From: Candidatus Gastranaerophilales bacterium
Lineage (GTDB): Bacteria; Cyanobacteriota; Vampirovibrionia; Gastranaerophilales; Gastranaerophilaceae
Assembly (NCBI GenBank): GCA_944323725.1
Contig: CALUTP010000007.1
Location: 1 to 38,123 of the forward strand
Direction: 5' to 3'
Length of the DNA: 38,123 nucleotides
In this document: piece by piece, positions 1 through 38,123 of the stretch
Position numbering within the stretch: position 1 is the first letter of the stretch
Layout of the letters: each line of letters begins with the position of its first letter
The notes under the pieces: generated by a model
Seen by the model: only the letters and a program-made list of their open reading frames with translations
Told to the model about the DNA's origin: nothing
The model's database searches: none
Translations under genes and position numbers: made by a program

Positions 1-126
1 ATAGTAGTTAGCAGACTGGTTAGAGAGAGTAGTTCTCTGCTGGTTAACCTGTTGTCCTTCATATTCTACGTTTGTTTTCCTAGCGGTTAGACCTAAAAAT
101 CTAGCCTGTGACGCTGCCATTCCCAT
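1..126 (-). CDS. Partial lineage-specific protein, N-terminus only (runs off the left edge)
   Basis: The minus strand is open from the ATG at 126 to the window edge and encodes 42 residues starting MGMAASQARFLGLTARK. An AAAGGGA Shine-Dalgarno lies about 7 nt upstream of the ATG, which decides the start; a second ATG two codons later (120) is possible. The Gln/Asn/Thr-rich helix-like sequence that follows (VEYEGQQVNQQRTTLSNQ) resembles the N-terminus of a family I have seen repeatedly in Gastranaerophilales genomes. That is recall, not a search, and its function is unknown to me. The 3' end is outside the window. Region 127-273 between this start and the waaA stop holds its 5' region and no other gene that I can see. 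Confidence 0.7.
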   Translation of the reverse strand, partial: MGMAASQARFLGLTARKTNVEYEGQQVNQQRTTLSNQSANYY

Positions 127-273
127 AGCATGTTCCCTTTCAAGTTTTTCCCTTATATTTTCCTTTACGGATACTTTAGGAAAAAACTTTAATTTTGGTA
201 TTTAGATTTGTAATATATCTTAATATTTTAGGCGGAAACGCACGCTAATCAATCATTTTTTTGAATGATATTA

Positions 274-1515
274 TTATAAAATAGATTTTAATTTCTGTAT
301 TACAAAATCCAGAGCACCTTTTTGTGCATCAAATACTGATTCACAATCTTTACAAGCTTTTGCATAGAATTCTTTATTAGAAAGAAGCTTTTTCATGTAT
401 ATTCCTAATTCGTTAGCAGACTTAACTACTTTTCCAGCATTTGTTCTTCCTAATATTTCATAAATGTCTTTAAAATTGTGAATTGATGGACCTGATATGG
501 CGGGTTTATTATATACTACGGATTCAAGAGGATTATGACCGCCTGTATTATTAAAACTGCCGCCAATGAATGCAAAAGTACATATTGAATACATTTTACT
601 TAGTTCCCCTAAAGTGTCGAGTATGATTATATCTTTTTCTATAAAACTATTGTTTTGGGATCTTAGACCATAATTATATTCTGTTGATTTAATCAATTCT
701 ATTACGTTAGAAGTTCTTTGTAAATGGCGTGGTGCGATAAGAAGTTTTATGTCGTTAAATTCTTTTTTTAGATTTTTGAATACTTCTAGTAATATTTCAT
801 CTTCGCCTTTATGAGTACTACCTGCAATTATCACGCGATAATCTTTTTGTCCTAAGTCAATATCAGCTTCTTTTCGTTGGATGTCAAATTTTAAATTACC
901 CATTACACTTATTTTGTCTTTATTTGCTCCTAGTGTAAGAATTTTGTCTGCATCTTCTTTACTTTGCATTAAAAAGGCTGTGAAATTTTTAAATACTTGT
1001 TTGAAAAATAATTTTGCCAGTTTGTATGTCGTAAATGTTGAATCTGAGATTCTTCCATTAATTATAAATAAAGGTATATTATTCTTTTTGCATGAGTTTG
1101 CAAAGTTTGGCCAAAGTTCAGTCTCAGCAATTAGGACTACGTTTGGATGTAATTTTGTAAGGAATTTATCTGTACATTTTGGAATATCAAATGGAAAATA
1201 GGTTATATAGTCAGCTATTTGAGCATATTTTTTATGTGCAATTTCTTGACCTGTTTTAGTGCCTGTTGTTACTGCTAGTTTGTAATCAGGAAAAGTAGTT
1301 TTTATCTGTTTTGCAAGGTTTTCAAGGGCAATTACTTCTCCTACTGAGACACCATGAAGCATAATTACTTTATCATCAGCGTTTATTGGCATGTTTTGTT
1401 TTGCAAATTTTTCCTTCCAGCCTGCTGATTTTCCACTTATTATGCGTTCAGCATAATAAAATGGTAACGATAAATAAAAAACTATACTTGATATAATTCC
1501 ATATAAAAACATCAT
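274..1515 (-). CDS. waaA: 3-deoxy-D-manno-octulosonic acid (Kdo) transferase
   Basis: WaaA/KdtA transfers Kdo from CMP-Kdo to the lipid A precursor at the cytoplasmic face of the inner membrane. Family hallmarks are visible: an N-terminal membrane anchor (MMFLYGIISSIVFYL), HGVSVGEVIALE with the catalytic Glu, AETELWPNF, and the C-terminal GGHNPLE of the nucleotide-sugar domain. The frame is open back to a possible ATG at 1587 (437 residues). I prefer the ATG pair at 1515/1512 (about 413 residues) for three reasons. WaaA proteins normally begin directly with the hydrophobic anchor. The first 24 residues of the long version look unlike the family. The long version would also overlap the folK promoter. 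Neither start has a good Shine-Dalgarno, and a TATAAT at 1531-1526 would give a very short leader before 1515. Together with lpxK downstream it shows that an LPS-type outer membrane is made. Confidence 0.9.
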   Translation of the reverse strand: MMFLYGIISSIVFYLSLPFYYAERIISGKSAGWKEKFAKQNMPINADDKVIMLHGVSVGEVIALENLAKQIKTTFPDYKLAVTTGTKTGQEIAHKKYAQIADYITYFPFDIPKCTDKFLTKLHPNVVLIAETELWPNFANSCKKNNIPLFIINGRISDSTFTTYKLAKLFFKQVFKNFTAFLMQSKEDADKILTLGANKDKISVMGNLKFDIQRKEADIDLGQKDYRVIIAGSTHKGEDEILLEVFKNLKKEFNDIKLLIAPRHLQRTSNVIELIKSTEYNYGLRSQNNSFIEKDIIILDTLGELSKMYSICTFAFIGGSFNNTGGHNPLESVVYNKPAISGPSIHNFKDIYEILGRTNAGKVVKSANELGIYMKKLLSNKEFYAKACKDCESVFDAQKGALDFVIQKLKSIL

Positions 1516-1580
1516 TTCATAATTAATTATATTACAAAAAATATTTATGAAAAAACTTTTTATTGTACTCAAAGGTATTA

Positions 1581-1609
1581 TTGACATCGGGTTGAAAACT
1601 CTGTAAAAT
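1581..1609 (+). promoter_or_regulatory. Sigma-70 promoter of folK, giving a leaderless start
   Basis: TTGACA at 1581-1586 and TAAAAT at 1604-1609 are separated by exactly 17 nt. The folK ATG (1616) is 7 nt past the -10 box, so transcription should begin at or next to the start codon. The AAGG just before the ATG is too close to act as a Shine-Dalgarno. Confidence 0.75.
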
Positions 1610-1615
1610 TAAGGT

Positions 1616-2125
1616 ATGGCAATAGTTTATTTAAGTTTAGGCTCTAATAAAGGTGATCGAATCGGTTACGTTCAACAGGCAACAAGTCTGATTGGCGGAC
1701 TTGATAATGTTAATATAATTAGAACTTCTGCTTTTTATGAGTCAGAACCATGGGGTATGAGTTCTGATACTTGGTTTGTTGATGCTGTCGTTGAAATTAA
1801 GACATCATTATCTCCAAGAGAATTGCTGGAAGCCTGTCAGAGAATTGAAACTCAGCTAGGACGTGAGCGTGATGATAGTAAAAATGGATATTTGGACAGA
1901 ACTATTGATATTGATATCCTTTTTTATGGGAAAGAAATTGTTAATGAACCTGATCTTATTATTCCTCACAAGTACTTGCACTTGCGAGCGTTCACTCTGG
2001 TGCCACTTTTAGAACTTATTCCAGATTTTGAACATCCTGTTTTGCACAAGTCTATTATTGATTTACACAGCGATTTAGAAAATCCTGAGATGGTATTTTT
2101 GTATGGAACAAGAGTTGAAATCTAG
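1616..2125 (+). CDS. folK: 2-amino-4-hydroxy-6-hydroxymethyldihydropteridine diphosphokinase (HPPK)
   Basis: FolK transfers pyrophosphate from ATP to 6-hydroxymethyl-7,8-dihydropterin in folate synthesis. The 169-residue protein has the family start (YLSLGSNKGDR), the ESEPWG substrate-loop region, the conserved Arg-rich stretch around GRERDDSKNGY, and the metal-binding block RTIDIDILFYG followed by IPHKYLHLRAF. Length is normal for a monofunctional HPPK. Its ATG sits at the predicted transcription start, so the message is probably leaderless. The 3' end overlaps the next gene by 23 nt, which suggests co-transcription and translational coupling. No folB or folP neighbour is present in the window. 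Confidence 0.95.
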   Translation: MAIVYLSLGSNKGDRIGYVQQATSLIGGLDNVNIIRTSAFYESEPWGMSSDTWFVDAVVEIKTSLSPRELLEACQRIETQLGRERDDSKNGYLDRTIDIDILFYGKEIVNEPDLIIPHKYLHLRAFTLVPLLELIPDFEHPVLHKSIIDLHSDLENPEMVFLYGTRVEI

Positions 2126-3227
2126 TGTTGCAATCATTGGCGGGGGACCTGCTGGTTCTTTTTGTGCTGCTCAATTGCAGACGCTGTGTGATGTAACTGT
2201 TTTTGAATTGAAATCACCACTTTATTCTATTTTACCAACTGGGGGTGGTAGATGTAATTTTGCTTATGCTGAATATGATTTTAAAGAGCTTGTTAAGAAT
2301 TATCCTCGTGGTGAAAAATTTTTATATTCTGTTTTTTCAAAATTTGCTAGTGCTGATACTGTAGAGTTTTTTGGCAAAATAGGTGTAGAGTCCTATGTTC
2401 AAGATGATTTAAGAATTTTTCCTAAATCAAATAGTTCTAAAGCGGTAAGGGCTAAATTTTTAGAATACTTAAGATATACTAAATTTATTAAAGAGACTGT
2501 TTTAAGAGTTGATAAAACCGATAAAGATTTTAAAGTTACAACTGATATGAACTGTTATCATTTTGACAAAGTCGTTATTTCAATAGGAGGGCATAGTTGT
2601 TATGATATAGTAAAAATGTTGGGACATAGCGTTATTGATCCTCGTCCTTCGCTTGTTGGATTAAGGACAGAAGAAAATTTTTCTTCAATAAGCGGGGTAT
2701 CTATAAATAATGTTCTTTTTACTCACAAAGGTATCTCAGGGCCTGCAGTTTATAAAATATCGTCATTAAAAGCTAGAGAAAAATTCCCTTATAAGATTAA
2801 ATTTAATTTTATAGGTAATATTGACTTACAGTCAGAACTTAATAGAAATCCTCATAAAAGTATTAAAAATTTACTTTCAGAATTTGTTCCAAAGTCATTT
2901 GCAGAATTTGTTCTTATGGGTATTCCAATAAATCCTGATGAAAAATCTCATAGAATTAATGGTAAAACTCGTGATAGCATTCTTTCAGCATTCCAAAATT
3001 TTGAAATTACAGTTATAGGTGCCGTTCCAGATAGTGAAGTTGTAACTTCTGGCGGAGTTGATTTAAAAGAAATAAACCCGAAGACAATGGAATCAAAAAT
3101 TGTTCCGGGTGTTTATTTCTGTGGTGAAGTTATTGATGTTGACGGGTTTTGTGGAGGTTTCAATCTCCAAAACTGCTGGTCTACAGCTTATGTAGCGGCT
3201 AACGCTATTGCTGGTAATTCTCTGTAG
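2103..3227 (+). CDS. FAD-dependent oxidoreductase, HI0933/YhiN/BaiN-like flavoprotein
   Basis: The 374-residue protein starts with a Rossmann FAD-binding motif (VAIIGGGPAGSFCAAQL) followed by TGGGRCNFAY, a signature of the HI0933-like family. The C-terminal block VTSGGVDLKEINPKTMESK, GVYFCGEVIDVDGFCGGFN, NLQNCWSTAYVA is also typical. Members include BaiN of bile-acid-metabolising clostridia, but most have no proven substrate, so no specific reaction is assigned. It lies in the cytoplasm by sequence, with no signal peptide. Its start overlaps the end of folK by 23 nt and it is probably translated from the same message. It converges with the next gene, which ends 19 nt away. Confidence 0.85.
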   Translation: MEQELKSSVAIIGGGPAGSFCAAQLQTLCDVTVFELKSPLYSILPTGGGRCNFAYAEYDFKELVKNYPRGEKFLYSVFSKFASADTVEFFGKIGVESYVQDDLRIFPKSNSSKAVRAKFLEYLRYTKFIKETVLRVDKTDKDFKVTTDMNCYHFDKVVISIGGHSCYDIVKMLGHSVIDPRPSLVGLRTEENFSSISGVSINNVLFTHKGISGPAVYKISSLKAREKFPYKIKFNFIGNIDLQSELNRNPHKSIKNLLSEFVPKSFAEFVLMGIPINPDEKSHRINGKTRDSILSAFQNFEITVIGAVPDSEVVTSGGVDLKEINPKTMESKIVPGVYFCGEVIDVDGFCGGFNLQNCWSTAYVAANAIAGNSL

Positions 3228-3246
3228 ATAGGTAGTTATATTTTAA

Positions 3247-4551
3247 TTATGTGTTTGCTGTCTCTTTTTTAGCTTTTTCCATAACTTTATATTCTTTGTT
3301 ATTTGGTAAAATATATCTCATTGCTATCATTATTAGAGGAACTGCAATACCTAAGGCTCCTACACAAATTCCCATATTCTTTAATACAGCCATTCTCTTG
3401 CTTTTTATTACTTTATCAAGGTAATTATCAAGTTTATCTGCTGGTGCTTTTTGGTATAATTTTTCAAGATTTACTTTTAGTCCTTTAAATTCTTCAATAT
3501 CTAGGTAGGCTCTTGTGTCAATTATATCAGTTTTTTTGTTATTTTGTTTTATTGTTTGAATTATATCAGCTTTTTTTGCCATTTTAACAATGAAGTTATC
3601 TGGATTTTCGTGGATAAAGTTATAAATATCTAAATCTGTTGGCTTTCTGTTTAATTTTGTCTCTAGATTATTGAAATCATTAAGACTTGATTTCAAAGTT
3701 CCTAATTTGAGCGCATTTCTTAAGTCTTTGCTCTCAATTATTCTCGAATCAAGTTCAATAGGTACTTTAGATTTCTTTTCTAACTGTTTTCTTATTATAT
3801 CACCGGCAAAGTACATAAATGCCCAAGTGCCACCTTCTTTTATTGTGTAATTGATAAATTCTTGTCCGCTTTCAGAATTTCTTAGTCTTTCTTCTGTGAT
3901 TGCACCATCTAAAAGCATAATATTTTTAGCAGGATTAAACATAAATTCTTGCCAATTTCCGCTAAAGGAAATTTTATTACCACTTTTTGCGTTGTGGATT
4001 CCTTCAAATGCTTGTGGTGTCTTTTGATAAAGCCCAGTTTGAAGTTTATTATGCTTAGAGTTTTGTTGCTTTAATTTTTCCTTAGCTTCATTAAGTCTAT
4101 ATTTTTGTCTGAATTTTGTGAGTCCAGTGTAAGTAGTTATAGCGGCTATTGTTGAAAATGCGAATTTTCCTAATGCTAAATTCTTTGTATATTTAGGATT
4201 TTTAGCTGCTTTAATTATGTTTTGTTTAATTTTTTCTGTAGGAGCTTTTTCTATAGCTTTTGCAAGAATATCTTTGTTTTTAAGATTTCTTACATCAAAT
4301 TTAGGGTCAATCTTTAATATTTTATATAAAGTAAGGTCTGTAACTTTTTTGAAAAATGGAATTGCTCCAAGCCAGATTGCTTGAGTCCCAAATTCATCTA
4401 TAAATCTGTCTTTCCCCTCTACCTCTTGTCCTGTAACATATGAACCGGCTGTTAATCCTATACTGTTTGCAATGTCTTTTATTGCTAGGGGTACTAATGA
4501 TGTGTTGCTTCCTAATTTTGAATATATGCTGCTTGTAATTGCCGTAATCAT
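3247..4551 (-). CDS. Uncharacterised membrane-associated protein, probably lineage-specific
   Basis: A 434-residue Lys-rich protein of unknown function. Hydrophobic stretches occur near the N-terminus (SKLGSNTSLVPLAIKDIA), around residues 130-145 (GKFAFSTIAAITTYTGL), around 245 (GTWAFMYFAGDII), and strongly near the C-terminus (GICVGALGIAVPLIMIAMRY), after which it ends in a short charged tail. It contains a short KISFSG motif resembling HISFTG in the 910-residue protein encoded at 15977-18709. I know similar uncharacterised proteins from Gastranaerophilales (recall only). The start has a purine-rich GGAAAAGGAAAC upstream. It may be transcribed through the attenuator-like leader and small ORF that precede it on the same strand. 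Confidence 0.7.
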   Translation of the reverse strand: MITAITSSIYSKLGSNTSLVPLAIKDIANSIGLTAGSYVTGQEVEGKDRFIDEFGTQAIWLGAIPFFKKVTDLTLYKILKIDPKFDVRNLKNKDILAKAIEKAPTEKIKQNIIKAAKNPKYTKNLALGKFAFSTIAAITTYTGLTKFRQKYRLNEAKEKLKQQNSKHNKLQTGLYQKTPQAFEGIHNAKSGNKISFSGNWQEFMFNPAKNIMLLDGAITEERLRNSESGQEFINYTIKEGGTWAFMYFAGDIIRKQLEKKSKVPIELDSRIIESKDLRNALKLGTLKSSLNDFNNLETKLNRKPTDLDIYNFIHENPDNFIVKMAKKADIIQTIKQNNKKTDIIDTRAYLDIEEFKGLKVNLEKLYQKAPADKLDNYLDKVIKSKRMAVLKNMGICVGALGIAVPLIMIAMRYILPNNKEYKVMEKAKKETANT

Positions 4552-4619
4552 TTTTATTTGTTTCCTTTTCCTTCTGAAATCATTATGCTAAATAGCACTA
4601 GATTCCCTCAATCTGTGTA

Positions 4620-4703
4620 TTACAAGCCCCAGATTAAATTCATAAGTTTGACGATTGGGGCATTCGCCTTGATGATTGAGTTTCGTCGGATTCTTTTTGT
4701 CAT
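4620..4703 (-). CDS. Putative 27-residue cationic peptide ORF
   Basis: ATG at 4703, TAA at 4622-4620. The start is preceded by a purine-rich GGTTAGAG a few nucleotides upstream. The peptide begins MTKRIRRNSIIKANAP, a basic half, and ends in a hydrophobic VKLMNLIWGL. It lies 68 nt upstream of the 434-residue gene on the same strand and downstream of a terminator/antiterminator leader. Within it the DNA can form a GCCCCA/TGGGGC stem (4626-4631 with 4656-4661). It could be a leader peptide, a small membrane-active protein or a chance ORF. Confidence 0.4.
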   Translation of the reverse strand: MTKRIRRNSIIKANAPIVKLMNLIWGL

Positions 4704-4785
4704 GTTCTCTAACCTTTCACTTTTTATTTAACACTCTTAAAAATTTTTATTGCGCTTTTTTTTTGTATATTTTACTTTTTTTAAC

Positions 4786-4817
4786 AAAAAAGAAGACCTT
4801 TTTTGAAAAAAGGCCTT
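4786..4817 (-). terminator. Rho-independent terminator, possible attenuator arm
   Basis: On the minus strand AAGGCC-TTTTTT-C-AAAAAA-GGTCTT folds into a hairpin (4817-4793, one mismatch) followed by CTTTTTTG (T run 4791-4786). Its 5' arm overlaps a segment that can also pair upstream, as described under the promoter/leader entry. Confidence 0.6.
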
Positions 4818-4961
4818 GTTTATGAATTTATTTATATTCTCGACAAAAGTAAGTGTCTTATTTTTTTAAACAAGCCCTTTTATTATTACTTACTATACGT
4901 CGGTATTGAATGTTAATTTTCATTGTTCAACTATTATAGATAAAAAATATTTTCTTGTAAA
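4808..4961 (-). promoter_or_regulatory. Promoter plus leader with competing antiterminator pairing
   Basis: Minus-strand promoter TTTACA (4961-4956), 17 nt, TATAAT (4938-4933) predicts transcription from about 4927. The leader segment AAAAGGGCTTGTTT (4881-4868) is complementary at 13 of 14 positions to AAACAAGGCCTTTT (4821-4808), which contains the 5' arm of the terminator at 4786-4817. The two structures exclude each other, as in riboswitches and attenuators. The leader also holds an ATG-initiated ORF of 21 codons (4923-4858, starting MKINIQYRRIV) that covers the upstream pairing arm and would be nearly leaderless. An independent small RNA of about 140 nt is the alternative reading. Confidence 0.5.
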
Positions 4962-5017
4962 GCCTTTTATTGCAAAAAAAAATTTTGTTTGATAATATTT
5001 TTTGTGGGGAGAGAGAA

Positions 5018-7195
5018 ATGGCTTTATTTATACTATCTTTTTTGCTTGTATTTACTGCTTCATTTTTTTTAGCAATAACATTTGAAAAAAAGAGCTTTAT
5101 TAAATTTTTTATATATTTATTATTAACTGCTTTTGCTAATGTTATTCTTACTTTTGAGTTATTGTCTTTATTTTCTTCAATTTCTCAGGTTGGAATATTA
5201 ATTTGTAATATGTTGTTCGCTGTAGGTTGTTTTTTATTTTGGTATAAAAATAAAAAAACTTTGCCAGCTTTCCAGATAAAAGCTTATTTATCTCGTATTT
5301 GGAATTCGCTTTGGCTTGATAAATATTTATTAGTTTTAGGGCTTGCCTTTATTTTTATGTGCGGGGTATCTTTGTGGTTAATTTCGTTTATGCCGGTTGT
5401 AAATCCTGATGCTGAGGCTTACCATGTTGTAAGAAGCCTTTTTTGGATTTCACAAGGAAATCTGAATCATTTTGATTATTCTGATATAAGAGCTATTGTT
5501 TTACCGATTAATTCAGAAATTTTATATGCTTGGCTTTTGATTTTTTTGAAAAAGCAAATGTGGTTTGGTGCTGTATCATTTTCGGGATTTTTACTTACTC
5601 TAGCATCTTTATGGGGAATTTTGACTAATATAGGTCTGTCTGTTCGAAGAAGGCTCTGGGTTATATTAATTCTTTCATCTTTCGCATCGGTTATTGTCCA
5701 AATTTCTGGTACTGAAACCGATATTATAATTTCTGGACTTGTTATATCTAGTATGTACTTGTTTTGGGAGTATTTGAAGAAAAATTCTAAAATTCTAGTT
5801 TTTATGTCAGCTCTTGCTTATGCTCTGGCTGTTGGAACTAAAACTCCTGCAATTATGCTTATTCCTGGTGTAGGTCTATGGATGAGTGCTTTAGCTTTTT
5901 ATTATCATAAAAAAGATTTTTGTAAATATTTAGGGTATTTTATTGCTTTTGCTTTTTTGAGTTTTATTTTATTCTCATCATATAATTATGTATTAAATTT
6001 TATTGATTATGGAAATATCGCAGGTTCAAAGTCTTTTATGGAAGTACATGTCAATGAAGATGGTTTGCTTGCTCTGCCTGCAAATTTTATAAAATATATA
6101 TTTATGTTTTTTGATTTTACAGGGTTTCGTTGGAATGAGTATGTAGGAAATTATATTGTTCAATTTAAAGAGTTTTTACTTTCAACCTTAGGACTTAGTG
6201 GGGTTAGTGATGGGCTGTATTCTTTACCACTTGATTCACTTAATCAATCATTAATTGAACCAGTTATGGGGATGGGAATTTTAGGCTTTGCTTTGTTTTT
6301 GCCTTGCTGGTTTGTTTCCCTTATAAAACCTATTTTTATTAGAAATAAACAAGTATTTTTAATTTTTTCATTTGCAATGGTTTTGTTTTTTGCGGTTTCA
6401 GTTATGTCTTTACAGATTAATTATATGGTATTTTCTATAAGATTTTTGACTTGTTTTTGTATTATTGCAGCTCCGATTCTTGCCTGTTCGTATTTTAAGA
6501 AAAATAGTTTATTTAAATTTATTGTAGTTTTTTTCGCTTTGTTTTATCTTATTTTTGTATCAACTAATCTTTGGGCAAGGTCTGCTTATAAAATTTATAA
6601 ATATTTTAAGCAAGGAGCAACAATATCTCAAGTTCGTTCAATTGCACATTGTTCTGGTTTTTATAAGTCTGTTGATCAAAATCCTGAGTTGATAAATAAT
6701 TACCCTATTTTTAATGAAGTATGTACTGTAAGAGATAATATTAAAAGCATTGATAAGAAAAATAAAATCTTATTTTTATCAAGTACTTCAGATTCAGTTC
6801 TTTTAATTAAGCTTTTAGAATTTGAAGGTTATAGTATAGATTTTAATATTATAGAAAATTTAAGTAATATTGATTTTAAGAAATATAATTTAATTTTAGT
6901 AATGGATGATGTACAACAGTCTACAAATGTTGTAAATTTTGATAAAGTAAACTCTAATTATAAGTATATTGTAGACGGAGTTATTTGCGGCTATTTTGAT
7001 AGAAAAGATAAATTGATAATTTCTAAAGGTAAATATCCTTATAAAGTCCTTTGTTCACTAGAGCCATTATTTTATAAAATTAAAGGTTATAGGCATTATA
7101 AATCATTCTTTTTTAAGAAGAAAGAACATGGTAAATATTATGATATGGAGTTCAAATTTTATGAAAATATAAACAATCCAGTAATTACAAATTAG
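5018..7195 (+). CDS. Polytopic membrane protein, putative GT-C-type glycosyltransferase
   Basis: The frame is open from 4970, but the ATG at 5018 has GGGGAGAGAG directly upstream and starts a membrane segment (MALFILSFLLVFTASFFL), so I choose it (725 residues). About 11-12 hydrophobic segments fill residues 1-560. A hydrophilic, probably soluble domain follows, with a beta-strand-like stretch (NKILFLSSTSD, YNLILVMDDV). After the fourth or fifth helix there is an acidic extracytoplasmic loop (NPDAEAYHVVRSLFWISQGN) placed like the catalytic first loop of PMT/ArnT-like GT-C enzymes that use polyprenyl-phosphate sugars. The substrate is unknown and the assignment is by architecture only. It ends 4 nt inside the convergent gene that follows. 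Confidence 0.6.
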   Translation: MALFILSFLLVFTASFFLAITFEKKSFIKFFIYLLLTAFANVILTFELLSLFSSISQVGILICNMLFAVGCFLFWYKNKKTLPAFQIKAYLSRIWNSLWLDKYLLVLGLAFIFMCGVSLWLISFMPVVNPDAEAYHVVRSLFWISQGNLNHFDYSDIRAIVLPINSEILYAWLLIFLKKQMWFGAVSFSGFLLTLASLWGILTNIGLSVRRRLWVILILSSFASVIVQISGTETDIIISGLVISSMYLFWEYLKKNSKILVFMSALAYALAVGTKTPAIMLIPGVGLWMSALAFYYHKKDFCKYLGYFIAFAFLSFILFSSYNYVLNFIDYGNIAGSKSFMEVHVNEDGLLALPANFIKYIFMFFDFTGFRWNEYVGNYIVQFKEFLLSTLGLSGVSDGLYSLPLDSLNQSLIEPVMGMGILGFALFLPCWFVSLIKPIFIRNKQVFLIFSFAMVLFFAVSVMSLQINYMVFSIRFLTCFCIIAAPILACSYFKKNSLFKFIVVFFALFYLIFVSTNLWARSAYKIYKYFKQGATISQVRSIAHCSGFYKSVDQNPELINNYPIFNEVCTVRDNIKSIDKKNKILFLSSTSDSVLLIKLLEFEGYSIDFNIIENLSNIDFKKYNLILVMDDVQQSTNVVNFDKVNSNYKYIVDGVICGYFDRKDKLIISKGKYPYKVLCSLEPLFYKIKGYRHYKSFFFKKKEHGKYYDMEFKFYENINNPVITN

Positions 7196-7602
7196 ACGGT
7201 ATAATCAAGTTTTTCCCCTTGTTTATTATTTAATATCCCTTGAGCTTGGGATTTTATTGAACGGGCTTGTGATGCTACTCTATAATCTTGGTCTGATGGA
7301 TCTGATGGAGCCATTGCTGAGCGTATAACGGTATTAGCATCATCAATAGTTTTTTGAGGGTTTGCAGGGTTTAAAGACGGCATTTTAATCGCAACATGTC
7401 CGCCTACGGGTATGCCATCAGCATTTTTTTCAATAACAATAGCTCCGGCAAGAGCACCGCCTGCTGCTTTATGTGCAGCTTCATGCGCATAAATTTCATT
7501 ATAATTTTTGTTAATTAAGCCTTGTTTTTGTTGTTGCTTAGCTTGATTTTGTTGGCTAAATAAAGATGAATATAATGATTTAAATCCAATACCACTAATC
7601 AT
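7192..7602 (-). CDS. SprA-related putative metalloprotease-like protein
   Basis: A 136-residue protein with the core of the SprA-related family: AHEAAHKAAGG (HExxH-like zinc motif, residues about 41-51), a central GGHVAIKMPSL strand, and the conserved tail PSDQDYRVASQARSIKSQAQ. Family members are annotated as putative metalloproteases, but the activity has not been shown as far as I know. The N-terminal 30 residues are Gln-rich (SQQNQAKQQQKQG). An in-frame GTG at 7614 would add four residues. The ATG at 7602 is preferred because GTGGAGT lies 5 nt upstream of it. The gene converges on and overlaps the membrane protein by 4 nt. Confidence 0.75.
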   Translation of the reverse strand: MISGIGFKSLYSSLFSQQNQAKQQQKQGLINKNYNEIYAHEAAHKAAGGALAGAIVIEKNADGIPVGGHVAIKMPSLNPANPQKTIDDANTVIRSAMAPSDPSDQDYRVASQARSIKSQAQGILNNKQGEKLDYTV

Positions 7603-7689
7603 TTTATACTCCACTAACTTTTACAGAAATATTATACTACTTTTGTAATAATAATTCAAGCCCATGTAACATTTAGTGTTAATATATTA

Positions 7690-7715
7690 AAAAAGACGCC
7701 TAATGGCGTCTTTTT
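7690..7715 (-). terminator. Terminator downstream of tRNA-Glu (bidirectional)
   Basis: AAAAAGACGCC-TAAT-GGCGTCTTTTT forms a perfect 11-bp hairpin with a T run on both strands. It lies 7 nt beyond the CCA end of tRNA-Glu and also faces the 3' side of nothing on the plus strand, so its main user is the tRNA. Confidence 0.9.
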
Positions 7716-7721
7716 CTAAAA

Positions 7722-7797
7722 TGGTACTCCCAGGGGAATTCGAATCCCCGTCTACACCGTGAAAGGGTGTTGTCCTAGGCCTCTAGACGATGGGAGC
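7722..7797 (-). tRNA. tRNA-Glu (UUC)
   Basis: The minus strand reads GCTCCCATCGTCTAGAGG as acceptor stem and D-arm, then an anticodon loop CTTTCAC with anticodon TTC, a T-arm GGGGATTCGAATTCCCC, and TGGGAGT-A-CCA. The acceptor stem has 7 pairs with a G1-U72 wobble, and CCA is encoded. It resembles cyanobacterial tRNA-Glu. Confidence 0.95.
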
Positions 7798-7862
7798 CTA
7801 TCTTTTTGAGAAGTTGAGTTATTCTTACTTCCTCTATTGGGGTTTCCCCTCTCACGTATTCT

Positions 7863-7890
7863 ATAGTATCAAAACAAAATTTCTTGTCAA
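7863..7890 (-). promoter_or_regulatory. Promoter of tRNA-Glu with a 5' leader hairpin downstream
   Basis: TTGACA (7890-7885), 16 nt, TACTAT (7868-7863). The predicted transcript begins near 7856. It contains a GGGG-AAA-CCCC hairpin (7849-7839) about 40 nt before the tRNA 5' end. Confidence 0.7.
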
Positions 7891-7898
7891 TAACTTTT

Positions 7899-8723
7899 TT
7901 AATATTTTATGAAATCATTCCAATAATCTTTTGTATTGTCGTCTGGATTTACATCTATACTTGCCCAGTATGCACACCCCATGCCGTTTTTTGAATCAGC
8001 TGATGTCTTTGAGCATTCAGTAAAATCATAGCTTCCAATAACAGCATCATTATTTGTATCAGGGTTTCCAAGTGGGATTACTCTGCCGTCTTTTGTAGGT
8101 CGGAATGAAAACATATCAACTCCTAACTGGTTTGGTTTTTGGTGGTACCCGTTTACATCAACTGTTATTACCATGCATTTTTCAGAAGGATAGCCATAAT
8201 CACTATAAAAAGTTTTTCTCATGAAATTCCACATATTTCCATCGTCAAACATATAAATATTTGCTTTATTACCTGTTAGGTTTTTAACATCATTGTTAAA
8301 TTTATTATGAAGGTCTTTGCCTTTTCCTTTATAATAACTGACAATTTTTGCTGTTGTATCTACAGTAGCAGTCATTACCGTCTCTCCACCGTTAGCAAGC
8401 ATCCAGTTATATTCACAGATATTGTAGCCAGTGTCTTTAATAAAGTTGAGGTTAATCTGTTGTAATTCGTTATATGTCTTTTTTAATTCTGTTTTTAAAA
8501 CTTTTTTCCTATATTTTGCAACAATTGAGGGCATAGTAAGTGCAGCAACTATACCGATAATTCCGAGTGTAATAAGCACTTCGGCAAGAGTGAAACCGGA
8601 TTTTTGACAAGCGGGATATGAGGGTCTAAGTGTGCTGAAAGGACTGCTATGACAGACTTTCTTAGATGATCTAGTTCGGAGATATTTGCCGAGCCAAAAA
8701 GACTTTTTATTATTCCCAGACAC
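7899..8723 (-). CDS. Type IV prepilin/pseudopilin-like protein, probably phase-variable
   Basis: The body is a clear prepilin: a processing site KSG^FTLAEV followed by the hydrophobic helix LITLGIIGIVAALTMPSIV, then a soluble domain with Cys pairs and the Gly-Cys block GMGCAYW near the C-terminus. No ATG, GTG or TTG lies between the GTG at 8723 and the processing site. That GTG has no Shine-Dalgarno and gives an unusual 43-residue leader. The frame stays open upstream to a 12-nt G tract (8844-8833). Beyond the tract an ATG at 8877 with AAGGAG 8 nt upstream is one nucleotide out of frame. With 11 or 14 G the ATG would read into the pilin and give a 94-residue leader. As sequenced the gene appears OFF or poorly expressed. 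Substrates and function of this pilin class in the lineage are unknown. No terminator is seen before the tRNA-Glu promoter 9 nt downstream. Confidence 0.75.
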   Translation of the reverse strand: MSGNNKKSFWLGKYLRTRSSKKVCHSSPFSTLRPSYPACQKSGFTLAEVLITLGIIGIVAALTMPSIVAKYRKKVLKTELKKTYNELQQINLNFIKDTGYNICEYNWMLANGGETVMTATVDTTAKIVSYYKGKGKDLHNKFNNDVKNLTGNKANIYMFDDGNMWNFMRKTFYSDYGYPSEKCMVITVDVNGYHQKPNQLGVDMFSFRPTKDGRVIPLGNPDTNNDAVIGSYDFTECSKTSADSKNGMGCAYWASIDVNPDDNTKDYWNDFIKY

Positions 8724-8790
8724 ATTAAAAAGGCAGAATTTGTAATTTGTAACTTTCGCAAATGAAAAAGATTTAAAAAAATCTATGCAC

Positions 8791-8877
8791 TTAATATGCT
8801 CTAAAATTATTGCACAAATCTCTAGACCTGAGCCCCCCCCCCCCTCTGTGGAATTTAATCATATCAATGGTTTCCAT
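8791..8877 (-). CDS. Short OFF-frame ORF starting at the strong RBS before the pilin
   Basis: ATG at 8877 with AAGGAG at 8891-8886 (spacing 8) encodes 28 residues, starting METIDMIKFHR, running through four Gly codons of the G tract and stopping at 8791. It is probably not a protein in its own right. It is what the upstream initiation site produces when the tract has 12 G. With 13 or 10 G a stop follows four codons after the tract. Confidence 0.5.
   Translation of the reverse strand: METIDMIKFHRGGGGLRSRDLCNNFRAY
8833..8844 (-). repeat. Homopolymeric (G)12 tract between RBS/ATG and the pilin frame
   Basis: Twelve consecutive C on the plus strand (G on the minus strand) in very AT-rich surroundings. 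It begins directly after the eleventh codon following the ATG at 8877. Such tracts change length by slipped-strand mispairing. The reading frame into the prepilin opens with a change of -1 or +2. Confidence 0.9.
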
Positions 8878-8970
8878 TTGAATAGCTCCTTTCTTTTTTT
8901 ATGTATAACATATATTATTTTACAATATTTAGTCGGATTTTTCAATAGTTTCTAATATACATATACCCCC

Positions 8971-8999
8971 TTGAAAGATTTTTATTTTTTATGTAAAAT
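8971..8999 (+). promoter_or_regulatory. Sigma-70 promoter of clpC
   Basis: TTGAAA (8971-8976), 17 nt, TAAAAT (8994-8999). The leader is about 27 nt and contains TAGGAG 8 nt before the clpC ATG. No CtsR-type operator was recognised. Confidence 0.75.
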
Positions 9000-9032
9000 A
9001 TATATCATATAAGAAGAATAGGAGCTAATTTA

Positions 9033-11540
9033 ATGTTTGAACGTTTTACGGAGAAAGCTATAAAAGTTATTATGCTGGCTCAAGAGGAAGCTCGCAGGCT
9101 TGGTCATAATTTTGTCGGTACAGAGCAGGTTTTGCTTGGACTTATCGGTGAGGGAACTGGAGTCGCTGCAAAAACTCTTAAGTCTATGGGTGTTACTCTT
9201 AAAGATGCAAGAGCTGAGGTAGAAAAGATTATAGGTAGAGGTTCTGGATTCGTTGCTGTAGAAATCCCATTTACACCAAGAGCTAAAAGAGTACTTGAGT
9301 TATCTTGGGATGAGGCAAGACAACTTGGACATAATTATATTGGCACAGAACATTTACTTTTAGGCTTAATTCGTGAAGGTGAGGGGGTTGCCGCTCGTGT
9401 TCTTGAAAATCTTGGAGTGGATTTAAATAAGATTAGAAGTAATGTAGTAAAAATGCTAGGAGAATCTAAACCACAGACTACAGCAGGTTCTTCTTCAGGC
9501 TCAAGCTCATCTTCTTCTAGTTCAAGCGGGGGAAAAACTAAAACTCCAAGTTTAGATGAATTTGGTAGAGACTTAACTCTTGCTGCTCAAGAATTAAGAT
9601 TAGACCCTGTTGTAGGAAGAGAAAAAGAAATCGAACGTGTTATTCAAATTCTAGCGAGACGTACTAAAAATAATCCTGTACTTATTGGTGAACCTGGTGT
9701 TGGTAAGACCGCAGTTGCAGAAGGCTTAGCTATCAGAATTGTTAATGCAGAAGTGCCAGATATTCTTGATGGTAAAAAAGTTATCCAGCTAGATATGGGA
9801 CTACTTGTTGCTGGTACTAAATATCGTGGTGAATTTGAAGAACGTTTAAAGAAAATTATGGATGAAATTCGTCAGGCTGGAAATATTATTCTTGTAATTG
9901 ACGAAATGCATACTCTCATTGGTGCAGGAGCTGCAGAGGGCGCTATTGATGCTGCTAATATTCTAAAACCTGCATTATCAAGAGGTGAAATTCAAGTTAT
10001 AGGTGCCACAACTCTTGATGAATATAGAAAATATGTTGAAAAGGACTCTGCTCTTGAAAGACGTTTTCAATCTGTAATCATTGAGGAGCCTACAGAAGAA
10101 GAGTCAATTGAAATTATCAAAGGGCTAAAACCTAAGTATGAAGATCATCATAAGTTGATTATTTCTGATGAAGCGATTGTTGCTTCTGTGAAATTGTCAA
10201 GCAAATATATCACAGATAGATTTTTGCCTGACAAAGCAATAGATGTAATAGATGAGGCTAGTTCAAAAGTAAGACTAAAAGTATCTACCCTTTCTCCAGA
10301 AGGAAAAGAACTTGAAAAAGAGCTTAGAGATCTAATAAAGGAAAAAGAAGATGCGATTAGAAATCAAGAGTTTGAAAGAGCTTCTCAATTACGCGATGAT
10401 GAAGCAGATTTAAAAGATAGAATTCGTGAAATGTCTCAAAAGTATAAAGAAGAACATGAGGCTAATAAACCAACTGTCACAGCTGAAAATGTAGCTGAAG
10501 TTATTGCTACAATGACTGGTATTCCGGTTACTAAATTGACCGAGGGTGAAAGTGAAAGACTTTTAAAATTAGAAGAGACTCTCCATGCACGTGTAATCGG
10601 GCAAAATGATGCTGTTGTTGCTATATCAAAAGCTATTAGACGAGCAAGAGTAGGTTTGAAAAGCCCTAATAGACCAATTGGGAGTTTTATCTTCTGCGGG
10701 CCTACTGGGGTTGGTAAAACTGAACTTGCTAAGGCGCTTGCTGAGGCTGTGTTTGGCTCAGAAGATAACATGATAAGAGTTGATATGTCTGAGTTTATGG
10801 AAAAACATTCAACTGCTAAACTTATAGGTTCTCCTCCAGGATATGTTGGATATGATGACGGTGGTCATTTAACTGAACTTATTAGAAAAAAACCTTATTC
10901 AGTTGTCCTTTTTGATGAAATTGAAAAGGCTCACCCTGATGTATTTAATATTATGCTGCAAATTCTTGATGACGGTCGTTTAACTGACTCTAAAGGACGT
11001 CATATTAACTTCAAGAATACAATTATAATTATGACATCAAATGTTGGTGCAAGTATGATTACTACTACTTCAAGATTAGGTTTCTCAACTTCGGATGATG
11101 AGTCAAAAGATAAATATGAAAAATTGAAAGAAACTGTTACTGAAGAAATGAAAAAGGCATTTAGACCTGAATTCCTAAATCGTATTGATGAGACAATTGT
11201 CTTTGCTCACTTAACACAAGAAGAAATTAGACAGATTGTAGATTTGATGTTGAAAGACCTATTTAAACGTCTTGCTGAACGTGAATTATCTGTTGAAGTT
11301 ACTGATGAAGTTAAAGATCATCTTGCCAAAAACGGTTATTCCGAAGCTTATGGGGCTAGACCTTTGAGAAGATTAATTCAACGTAAAATTGAAGATAATC
11401 TTGCTGAGGAAATTTTATCAGGTAAATATTCTCAGGGAGATACTATAAGAATTACTCTTGTCGATGATAAAATTTCTTTTGAAAAAGCTACAAAAAAAAG
11501 ATCTAGAGCAAAGGAAGAAACTGAAGTCACACAATCTTAG
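9033..11540 (+). CDS. clpC: ATP-dependent Clp protease ATP-binding subunit ClpC
   Basis: ClpC is the hexameric AAA+ unfoldase that feeds proteins to ClpP and acts in general protein quality control. The 835 residues show the double Clp-N repeat ([12 protein letters not shown] and [12 protein letters not shown], residues 1-150), a Ser/Gly linker (about 155-170), the first AAA+ module (Walker A GEPGVGKT near 218, Walker B VIDEMH), a UVR-containing middle domain (about 435-455) that marks ClpC rather than ClpA, and the second AAA+ module (GPTGVGKT near 555, FDEIEKAH, the [10 protein letters not shown] sensor). Length is normal for cyanobacterial and Gram-positive ClpC. It is a single-gene unit with its own promoter and a strong terminator, and no mcsAB or ctsR lies alongside. 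Confidence 0.97.
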
Positions 11541-11546
11541 AATTTA

Positions 11547-11579
11547 AAAGACCGCTTGAAAATCAGGCGGTCTTTTTTT
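11547..11579 (+). terminator. Rho-independent terminator of clpC
   Basis: AAAGACCGC (11547-11555) pairs with GCGGTCTTT (11567-11575), with further pairing inside (TTGA/TCAG). T continues to 11579. Confidence 0.92.
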
Positions 11580-11581
11580 GC

Positions 11582-11610
11582 TTGATATTTCTTTAAAAAT
11601 CGATTAAAGT
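11582..11610 (+). promoter_or_regulatory. Promoter of the pilC/gspF gene
   Basis: TTGATA (11582-11587), 17 nt, TAAAGT (11605-11610). The start codon follows 21 nt later with AGGA 7 nt upstream of it. Confidence 0.6.
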
Positions 11611-11630
11611 AGTAAATATCAGGATTTGTT

Positions 11631-12854
11631 ATGAAAAAATATTTTTATAAAGCGCTTATTAAGAATCAAAAAGAGCAAATTAGCGGATATATTGATGCTG
11701 AATCACCTAGAGATGCAAGAGAAAAGATTAGACAGTTAGGTTTTCTGCCTACAAATATTTATGAAGAAAATCCTCTGGAAGTGCCAGATAATAAAGCTAA
11801 TAATCCTATTATTATATCCAGTCTTAGCCTTGATGAAAAAATATTTTTTGCGTCAGAATTGCAGGTCATGCTTTCTTCTGGAATAACTATGCTTGAGGCT
11901 TTGGATGTTATTTTAGAACATGCGCATAAACAAAAAGTGAAATTGTTGGCTGTAGATTTGAAATCTAAAATTTCTAAAGGTGCTACTTTTTCAGATGCAA
12001 TCAAGTCTTATGAAAAAGTTTTTGGTAATGTTTTTATTGGGCTATGTATTACAGGGGAAGCTTCAGGCGAATTGGATAAGACACTTGGACGAATGGTTAA
12101 TTTATTTAAAAAACAAAGTGATTTAAAAAGTAAAATTATTAGTATGTCTATTTATCCTATTTGTTTAGTTTTAATAATTATAGCTTTATATTTTCTTTGT
12201 GGTTTTCTTGTGTTTCCTAAAATAATAGAAGCAGCTAATGTTAAGCCTGATGATGTTCCATTAACGGTTAGTTGGATTATTGATTCTTGTAATTTTATTT
12301 TTCATAATTGGATAGTGGTTTTAGTACTGTTGGCAGCTGGTATTACTTTTCTTATTAAAATTTGGGAACAAAGTTCTGTTAAAAGTTTTTTTGATAAATT
12401 AGTTCTTGATATTCCTATTTTACGTGATTTTGTAAGATTTGTTAATTTAGCTTCTTTTTTTGCAGTGTTAAACGTGTCATATGAAGCAGGAATCCCAATT
12501 AATTCGGCAATTGAGATGTCTGCAACATCTATTTCAAATACCGTAATTAGAAAACAGGCTGGAACTATTGAATTATTAACTTCTAAAGGACAATTATTAT
12601 CTCAATCTTTTTCTATTACTGAATTTGTACCGCCTGCATATAATGTAATGATTGCTACTGGTGAAAAAAGTGGCAGGTTAGGTGAGATGTTTAGAGATAT
12701 TGCTCTAGCTATTGATAAAAATTTGGAATTAGTTACTGAGGCCCTTGCAAAAGCTTTTGAGCCCGTTTTAACAGTAGTAATAGGAATTATAGTTGCTTAT
12801 ATCGCTATTGCGATGCTTCAATTATTTGGAAGTATGTTTCAGGCTATAATATAA
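11631..12854 (+). CDS. Type IV pilus/type II secretion inner-membrane platform protein (PilC/GspF family)
   Basis: The 407-residue protein has an N-terminal cytoplasmic domain (YKALIKNQKEQISGYIDAES) and two T2SSF domains. The first starts at SLDEKIFFASELQVMLSSGITMLEALDVI and the second near FVRFVNLASFFAVLNVSYEAG. Each is followed by TM segments (SIYPICLVLIIIALYFLCGFL, IVVLVLLAAGITFLI, VLTVVIGIIVAYIAIAMLQLF). This protein couples the assembly ATPase to pilin polymerisation at the inner membrane. It stands alone rather than in a pil/gsp operon, and the window's two prepilins lie elsewhere. PilC and GspF cannot be separated by sequence alone here. It converges with the TPR gene, whose stop is 1 nt away, with no terminator visible between them. 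Confidence 0.9.
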   Translation: MKKYFYKALIKNQKEQISGYIDAESPRDAREKIRQLGFLPTNIYEENPLEVPDNKANNPIIISSLSLDEKIFFASELQVMLSSGITMLEALDVILEHAHKQKVKLLAVDLKSKISKGATFSDAIKSYEKVFGNVFIGLCITGEASGELDKTLGRMVNLFKKQSDLKSKIISMSIYPICLVLIIIALYFLCGFLVFPKIIEAANVKPDDVPLTVSWIIDSCNFIFHNWIVVLVLLAAGITFLIKIWEQSSVKSFFDKLVLDIPILRDFVRFVNLASFFAVLNVSYEAGIPINSAIEMSATSISNTVIRKQAGTIELLTSKGQLLSQSFSITEFVPPAYNVMIATGEKSGRLGEMFRDIALAIDKNLELVTEALAKAFEPVLTVVIGIIVAYIAIAMLQLFGSMFQAII

Positions 12855-12855
12855 A

Positions 12856-14256
12856 TTATTTTGAAAATATTCTCATTATTTTATCAATCAAGCCCTCTTC
12901 TTGAACCATTTCTGTATTTTCCAATTTATTTAATCTTTGTCTAATTTTTTCAGTCTCTTCTGATTGTGGTGCTATTGATAAATATTTCTGGTAATATTTA
13001 ACTGCATTTTCTTTATCTTTTAATTTTTCATATAGTATTGCCAATTTTTTTATTAATCCAGAATTTCTTTTATCAAGTTCTACAAGTTTTTCAAGGTATT
13101 CTGCTTGAGTTCTGTAGTCTCCTATGCTATCTCTAAAATCTGCTAATTTTTCTAATGCAGTTTTATTTTCAGGTTCTAGTTTATGAAGTTTTTCATAGAA
13201 TTCTATAGAGTGATTTTTATCTCCAACTTGTTCAAGTAAAGTTGCTAGGGTATTTACAAGGCTAATATCATTGTCTTTTATTTGATAAGCGTTTAAAAAT
13301 TCATTTACTGCTATATCTTTATTGCCTCTAGCTAAATTATATTTACCCCAGTTAAGGTATGAATTAAATTCATCTTGTTTCTCATCATAAATTAAAGCTT
13401 TCATCTGAAATGCAAGTGCTGTATTTGGTTGAAATTTATCGTACTTTTCTACAGCTTCAAGTGCTTTTTCAAAGTCCTTTTCAAGATAGTAATATTCTGC
13501 TTTCAATGAGTATAATTTTGGAGTATTCAGGTATTTGTCTTCTATTTTTTTTAATTCATCAAATGCATCAGAAGTTTTTCCTTCTGTGAGTAAACATTTT
13601 ATTTTTGTAAGTTCATCTTTTGTGACTGCTCCAGCTTTATTGGGTTGGTTATTTTTAAGATAAAGATTGGCAAGATTTTCTCTGATATTGTCGGTGTCAA
13701 AGCCCTCTTTGATAGCTCTTTCAAGCGTCTCTATTGCACTAGGTAAAGCATCTTCTAGTGCGTATATATTAGCGAGTCTTATATATACTTCCTGTTGTTT
13801 ATGGTCATAATCAAGAACTTTCAGGTATTCATCTATTGCCTTTGTTGGATTTCCAGTCTGTTCATATAGTGTACCTAATACAAATCTTGTAGTACATACT
13901 TTTATATGGTCATCATCTGTATGATTTAATGCTTTTTTGTAATCATTAATAGCGTGCTCTAATTGATGATTTACTGTGTGCATATTACCACGATAGATAT
14001 AATATTTGTATTTATCTGTTGTTACATAAATATCCATGAGTTGTTCGTAGCAAAGTGTATTTGTTGCATCAAATTCAAGCATTTTTGTGTAATATTCAGC
14101 AGCTTCCTCTTTTTTATCAAGCACCATAGAAAGGTGTCCTAGACGTTCTAAAAGACTTAAATCATCTGGTTTTTGTGAATATAAGTTTTTATATTCTTCG
14201 TATGCTTGTTCGTATTGTTCGTTTTCTTCGTACTGTTCAGCTGTCTGTATGCTCAT
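12856..14256 (-). CDS. Tetratricopeptide-repeat protein
   Basis: A 466-residue protein made almost entirely of 34-residue TPR units (for example EQAYEEYKNLYSQKPDDLSLLERLGHL cut into helices A/B, KAIDEYLKVLDYDHKQQEVY, ENAVKYYQKYLSIAPQSEE). It has no signal peptide or membrane segment and ends in a short amphipathic tail (GLIDKIMRIFSK). TPR arrays bind other proteins, and no specific partner can be read from the sequence. The ATG has AAGGAG 7 nt upstream. It lies 58 nt downstream of pth on the same strand and may share its transcript. Confidence 0.85.
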   Translation of the reverse strand: MSIQTAEQYEENEQYEQAYEEYKNLYSQKPDDLSLLERLGHLSMVLDKKEEAAEYYTKMLEFDATNTLCYEQLMDIYVTTDKYKYYIYRGNMHTVNHQLEHAINDYKKALNHTDDDHIKVCTTRFVLGTLYEQTGNPTKAIDEYLKVLDYDHKQQEVYIRLANIYALEDALPSAIETLERAIKEGFDTDNIRENLANLYLKNNQPNKAGAVTKDELTKIKCLLTEGKTSDAFDELKKIEDKYLNTPKLYSLKAEYYYLEKDFEKALEAVEKYDKFQPNTALAFQMKALIYDEKQDEFNSYLNWGKYNLARGNKDIAVNEFLNAYQIKDNDISLVNTLATLLEQVGDKNHSIEFYEKLHKLEPENKTALEKLADFRDSIGDYRTQAEYLEKLVELDKRNSGLIKKLAILYEKLKDKENAVKYYQKYLSIAPQSEETEKIRQRLNKLENTEMVQEEGLIDKIMRIFSK

Positions 14257-14314
14257 TTTATACTCCTTTTTTAATATTATATATGAAAAATAAGCTTTGT
14301 CTTAGTTAGTTAGG

Positions 14315-14869
14315 CTAATTATATAGATTTTGTGATTTTTGCATGCCATTATCTATATAAAATTTTATAGCTTCTGTGGCTTTTGTTAAAACCTCTTTTA
14401 ATTCATCAGTTTGTTCTTTTGGAAAATTTTGTAGAACATAATTTTCAGATGGGCCGATTTGTGGACCAATACCTATTTTTAGTCTTGCAAATTCTTTAGT
14501 ACCTATATGTTGAATAATGGATTTTATTCCATTATGCCCTCCATCAGAACCGTTTGCACGAAATCTTATTTTCCCTAGATCAAGAGCTATATCATCATAT
14601 ACTATTAAAATATCTTCTATATTAATTTTGTAGTAATCAATTACTGCTCGGACTGCTTCTCCTGATAAATTCATGAATGTTGTAGGTTTTATAAGGATTA
14701 AATCTTCACTGCCATATTTATATCGGGCTAGAAGACATTTTAGTTTATTTTCTTGTTTGAATGATATATTTTCTTTGAACATCCATTTATCAACGGTCAT
14801 AAAACCAGCGTTATGCCTTGTAAAACAGTATTTATCCCCGATGTTGCCTAAGCCTACTATTAATTTCAT
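14315..14869 (-). CDS. pth: Peptidyl-tRNA hydrolase
   Basis: Pth releases peptides from prematurely dissociated peptidyl-tRNA. Family signatures are present: LIVGLGNIGDKYCFTRHNAGF (with the catalytic His), PTTFMNLSGEAV, YDDIALDLGKIR, and GSDGGHNGIKSIIQHIGT with FARLKIGIG. Length (184 residues from the ATG) is typical. A GTG three codons upstream (14878) is in frame. The ATG at 14869 is preferred because AAAGGTG then stands about 6 nt upstream as Shine-Dalgarno. The TPR gene follows on the same strand. No ribosomal protein L25 gene is adjacent, although that linkage is common in other phyla. Confidence 0.95.
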   Translation of the reverse strand: MKLIVGLGNIGDKYCFTRHNAGFMTVDKWMFKENISFKQENKLKCLLARYKYGSEDLILIKPTTFMNLSGEAVRAVIDYYKINIEDILIVYDDIALDLGKIRFRANGSDGGHNGIKSIIQHIGTKEFARLKIGIGPQIGPSENYVLQNFPKEQTDELKEVLTKATEAIKFYIDNGMQKSQNLYN

Positions 14870-14939
14870 ATTTTTCACCTTTTATATTTATTATTTTAAC
14901 CTAAATAAATATTACCGCCCTAGTTTGCCAAGTATCGTC

Positions 14940-14972
14940 TTAACAAAAAGATAAAATAGCTTTATTTTGTTA
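14940..14972 (+). promoter_or_regulatory. Promoter with an overlapping inverted repeat upstream of the HTH gene
   Basis: TTAACA (14940-14945), 17 nt, TATTTT (14963-14968). A perfect 8-bp inverted repeat TAACAAAA (14941-14948) / TTTTGTTA (14965-14972) covers both promoter boxes. This is where a repressor dimer, perhaps the downstream HTH protein itself, could bind. Confidence 0.45.
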
Positions 14973-15001
14973 GTGAAATTAAACATTGTGAGGATAAAAT
15001 T

Positions 15002-15571
15002 ATGAGTTCTAAAGACAAACCTATTGTTCAGGAAAAAAGTTCAGAAAAGGTAGCCAGATTTTTGGATAAAAATGCTTTGCATAAGAAAGATTTTGCAGAG
15101 ATGATTGGGGTAACTCTTTCTTATGTTTATAATCTTATTGATGATACAATACCGTTTTCAACACGCAGTACAACTCTAGAACGTATAGCAACTGTCATGG
15201 AAATTGAGCCTGAAGCTTTTGAAGAATATAAAATTCCTCAAGAACCTATTGTTGTAGATGATTTTGTTGAATATTTAAAAGAAGAAATGAAATCAAAAGA
15301 TATGTCAGTAGTGACTTTTTTAAAAGCTTTTCCAAGGAAAAAAAGACTAGAAATGGTTGATATATTAAGGGGAAGTTTGCCTTTGCCGATTGACTATAAA
15401 GAATTGACCATGATAGCGCAAGTTTTAGAATTAAATAAAGATGAAATATATAATATTTGGGAACGCAGGATGAAGCAAGTATTAGAAACTAATGGTATGA
15501 ACATATATTCTAATGCAGCTTTAATAAATGCTATGTTTGATTGTGCTAGAAAATATATTAATTTCCAATAA
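15002..15571 (+). CDS. HTH-domain protein with two XRE-like repeats
   Basis: A 189-residue soluble protein. Residues 18-75 look like an XRE helix-turn-helix (FLDKNALHKKDFAEMIGVTLSY cut by helices, STTLERIATVMEIEPEAFEEY). Residues 88-155 have the same helical pattern (FVEYLKEEMKSKDMSVVTFLK, YKELTMIAQVLELNKDEIYNIW), suggesting an internal duplication. The tail is helical. This predicts a DNA-binding regulator, but its targets are unknown. GTGAGGA lies upstream of the ATG. A strong terminator about 100 nt downstream closes the unit, and the promoter overlaps an 8-bp inverted repeat. Confidence 0.7.
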   Translation: MSSKDKPIVQEKSSEKVARFLDKNALHKKDFAEMIGVTLSYVYNLIDDTIPFSTRSTTLERIATVMEIEPEAFEEYKIPQEPIVVDDFVEYLKEEMKSKDMSVVTFLKAFPRKKRLEMVDILRGSLPLPIDYKELTMIAQVLELNKDEIYNIWERRMKQVLETNGMNIYSNAALINAMFDCARKYINFQ

Positions 15572-15673
15572 ATTTGTAAAATTTATACCTGAATGGGTGA
15601 TTGTATTTTTTACACTTAATTAGTTTAATATAATTAAATCTTTTTCATACTTCCAGCTATTCTTAATTCCAAC

Positions 15674-15699
15674 GAGCCTTTTTCAAGGCTCTTTTTTTT
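15674..15699 (+). terminator. Rho-independent terminator of the HTH gene
   Basis: GAGCCTT-TTTC-AAGGCTC followed by eight T (15692-15699), a perfect 7-bp stem. Confidence 0.92.
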
Positions 15700-15778
15700 A
15701 TTTTTTTATTTATTTAAATATCATTTTTGTTAAGGGGGCATTTTGTTAAAATTAAGCTTAAAATAAGGCATAAAAAAT

Positions 15779-15851
15779 TGCGCTTGGCGCGATTCGAACG
15801 CGCGACCTATCCCTTAAAAGGGGAGTGCTCTACCTGCTGAGCTACAAGCGC
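15779..15851 (-). tRNA. tRNA-Lys (UUU)
   Basis: On the minus strand: acceptor GCGCTTG pairing with CAAGCGC, D-arm GCTCAGCAGGTAGAGC, anticodon loop CTTTTAA (anticodon TTT), T-arm GCGCG-TTCGAAT-CGCGC, and discriminator A. CCA is not encoded, unlike tRNA-Glu in the same window. Six T follow almost directly. Confidence 0.95.
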
Positions 15852-15898
15852 AAATATTATTCTGTTTTGTTCGGCAAAATAGTGTCTTTTGCTATCCT

Positions 15899-15924
15899 CT
15901 TACGGGGAATAACTACCCCGTAAG
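15899..15924 (-). other. Perfect 9-bp hairpin in the tRNA-Lys 5' leader
   Basis: CTTACGGGG - 8 nt - CCCCGTAAG. It starts within a few nucleotides of the transcription start predicted from the promoter at 15928-15956. There is no T run on either strand, so it is not an intrinsic terminator for the upstream gene. Confidence 0.8.
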
Positions 15925-15927
15925 ATT

Positions 15928-15956
15928 AATTTAGCAAGAACATATTTTATTGTCAA
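15928..15956 (-). promoter_or_regulatory. Promoter of tRNA-Lys
   Basis: TTGACA (15956-15951), 17 nt, TAAATT (15933-15928), just downstream of the stop codon of the 910-residue gene on the same strand. Confidence 0.75.
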
Positions 15957-15976
15957 TAGCTTTTACTTATTTTTTG

Positions 15977-18709
15977 TTAACCAACTTTCCTAAATTGGTT
16001 GGATTTTTTTTCTTGATAGTTTTGTGAACTATGTTTGTTTTTATATATATATATACTGCCACCTAAGACTGCAATTGTTCCAAGAGCAATATAAGCTCCC
16101 ATTTTTTGCCATTTAGAACCGCTAGGCTTTTTAAGGGTTTCTTGTGCGTTTTCTACAGTAGTTTCTATTGTGTCTATAGCCGTACGTTTTAATTTCTCGA
16201 AAGAGCCGCCAAATTCACCTACAAGACGTTTCATAGGATTTTTATCTCTGCCTGCCCAGCCTTTTGAAATTTCCATCCCATCTTCAGTATATAATTGTAA
16301 TGTGGAGCGTCCTCCATTTAAGATGTTATTATTATGCCAATCAAATTTAGCTCTTCCTCCATTTTCCGCCATTTTTTCATATAATTTTGGATTTTCATAA
16401 TAAGTTTTTGCCATGTCTTCAAACATATCGGCTACTTGTTCTGCGGCTAGTTCAATACGTCTGTTATCAATTTGGTCACCTGTTAGTTTGGTCAAATCTG
16501 TTCCTTCTGGCCAATTTAAATCTTCAATATTACGCATAAATGCATCAACTGTCTTGAATCCATTAGCTTTTTCTGCATTTTCTCCTGCTGTAATTATCAT
16601 TTCTCCAGCACCACCAGTATTTAATGATGCCGTAGGTGTTCCTGATTGAATTGATTCTGGAACAGAAAGCCCCTGTGGTTCACCTCTTGAAGTAAATATC
16701 CCGTATGTGGCACAAGTTACAAGTCTATTTGGGAAGAATCCATTACCATACATACAATTCTTTTTATATGCTCCACCATCAAGGTTTTGAATTTTATACA
16801 TTATATCTTTTATTAAGTGGAAATCTCCAGTCCCCCCATCATTCATTTGCCAAGGATCAGGACCACTTCCTAGTGCTAGTTTAAAGTGTTCTTTCCATTC
16901 TTTTGGTACGGTTGGTCTTTCTAGAAATTTGAGAAAACCTTTTAAGGTTATTGGGTAACCCTTTTGTGCATCTGAACGCCCCCAGCCCATAAGTAGTATG
17001 TCTTTTGGATCAAATTTTGAAAGTCCTCCAAGTACGTATCTTTGTTTTTCAATTAAATCTTTCGAATATAGTAGTTGGTTAAGAGCATCATCCACACTTG
17101 CATTTGTATAGTCCCCTAATTTATCAATTCTTTTTTCTGTTGCTTCTCCTACCATATTTAAGAATGCTTCTGTATTTTTTCTTTTGGCAGCAACAATTTG
17201 TTCTCCAGTATCAGTTGCAGGATTATATGGTGTGTACCAGCTCATATCTGCAGATAATCCGTTTGACTTGCCCATTGTTGCTTTTGGATTATTTATCTGC
17301 ATAAACTCTATATTACAGCCATTTGGTCTACCAGGAATTTTATCTCCTTCAATTTCTGCTTCTCTAAATAAGGAGGTGAGACCTCTTGCCATATCATTAT
17401 ATTGTATAACTTCATTAGCAAAGGTATGAGAAACATGGTTTGCGGATACTGCGGTAGGATTAGCTTTTCTTGCAATAAGTGGTGTAATTGACTGATTATA
17501 ATTACCATTATCATCAACATAGTGTTGTAAAAATGGTTTAATGATTCTATCTACAAGCGCATTTTCTTCTTTAGATAGAGTGTATTTATGTTTATCAATT
17601 TCTAGCAAGTCAGGGAATTCAGCCATTTGTGATAATTTCAGGTAATCATCCACAGTAGCTTTATATCTTAAAAAATCCATAGGGTTCCCTACTGTACCTT
17701 GATAATCTGGCATAGGATTATGGAATATATCAATAATTTTATACCCTCTGTAGTATTCATTATTTACTGATCTGTTTATTATAGACTCTGTAATAGGAAA
17801 ACCTGTTCTGCAGTGTGCAATTACATTTGCAGGGTTAAAATATCTATGTTCTGCAGTATTCATTTTTGGTAACATATCAGCTGCGGCATCCCCAAAATCT
17901 CTTGTAAATAAGTTTACATGAGGATGGTCTTTTAATTCTGGAGAATATGTGTATGCTTTTTGAAATTTTGCAAGTTCAGGGGTATGAATACAATATACAT
18001 TTTTATCGTCCAATGTCCCATCTTTAAGTGGAATTACCATTTTATAAACACGATATGGGATTGATTTAATTTTACTTAAATCATTTTCATCAATTCTTTG
18101 AATTACACCTTTGGTTTCTGTAGGTATTAATTCTCTAAATGCTGAAACTTTTATTCCTTCTTTTTTGCCTGTGAGGTCATATAGTTTTTTTATATTATCA
18201 TTTGGGGTTGCTGGCGTGTCTTGAACGACAAATTTGATTTGGTCTTCTGTGGTCTTAAGCTGTTCTGCAATTTTGGCTTTTGTCATTGTCTCAGGATATG
18301 AGAGAAACCAATTTTCCGGCATTGGATTTCTAGGGTTATATTCAACACCATTAGGTAGAACTAGGACTTTTATTTGACCTTTTGGATTGTTATAGCTATA
18401 TAAAGGTACTGCATGTCTAAAGTCTAGTCCATCATTATTTAATGCTGTAGGCATTTGGTCTGCGACGCTGCCAGCACCTCCACACTTATACATATCTAGA
18501 CCTATGTAACTGTCTTCTACTGAAACAGAAAGTCCTTGCTTTACATTCTTTTCAGGTACTCCAGTAAATGAAATATGTACCAGTGTTGGTTTTTGTTGTT
18601 TTGATGAATATTGGCTATTTTGACTAATTGTATTAGTTATATGTGTGTGTTCTCTTCCCTGTGCAGATTTTTGTGCCTGAATATAAGGCATAATAGGTGT
18701 AATGCGCAT
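15977..18709 (-). CDS. Membrane-anchored glycogen/starch-synthase-like (GT5-type) protein
   Basis: A 910-residue protein with elements of a GT-B glycosyltransferase of the glycogen-synthase type. KCGGAGSVADQMPTAL (residues 75-90) corresponds to the KxGGL motif that binds ADP-glucose. WGRSDAQKG (about 575) corresponds to the SRLxxQKG motif with Arg and Lys retained. SRGEPQGLSVPESIQSGTP and TGGAGEMI (about 672-700) correspond to the catalytic ExxGL and TGG blocks. GlgA is usually about 480 residues, and here long insertions lie between the two halves. The first 50 residues are low-complexity and end in HISFTG. A single hydrophobic segment (AYIALGTIAVLGGSIYIY, about 872-889) near the C-terminus, followed by a basic tail, predicts a tail anchor. 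AAGGGG precedes the ATG. The sugar donor, acceptor and activity are inferred and not shown. It is not linked to other glycogen genes in the window. Confidence 0.65.
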   Translation of the reverse strand: MRITPIMPYIQAQKSAQGREHTHITNTISQNSQYSSKQQKPTLVHISFTGVPEKNVKQGLSVSVEDSYIGLDMYKCGGAGSVADQMPTALNNDGLDFRHAVPLYSYNNPKGQIKVLVLPNGVEYNPRNPMPENWFLSYPETMTKAKIAEQLKTTEDQIKFVVQDTPATPNDNIKKLYDLTGKKEGIKVSAFRELIPTETKGVIQRIDENDLSKIKSIPYRVYKMVIPLKDGTLDDKNVYCIHTPELAKFQKAYTYSPELKDHPHVNLFTRDFGDAAADMLPKMNTAEHRYFNPANVIAHCRTGFPITESIINRSVNNEYYRGYKIIDIFHNPMPDYQGTVGNPMDFLRYKATVDDYLKLSQMAEFPDLLEIDKHKYTLSKEENALVDRIIKPFLQHYVDDNGNYNQSITPLIARKANPTAVSANHVSHTFANEVIQYNDMARGLTSLFREAEIEGDKIPGRPNGCNIEFMQINNPKATMGKSNGLSADMSWYTPYNPATDTGEQIVAAKRKNTEAFLNMVGEATEKRIDKLGDYTNASVDDALNQLLYSKDLIEKQRYVLGGLSKFDPKDILLMGWGRSDAQKGYPITLKGFLKFLERPTVPKEWKEHFKLALGSGPDPWQMNDGGTGDFHLIKDIMYKIQNLDGGAYKKNCMYGNGFFPNRLVTCATYGIFTSRGEPQGLSVPESIQSGTPTASLNTGGAGEMIITAGENAEKANGFKTVDAFMRNIEDLNWPEGTDLTKLTGDQIDNRRIELAAEQVADMFEDMAKTYYENPKLYEKMAENGGRAKFDWHNNNILNGGRSTLQLYTEDGMEISKGWAGRDKNPMKRLVGEFGGSFEKLKRTAIDTIETTVENAQETLKKPSGSKWQKMGAYIALGTIAVLGGSIYIYKNKHSSQNYQEKKSNQFRKVG

Positions 18710-18757
18710 AATTGAAACCCCTTTACTATTATCTAGTTCTTATATTTTAGTCATGCT

Positions 18758-18778
18758 GCAGAAAATCTAATCTTCTGC
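18758..18778. promoter_or_regulatory. Inverted repeat in the divergent region before nupC and the GT5-like gene
   Basis: GCAGAA - 9 nt - TTCTGC, about 50 nt upstream of the 910-residue gene's ATG and about 145 nt upstream of the nucleoside transporter. It could be an operator or chance; no known consensus is recognised. The rest of 18710-18923 is AT-rich and holds no gene. Confidence 0.25.
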
Positions 18779-18923
18779 TTTTATACTAAAATGCTGACAA
18801 AAATTTTTTCAATAGTTTGTATTAAAAGTGTTAAGAATTATTAAGTAAAGTTTTTTCAATATTTAAAGTTTTTTTTATTCCTTTAAAGTAGAATTAATTC
18901 TGTAGTTAAACAAAAGGGGACAA

Positions 18924-20210
18924 ATGGACAGATTTTTTGGAATTTTTGGGATAGTATTTATATTTTTAATTGCCTTTTTAATGTCAAATAATAGGAAAGC
19001 TATAAATTATAAAACAGTTGCTACTGGATTTGTTTTACAGGTTTTACTCGCTGTATTTGTTTTTAAAGTCCCTTTTGGAAGAGCTTTATTCATGAATATT
19101 GGTCTATTTATCCAAAAAATTCTTGATTTTGCAAAAGAAGGTGGCTCTTTTGTATTTGGTCCATTGATTGATAATATTAAACTCAGTTTTGTATGGGGGA
19201 GTGGTGCTAATATTTTTGCGCTCCAATTGATTGCTTCTTTGATATTTATGATGATATTAGTTAATATTCTTTATTACTATGGAATTATGCAAAGAGTTGT
19301 TCCAATATTCGGAAGAGCTATGAATAAAATAATGTCAGTTAGCGGCGCTGAAGCGTTATCAAATGTTGCTAGTGCTTTTGTAGGTCAAATAGCAGCTCAA
19401 ATTATGATTAGACCATATCTAGCGAAGTTGACGCGTTCTGAACTTTTAGCTTCTATGACTGGGAGTATGGCTTGTATTTCTGGTGCTACAATGCCTATAT
19501 ATATTGGCATGGGTATTCCTGCTCAGTATTTACTTGCTGCTTCTATTATGGCAGCTCCTGGTGCACTTGTTATAAGTAAAATAGTTTATCCTGAGACTCA
19601 TGTGCCTGAAACAAGTGAGAATTTTTCTATTGCCTATAGTAAAAGGAAAAAACCTTATATAAATGTTTTTGATGCAATTTCTTCCGGAGCATCTGAGGGG
19701 ATGAAAGTAGCTATTAATGTTATTGCGATGATTTTAGCTCTTGTTGCTCTTGTTGCAATGATTGATTGGTTCTTGGGCGTATTTGGTGCTTTTATTGTAA
19801 ACTATCTGCATATTAATTTTGCAGGAGTAGGATTTGATTTAAATCAACTTTCGCTAAGATTAATATTAGGAAAGTTGTTTGCTGTATTTGCTTTTTTGAT
19901 GGGAGTCCCTCTGCATGAGGCTACTGCTGTTGGTAGTTTGATGGGTACAAAGCTTGTATTAAATGAAATGGTAGCTTATGTTGATTTAGTGCATTTACCA
20001 CAGGCATTATCTCCTAAGAGTTTTTTAATAGCAAGTTTTGCTCTTTGCAGTTTTGGTAATTTTGGTTCAATTGCTATACAGCTTGGTGGGATTGGTGAAC
20101 TTGCTCCTAACCAGAGAAAAAATTTAGCAAGACTTGGTGTAAGAGCTCTTATTTGTGGTACTCTTACTTGTTATATGTCTGCTGCAATTGTTGGTGTATT
20201 GTTCAATTAA
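18924..20210 (+). CDS. nupC: Concentrative nucleoside transporter (CNT/NupC family)
   Basis: This is a 428-residue polytopic inner-membrane protein that takes up nucleosides by cation symport. The family pattern is clear: an N-terminal pair of helices, the gate region GVVP-like RVVPIFGRAMNKIMSVSGAEA, the signature MTGSMACISGATMPIYIGMG then AASIMAAPGALVISKIVYPE, and the C-terminal CALCSFGNFGSI-like block (SFALCSFGNFGSIAIQLGG). Length is typical of bacterial CNTs. The ATG has AAAAGGGG about 5 nt upstream. It is monocistronic and its stop abuts the relic XRE gene on the other strand. Cation and substrate preference cannot be read from the sequence. Confidence 0.93.
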   Translation: MDRFFGIFGIVFIFLIAFLMSNNRKAINYKTVATGFVLQVLLAVFVFKVPFGRALFMNIGLFIQKILDFAKEGGSFVFGPLIDNIKLSFVWGSGANIFALQLIASLIFMMILVNILYYYGIMQRVVPIFGRAMNKIMSVSGAEALSNVASAFVGQIAAQIMIRPYLAKLTRSELLASMTGSMACISGATMPIYIGMGIPAQYLLAASIMAAPGALVISKIVYPETHVPETSENFSIAYSKRKKPYINVFDAISSGASEGMKVAINVIAMILALVALVAMIDWFLGVFGAFIVNYLHINFAGVGFDLNQLSLRLILGKLFAVFAFLMGVPLHEATAVGSLMGTKLVLNEMVAYVDLVHLPQALSPKSFLIASFALCSFGNFGSIAIQLGGIGELAPNQRKNLARLGVRALICGTLTCYMSAAIVGVLFN

Positions 20211-20400
20211 TTACTCTTTAAATATTTCTATAAACTCGATTTTAAAAAAGTCAGCAATAGCAATAATTTTATCTAACGACAGTATGATTCTGCTGTTTTC
20301 AACCTTGTTTATATATAGACGAGTTGCCTCCGATATATTCTGATAATTGTTTACGACAGCAGCTATAGCGTTCCCTTAAGTAGTCTAAATTCCCACGAAA
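20211..20400 (-). pseudogene. Remnant of a small XRE-family HTH regulator
   Basis: Two frames together spell a typical XRE domain. The first (about 20400-20326) reads FRGNLDYLRERYSCCRKQ then LSEYI. The second, shifted by one nucleotide, reads SEATRLYINKVENSRI then ILSLDKIIAIADFFKIEF, ending IEIFKE-stop at 20211. Removing one G from the GG at the join (ATCGGAGGC) gives a continuous LSEYIEATRLYINKVEN. An in-frame TAA lies immediately upstream of the first segment and no start codon is available. The gene is therefore both 5'-truncated and frameshifted. Confidence 0.7.
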
Positions 20401-20502
20401 TTATTTTAGAATATCTTTATTTATTTACTATAATCGTAAATAACTATATTAATCAAATCATTTTGGAGTAGATTATTTCGGGTTATATATAACAACTAAA
20501 GG

Positions 20503-20664
20503 AATAGTGCCAATGTGATTAGTTTGTGGGATGGAAGTCCTAATGGTTATACTTGAAAGTATAAAGGAACTTCTGGTGGTAATGGTACTGGCTGTACTGC
20601 TTGGGTATTAAACAAGGTTAATATAGATTACCTAATATGTGATATTTCCGAAGACTGGAAATAA
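20503..20664 (+). pseudogene. 3' remnant of a prepilin-like gene
   Basis: The plus strand, in one frame, reads NSANVISLWDGSPNGYT, an in-frame TGA, KYKGTSGGNGTGCTAWVLNK and a tail VNIDYLICDISEDWK-stop. The Gly-Cys block (GTGCTAW) matches the C-terminal pattern of the window's intact prepilins (GMGCAYW at 7.9 kb, ATGCGLV at 32.5 kb). The TGA stands where Trp (TGG) would fit. No FTLAEV segment is found upstream. Together with the XRE remnant it fills the stretch between nupC and the zinc-ribbon gene. 20401-20502 shows nothing recognisable. Confidence 0.6.
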
Positions 20665-20668
20665 AATT

Positions 20669-20980
20669 CTATTTCGGTAAGTGATCTGCCCAGTGTTCAT
20701 CAAGGTTTTTTATAAATCTGTGGGCATCTATTACATCATCATAAGATATCGGTTCAGGACCTTCTTGCACTTCTAAGGCTATATCAGAGTCATTTTTTAC
20801 ATCTATCCCAGAAAATCCTAGAAATGCTATGCCAAAATTTTTCCCGCAATTCCTGCATATGAGATGAGTTACTGTTAATCCTGGTTCTTCTCGCTTTATT
20901 TCAAATGAATTTTCATCAAAATCTGATTTACAATGAGAACAGCATAAATTTGAAAATAGTGCTTTTAATTTCTTTTTCAT
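20669..20980 (-). CDS. Small zinc-ribbon protein of unknown function
   Basis: A 103-residue protein with two CxxC pairs (CSHC at about residues 14-17 and CRNC at about 42-45), as in a zinc ribbon. An acidic C-terminal half follows (DIALEVQEGPEPISYDDVIDAHRFI). It has no membrane segment or signal peptide. The ATG has an AGAGGAAA Shine-Dalgarno about 5 nt upstream. It stands alone on the minus strand next to the decayed XRE/pilin region. I do not recognise a specific family. Confidence 0.7.
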   Translation of the reverse strand: MKKKLKALFSNLCCSHCKSDFDENSFEIKREEPGLTVTHLICRNCGKNFGIAFLGFSGIDVKNDSDIALEVQEGPEPISYDDVIDAHRFIKNLDEHWADHLPK

Positions 20981-21030
20981 TATTTCCTCTTTCTTCTATT
21001 ATACATAATAAGATGATTTTAAAATATTAT

Positions 21031-21059
21031 TTTATAAATTTTGAAAATAGTGTTACAAT
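21031..21059 (+). promoter_or_regulatory. Extended -10 promoter upstream of the 31-residue membrane peptide
   Basis: TTTATA (21031-21036), 17 nt, TGT-TACAAT (-10 at 21054-21059). The leader is about 45 nt and contains GGAGAG at 21101-21106. Confidence 0.5.
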
Positions 21060-21111
21060 TTATTTCGACATGGGAATAATATACATGTGTAAACTATATA
21101 GGAGAGTTTAT

Positions 21112-21207
21112 ATGGAAGCTATTAATTTAATTCTTTTCGGTTTTATTGTTTATACTGCTTTAATAGTAGTACCAAGCATTTGGGAAGAATTAACTACAGA
21201 ATCTTAA
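21112..21207 (+). CDS. Small single-span membrane protein, 31 residues
   Basis: ATG at 21112 with GGAGAG 5 nt upstream. The product begins MEAINLILFGFIVYTALIVV, a single hydrophobic helix, and ends in an acidic tail PSIWEELTTES. Good ribosome site, promoter and amphipathic layout support it as a real small protein. Its function is unknown. The frame is open back to 20905, but those upstream residues have no comparable start site. Downstream (21208-21339) no gene is seen. A CGCTTA-ATCC-TAAGCG hairpin lies at 21302-21317 without a T run. Confidence 0.55.
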   Translation: MEAINLILFGFIVYTALIVVPSIWEELTTES

Positions 21208-21339
21208 TTATCTAATTTTTTAGACGTAGTGAAGTGTGAAATTGTTTCAAGTTTTTCACTGCAAATCAGGTGAGAATGGTTTCTTAAAAGTGTTAGTTGT
21301 ACGCTTAATCCTAAGCGCTATGGTGTTTTGTACCTATTT

Positions 21340-22701
21340 TTAGGCAGGAAGAACTTCTTTTAAGCATTCTAGTGCAATATCTGTTGCAAAATCCATATCT
21401 TGTTTTTCTATGATTAGCGGTGGATTGAAATAGATTACATCTCCTAGCGGTCTTAGTAATACCCCTTTTTTCAGAGCTTTTCTGTAAATTTGATAGCCTA
21501 TTCTTAGTTTAGAATCAAAAGCCTGTTTTGTTTTCTTATCTTTTACCAATTCTATAGCATTTATCAATCCTATTGATCTTATATCGCCAACATTTTTATG
21601 TGGGGCGAATTTCTCTTTTATTATTTGAGTAAAGTATTTTGCTTTTTCGTTAGCTTGTTTTAGGATTGAACCATCTTTTAATATATCTAAAACTGCTATT
21701 GCTGCAGAGCAGGCAAGGGGGTTCCCACTGTAAGTGTGAGAGTGCATAAATGCTTTACCAGTATTGTAGTCTGCGTAAAATGCATCATAAATCTTTTGTG
21801 TTGTTACAAATAATGCCATAGGCATGTACCCCCCAGTTAAACCTTTTGATAGGCACATTATGTCTGGAGATACTCCGGCATGATCGAATGCAAACATTTT
21901 GCCTGTGCGCCCATATCCTGTTGCAATTTCATCTGCTATTAGGTGAACATTGTATTCGTCACATAATTCTCTCAATTTTTTTAAATACATTGGAGGATAT
22001 ACTTTCATTCCTGCGGAGCCTTGTAATAGTGGTTCAACTAGGAGTCCAGCTGTTTCATTACCATATTTTTTAAATGTTTCTGCAGCTTTTTGTGCACATT
22101 CACAATTACAATGATCTCTATCTTTTCCATATGGGCATCTGTAGCAGTCTGGTCCTTGAATTCTTACTACATCCATTAAAATAGGTTTGTATAACTTTGT
22201 GTATAAGTCACAATCCCCAACAGAAAGAGCTCCTATAGTTTCACCATGGTAGGCCTCTGATAACGCCATAAACCTTGTTTTTTGAGGGTTTCCAGTCTGT
22301 GCGTGATATTGAAAACTTACTTTCATAGCTGCTTCAATTGCGGATGAGCCATTATCTGTAAAATTGAATTTACAAAGTCCTTTGGGTAAAACTTGCGCTA
22401 GTCTTTCACATAGTTCTATTGCAGGTTTATGTGAAAAGTTTGCAAAAATTACATGCTCCAGATTGTCAATTTGTTTTTTTACAGAGGCATTTATTATGGG
22501 GTTACAATGCCCCAAAAGGTTACACCACCATGAACTTATCACATCTAGATATTTATTGCCCTCTGTATCATATAGATAAATACCTTTTCCATGATCGATT
22601 ACTATTGGGGGAAAATCCTCATAATCCTTCATTTGTGAGCAAGGGTGCCATATATATTTCAAATCTGTTTCAGCCCAGTTTTTTGTTTGATCTAGTATCA
22701 T
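21340..22701 (-). CDS. bioA: Adenosylmethionine-8-amino-7-oxononanoate aminotransferase
   Basis: BioA uses SAM as amino donor to convert KAPA to DAPA in biotin synthesis and is a PLP enzyme. Visible hallmarks are DLKYIWHPCSQMKDY at the N-terminus, GSSAIEAAMKVSFQYH, the Asp-containing LIADEIATGYGRTG, the PLP lysine in CLSKGLTGGYMPMA, and HSHTYSGNPLACSAA. A Cys-rich insertion (CYRCPYGKDRDHCNCECA) is common in this BioA subgroup. The ATG at 22701 (453 residues) is chosen because AAGGAG lies 8 nt upstream. The longer in-frame version to 22734 overlaps bioD. The bioA Shine-Dalgarno lies within the last codons of bioD, and the bioD stop is 1 nt before the bioA ATG, so the two are translationally coupled. 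Confidence 0.96.
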   Translation of the reverse strand: MILDQTKNWAETDLKYIWHPCSQMKDYEDFPPIVIDHGKGIYLYDTEGNKYLDVISSWWCNLLGHCNPIINASVKKQIDNLEHVIFANFSHKPAIELCERLAQVLPKGLCKFNFTDNGSSAIEAAMKVSFQYHAQTGNPQKTRFMALSEAYHGETIGALSVGDCDLYTKLYKPILMDVVRIQGPDCYRCPYGKDRDHCNCECAQKAAETFKKYGNETAGLLVEPLLQGSAGMKVYPPMYLKKLRELCDEYNVHLIADEIATGYGRTGKMFAFDHAGVSPDIMCLSKGLTGGYMPMALFVTTQKIYDAFYADYNTGKAFMHSHTYSGNPLACSAAIAVLDILKDGSILKQANEKAKYFTQIIKEKFAPHKNVGDIRSIGLINAIELVKDKKTKQAFDSKLRIGYQIYRKALKKGVLLRPLGDVIYFNPPLIIEKQDMDFATDIALECLKEVLPA

Positions 22702-22702
22702 T

Positions 22703-23389
22703 TTATATCTCCTTAAATAATGATATAAGTTCATTGCAGTCTATATTTAAGTCTTTTTCATTGTCTTTGACATCAGCAATTACTTTTATTCCAGTTAGAT
22801 TTTCTATCTGAAATTTATTATCTTTTTGCATTAAATCATTTTCTTTGTAATGATTAAGTATTATGCCTTGAGTTTTAATCCCTTTTTGTTTTAAATATTC
22901 AGTTGTTAAAACTGCACTATTTATTGAGCCTAATTCTGCCGATGCAACGACTATTACATCAAGATTAAGCATTTTTATTATGTCAGGAAGTATCATTTTA
23001 TCTTCTTTTAAGTTAAATGGGCAAATAATACCTCCAGCGCCTTCCACAACTAAATATTCGAAATTTTGTTTTTTATTTTCAAAATCTTTTTTTATTTTGT
23101 CTTTAGAAATACTTATTCCTTCAATTTGGGCTGCAAGATGTGGGGATACAGCGGTTTTGAATATATAAGAGGCATAATCTTCTGGTTTTCCATCCAGTTT
23201 TGCGGTTTTAACGACGTGAGCACAATCTCCTGGTACTAAATTACCATTAATAATTTCTGCTCCGCTTAATACGGGTTTGTAATATCCGCAGTTTATGCCT
23301 GCTTGTCTAATTTTTTTTACTATTAGTGCTGAAATAAAAGTTTTACCAACATCAGTACCAGTTGCTGTTATAAATATCCCTTTTGCCAT
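22703..23389 (-). CDS. bioD: Dethiobiotin synthetase
   Basis: BioD carboxylates DAPA with ATP to form dethiobiotin, the step after BioA. The P-loop ITATGTDVGKTFISAL is at the N-terminus, followed by the substrate Lys region YKPVLSG, VEGAGGIICPFN, and the nucleotide-binding end (GIILNHYKEND). The ATG at 23389 (228 residues) has GGAG about 7 nt upstream and starts directly at the P-loop domain. The longer frame to 23446 would run through a terminator hairpin and is rejected. It forms a two-gene bioD-bioA unit. bioB and bioF are not in the window. Confidence 0.95.
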   Translation of the reverse strand: MAKGIFITATGTDVGKTFISALIVKKIRQAGINCGYYKPVLSGAEIINGNLVPGDCAHVVKTAKLDGKPEDYASYIFKTAVSPHLAAQIEGISISKDKIKKDFENKKQNFEYLVVEGAGGIICPFNLKEDKMILPDIIKMLNLDVIVVASAELGSINSAVLTTEYLKQKGIKTQGIILNHYKENDLMQKDNKFQIENLTGIKVIADVKDNEKDLNIDCNELISLFKEI

Positions 23390-23396
23390 TTTTATT

Positions 23397-23442
23397 CTCC
23401 AAAAAAATAACACTTTCAGTTTAGAACTAAAAGTGTTATTTT
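23397..23442 (-). terminator. Terminator between the TpsB gene and bioD
   Basis: A hairpin AAAATAACACTTT / AAAGTGTTATTTT (arms 23404-23416 and 23430-23442, with an inner AGTT/AACT pairing) is followed on the minus strand by a T run that ends directly at the bioD Shine-Dalgarno. No separate bioDA promoter is evident between the hairpin and the gene. Confidence 0.75.
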
Positions 23443-23461
23443 TCAAGTTTTATTTTTATTA

Positions 23462-25402
23462 TTATAATGAGCCTCCGCCACCATCATTGTAATAATCGTA
23501 ATGTCTAATATCATCATAATTATTAACAGGTTCAGCTTCGACATGCTTTTCTTCAACCCTAGCAACTGTGCTTCTATTACGTAATAATGCATCAAAATTA
23601 GGTTCCATTGTTAACTCAAAGTGGAAACGTCCGATTTTATGGTCAGTTTCCCAAGAGTGATTTATTAATGGATAGCCCCAATATAATCTAGCACTTAAAT
23701 CACCAGGTAATTGAACTCTTAATCCCATACCAATTGAAGTCATGAAGTAGTTATCATCATAGTAATCTTCACCAGTTGAAGGGAATATTCCGCCATGGTC
23801 AACGAATACAGCACCTTTTACATATTTACCAATAAATGGTACTTTCTCACCGCTTCTTGGACTTGTAATTGTTCTAGGTAACAGAGGAAACATTAGTTCT
23901 CCACTTAAATAGTAACCATTTTTACCAATCATTAAGCCTTCTGAATAACCTCTAACTGTTGCAAGACCCCCGGCTTGGAATTGATCGAGGTATGGAATAT
24001 GTTTGTTATTTGGAATTACTTGGTAACTGCTTCTTAATTGACCAATTACACCATGTGAAAAGTCATGTAATCTAACAGCGCCACCGGATATCTTGAAGTA
24101 ATTAGATTCTTTTCCAAGTATTGGTATTGCGTAGCCTACGCCTTGATTTAAGTACCAAATACCATATTTGGTATCTTTTCTTAAGTTTAAGGCTACATCA
24201 ACACTTGTAACTTCATCTGTCCCTAGCTGTATAGCATCATCAAACACACTTGTGCGTGCTCTTTTGTAGTTTAAAGCTGTATATCCTTTTAATTCTAAAC
24301 CAGGTTTTCTGATTAGAGGTTGAGAATAGTATAATGAATATACATATGATTTACTTTTAAGATCTAAATCTGCAAGTTCACCATATCTGATTTTTGCAAA
24401 ACTTGAAGAATACAAGAAACCTATACGACCGTCTTTTTTGTTTACAGGTACATTATAGTCAAAGAATGGGCTTATGGCACCACCGCTAAAATAAGAACCT
24501 ATGCTCATACGATCTCTACGTCCGAATAAGCTGTCTGCATATAGCATTGCACCGCCTCTTAGACTACCTGTGGAATATCTACCAGCATTATCAAATACAC
24601 CTACAAGATGGAATGGAAAGTTTTCGTGAGCTGTGAGTTCTATATCTGTAGTCCCTTCAGCTTCACCAGCTTTCAAATTAGCTGTAAGGTTAACTCCTTC
24701 ATTGTATCTATTGAAATCAAGTATATCTTTTTCTAATTCTACGATATCAAATAAATCATTTTGCTTTTGAGGCATTCTATCAGTAATATATTTAGATTTT
24801 GTCCATCTATTTTGATTAACAGTAATATTACCAACTTTACTTTCTACTAATTCAATATAAATTTTACCATTAGTAACGGTCTGTTCTGGTAAAAAGGCTT
24901 TTGCTGTGACAAAACCTTTACTTGCGTATAAATTGTTAATTTCATTTATTACATTAACAATGTCATTCATAAATACATTTTTGCCAACAATTGGACGAAC
25001 TATTTTATTAATTTCCTCTTTTGTAAGAATTTGTGACGGAGCGACTTCAACAGAGTCAATATAAACACCCTTAGTATCTATATCTTCGACTTGAGCTTGC
25101 ATAAAAGATCCATTTGGATTGTAATTTTTTATTATCTGATTTTCTTTTGTTGGATTGTTTTGATAATTTCTTTCTCGCTCATATCTTTGGTAATCTTCTT
25201 TTAATTCCTGTTGATATTGTCTATCTCTAATAGAATTAATTTCGTGGTTATAGTTATTTAAGTCTTGTATATTTCTATTCAAAGAATCAACATTAATATT
25301 ACCTAAATCTGGGGCACTATATGTTGGAAGTGCAATTGCACATATTGCTGAAATACCTAGTATTAATTTTAAAATATTTATATGTTTTTTACTCTTTTTC
25401 AT
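23462..25402 (-). CDS. Two-partner secretion outer-membrane transporter (ShlB/FhaC/HecB family, TpsB)
   Basis: A 646-residue protein with a signal peptide (MKKSKKHINILKLILGISAI, Ala-rich end at about residue 30) and a polar linker. The ShlB-type POTRA region lies at about residues 105-215 (KIVRPIVGKNVFMNDIVNVI, YASKGFVTAKAFLPEQ). A long beta-barrel follows, with RGGAMLYADSLFGRRDR, the VRGY motif of loop L6 (LATVRGYSEG) and FVDHGG. The family exports large beta-helical TpsA adhesins or cytolysins through the outer membrane. No TpsA partner is in the window. The barrel appears to end at GRFHFEL (about 595), but about 48 further polar residues follow, ending in Asp/Tyr and a Gly run, which is unusual because Omp85 proteins normally end on the last strand. 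It is divergent from ompH and ends in a terminator. Confidence 0.88.
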   Translation of the reverse strand: MKKSKKHINILKLILGISAICAIALPTYSAPDLGNINVDSLNRNIQDLNNYNHEINSIRDRQYQQELKEDYQRYERERNYQNNPTKENQIIKNYNPNGSFMQAQVEDIDTKGVYIDSVEVAPSQILTKEEINKIVRPIVGKNVFMNDIVNVINEINNLYASKGFVTAKAFLPEQTVTNGKIYIELVESKVGNITVNQNRWTKSKYITDRMPQKQNDLFDIVELEKDILDFNRYNEGVNLTANLKAGEAEGTTDIELTAHENFPFHLVGVFDNAGRYSTGSLRGGAMLYADSLFGRRDRMSIGSYFSGGAISPFFDYNVPVNKKDGRIGFLYSSSFAKIRYGELADLDLKSKSYVYSLYYSQPLIRKPGLELKGYTALNYKRARTSVFDDAIQLGTDEVTSVDVALNLRKDTKYGIWYLNQGVGYAIPILGKESNYFKISGGAVRLHDFSHGVIGQLRSSYQVIPNNKHIPYLDQFQAGGLATVRGYSEGLMIGKNGYYLSGELMFPLLPRTITSPRSGEKVPFIGKYVKGAVFVDHGGIFPSTGEDYYDDNYFMTSIGMGLRVQLPGDLSARLYWGYPLINHSWETDHKIGRFHFELTMEPNFDALLRNRSTVARVEEKHVEAEPVNNYDDIRHYDYYNDGGGGSL

Positions 25403-25575
25403 TATTCACCTTCAGATAATAAAAATAAAACTTGGAAAAATTTTTTCTTGCTACAATTTTTACAAAACTTTATATAACTCAATAAAATCATATAATATTT
25501 ATATTTTCTATTATAGAGTATATTTTTAGCCTTGTAAAGATTTTTATAAAAAGTTCACATTATTGTTGTATCGAA

Positions 25576-25605
25576 TTGTCAAAAATCATATGTTTAGTGT
25601 AGAAT
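25576..25605 (+). promoter_or_regulatory. Promoter of the OmpH/Skp gene
   Basis: TTGTCA (25576-25581), 18 nt, TAGAAT (25600-25605), followed about 40 nt later by AAAAGGAG before the ATG. The remainder of 25403-25575, between the divergent TpsB and OmpH genes, is AT-rich and shows no further gene. Confidence 0.65.
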
Positions 25606-25653
25606 TTTCTTGTAGGTTGAATATACAATCGTATTTAGTGAAAAGGAGAAAAT

Positions 25654-26112
25654 ATGAGTAAGATTAAATTTTTAGTTTTGGGTGTAGCTGCTTTTGTTAT
25701 TGGTATGTCAGTGCAGCACTTTGCTATGTCAGATGTACCTTCAAAAATTGCAGTAGTTGATGTTCAAAAAGTTGTAGCTTCATCATCTCAGGTAAAAGCA
25801 TTGAAAAAGGAACAACAAGCTAAGGCTTCTGAAATAATTAAATATGTCGAAAATGCTAGAAAAGATGTAGCTTCAGTTACTGATGAAAAGAAAAAGAAAG
25901 CTTTGGAAGATAAGTACAATAAAGAACTCGTATCTAAAAGAGATAAATTAGAAAAAGATTATGCGGCTAAATTAGCTGCTATTGATAAGAGTATTTCTGA
26001 TAAAATTTCAGCAGAGGCTAAAACTGCTGGGTATGATATTGTTCTTGCAAAAGGTGTAGTGCTATATGGCGGAACTGATATTACTTCTAATATAATTAAA
26101 GCTGTAAAATAG
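25654..26112 (+). CDS. OmpH/Skp-family periplasmic chaperone
   Basis: A 152-residue protein with an N-terminal hydrophobic signal (FLVLGVAAFVIGMSVQ), the family start KIAVVDVQKVVASSSQVKAL, a Lys/Glu-rich coiled coil through residues 50-115, and the closing beta element YDIVLAKGVVLYGGTDIT. Skp holds unfolded outer-membrane proteins in the periplasm. Its divergent neighbour is an outer-membrane barrel protein, a plausible client. AAAAGGAG lies 6 nt before the ATG. A promoter and a strong terminator make it a single-gene unit. Confidence 0.88.
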   Translation: MSKIKFLVLGVAAFVIGMSVQHFAMSDVPSKIAVVDVQKVVASSSQVKALKKEQQAKASEIIKYVENARKDVASVTDEKKKKALEDKYNKELVSKRDKLEKDYAAKLAAIDKSISDKISAEAKTAGYDIVLAKGVVLYGGTDITSNIIKAVK

Positions 26113-26128
26113 TTTATTTTGAATTATA

Positions 26129-26159
26129 AAAAGCCTCCTTTAAATAAGGAGGCTTTTTT
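26129..26159 (+). terminator. Bidirectional terminator between ompH and hydA
   Basis: AAAAGCCTCCTT-TAAAT-AAGGAGGCTTTT is a perfect 12-bp stem with T runs on both strands. It can end the OmpH transcript (plus) and the hydCBA transcript (minus), whose last gene stops at 26176. Confidence 0.93.
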
Positions 26160-26175
26160 GTATGTTATAGATATG

Positions 26176-27927
26176 CTAGATATCTTTGTATGAACCTGCA
26201 AATTTATTTGTATAAATAGTATGCAAGATTTCATGTGCTTTATGAGAATTAGGATGTTCCAAATATTCTTGATAAAGCTTTTGAATGGATGGATTCATGT
26301 GAGATTTCCTTAAAGGAAGTTCACTGTCTTCTTTATATAGACCTTCAGCTCTTTCTCCTTTTATTTTGCTATCGTCACAACTTCTAGGTTGCCCTCCGCC
26401 ATTGATACAACCTCCAGGACAAGCCATCACTTCTAGCATTTGGAAAGGAGCTTTACCTTCTTTTATTTCTTGTATAGATTTTTCTGCTTCTTTTAATGTA
26501 GAAACTACTCTAACTATAAGTTTAGTACCTTTGATGTCAAGTTCAACATCACGAGATCTATTAGCTGTACCCCTTAGTGGTTTGAAATCAACATCTTTTA
26601 GAGGTTCTCCTGTTGCAAATTCATAAGCAGTTCTTACCGCCGCTTCTGCTACTCCGCCAGAGGCTCCAAATATGGTTGCAGCACCTGAATATTCTCCAAA
26701 AGGTGAGTCATGTTCTTCTGGTTCTAATGATTCAAAGCTAATTCCAGCTTCTTTAATCATTCTGCCTAATTCTTGAGTTGTTAATACATAATCAGTATCA
26801 GGTCTGCCATTATGTGAAAGCTCTGGACGTTTACATTCATATTTTTTAGCAGTACAAGGCATAATCGCAACAACAACTAGATCTTCTCTAGAAATCCCAA
26901 GTTGTTTTGGTACTAATTCGACTAATACAGGAGAAAGCATTGACATAGGTGATTTGCAGCTAGAAAGATGCTTAAGCATATCAGGATGTTGGTCTTCCAA
27001 ATATTTTACCCATGCAGGACAGCAAGATGTAAATAATGGTAAATTTTGCCCAGATTTTAATCTTTCTAAAAACTCAGTAGCTTCTTCCATAATAGTTAAA
27101 TCAGCTGAGAAATTAGTATCATATATTTTATCAAAGCCTATTTTTCTCAAGGCTGCATTCATTATACCTATGCTATTTTCACCGGGTTTAAGCCCAAACA
27201 TTTCACCAAGTGCTACACGTGTTGCAGGAGCCATTTGTACTACAACTGTTTTGGTTTTATTAGTAATTTCATTCCATACATTTTCTATATCTGATTTAAT
27301 AGTTAAAGCTCCTGTAGGACATACTGCTGCACATTGTCCACAATTAACGCAGTCAACTTGACCAAGAGGTCTTCCATTCATTGGCTGAACAATTGTTTTT
27401 GACCCTCTATTGGCAAAGCCTAAAACTGCATGTCCTTGAAATTCTGAACAAGCTCTTACACAAGCTCCGCATAAAATACATTTGTTAGGATCTCTGACTA
27501 ATGATGGAGAACTGTCATCTATTGGAAGATATTCATCAGGCTGTTTTTCTGCGTAGCGAATTCTGCGGATACCATATTCTTCTGCATATTTTTGCAGTTC
27601 GCAATTCCCTGATTTTTCACAAGTTAAACACTCTTTATCATGGTTTGCAAGAAGTAATTCAAGTACAGTTTTTCTAATTCTTCTTGTTTTTTCTGTATTT
27701 AGGTGAATTCTTAATCCATTTTCAGGAGGCATTGTGCAGGAAGATTGAATACCTCTGCCTTCAACTTCTACTACACACATCCTGCAAGCTCCAAAGATTG
27801 TCAAGTCAGGACGGTAGCAAAATGTTGGAACATTCATTCCAGCCTTTCTTATTACTTCTAGTAAATTTGGCTCATCTGTGAATTCAACTTCTTTTCCGTC
27901 TATGAATAATGTTTTTTTATCTGTCAT
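26176..27927 (-). CDS. hydA: [FeFe]-hydrogenase catalytic subunit, HydA/HndD type
   Basis: This 583-residue subunit carries the H-cluster that reduces protons to H2. Domains in order: a plant-type [2Fe-2S] domain (CYRPDLTIFGACRMC), the His-Cys3 [4Fe-4S] site (HDKECLTCEKSGNCELQ), two [4Fe-4S] clusters (CILCGACVRAC, CVNCGQCAAVCPTGA), then the three H-cluster motifs TSCCPAW (about 300), MPCTAKKYE (about 355) and MACPGGCINGGGQP (about 500). All H-cluster cysteines are present, so it should be active once matured by HydEFG, none of which is in the window. The modular N-terminus and its linkage to NuoF- and NuoE-like genes mark the trimeric, often electron-bifurcating group (NADH plus ferredoxin). 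Bifurcation itself is inferred from the family. Confidence 0.95.
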   Translation of the reverse strand: MTDKKTLFIDGKEVEFTDEPNLLEVIRKAGMNVPTFCYRPDLTIFGACRMCVVEVEGRGIQSSCTMPPENGLRIHLNTEKTRRIRKTVLELLLANHDKECLTCEKSGNCELQKYAEEYGIRRIRYAEKQPDEYLPIDDSSPSLVRDPNKCILCGACVRACSEFQGHAVLGFANRGSKTIVQPMNGRPLGQVDCVNCGQCAAVCPTGALTIKSDIENVWNEITNKTKTVVVQMAPATRVALGEMFGLKPGENSIGIMNAALRKIGFDKIYDTNFSADLTIMEEATEFLERLKSGQNLPLFTSCCPAWVKYLEDQHPDMLKHLSSCKSPMSMLSPVLVELVPKQLGISREDLVVVAIMPCTAKKYECKRPELSHNGRPDTDYVLTTQELGRMIKEAGISFESLEPEEHDSPFGEYSGAATIFGASGGVAEAAVRTAYEFATGEPLKDVDFKPLRGTANRSRDVELDIKGTKLIVRVVSTLKEAEKSIQEIKEGKAPFQMLEVMACPGGCINGGGQPRSCDDSKIKGERAEGLYKEDSELPLRKSHMNPSIQKLYQEYLEHPNSHKAHEILHTIYTNKFAGSYKDI

Positions 27928-27947
27928 AATTTAATCCTTTTTTTAAT

Positions 27948-29810
27948 TTATTCCAAAACAATTGCTCTGAATGGACAATTTGTTAAACAAGCTTCACATT
28001 TAATACATTTTGCTTGATTAATGTGATGAGGCTGTTTGACTGTTCCTTCGATAGCACCTACCGGGCAGGTTCTTGCACATTTTGTACAACCTTTACAGAG
28101 TTCTTCTTGAATTACTACTTTTTTCATTGCAGTACAAACCCCTGCAGGACATTTTTTATCTTTAATATGCGCAATATATTCATCTTTAAAATATTTTAAA
28201 GTTGAAAGTACTGGATTTGGTGCAGTTTTGCCAAGTCCGCATAAAGAGCCTTCTTTTACAGAAAGTGCTAGTTCTTCAAGAGTTTCTAAATCTTTCATTT
28301 CGCCTTTACCTGCGACGATTTTTTCTAAAATTTTTAGCATATTTTTAGTCCCTTCACGACAAGGAACACATTTTCCACAGCTTTCATGTTGAGTGAAATT
28401 CATGAAAAATCTTGCAACTTCAACAATACAAGTATTTTCCGCCATAACTACTAATCCGCCAGATCCGACCATTGCTCCGGCTTTTATCAGACTGTCGTAA
28501 TCCATAGGAATGTCTAAATGTTCTTCAGTTAGACAGCCTCCAGAAGGGCCACCAATTTGTACCGCTTTGAATTTTTTGCCGCCTCTAATACCACCGCCTA
28601 TATCAAATACGATTTCTCTTAATGTGGTGCCCATTGGTACTTCAATTAGTCCAGTGTTGTTAACTTCACCGGTTAGCGCAAATGTTTTTGTTCCTTTTGA
28701 AGTCTCTGTTCCGAATGAAGAGAACCAGTCTGCACCTTTTAATAATATTACTGGTACATTTGCAAGAGTCTCTACATTGTTAATTAGGGTCGGTCTGCCA
28801 AATAAGCCTTTGTTCGCTGGAAATGGCGGTTTTGGTCTTGGCATTCCTCTTTCACCTTCTATAGAGGCTATAAGAGCAGTTTCTTCACCACATACAAAGG
28901 CACCAGCACCTTCTTTTATGTGAAGAGTAAATGAAAAATCACTACCCATAATATTTTTGCCAAGAAAATTTCTAGCTTCAGCATCTGCAATTGCTTTTCT
29001 TAGCCTTTTTATTGCTAGTGGATATTCTGCACGAACATATATATATCCTTCATCTGCGCCAATTGCAAAAGCTGCTATTGCCATACCTTCTAAAAGTTTA
29101 TGAGGATCTCCTTCCATAATACTTCTATCCATAAAGGCTCCTGGATCACCTTCATCTCCATTACATACAACGTAGGATTTTCCACCTTTATTTGCTGCTG
29201 TAAATCTCCATTTCCTTCCTGTAGGAAATCCTCCGCCACCTCTGCCTCTTAGACCTGATTTTTCTATTTCTTCTATTACTGCATCAGGATTATTTGCTTC
29301 TAGTACATTTGCAAGTGCTTCATAACCCCTTACTGCAATTGCTTCATCTATACACTCTGCATTTATATGACCACAATTAGCAAGTGCTGTCCTTGTTTGT
29401 TTTGCATAGAAGTTAATATCTTCATTTTTATGAACATGTTCATGTGTTTTTGGATCTGTATAGAGTAATCTTTCTACCGGTTTGTTATTTTGAACATGGC
29501 TTTCATAAATTTCCTCTACATCTTCTACTTTAACTTTTACATAGGTAACATGTTTGTCTGGAATTATTACAAGAACTCCTTGTTCACAGAATCCATGACA
29601 ACCTGTAGGTACTATGGTTACTTTGTCATAGTCTGTTAGTGTTGAGACATCTGCACCTAATTCTTTGAATTTTTCAATAACTTTTAGTGAACCATTAGCT
29701 ACACATCCAGTTCCAGCACATACTAGTACTCTTAATCCTTGTTTTTTTATTTCTTCTTGAGCTTTTAATTGTTCTTGTTTGATATCTATATTTAATGCTG
29801 TTTTTTCCAT
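27948..29810 (-). CDS. hydB: Hydrogenase flavoprotein subunit, NuoF/HydB/HndC type
   Basis: A 620-residue diaphorase subunit. It has an N-terminal thioredoxin-like [2Fe-2S] domain (VCAGTGCVANGS, GCHGFCEQGVLV) and the NADH/FMN-binding core (GRGGGGFPTGRKW at about residue 192, CNGDEGDPGAFMDR). The NuoF-type [4Fe-4S] site follows (ESCGKCVPCREGT), and a C-terminal 2x[4Fe-4S] ferredoxin domain (CKGCTKCARTCPVGAI, CIKCEACLTNCPFRAI) closes the protein. The extra terminal domains are typical of HydB/HndC and absent from plain NuoF. It takes or gives electrons at NAD(H) and passes them to HydA. It lies between hydC (1-nt gap) and hydA (20 nt) in one operon. Confidence 0.95.
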   Translation of the reverse strand: MEKTALNIDIKQEQLKAQEEIKKQGLRVLVCAGTGCVANGSLKVIEKFKELGADVSTLTDYDKVTIVPTGCHGFCEQGVLVIIPDKHVTYVKVKVEDVEEIYESHVQNNKPVERLLYTDPKTHEHVHKNEDINFYAKQTRTALANCGHINAECIDEAIAVRGYEALANVLEANNPDAVIEEIEKSGLRGRGGGGFPTGRKWRFTAANKGGKSYVVCNGDEGDPGAFMDRSIMEGDPHKLLEGMAIAAFAIGADEGYIYVRAEYPLAIKRLRKAIADAEARNFLGKNIMGSDFSFTLHIKEGAGAFVCGEETALIASIEGERGMPRPKPPFPANKGLFGRPTLINNVETLANVPVILLKGADWFSSFGTETSKGTKTFALTGEVNNTGLIEVPMGTTLREIVFDIGGGIRGGKKFKAVQIGGPSGGCLTEEHLDIPMDYDSLIKAGAMVGSGGLVVMAENTCIVEVARFFMNFTQHESCGKCVPCREGTKNMLKILEKIVAGKGEMKDLETLEELALSVKEGSLCGLGKTAPNPVLSTLKYFKDEYIAHIKDKKCPAGVCTAMKKVVIQEELCKGCTKCARTCPVGAIEGTVKQPHHINQAKCIKCEACLTNCPFRAIVLE

Positions 29811-29811
29811 A

Positions 29812-30306
29812 TTATCTGCCCTCTTTTAAAAGTGTATCAAGAACTATTCTGATTGCATCAGAAGTCATTTGCGGATATACTTTTCCATTAATTACCACTA
29901 CAGGTGCAAGACCGCAGGCACCTAGACAGCTTACAGTTTCTAATGAAAACATCCCATCATTTGTTGTCATTTGTCCGTCGGTTAAGCTTAATCTTGCTTT
30001 TATTGCATTTAATACAGGCATTGAACCTCTTACATGGCAAGCTGTACCATCGCATACTTTGATTTCATATTTACCTTTCGGTTCTAATGAAAATTGTGCA
30101 TAAAATGTTGCTACACCATAAACTGTTGCTGGGGATAGCCCTTCAATTTTTGTTCCTATGTAAATCATTGCATCTTCAGGTAAATATTTATATACTTCCT
30201 GAACTTTTTGAAGAATCGCAATTAAATTAGATTTTTTGCTATCATATTGGCTGATAATTTCATCTAATTTACGGGTGTCGATTCTTTGAGGATTTTCTAC
30301 ACTCAT
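29812..30306 (-). CDS. hydC: Hydrogenase [2Fe-2S] subunit, NuoE/HydC/HndA type
   Basis: A 164-residue thioredoxin-fold subunit with the four cluster cysteines in CDGTACHVRG and CLGACGLAPVV, plus the NuoE pattern YLPEDAMIYIGTKIEG and TVYGVATFYAQF. It completes the trimeric hydrogenase as the small electron-transfer partner of the NuoF-like subunit. It is the first gene of hydC-hydB-hydA. AGGAG lies 6 nt before the ATG, and the stop is 1 nt before the hydB ATG. Confidence 0.95.
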   Translation of the reverse strand: MSVENPQRIDTRKLDEIISQYDSKKSNLIAILQKVQEVYKYLPEDAMIYIGTKIEGLSPATVYGVATFYAQFSLEPKGKYEIKVCDGTACHVRGSMPVLNAIKARLSLTDGQMTTNDGMFSLETVSCLGACGLAPVVVINGKVYPQMTSDAIRIVLDTLLKEGR

Positions 30307-30346
30307 TTCGAACTCCTATTAATATATTATTATTTATACTCCGATT

Positions 30347-30375
30347 GTATTATTTATTTACCCAAAAACATACAA
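30347..30375 (-). promoter_or_regulatory. Promoter of the hydCBA operon
   Basis: TTGTAT (30375-30370), 17 nt, TAATAC (30352-30347), giving a leader of about 34 nt with AGGAG. No Rex operator (TTGTGAAxxxxTTCACAA-like) was recognised. Confidence 0.5.
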
Positions 30376-30424
30376 TCTTACTGGAATTATCGCATAATGA
30401 GCCTTGAAAATCAAGTTCGTAATA

Positions 30425-30886
30425 TTATTTTTTGTTTTTTACAGCTTTTGTTAGATTGGATATATTTCTGTATATGTTTCTTAGAAAAGTATCTTCTGTT
30501 GTGATTTGTCCTATAGCAATATATTCAGTTCCGGTTTCTCTATTTCGTAATACTCTAAGATTATTGTTTGAAATTGTAATATTCAATGTTGTGTCAGGTG
30601 AAATTGCACATTCTTTATTTTTCCCGTTGAGCATATTCGAAACTTTTAGTATAATATTTTTTTTGTTTGTTTGGTGTTCTTTCGGTTCAAAAAAGTCTAT
30701 GCTAACACCATTTTTCTTTGCAAAATTAGCGATAGTTTCTTTAGCTAATTCAATTTCTTTATATGCATCTGAATTTATATTTAGTTGTGATGTATTAACT
30801 AATTTATTTATTATTTTTTTATGTTTTTCATATTTTTTTAGAGCAGTATTTTGATGAATTCTATTTAATAACTTAGAAGTTTGCAT
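30425..30886 (-). CDS. Hypothetical protein, 153 residues
   Basis: A basic, soluble protein with no recognised family. The first half is helical and Lys-rich (LKKYEKHKKIINKLVN, YKEIELAKETIANFAKK). The second half has alternating strands (KKNIILKVSNML, TTLNITISNNNLRVLRN, TEYIAIGQITTEDTF). There is no signal peptide or membrane segment. AAGGGG lies 7 nt before the ATG. It sits between nth and hydC on the same strand, with AT-rich gaps on both sides, so whether it shares a transcript with either is unclear. Confidence 0.65.
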   Translation of the reverse strand: MQTSKLLNRIHQNTALKKYEKHKKIINKLVNTSQLNINSDAYKEIELAKETIANFAKKNGVSIDFFEPKEHQTNKKNIILKVSNMLNGKNKECAISPDTTLNITISNNNLRVLRNRETGTEYIAIGQITTEDTFLRNIYRNISNLTKAVKNKK

Positions 30887-30956
30887 ATTAATACCCCTTA
30901 TATTGTAATTTTTATTATTTTAATTTATTTAAAACTGATAATAAAAATTTTTGCTA

Positions 30957-31604
30957 TTATATTAATTTTTTGCAATATTGATTTATTGGGCAATTATTAC
31001 ATTTTGGTGATTGCGGCTTACAAATATTCTGTCCATGTGTGACAAGCAGTGTATTTATATCTATCCAATGTTTAACTGGGAGTTTTTTCCTTAATGCAAA
31101 TTCGGTTTCTTCTGGGGTTTTAGTTTTTACGTATCCTATGCGGTTAAAAATTCTATGTACATGGACATCGACACATATGGCTGGTTTATTAAAGCCTCTG
31201 CTCATTACAAGGTTTGCGGTTTTTCTGCCGACTCCGTTAAATTTTATTAGTTCATCTATTGTATCAGGAATTTTTCCATTAAGCTTTTCTATAATGATTT
31301 TTGACAGCTCAATTATTTGTTTTGCCTTATTTGAATAGAATCCTACTGGATATATTGCGTTTTCTAGGGTTTTTACATCACATTTTGCAAAATCTGCCGG
31401 TGTTTTGCCTAGCTTAAGCATTCTTAATGTTGCGGGGTATGTTGTTTTATCATTGGTTCTTAGACTTAGAATACATGAAATTAATACGAGATATGGGTCT
31501 TGAAAAGTATCCATTAATTTCACAAAATCACTTCTTGGTAAGTCTGATTTTTTCAATAAATCTACTATTTCATCAATATTGTCAGTTTCAATTTTTGCTT
31601 GCAT
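30957..31604 (-). CDS. nth: Endonuclease III, DNA glycosylase/AP lyase
   Basis: This enzyme removes oxidised pyrimidines and cleaves AP sites in base-excision repair. The 215-residue protein has the helix-hairpin-helix with catalytic Lys (FNGVGRKTANLV), the catalytic Asp in CVDVHVHRIFNRIG, and the C-terminal [4Fe-4S] loop CKPQSPKCNNCPINQYC (C-x6-C-x2-C-x5-C). Length is typical. AGGATT stands before the ATG. It starts 35 nt after the small XRE gene on the same strand, so the two may be co-transcribed. Confidence 0.95.
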   Translation of the reverse strand: MQAKIETDNIDEIVDLLKKSDLPRSDFVKLMDTFQDPYLVLISCILSLRTNDKTTYPATLRMLKLGKTPADFAKCDVKTLENAIYPVGFYSNKAKQIIELSKIIIEKLNGKIPDTIDELIKFNGVGRKTANLVMSRGFNKPAICVDVHVHRIFNRIGYVKTKTPEETEFALRKKLPVKHWIDINTLLVTHGQNICKPQSPKCNNCPINQYCKKLI

Positions 31605-31638
31605 TATTTAGAATCCTAGTTAGATTTGAATAATAGCA

Positions 31639-31842
31639 TTAATCCGGTTTATATTCAATTAAATCTTTAATATCGCATTTAAAATAGTTACAAAGTTTAT
31701 TTATTGTACTTAATTTGACATCAATATTTTCACCTTTTACAAGCTTTGAAATTGTAGCCTTACTTAGGTCAGTTGCTTCTGCTACTTCATACCCTTTTAC
31801 TTTATGCTGCCAGATTAATTCATATAACTTTACTGTAATCAT
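31639..31842 (-). CDS. Small XRE-family HTH regulator
   Basis: A single-domain Cro/XRE-type DNA-binding protein of 67 residues from the ATG at 31842: a recognition segment VAEATDLSKATISKLVKGE, then STINKLCNYFKCDIKDLIEY. The frame extends to an ATG at 31878 (79 residues). I prefer 31842 because a TGTATAAT box lies at 31857-31850, inside the longer version, and would start transcription about at 31842-31844. Neither start has a Shine-Dalgarno, so the message is probably leaderless. It is divergent from a prepilin gene with overlapping promoters, which suggests it controls that gene and itself (inference). nth follows downstream. A decayed XRE copy with similar C-terminal pattern lies at 20.2-20.4 kb. 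Confidence 0.8.
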   Translation of the reverse strand: MITVKLYELIWQHKVKGYEVAEATDLSKATISKLVKGENIDVKLSTINKLCNYFKCDIKDLIEYKPD

Positions 31843-31849
31843 ATTTAAC

Positions 31850-31878
31850 ATTATACATTTCTGTTTTGAACTTGACAT
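31850..31878 (-). promoter_or_regulatory. Promoter of the small XRE gene, leaderless
   Basis: ATGTCA (31878-31873), 17 nt, TG-TATAAT (-10 at 31855-31850). The ATG at 31842 is 8 nt beyond the -10 box. The -35 box overlaps the -35 box of the plus-strand pilin promoter. Confidence 0.6.
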
Positions 31879-31899
31879 AAAAATAAATTACAATAGAAT
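31872..31899 (+). promoter_or_regulatory. Promoter of the prepilin gene
   Basis: TTGACA (31872-31877, perfect consensus), 16 nt, TAGAAT (31894-31899). The leader is about 45 nt. It overlaps the divergent XRE promoter at the -35 boxes, so one bound repressor could block both. Confidence 0.7.
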
Positions 31900-31950
31900 A
31901 AATTCATGTGTAGTTAAATAAAATTTAATAAATTTTAATTGTGAGGTTTT

Positions 31951-32640
31951 GTGAAAAAAGGTTTTACTCTTGCAGAGGTGCTAATTACGCTCGGAATTAT
32001 AGGGGTTGTTGCTGCTATGACTTTGTCAGCACTGATTGGTAAGCATAAAAAGGTAGAGACTATTACAAGATTAAAGACCGCTTATGCAACAATTAATAAT
32101 GCTTTTAAACTTGCCGTTGCTGATTCTGGAGATATGAGGAATTGGGATTATATTGACAATTTCGACCAACCTGAAGCAAGAAAGGCTTTTATTGATAAAT
32201 ATTTAATTCCGTATGTGAAAAATGCTAAACCTTCAGAAAGAGCAGCTTATGAAGCATCACAAATGGAATATCCTAAATCAACTTCACCTTATTACCCACA
32301 TCAACCTAATGGTAGTCTTGTCGGTATGAGTTCTGCAAACTATTATCCTATTGGATTGTTAAATGGGATTTTTTATTATTCGGGTCATAATGGTTATGGT
32401 CAAATGACGTTCCATGTGGATTTAAATGGAGTGAATAAGCCTAATCTTTACGGTTATGAATTATTTTCATTTGAGCTTGTTCCTGAGAAAAATGTAGTAA
32501 AAATGTCTACTTATCAGTGGTCATATAAAACTGGCGGTGTTTATACATATTGCAAAAATGCTAATGCTACTGGATGTGGACTCGTTATAGAGAAAAATAA
32601 TTGGGATATTTCTGACGATTATCCTATAAAATTCAATTAA
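31951..32640 (+). CDS. Type IV prepilin/pseudopilin-like protein
   Basis: A 229-residue prepilin with a minimal class III-type leader, MKKG^FTLAEV, followed by the helix LITLGIIGVVAAMTLSAL. The prepilin peptidase would cut after Gly4. The soluble part is Tyr/Asn-rich and has a Cys pair near the C-terminus (YTYCKNANATGCGLV). The start is a GTG with GTGAGG about 5 nt upstream. It is divergent from the XRE gene. The stop overlaps lpxK (convergent) by 4 nt. In this lineage such genes occur in many scattered copies, and the exact role (pilus, pseudopilus or adhesion) is unknown. Confidence 0.88.
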   Translation: MKKGFTLAEVLITLGIIGVVAAMTLSALIGKHKKVETITRLKTAYATINNAFKLAVADSGDMRNWDYIDNFDQPEARKAFIDKYLIPYVKNAKPSERAAYEASQMEYPKSTSPYYPHQPNGSLVGMSSANYYPIGLLNGIFYYSGHNGYGQMTFHVDLNGVNKPNLYGYELFSFELVPEKNVVKMSTYQWSYKTGGVYTYCKNANATGCGLVIEKNNWDISDDYPIKFN

Positions 32641-33656
32641 GAAAGTAGGGCTTCTATATTTATATTAATTTTTAGTTTTAGTGCGTAGATATTATCTTTA
32701 TTGAATTTTTGTAATTTAACCGCATCTTTTTCCGTTGTAACTATATTGCCTTTGATATTTTCTATATCCTTTAATTCATATTGATGATGGTCATCAAAAG
32801 GAATCATTTCTTTTATTGTATAGTTTTCAAGAAAATCAAAAAACTGCTCGGGCTGTCCTATTGCGCATATTGCAGTAATTTCACTATCTTGTAAAAGTTT
32901 TTCTCCTGTTTTAATATTATAAATATAATCAGGTTCGGTTTTGCAGACAAATGTCGGAATTTTCATTTTTTTTGCTGTGATTTTTGCAATTTTTTCAGCT
33001 CTTGTATGGTCAAGATTTTTGCTTACTATAACCATTTTATCTATTCTTTTGAATGCGTCAGGACCTTCTCTTAGCGGGCCTGCAGGAAGCAGTTTTTCAT
33101 TTCCGACGCCTTTTTCACTATCTGAGAGAACTATGTCGATATCTCTGTGGAGTTTTCGATGTTGGAAACCGTCATCGAGAATTATATAATTTGCTCCGAA
33201 CTTCTCTATAGCATATTTTGATGCTTTATAACGATTTTTAGACGTGACAACTATTGCACCTTTTGCGTTTTGAGAAAGCCAAAATGGCTCATCGCCTGCT
33301 AAGTTTGCATTGTAATATGTTTTTTCCCCATCTGAAATTAGATTTATTTGCTTATTAGAAAGTTTTCCCCCATAGCCTCTTGATATAATGGCAGGTTTTT
33401 CACCTCTTGCTAGTAAATATTTTGCGATTTCAGCTACAACTGGAGTTTTTCCAACCCCGCCTGTTGTGATATTTCCTACAGAAATTACATAGGCATTAAC
33501 TTTTTTCGGTTTAATAATTTTTTTATCATAGAGAAGATTTTTTAATCCGCTTCCTATTCCATAAAAAATGGATGCAATTTCAAGAAGTTTTACTAATGCT
33601 CCTTTTGCTTCTTTATCATAATGAATTTTGGTAATTTCTGTTTTTAAATTTTTCAT
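32637..33656 (-). CDS. lpxK: Tetraacyldisaccharide 4'-kinase
   Basis: LpxK phosphorylates the 4' position of the lipid A disaccharide at the inner membrane. The P-loop is in SVGNITTGGVGKTPVVAEIA. ISRGYGGK, the catalytic ILDDGFQHRKLHRDIDIVL region and LLPAGPLREG are also family signatures. Length (339) is typical. It starts with a short helix (LVKLLEIASIFYGIGSGLKN) that likely sits at the membrane. The ATG has no clear Shine-Dalgarno and follows the MCE gene by 28 nt on the same strand, so it may be read as part of that transcript. Together with waaA it implies a Kdo2-lipid A-type LPS. Confidence 0.95.
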   Translation of the reverse strand: MKNLKTEITKIHYDKEAKGALVKLLEIASIFYGIGSGLKNLLYDKKIIKPKKVNAYVISVGNITTGGVGKTPVVAEIAKYLLARGEKPAIISRGYGGKLSNKQINLISDGEKTYYNANLAGDEPFWLSQNAKGAIVVTSKNRYKASKYAIEKFGANYIILDDGFQHRKLHRDIDIVLSDSEKGVGNEKLLPAGPLREGPDAFKRIDKMVIVSKNLDHTRAEKIAKITAKKMKIPTFVCKTEPDYIYNIKTGEKLLQDSEITAICAIGQPEQFFDFLENYTIKEMIPFDDHHQYELKDIENIKGNIVTTEKDAVKLQKFNKDNIYALKLKININIEALLS

Positions 33657-33684
33657 AAGTTTTTATTATTCTTATTTTTAAACT

Positions 33685-35049
33685 TTAGAACATTAATCTA
33701 AATAATAAAAATCTCTTATTTAATTTTTCTGAGAATTTTCTTAAATTGCAGGTTGTAGCAGTGGTTTCTTCTAAAAGTGTCTGCAATTGAGTTTTATTTT
33801 CAGGTGTTACTTGATTTACTGTAGCAAGTGTTGTTGTAATTTGAATCATTGCTTTATTTGCATTTTCAACTGTTTCTGTTAATTCTTTTTTCAAATGAGT
33901 ATCTTTTGTCATAGAATTAACAAATGTACTTATTTCATTTATGTTATGAGAAATTGTTCGAATGTCTTTTGCCATTTGCTCTGCTTCTTCTTCATTTCCC
34001 ATAATTTTGTTAAAATTCTTAGCTAGTTTATCAACTGAATCTGCTGTTGTATATATTGATTGCTTAAATTTCGGATCACCAATAAATGAATTAATATTTG
34101 CAGCAAGTTCGTTAAAGTCTTTTGTCGCTTGATCTATTAATGCCATGAGTTGATCTATGTCATTTCTAGAATCATCAAGAAGTTTATTTACTTTCTCAAC
34201 TGTCGTATTAGCACTTATTGTTAAATCATTTATATGGTTAACTGTGTCTTTTAGTTCAGCTATAGTTTGGTCTGAAAGTAGTGTATTAATTTTTAAATTT
34301 GTCTCAGTAAGCGTTTCAGCGGCTTTGTACTGCCAATCCATAAAGTCTGCTATTCTCATCGGTTCTATGACTGTGTATTTTGATTTTTGTTTTGGATATG
34401 GTAATACACTATCATCTAGAGGGGATATTCTTAATTTTTTTATATTATCTTTCCCTTTTACAGCTTCACCTTTTATAAAATCTGGAAGGATTAGACCTGG
34501 TAAATTTACTACATAATCAACTTTATAAGCATATTTTGTCTTAATTCTATCTCTAAAACTATATGGAATTGCTGCTGTTGGAACAACTTCTATATTATTT
34601 ATTTTTCCGACATCATAGTAGCTATCGCTTAATTTCATTTGAACTGGATCATCTTTGAACAATACATCTTTATTATACATTGGAATATAAAGTGTTCTTG
34701 TCTTTGGTGGAGTGATTTCTAAGAATAATTCTCCTATTAGTCCGGATTGTTGTATTGAAAATACTGAGGCTGTTGGAATTTCTATATCAGGTTCAGTAAT
34801 AACAAATTTTACATTTACATAGCTGTTATCGCCATTTAGGACTGGAGTAATTTCTTCAACCTGACCTACTTTAAGTCCCATCATTTGTACTCCTGAGCCA
34901 GGTCGCATGCCATTGACATCTTTGAATTGTACTTCGATTCTTTTTGCTGAAGAAAAGGCTCTGCCTTTTACCCTAAATACAACACCTATGAGTAATATTA
35001 GTGCTATTAGTGTTAAAAGACCTACTTTAAATGATGATGATATTTTCAT
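33685..35049 (-). CDS. MCE/MlaD-family substrate-binding protein
   Basis: A 454-residue protein with an N-terminal TM anchor (VGLLTLIALILLIGVVFRV) followed by the MCE domain (VQFKDVNGMRPGSGVQMMGL, KVGQVEEITPV, SGLIGELFLEITP). A long predicted coiled coil fills the C-terminal half (DSRNDIDQLMALIDQATKDF and onward). MCE proteins form hexameric rings or tunnels that carry lipids between the inner and outer membrane with an ABC transporter (MlaEF type), and the coiled coil may extend the channel. The permease and ATPase genes are not in the window. AAGGAAAGG precedes the ATG. lpxK is 28 nt downstream. Confidence 0.88.
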   Translation of the reverse strand: MKISSSFKVGLLTLIALILLIGVVFRVKGRAFSSAKRIEVQFKDVNGMRPGSGVQMMGLKVGQVEEITPVLNGDNSYVNVKFVITEPDIEIPTASVFSIQQSGLIGELFLEITPPKTRTLYIPMYNKDVLFKDDPVQMKLSDSYYDVGKINNIEVVPTAAIPYSFRDRIKTKYAYKVDYVVNLPGLILPDFIKGEAVKGKDNIKKLRISPLDDSVLPYPKQKSKYTVIEPMRIADFMDWQYKAAETLTETNLKINTLLSDQTIAELKDTVNHINDLTISANTTVEKVNKLLDDSRNDIDQLMALIDQATKDFNELAANINSFIGDPKFKQSIYTTADSVDKLAKNFNKIMGNEEEAEQMAKDIRTISHNINEISTFVNSMTKDTHLKKELTETVENANKAMIQITTTLATVNQVTPENKTQLQTLLEETTATTCNLRKFSEKLNKRFLLFRLMF

Positions 35050-35116
35050 TAGCTACCTTTCCTTACTAAAACAGATTATAAAGGTAGTGTAACAGAAAAA
35101 ATTTATTAATGCAAAA

Positions 35117-35848
35117 TTATAAATAATTAGCTAGTATATTTTTTACATAATTTTGAGTTTCCTGATATGGTGGAACGCCTGAATATTTATCAACTGCGCC
35201 TGGTCCTGCATTATATGCAGCTAGAGCTAAAATTATATTCCCATTGTATTTGTCAAGCATTGATTTTAAGTATTTTACGCCACCTTCAACATTTTGCACA
35301 GGATTATAGGCATCTTTAACTCCTAGATGTTTTGCAGTTGTCGGCATAAGCTGCATAAGTCCCATTGCTCCAGCTTTTGATGTTGCATTAGGGTTAAATC
35401 CGGATTCTTGTTTGATTAAAGCTTTAACCAATTTTTCATCAACACCATATTTTTCTGAAATTTTAGATACCATACTTAATATCTGCGTTTTGGAGGCGTT
35501 TGTAGTCGTTTGATAATTGTTTATTGCATTTGTTCCGTTTATTTCGTTTAGTGTTGTATTTAGTGAATTTATCGAATTATTTTTTATAATATTAGCATTG
35601 ACTTTCATTGCCTGAGGCCCTAGAAGTAATGAGCCAAAGTTACTCTTGGTAGAAGATTGTAAAATGTTTTCAAATGATTCAATTGTATTTGGATTATTTG
35701 CAGGATATATTGTATCTATTGGATTCATTGAAGCTGGTTGATTATTACCGCTTATATAATCTACTTGTCGATTCAATGCTGCATATCTCTGCATAGCAGC
35801 AGATTTTCCTCCATTTGATAACAAGCCTTGTATAAATTGTGAAAACAT
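35117..35848 (-). CDS. Lytic transglycosylase, SLT domain
   Basis: Residues about 130-243 form a complete SLT lysozyme-like domain: VDEKLVKALIKQESGFNPNA with the catalytic Glu, SKAGAMGLMQLMPTTAKHLG, VEGGVKYLKSMLDKY, and ALAAYNAGPGAV. The enzyme cleaves peptidoglycan to anhydro-muropeptides. No signal peptide is evident. The N-terminal 125 residues are Asn/Gln-rich and disordered-looking, as in transglycosylases carried by secretion or flagellar-type systems, which leaves the export route open. AAGGGA precedes the ATG. It is separated from the MCE gene by 67 nt on the same strand. Confidence 0.88.
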   Translation of the reverse strand: MFSQFIQGLLSNGGKSAAMQRYAALNRQVDYISGNNQPASMNPIDTIYPANNPNTIESFENILQSSTKSNFGSLLLGPQAMKVNANIIKNNSINSLNTTLNEINGTNAINNYQTTTNASKTQILSMVSKISEKYGVDEKLVKALIKQESGFNPNATSKAGAMGLMQLMPTTAKHLGVKDAYNPVQNVEGGVKYLKSMLDKYNGNIILALAAYNAGPGAVDKYSGVPPYQETQNYVKNILANYL

Positions 35849-35952
35849 AAATTCTTCCCTTATCTAGCAATTCTATTATAGAATTAAACTACTACCCTGT
35901 TATCGTTTGAATTAATGATTTTTTATAGGAAGTCAAATGTGTATTATAAATA

Positions 35953-36996
35953 TTAAGATATAAACATGCAATCGCCGTAACTGTAGAATCTATATTTATT
36001 TTTTATGGCTTCTTCATAGGCTTCAAATATGAAATCTTTTCCTGCAAGTGCGCTAACTAGCATTAAAAGAGTTGATTTTGGCAAATGAAAGTTTGTAATT
36101 AATTTATCTACTACTTTAAATTTGTATGGAGGATATATAAAAAGTTCAGAATGGTCATGACATGCTTTTATTTCTCCAAATTTTTGATATGCAGTTTCTA
36201 ATGTTCTAACAGTTGTTGTTCCTACTGCTATAATTTTTTTACCACTTTCTTTTGCTTTATTAATGATATTTGCGGCATCTTCTGTAATTTCAAAAGTTTC
36301 AGAGTGCATTTTATGTTCTAGGATGTTTTCACATTTTACTGGACGAAAGGTTCCAAGCCCGACATTTAGAGTTACATAGACAATTTCGACTCCTTTTTCT
36401 TTAAGTCTTTGTAAAATTTCTTTTGTAAAATGTAATCCGGCAGTTGGTGCAGCTACAGAACCTTCATCTTTTGCATATACAGTTTGGTATCTTTCAAAAT
36501 CCAGCTTTTTTATATCTTCTGTTTGCAATTTTCTTTCTATATAGGGTGGAAGTGGTATGTTGCCGTTTCTGTGAAGAATTTCAAGAATATTACCTTGATA
36601 AATAAGTCTTACAATCCATTCTCCATCATCTTCAAGTCGTTTTAGCACTTCAACGGAAAGTTCATCACTAATTTTTATGATTGTTCCATTTTTAACTCTC
36701 TTGGATGGCTTTATTAGCACTTCCCATTTCTTGTTTTCAAGCTGTTTTAGAAGAAATATTTCAATCTTCGCTCCTGTATCCTTTGTTCCATATAGTCTTG
36801 CTGGAATTACTTTTGTATTATTCAAAACAATTATTGAATTTGAATCAATTAAATCAACTATGTCATAAAAATGTTTATGCAAAATAGAATGCTTGTCTCT
36901 GTTAAGTACAAGCATTCTTGAGTTTTCTCTTTTATCAGCAGGCAGTTGCGCAATTAATTCTTCGGGTAAATTGTAATCGTATTCTGATAGTTTCAT
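35953..36996 (-). CDS. queA: S-adenosylmethionine:tRNA ribosyltransferase-isomerase
   Basis: QueA adds and rearranges the ribosyl group of SAM to make epoxyqueuosine in tRNAs with GUN anticodons. The 347-residue protein shows the family start (YDYNLPEELIAQLPADKRENSRMLVL), VLNNTKVIPARLYG, the core VAAPTAGLHFT, YVTLNVGLGTFRPVK, and NFHLPKSTLLMLVSALAG near the C-terminus, ending YSYGDCMFI. Length is normal. AGAGG stands before the ATG, 11 nt after the yidC stop, so queA is probably co-transcribed with yidC. Confidence 0.97.
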   Translation of the reverse strand: MKLSEYDYNLPEELIAQLPADKRENSRMLVLNRDKHSILHKHFYDIVDLIDSNSIIVLNNTKVIPARLYGTKDTGAKIEIFLLKQLENKKWEVLIKPSKRVKNGTIIKISDELSVEVLKRLEDDGEWIVRLIYQGNILEILHRNGNIPLPPYIERKLQTEDIKKLDFERYQTVYAKDEGSVAAPTAGLHFTKEILQRLKEKGVEIVYVTLNVGLGTFRPVKCENILEHKMHSETFEITEDAANIINKAKESGKKIIAVGTTTVRTLETAYQKFGEIKACHDHSELFIYPPYKFKVVDKLITNFHLPKSTLLMLVSALAGKDFIFEAYEEAIKNKYRFYSYGDCMFIS

Positions 36997-37007
36997 TACT
37001 GCCTCTA

Positions 37008-38123
37008 TTATTTTTTATAAATTTGTTTTAATTTATCAAGTAATCCGGTCTTTTGAGGTTGACCATCTATAACAACTTCTGCTTCAATAACTTTAGAGCC
37101 GTCTGTTGCTTTAACTTTTTTATTAGCTTCTTCAATTTCCATTTGTTTGTTAATTAGAACGGTTTGCAAGACTTGAACAATATTACTTACAATTAAATAA
37201 ATCAATACGCCAGCTGGAATTGGGATTATCACAAATGTACCAATAATCATGATTGGCATGAAAGTACCCATTGATTTTTGGATGGCTGCTTGTGTTGGAT
37301 CCATAGAGTCTTTGTTTTTATTAGATGTTGCCATCATTAATTTTTGGGAAAGAACTATTGATAGACCAAACAATACAATTAGAGTAAATACATCCCAGTG
37401 GAATGACTTTTTAACTTCAACTGTAGGCATAGATGTTGTTAAATATCCGCCGTTTCTAGTGAAAGTAAGTTTTTCATTTTCTCTTGTATTTTGGTCAGTA
37501 ACTGTAATTTCAGCCTTTTGAATTTGATCAAGCTGGTTAAATTTAAGTCCTAGATTGTCTAGACTCATTTTTAAATCGACATTTTCTCCCGGTTTAATTT
37601 CACCTTGCACTTCAAGAGCTTTTTTCTGATTATTTATTTTTACATTATCAAGTACTTCAGTTGGTAAATATACACGAGCAGTTTTACCAGGGATAAATAT
37701 ATCATATTTTGAAATTCCCATTACTCCATCATTAGAAATCCCAGCACTTGCTCTAAGTGTAGTATCAAGGCGGTTAATAAAAAGGAATTTAGAATTTCCT
37801 GCCATTTGTATAAATTGCGGACTCATTAATGCTGAGTATAACAAAATAAATATTGGCATTTGTATTAATAATGGAAGGCATCCCCCCATAGGGTTAAAGT
37901 TGTGTTCTTTGTAAAATTCCATCATTTTCTGCTGCATAACCTGTGGGTTATTTTGATATCTATCTTGAATAGCCTTTAATTTTGGCTGTAATGTCTGCAT
38001 CATTCTCATTGAGCGCTGTTGAGATGTATTCAATGGCCATAATGCCGCTCTTACGATAAGTGTTAATACTACAATGGCAAGTCCGTAGTTACCTACAAAA
38101 TTAGCCAGCACTTTTAATATTTC
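37008..38123 (-). CDS. yidC: Membrane protein insertase YidC (5' end outside the window)
   Basis: YidC inserts and folds inner-membrane proteins. The minus-strand frame is open to the window edge (EILKVLANF continues upstream of the in-frame GTG at 38111), so the gene is partial and lacks the first part of its N-terminus. Visible features are GNYGLAIVVLTLIVRAALWPLN with the conserved Arg of the hydrophilic groove, QRSMRMMQTLQPKLKAIQ, GGCLPLLIQMPIFILLYSAL, and the late helices (VFTLIVLFGLSIVLSQ, FVIIPIPAGVLIYLIVSNIV). Between the second and third core helices lies a beta-rich insertion of about 130 residues that begins FLFINRLD and ends just before HWDV. I recall the same layout in cyanobacterial YidC. 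The C-terminal tail is basic. Confidence 0.93.
   Translation of the reverse strand, partial: EILKVLANFVGNYGLAIVVLTLIVRAALWPLNTSQQRSMRMMQTLQPKLKAIQDRYQNNPQVMQQKMMEFYKEHNFNPMGGCLPLLIQMPIFILLYSALMSPQFIQMAGNSKFLFINRLDTTLRASAGISNDGVMGISKYDIFIPGKTARVYLPTEVLDNVKINNQKKALEVQGEIKPGENVDLKMSLDNLGLKFNQLDQIQKAEITVTDQNTRENEKLTFTRNGGYLTTSMPTVEVKKSFHWDVFTLIVLFGLSIVLSQKLMMATSNKNKDSMDPTQAAIQKSMGTFMPIMIIGTFVIIPIPAGVLIYLIVSNIVQVLQTVLINKQMEIEEANKKVKATDGSKVIEAEVVIDGQPQKTGLLDKLKQIYKK

Follow-up and report, generated by a model that had tools for sequence, protein, structure and literature searches.

The 142-nt leader RNA in front of a gene for a 434-residue membrane protein is best read as a ribosome-mediated transcription attenuator that would sense the decoding of a CGA-CGN arginine codon pair, a reading to which we give a probability of roughly 0.7. 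The leader lies on the minus strand of a 38,123-nucleotide stretch of DNA (the window) from a 1.9-Mb genome, whose relatives are metagenome assemblies of Candidatus Gastranaerophilales or Melainabacteria, many from animal guts. Comparison among them establishes the frame of a short upstream open reading frame (uORF1), its choice of codons, the covarying helices and a histidine version of the leader before a paralogous gene. The parts of the model that we infer are ribosome stalling, transcription termination and read-through, the nature of the ligand, and what a layer built on a second open reading frame (uORF2) does and in which direction it acts. Ribosome-controlled attenuation had been raised as a possibility in an earlier note made from the letters of the window alone; it is now the best-supported reading, as the frame of uORF1 is conserved, both helices covary and no Rfam family matches. 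Features beyond that note are the CGA-CGN pair, a start that is probably leaderless, the layout of uORF2, parallel and with a covarying stem of its own, and the paralog with a histidine leader.

Organization of the locus

The elements of the locus are as follows.

4961-4933, minus strand: promoter, with -35 TTTACA (4961-4956), a 17-nt spacer and -10 TATAAT (4938-4933), 11 of 12 consensus positions
~4926, minus strand: predicted transcription start, at most a few nt 5′ of the uORF1 AUG
4923-4858, minus strand: uORF1, 21-aa leader peptide MKINIQYRRIVSNNKRACLKK and stop, from frame conservation across homologous loci
4902-4897, minus strand: arginine codon pair CGA-CGT of uORF1, proposed stall and sensor site
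4902-4841, minus strand: P1 hairpin, from fold and covariation, its loop containing the antiterminator 5′ arm
4902-4899 with 4844-4841, minus strand: base of P1, CGAC with GTCG
4894-4888 with 4854-4848, minus strand: upper pairs of P1, AGTAAGT with ACTTACT
4881-4867, minus strand: antiterminator 5′ arm AAAAGGGCTTGTTTA, within the end of uORF1
4822-4808, minus strand: antiterminator 3′ arm TAAACAAGGCCTTTT, overlapping the terminator 5′ arm
4817-4783, minus strand: intrinsic terminator, stem 4817-4793 and then the T run CTTTTTTGTT
4703-4620, minus strand: uORF2, 27-aa peptide MTKRIRRNSIIKANAPIVKLMNLIWGL and stop
4688-4683, minus strand: CGA-CGA pair of uORF2
4680-4674 with 4613-4607, minus strand: outer part of the stem spanning uORF2, CTCAATC with GATTGAG, the 3′ arm just past the stop codon
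4661-4657 with 4630-4626, minus strand: inner part of the same stem, GCCCC with GGGGC
4606-4576, minus strand: hairpin between uORF2 and the Shine-Dalgarno region
4572-4563, minus strand: Shine-Dalgarno region of the 434-aa gene
4551-3247, minus strand: gene of the 434-aa helical membrane protein (paralog A), the proposed controlled gene

The promoter, the hairpin with its T run, the 13/14 pairing between an upstream segment and the terminator arm, the 21-codon ORF over the antiterminator arm, and the 27-codon ORF and membrane-protein gene downstream had all been named by the earlier note, and each is present. Taken alone, promoter and terminator pattern matches are unremarkable, their regional counts being close to the shuffle mean.

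On the plus strand, a divergent 741-aa membrane protein without a Pfam match (4970-7195) adjoins the leader in the majority of genomes of the genus; the TTG listed as its start is close to the promoter, and the ATG at 5018 looks likelier. A 140-aa SprA-related protein (PF12118) is encoded at 7192-7614 on the minus strand.

Two exclusive pairings are conserved

The leader RNA has a folding z of -3.3, and among 2000 dinucleotide shuffles of the RNA 5′ of the terminator a single one matched the real pairing with the terminator 5′ arm. Upstream regions were taken from about 130 homologues of the 434-aa protein, and covariation was examined in an alignment of 50 leaders picked from those with a long antiterminator. 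Of the cells in this alignment, 86% form the antiterminator pairs and 96% the terminator pairs; sliding the antiterminator partner by 1-3 columns lowers the first figure to 33-67%. The antiterminator carries 37 two-sided changes against a shuffled mean of 16, and the terminator with P1 carries 75 against 32, counts that are inflated by the kinship of the sequences, a kinship which the slid controls carry as well. Both exclusive pairings thus covary above all 500 of 500 shuffles in the covariance check of homologous upstream regions that the earlier note had proposed. Two-sided changes occur in 7 of 7 pairs of the P1 upper helix. The base of P1 is weak, CGAC/GTCG being paired in 47% of cells while CGACG is invariant in the same alignment.

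Over all 94 loci that carry the leader, the antiterminator beats at least 95 of 100 shuffles in 57; in the other 37, more than 5 of 100 shuffles are as good, and genus g7 and some others have a short antiterminator. Judged from these alignments, the terminator/antiterminator pair is kept, with compensatory changes in both, through the greater part of an order of Gastranaerophilales-like bacteria. An Rfam search at gathering and relaxed thresholds returned no family for the leader, only tRNAs in the window and sub-threshold matches at chance level; this agrees with the absence of a known riboswitch consensus in the earlier note, and extends to riboswitch, T-box and leader families.

A good promoter, a terminator and a structured RNA of 140 nt would also suit an independent, stable small RNA with its 3′ end at 4786 and no read-through to the downstream genes. 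We consider this hardly probable at all. A scan finds no promoter-like site on the same strand between 4786 and uORF2; throughout the order the element keeps the same gene downstream of it; and in an independent RNA the antiterminator would be purposeless.

uORF1 is read as a leader peptide

An in-frame ATG lies within 45 nt 5′ of the CGA-CGN pair in 93 of the 94 loci, against 3/94 and 4/94 for the other two frames. By this conservation of frame, uORF1 is taken as a genuine translated leader peptide. A -10-like box is found 4-11 nt before the uORF1 ATG in 73 of 90 leaders, mostly without a Shine-Dalgarno sequence, the spacing being 6 nt in 41 and 9 nt in 17. Since the ATG is thus mostly 6-9 nt past the box and mostly lacks a Shine-Dalgarno sequence, most genera, that of the window among them, probably have a leaderless uORF1, as far as predicted start sites tell. 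In 14 other leaders a Shine-Dalgarno sequence is present and the -10-like box is not.

The 3′ part of uORF1 covers the antiterminator 5′ arm. A conserved peptide ending in KGLF or KGLV before the stop was considered and rejected: the window reads KRACLKK and locus L015 reads KRKACL there, with the nucleotides unchanged. Because the frame differs while the nucleotides stay, conservation at the end of uORF1 is mostly explained by the antiterminator. In genus g7, the conserved box at this end persists without its full antiterminator partner.

The arginine codon pair

CGA is a rare arginine codon in the window (16/369, 4.3%), where AGA makes up 70%. Nevertheless, the arginine pair of uORF1 is CGA-CG[T/A/C] in 90 leaders (T 41, A 39, C 10), a count which is partly circular because uORF1s were searched via CGACG. 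Two tests of the CGA choice are independent of that search. The remaining arginine codons of the same uORF1s are AGA in 100 of 113, and in uORF2 homologues, which were found via the C-terminus, Arg-Arg pairs are CGA-CGA in 91 of 96. The tRNA-Arg anticodons found are ACG (inosine; reading CGU, CGC and CGA), CCG, TCT and CCT, so that among the tRNA-Arg genes found only the ACG anticodon can read CGA, 10 of 40 tRNA matches being without anticodon typing. The CGA-CGT pair ends 15 nt 5′ of the antiterminator arm. In the Salmonella his leader, inserted arginine pairs containing CGA lead to high de-attenuation (PMC4046918).

With ribosome geometry taken from typical ribosome footprints, the following course may be proposed. 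Translation of uORF1 would begin right at the 5′ terminus of the transcript. Having completed uORF1, a ribosome would sit on the 3′ end of the ORF and mask the antiterminator arm, so that the terminator forms and transcription stops near 4786. A ribosome held at CGA-CGN (4902-4897) would instead cover the P1 5′ arm and leave the antiterminator arm (4881-4867) free to pair with 4822-4808; the terminator would then be blocked, and RNA polymerase would continue into uORF2 and the membrane-protein gene. The codon pair would report the supply of Arg-tRNA(ICG), arginine shortage being the simplest signal.

Alternatively, attenuation by the ribosome could operate with a signal other than arginine. 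CGA-CGN may be constitutively slow through inosine-adenosine decoding, and the switch would then answer a general slowing of translation, modification of tRNA-Arg(ICG) or ribosome-targeting drugs. The CGA codon itself is conserved, beyond arginine alone; in the his leader of Salmonella, CGA pairs are read slowly even without starvation (PMC4046918); and uORFs sensing several antibiotic classes are reported (PMC12121999). However, leaders in other families retain arginine without CGA, many leaders hold further arginine codons, and the attenuator of the paralog has an ordinary histidine run, the mark of amino-acid sensing. We therefore regard a signal other than arginine as unlikely.

The hexamer could also act in the main family as an RNA or protein-binding motif, CGACG pairing with a downstream GTCG or being bound by a protein at the stem base, with translation incidental. 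Both elements begin with the same hexamer, and CGAC is paired to GTCG in P1, while in many loci a pairing with ATCGTC inside uORF2 would also be feasible. Such a motif would, however, not call for the reading frame that is kept in 93/94 and 93/93 cases; it also sits poorly with the weak pairing of the P1 base despite an invariant CGACG, and with the retention of CGA-CGA in uORF2 where ATCGTC is lost. The uORF1s of other families in the order remain rich in arginine (MRIRKYQ[RK]RCFYTN) even without the CGACG hexamer, and therefore a reading of codons is favored over an RNA hexamer, which we hold to be very improbable. Arginine accounts for 18% of uORF1 residues.

Some points count against arginine-codon attenuation. 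The run is short, with two strictly kept arginine codons against 3-6 histidines in the paralog; the controlled gene has no known action on arginine; and in genus g7 and some other genera the antiterminator is no better than shuffles.

A second element built on uORF2

The layout of uORF2 parallels that of uORF1, with CGA-CGA, then the 5′ arm of a stem, and then the 3′ arm right past the stop codon. The stem covaries, the mean score being 17.4 with the true partner and 12.7 when partners are exchanged among loci; examples are CATTTAAC/GTTAAATG in L113 and a 14-nt helix in L110. The rare codons GCG, GCC and TTG of uORF2 are accounted for by the inner stem with TGGGGCTTG. The hairpin before the Shine-Dalgarno region varies in sequence among relatives and is still present.

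At the C-terminus, NLxWGL is kept as amino acids through synonymous codon changes, and the stop codon follows directly in 104 of 105 loci. The ending NLxWGL-stop is kept order-wide and the N-terminus is variable; the invariance of N and GL is partly built in, as the search pattern required both, while it imposed neither the position of the stop nor tryptophan as against Phe or Tyr. In other families uORF2 reads, for instance, MFINRRNTQIRANAKQKRLMNLSWGL. In L185 and L186 (genus g16) it is about 55 aa long, with a Gly/Arg-rich insert before the ending APLTKLMNL[AV]WGL.

Judging by the stem, the pre-Shine-Dalgarno hairpin and the C-terminal motif, the uORF2 layer probably affects how the 434-aa gene is translated, and uORF2 is a candidate new arrest peptide. 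As in TnaC-type arrest peptides, the conserved residues of uORF2 reach the stop codon, a likeness of layout only. For this second layer alone, uORF2 might instead be a functional, non-regulatory micropeptide that works with the membrane protein, which is compatible with attenuation at uORF1 and which we think possible at well below even odds. The motif is kept as amino acids also in genus g24, where uORF2 is reduced to forms like MNKHSKKLMNLIWGL-stop without CGA-CGA, RNA stem or leader. In contrast, uORF2 is wholly lost in L081, L085, L086 and L128, which keep uORF1 and the membrane-protein gene, and is cut short at or soon after CGA in L042, L083 and L094; a variable N-terminus and an end fixed at the stop also fit an arrest peptide. 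The three shortened loci still have the RNA stem or the frame downstream, and may be natural variants or assembly errors.

The membrane protein and its histidine paralog

The AlphaFold model of the 434-aa protein is all-helical and fairly confident (pLDDT 84). The protein matched nothing in Pfam or NCBIfam, and Foldseek of the model against the PDB gave no clear match (best E 0.27). Membrane domains of ABC exporters (CydDC, Atm1), compared via VIA-align, reached Z of about 5-6, which is too weak for a helical bundle, and were rejected.

A paralog in the same genome (paralog B, L195, G000:C10:7608-8903) is 27% identical to the 434-aa protein. A histidine-rich leader peptide (20% His) precedes paralog B and its homologues at 22 of 23 loci (L195, L197-L216), with runs of 3-6 His; examples are MCIRIMKTKNQNRFHHHHHHLG and MNNNFTLKLHLHHHINLKRL. 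The antiterminator begins within the end of the peptide, and there is a competing hairpin, in many cases with a run of T. That a paralog carries this attenuator layout with histidine codons in place of arginine is our strongest argument for taking CGA-CGN as a sensor of Arg-tRNA. Arginine and histidine leaders together suggest that the membrane-protein family may be linked to basic amino acids, for instance through transport. A third, distant paralog (L299, G000:C38:13564-14421; 526 aa) has no obvious leader peptide by eye.

Distribution

A homologue of the 434-aa protein occurs in 297 of the 306 genomes of the family. Leader DNA was found in 12 of 13 same-genus genomes, the window's own included, at about 79-88% identity, and is present in several other genera too. 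The uORF2 precedes the membrane-protein gene in 105 distinct loci, 94 of which have the leader with CGACG and a terminator, and both leader and uORF2 extend to other families of the order. Each of these modules can be present without the other: besides the four loci that lost uORF2, there are genus g24, L117 and three g10 loci, in which uORF2 is retained and uORF1 lost. A genome search with exact patterns for the uORF2 ending and for the antiterminator pair returned no copy beyond this locus; no wider regulon is therefore seen, although such patterns would miss diverged copies.

In genus g50, a few g7 genomes and one g8 genome, the leader lies directly 3′ of a tRNA-Glu gene; the lineages with this placement (L076-L086, L032, L053, L123) may co-transcribe the two. 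The window has a tRNA-Glu(TTC) at 7725-7797 on the minus strand.

Comparison with known leaders

In its predicted working the leader is like the his-type and speF-type leaders, and it falls outside all named RNA and peptide families tested. As in hisL-type attenuators, a short leader ORF holds regulatory codons, the 3′ part of the ORF contains one antiterminator arm and the terminator shares the other; paralog B even has the histidine run. Unlike them, the leader of paralog A keeps strictly two regulatory codons of one rare kind (CGA-CGN), its start is probably often leaderless, a second structured ORF follows, and the controlled gene is no known biosynthesis or transport gene.

The speF leader of gamma-proteobacteria (ORF34/SpeFL, DUF2618) senses arginine through consecutive arginine codons (HIRRT), and shares with the present leader such codons in a conserved peptide, a structure just 3′ of the ORF and layered control (PMC6386406). 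However, speF uses Rho and RNase G where an intrinsic terminator is found here, and the target gene and the phylum are different. The DUF2618 profile of Pfam (PF10940) did not match uORF1 or any of four uORF2 peptides, and membership of uORF2 in that family was rejected.

The leaderless polycysteine uORFs of mycobacteria, cited in PMC9031893, are similar in placing a uORF with a run of codons for one amino acid before the controlled genes, the uORF1 start being probably leaderless as well; they differ in the amino acid (Cys there, Arg or His here) and in phylum. No attenuator of this kind was found in the papers searched on these gut bacteria.

A more speculative model, which we hold to be doubtful, would derive a two-layer system from two copies of one module, uORF1 acting on transcription and uORF2, with its NLxWGL-stop ending, on translation. 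The CGA-CGN pair would then report the inosine tRNA-Arg and not arginine, uORF2 would be an order-wide arrest peptide, and the attenuator would respond to a different one of the basic amino acids in each paralog. Within the preferred model of attenuation at the arginine codons, uORF2 would likewise add a second layer, which is probably translational.

With CGA retained in the pair and AGA prevalent at the other arginine positions of these ORFs, selection for codon speed in attenuators becomes directly testable. The paralogous genes with arginine and histidine versions of the leader are both probably controlled by the speed of the ribosome at those codons. Their leaders provide a first functional lead for an unannotated membrane-protein family that is near-universal in its bacterial family.

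Follow-up and report, generated by a model that had tools for sequence, protein, structure and literature searches.

A poly-G tract as a probable ON/OFF switch of a type IV-like prepilin gene in a Gastranaerophilaceae genome with about 34 such loci

What does a run of twelve G residues do between a strong translation start and the reading frame of a prepilin? The arrangement occurs in the window, the whole 38,123-nt stretch of Candidatus Gastranaerophilales DNA analysed here. The original prediction took it for a candidate phase-variable pilin gene. The reading favoured here, with a probability of roughly 0.87, makes it a contingency locus, where translation of a type IV-like prepilin is switched by phase variation; the genome has about 34 such loci. 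The elements of the locus all lie on the minus strand.

8884..8891, minus strand: Shine-Dalgarno region AAGGAG, 8-nt spacer to ATG; read from the sequence, the layout being repeated at other tract loci.
8845..8877, minus strand: pre-tract leader of 11 codons (ATG plus ten), METIDMIKFHR; MKTIDMTNLQT in the orthologue described below.
8833..8844, minus strand: G12 tract, the putative switch (C12 on the plus strand); G13 in the orthologue.
8595..8832, minus strand: post-tract leader, open solely in the prepilin frame (P(open) = 0.003, by shuffling); relatives at the same position in genomes G004 and G008.
8791..8793, minus strand: stop codon ending the observed 12-G (OFF) frame of 28 aa, from sequence and translation.
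8721..8723, minus strand: GTG of the mechanical ORF, without a Shine-Dalgarno (sequence).
7899..8594, minus strand: mature prepilin FTLAEVLITLGIIGIVAAL..., 231 aa plus stop, above the PF07963 and TIGR02532 cut-offs.

Direct reading agrees exactly with the predicted AAGGAG-8 nt-ATG at 8877, its ten further codons and the G12 at 8844-8833. The tract had been called the longest G/C homopolymer noticed; it is the sole G/C run longer than 6 in a window of 32% GC. Translation depends on its length as proposed. With 12 G the ATG frame terminates at 8791 after 28 aa, and 13 G brings an early stop at 18 aa; 11 or 14 G fuses the ATG 8877 frame with the prepilin frame, giving 325 aa at 11 G. A change of one unit flips the ORF between a full-length and a cut-short product, as expected of a contingency locus. 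Of shuffled versions of the 238 nt from tract to FTLAEV, 0.3% are free of stops in the prepilin frame, as the real sequence is. The stretch between GTG and tract is open, as had been stated, but measures 109 nt rather than 111. The GTG at 8723 is probably not the true start of the prepilin, since a Shine-Dalgarno is missing there. Neither a hairpin-T run nor a start with a Shine-Dalgarno was found ahead of the prepilin at this locus, in line with the earlier claim that no usable start lies between tract and processing site.

The product has the processing site and hydrophobic N-terminal helix of a prepilin (G-1, F+1, E+5), with cleavage position G^F at 8595/8594 read directly from the sequence. 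It scores 25.7 bits against PF07963 (cut-off 21.2) and 24.7 bits against TIGR02532 (cut-off 16.3). The mature protein was modelled (pLDDT 73) as a long N-terminal helix followed by a beta domain. A Foldseek search of this model against the PDB found no significant match. In a second structural comparison, the Neisseria gonorrhoeae pilin is among the best full-length rows, with a low Z of 4.1, an rmsd of 4.2 and 131 aligned residues, non-pilins ranking higher. Because these PDB matches are weak, the fold is kept out of the evidence for pilin identity. A second prepilin in the window, at 31951-32640 on the plus strand, has a GTG start, a 4-residue leader (VKKG^FTLAEV) and no G tract.

In place of the short cytoplasmic leader of type IV prepilins, the window gene has one of 94 residues, counted from ATG 8877. 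To our knowledge this lies outside the known range for prepilins, which counts against the favoured reading. The original prediction had named it as the weak point, rightly as regards the usual range, yet such a leader is not unusual here. Sequences related to the middle of the leader (EHIKCIDFFKSFSFA) occur in G004 and G008, likewise between tract and prepilin, and homologous tract-linked leaders reach 601 nt; on these comparisons the long leader is a feature of the group.

The following course of events is proposed. (i) Translation would begin at ATG 8877, and after 11 codons the ribosomes would meet and pass the hypermutable G tract. (ii) With 11 or 14 G, they would continue through the 94-residue leader into the prepilin. 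(iii) The prepilin made in the ON frame would be inserted, and the prepilin peptidase, of which the genome has one, would cut it at G^F, so that the post-tract leader encoded at 8595..8832 is removed. (iv) With 12 or 13 G, ribosomes would stop within 28 codons and the pilin would not be made. (v) Replication slippage would shift the tract by one G, so that single cells differ. (vi) With about 34 tract-controlled prepilins, most of them OFF in the assembly, each cell would show a changing small subset of a large repertoire. The data establish the layout of the locus, the logic of its frames, its repetition across the genome, the orthologue and, among the matches listed, the confinement to one lineage; slippage in vivo, production of the protein and its pilus function are inferred from sequence.

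The tract does not stand alone. The genome (1.91 Mb in 48 contigs) carries 41 runs of at least nine G, just one of exactly nine. Some 40 runs of ten or more stand against 0.04 expected, so the G12 is not a chance run. Among the 41 tracts, 34 are followed by a same-strand prepilin at a distance of under 400 nt, where 0.34 would be expected. The 33 further tract-linked prepilins, together with the orthologue's tract, the varied tracts of paralogues and the loci of other species, support the slipped-strand ON/OFF reading put forward at the outset. Most loci are fused like that of the window: Shine-Dalgarno and ATG, about ten codons, tract, open leader, prepilin. TATAAT stands upstream of the ATG at 26 of 34 loci (17% of shuffles), so each tract-linked gene probably has its own promoter; upstream of the window ATG there is only TATACAT. 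Tracts serve 34 of the 80 prepilin motifs above the Pfam cut-off, about 46 prepilins having none. Three more tracts, with the same leader, are cut by contig ends. Each of the remaining four stands ahead of or within one of the following: an RgpF-like gene, a GT-D-like gene, the gene of a membrane protein, and that of a protein weakly matching LysM. Genes resembling those for surface polysaccharides (RgpF, GT-D-like, Stealth) have G tracts before or inside them at L018:1849, L019:2199, L020:2048, L177:1225, L200 and L110, an arrangement resembling classical phase-variable glycan genes.

The frame logic extends to other genomes. Across about 40 assemblies, 206 tracts with a Shine-Dalgarno start have a downstream prepilin, and in 191 of these pairs no stop separates tract and prepilin in the prepilin frame (58.9 expected from dinucleotide shuffles; 27 and 6 for the other two frames), although tract-linked paralogues share ancestry and the loci are therefore not all independent. 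For leaders of at least 100 nt the frame is open in 55 of 58, against 2.8 expected. In another species (G011), a syntenic orthologue, 70% identical over 231 aa amid neighbouring DNA of 82% identity, has G13 and is joined at 12 G. Its leader is shorter by 1 base before the tract and by 105 bases after it, the indels netting to a multiple of three and preserving the frame.

These comparisons bear on the idea that the prepilin is a frameshifted pseudogene and its tract a neutral relic. The assembled frame is indeed broken, but no stop interrupts the 231-aa body, the long leader can be read through, both body and switch persist in the orthologue, and tens of loci are built alike; a dead gene is accordingly very improbable. 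The homologues compared retain the tract. Their leader codons, which the original prediction had singled out for comparison, fared differently: one open frame is kept, but a conserved peptide was rejected, pN/pS in the true frame before the tract being 0.85-1.35 (about 0.9), no better than in shifted frames. By this measure the leader is maintained as an open frame and, as a peptide, not beyond shared descent. The lack of detectable purifying selection on the leader peptide counts against the favoured reading, as does the presence of MutS1 in the genome, on which ground loss of mismatch repair was rejected as an explanation.

Comparison of paralogues and of the orthologue indicates that tract length varies between close copies. 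Four of 12 locus pairs with near-identical flanks differ in length (12 vs 10, 12 vs 11, 11 vs 10, 13 vs 12); in a neighbouring G12 and G10 pair, the flanks are identical at 40/40 and 59/60 bases (100% and 98%). Near-identical leader cassettes of about 100 nt around the tract also occur at loci with unrelated flanks and pilin bodies (L028:2013 and 2884; L075 and L088; L172), which suggests that leaders may be exchanged between loci. Tract and leader might then be chiefly a recombination module moving between pilin genes, with length change secondary. Such a module accounts for cassettes shared amid unrelated surroundings; it leaves the single open frame and the coupling of length to frame unexplained, and is compatible with switching. 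As a replacement for the switch it has very little probability, slightly less than the dead gene.

The assembled state of the tracts is skewed. Of the 34 loci, seven are in frame, 25 have one G more than ON and two have one G fewer. When tract lengths were permuted among loci, the observed frame skew arose in 0 of 20,000 trials, so tract length follows the reading frame of its locus, and this coupling implies that the frame matters. The same +1 skew is common to G011, G010, G021 and G004. Free slippage would not give ON+1 at 25/34 loci, and this also counts against the favoured reading.

The skew is also the argument for its main rival, programmed slippage, in which RNA polymerase or the ribosome slips on the tract at a set rate and a 12-G gene has low steady expression without a switch. 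Most loci of several species are assembled one G above the in-frame length, and the orthologue keeps +1 despite a different raw tract length. Opposed to this, genus g7 (G018) sits one G below ON at 19/21 loci, Zag_221 is in frame at 8 of 11 sampled loci with lengths of 9 to 12, near-identical copies differ in length, and seven loci of the present genome are in frame. Programmed slippage is therefore judged unlikely, though less so than any other alternative. An artefact of homopolymer sequencing or assembly is the least credible of all. Every dataset is a draft assembly and the state is skewed, but two assemblies of the BRZ_ series skew in opposite directions (G011, BRZ_GQ, +1; BRZ_EH, -1), and across about 40 assemblies the positions and frames of the tracts form a coherent picture.

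For the phase-variation reading, the skew itself calls for an explanation. The earliest stop codon does not account for it, G021 and the window both sitting in the later-stop frame. A single preferred tract length is rejected for this genome, where length follows the frame class of each locus. One idea is selection for OFF with access to ON by a single deletion. It is tied to a deletion bias reported for Campylobacter polyG tracts of 10-11, in work cited in PMC4085013.

A second architecture, built on the same leader, exists at nine or so of the 34 loci of the genome, at further copies on contig ends and at one locus in G008. Here a short leader ORF is followed by a terminator hairpin and T run, then by a prepilin with its own Shine-Dalgarno and ATG.

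L091:4400-4640, L090, L092, L068, L070, L075, L079 and L089, with L374 in G008: attenuator-type loci.

Terminator-like hairpins are present at 13 of 13 attenuator-type loci, as against 11 of 215 fused loci. At 12 of the 13, the in-frame peptide ends at the hairpin end or beyond and both OFF frames stop 26-62 nt upstream; at the thirteenth (G011), the longest frame stops 13 nt short of the terminator. Translation through the hairpin would permit transcription of the own-start prepilin. Contigs C17, C30 and C45 (L086-L088) end about 115 nt past the tract, inside the repeated attenuator leader; short-read assemblies therefore probably undercount this family.

The system appears restricted to one lineage. 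Among the matches listed in a GTDB-wide pattern scan, named hits come from MAGs of Gastranaerophilales, Melainabacteria and Cyanobacteria, from uncultured bacteria and from two Fusobacterium-labelled records (CAG:439 and NALB_7963_5), which we think are mislabelled. Relatives in the order but outside the family have 0 to 3 tracts each. Phage or mobile origin was rejected, a search of phage records and viral contigs having found no relative. The relative G021, with a genome of 1.8 Mb, has 111 tracts of ten or more G; 21 of 26 sampled lead prepilins with near-identical N-termini and divergent bodies (L153-L172). By extrapolation, about 90 of its prepilins may be switchable. At L095:1502 in G011, a leader with Shine-Dalgarno and ATG is followed by G17 and an open frame of 497 residues, which begins like a signal sequence and contains repeats rich in glycine. 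The window case is a small visible part of a lineage-wide system. With rather more for it than against it, this system can be pictured as a pilin-display lottery: tens to about 100 prepilins per 2-Mb Gastranaerophilaceae genome would share a common tract-leader cassette, used within one genome both in fusions and in attenuators, with most held exactly one G from ON by selection acting on the frame.

Work on phase variation has centred on a few genera of pathogens. So large a repertoire in gut relatives of cyanobacteria suggests that stochastic pilus switching in commensals exceeds the Neisseria scale. In such genomes many prepilins may be cut short or given a wrong start by gene callers, and consensus assemblies hide the expressed pilin subset; archived metagenome reads could directly measure switching in hosts. 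A search of the literature for phase variation in Melainabacteria or Gastranaerophilales brought up no relevant work. Mechanisms of this kind are known. Within the literature searched, what is new is the scale, the prepilin target, the two-way use of a shared leader and the lineage, and within the same bounds a dual-use, genome-scale poly-G pilin system is undescribed so far.

Among known systems, the closest to the window locus are the poly-G ON/OFF contingency genes of Neisseria (pilC, pglA) and Campylobacter (PMC5953494, PMC8355987). Common to both are a G tract inside the ORF, an ON state when the frame is joined, and surface-related genes. Unlike those genes, the tracts described here switch prepilins themselves, by the dozen, from a common leader of Shine-Dalgarno, ATG and tract. 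The opa genes of Neisseria are likewise a surface-gene family with a repeat of its own near each ORF's 5' end; they differ in having a pentamer in the signal peptide and at most 12 loci per genome, and in not being pilins. The second architecture is closer to pil1 of Streptococcus gallolyticus, where a leader peptide contains a GCAGA repeat that has been shown experimentally to govern ribosome-mediated antitermination (PMC3894217). In pil1/pil3 and in the attenuator loci alike, the length of a repeat within a leader ORF determines whether ribosomes get as far as a terminator that precedes pilin genes, and both stop placement and distances match. The S. gallolyticus system has a GCAGA pentamer, sortase pili and one or two loci, whereas poly-G and type IV-like prepilins are found here; the window locus, a fused ORF without a terminator, falls outside this type. 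In scale, gonococcal genomes hold at most 54 phase-variable loci of all kinds and Neisseria lactamica 36-82, with 15-19 poly-G tracts to the genome; these compare with the 111 tracts of ten or more G in G021.
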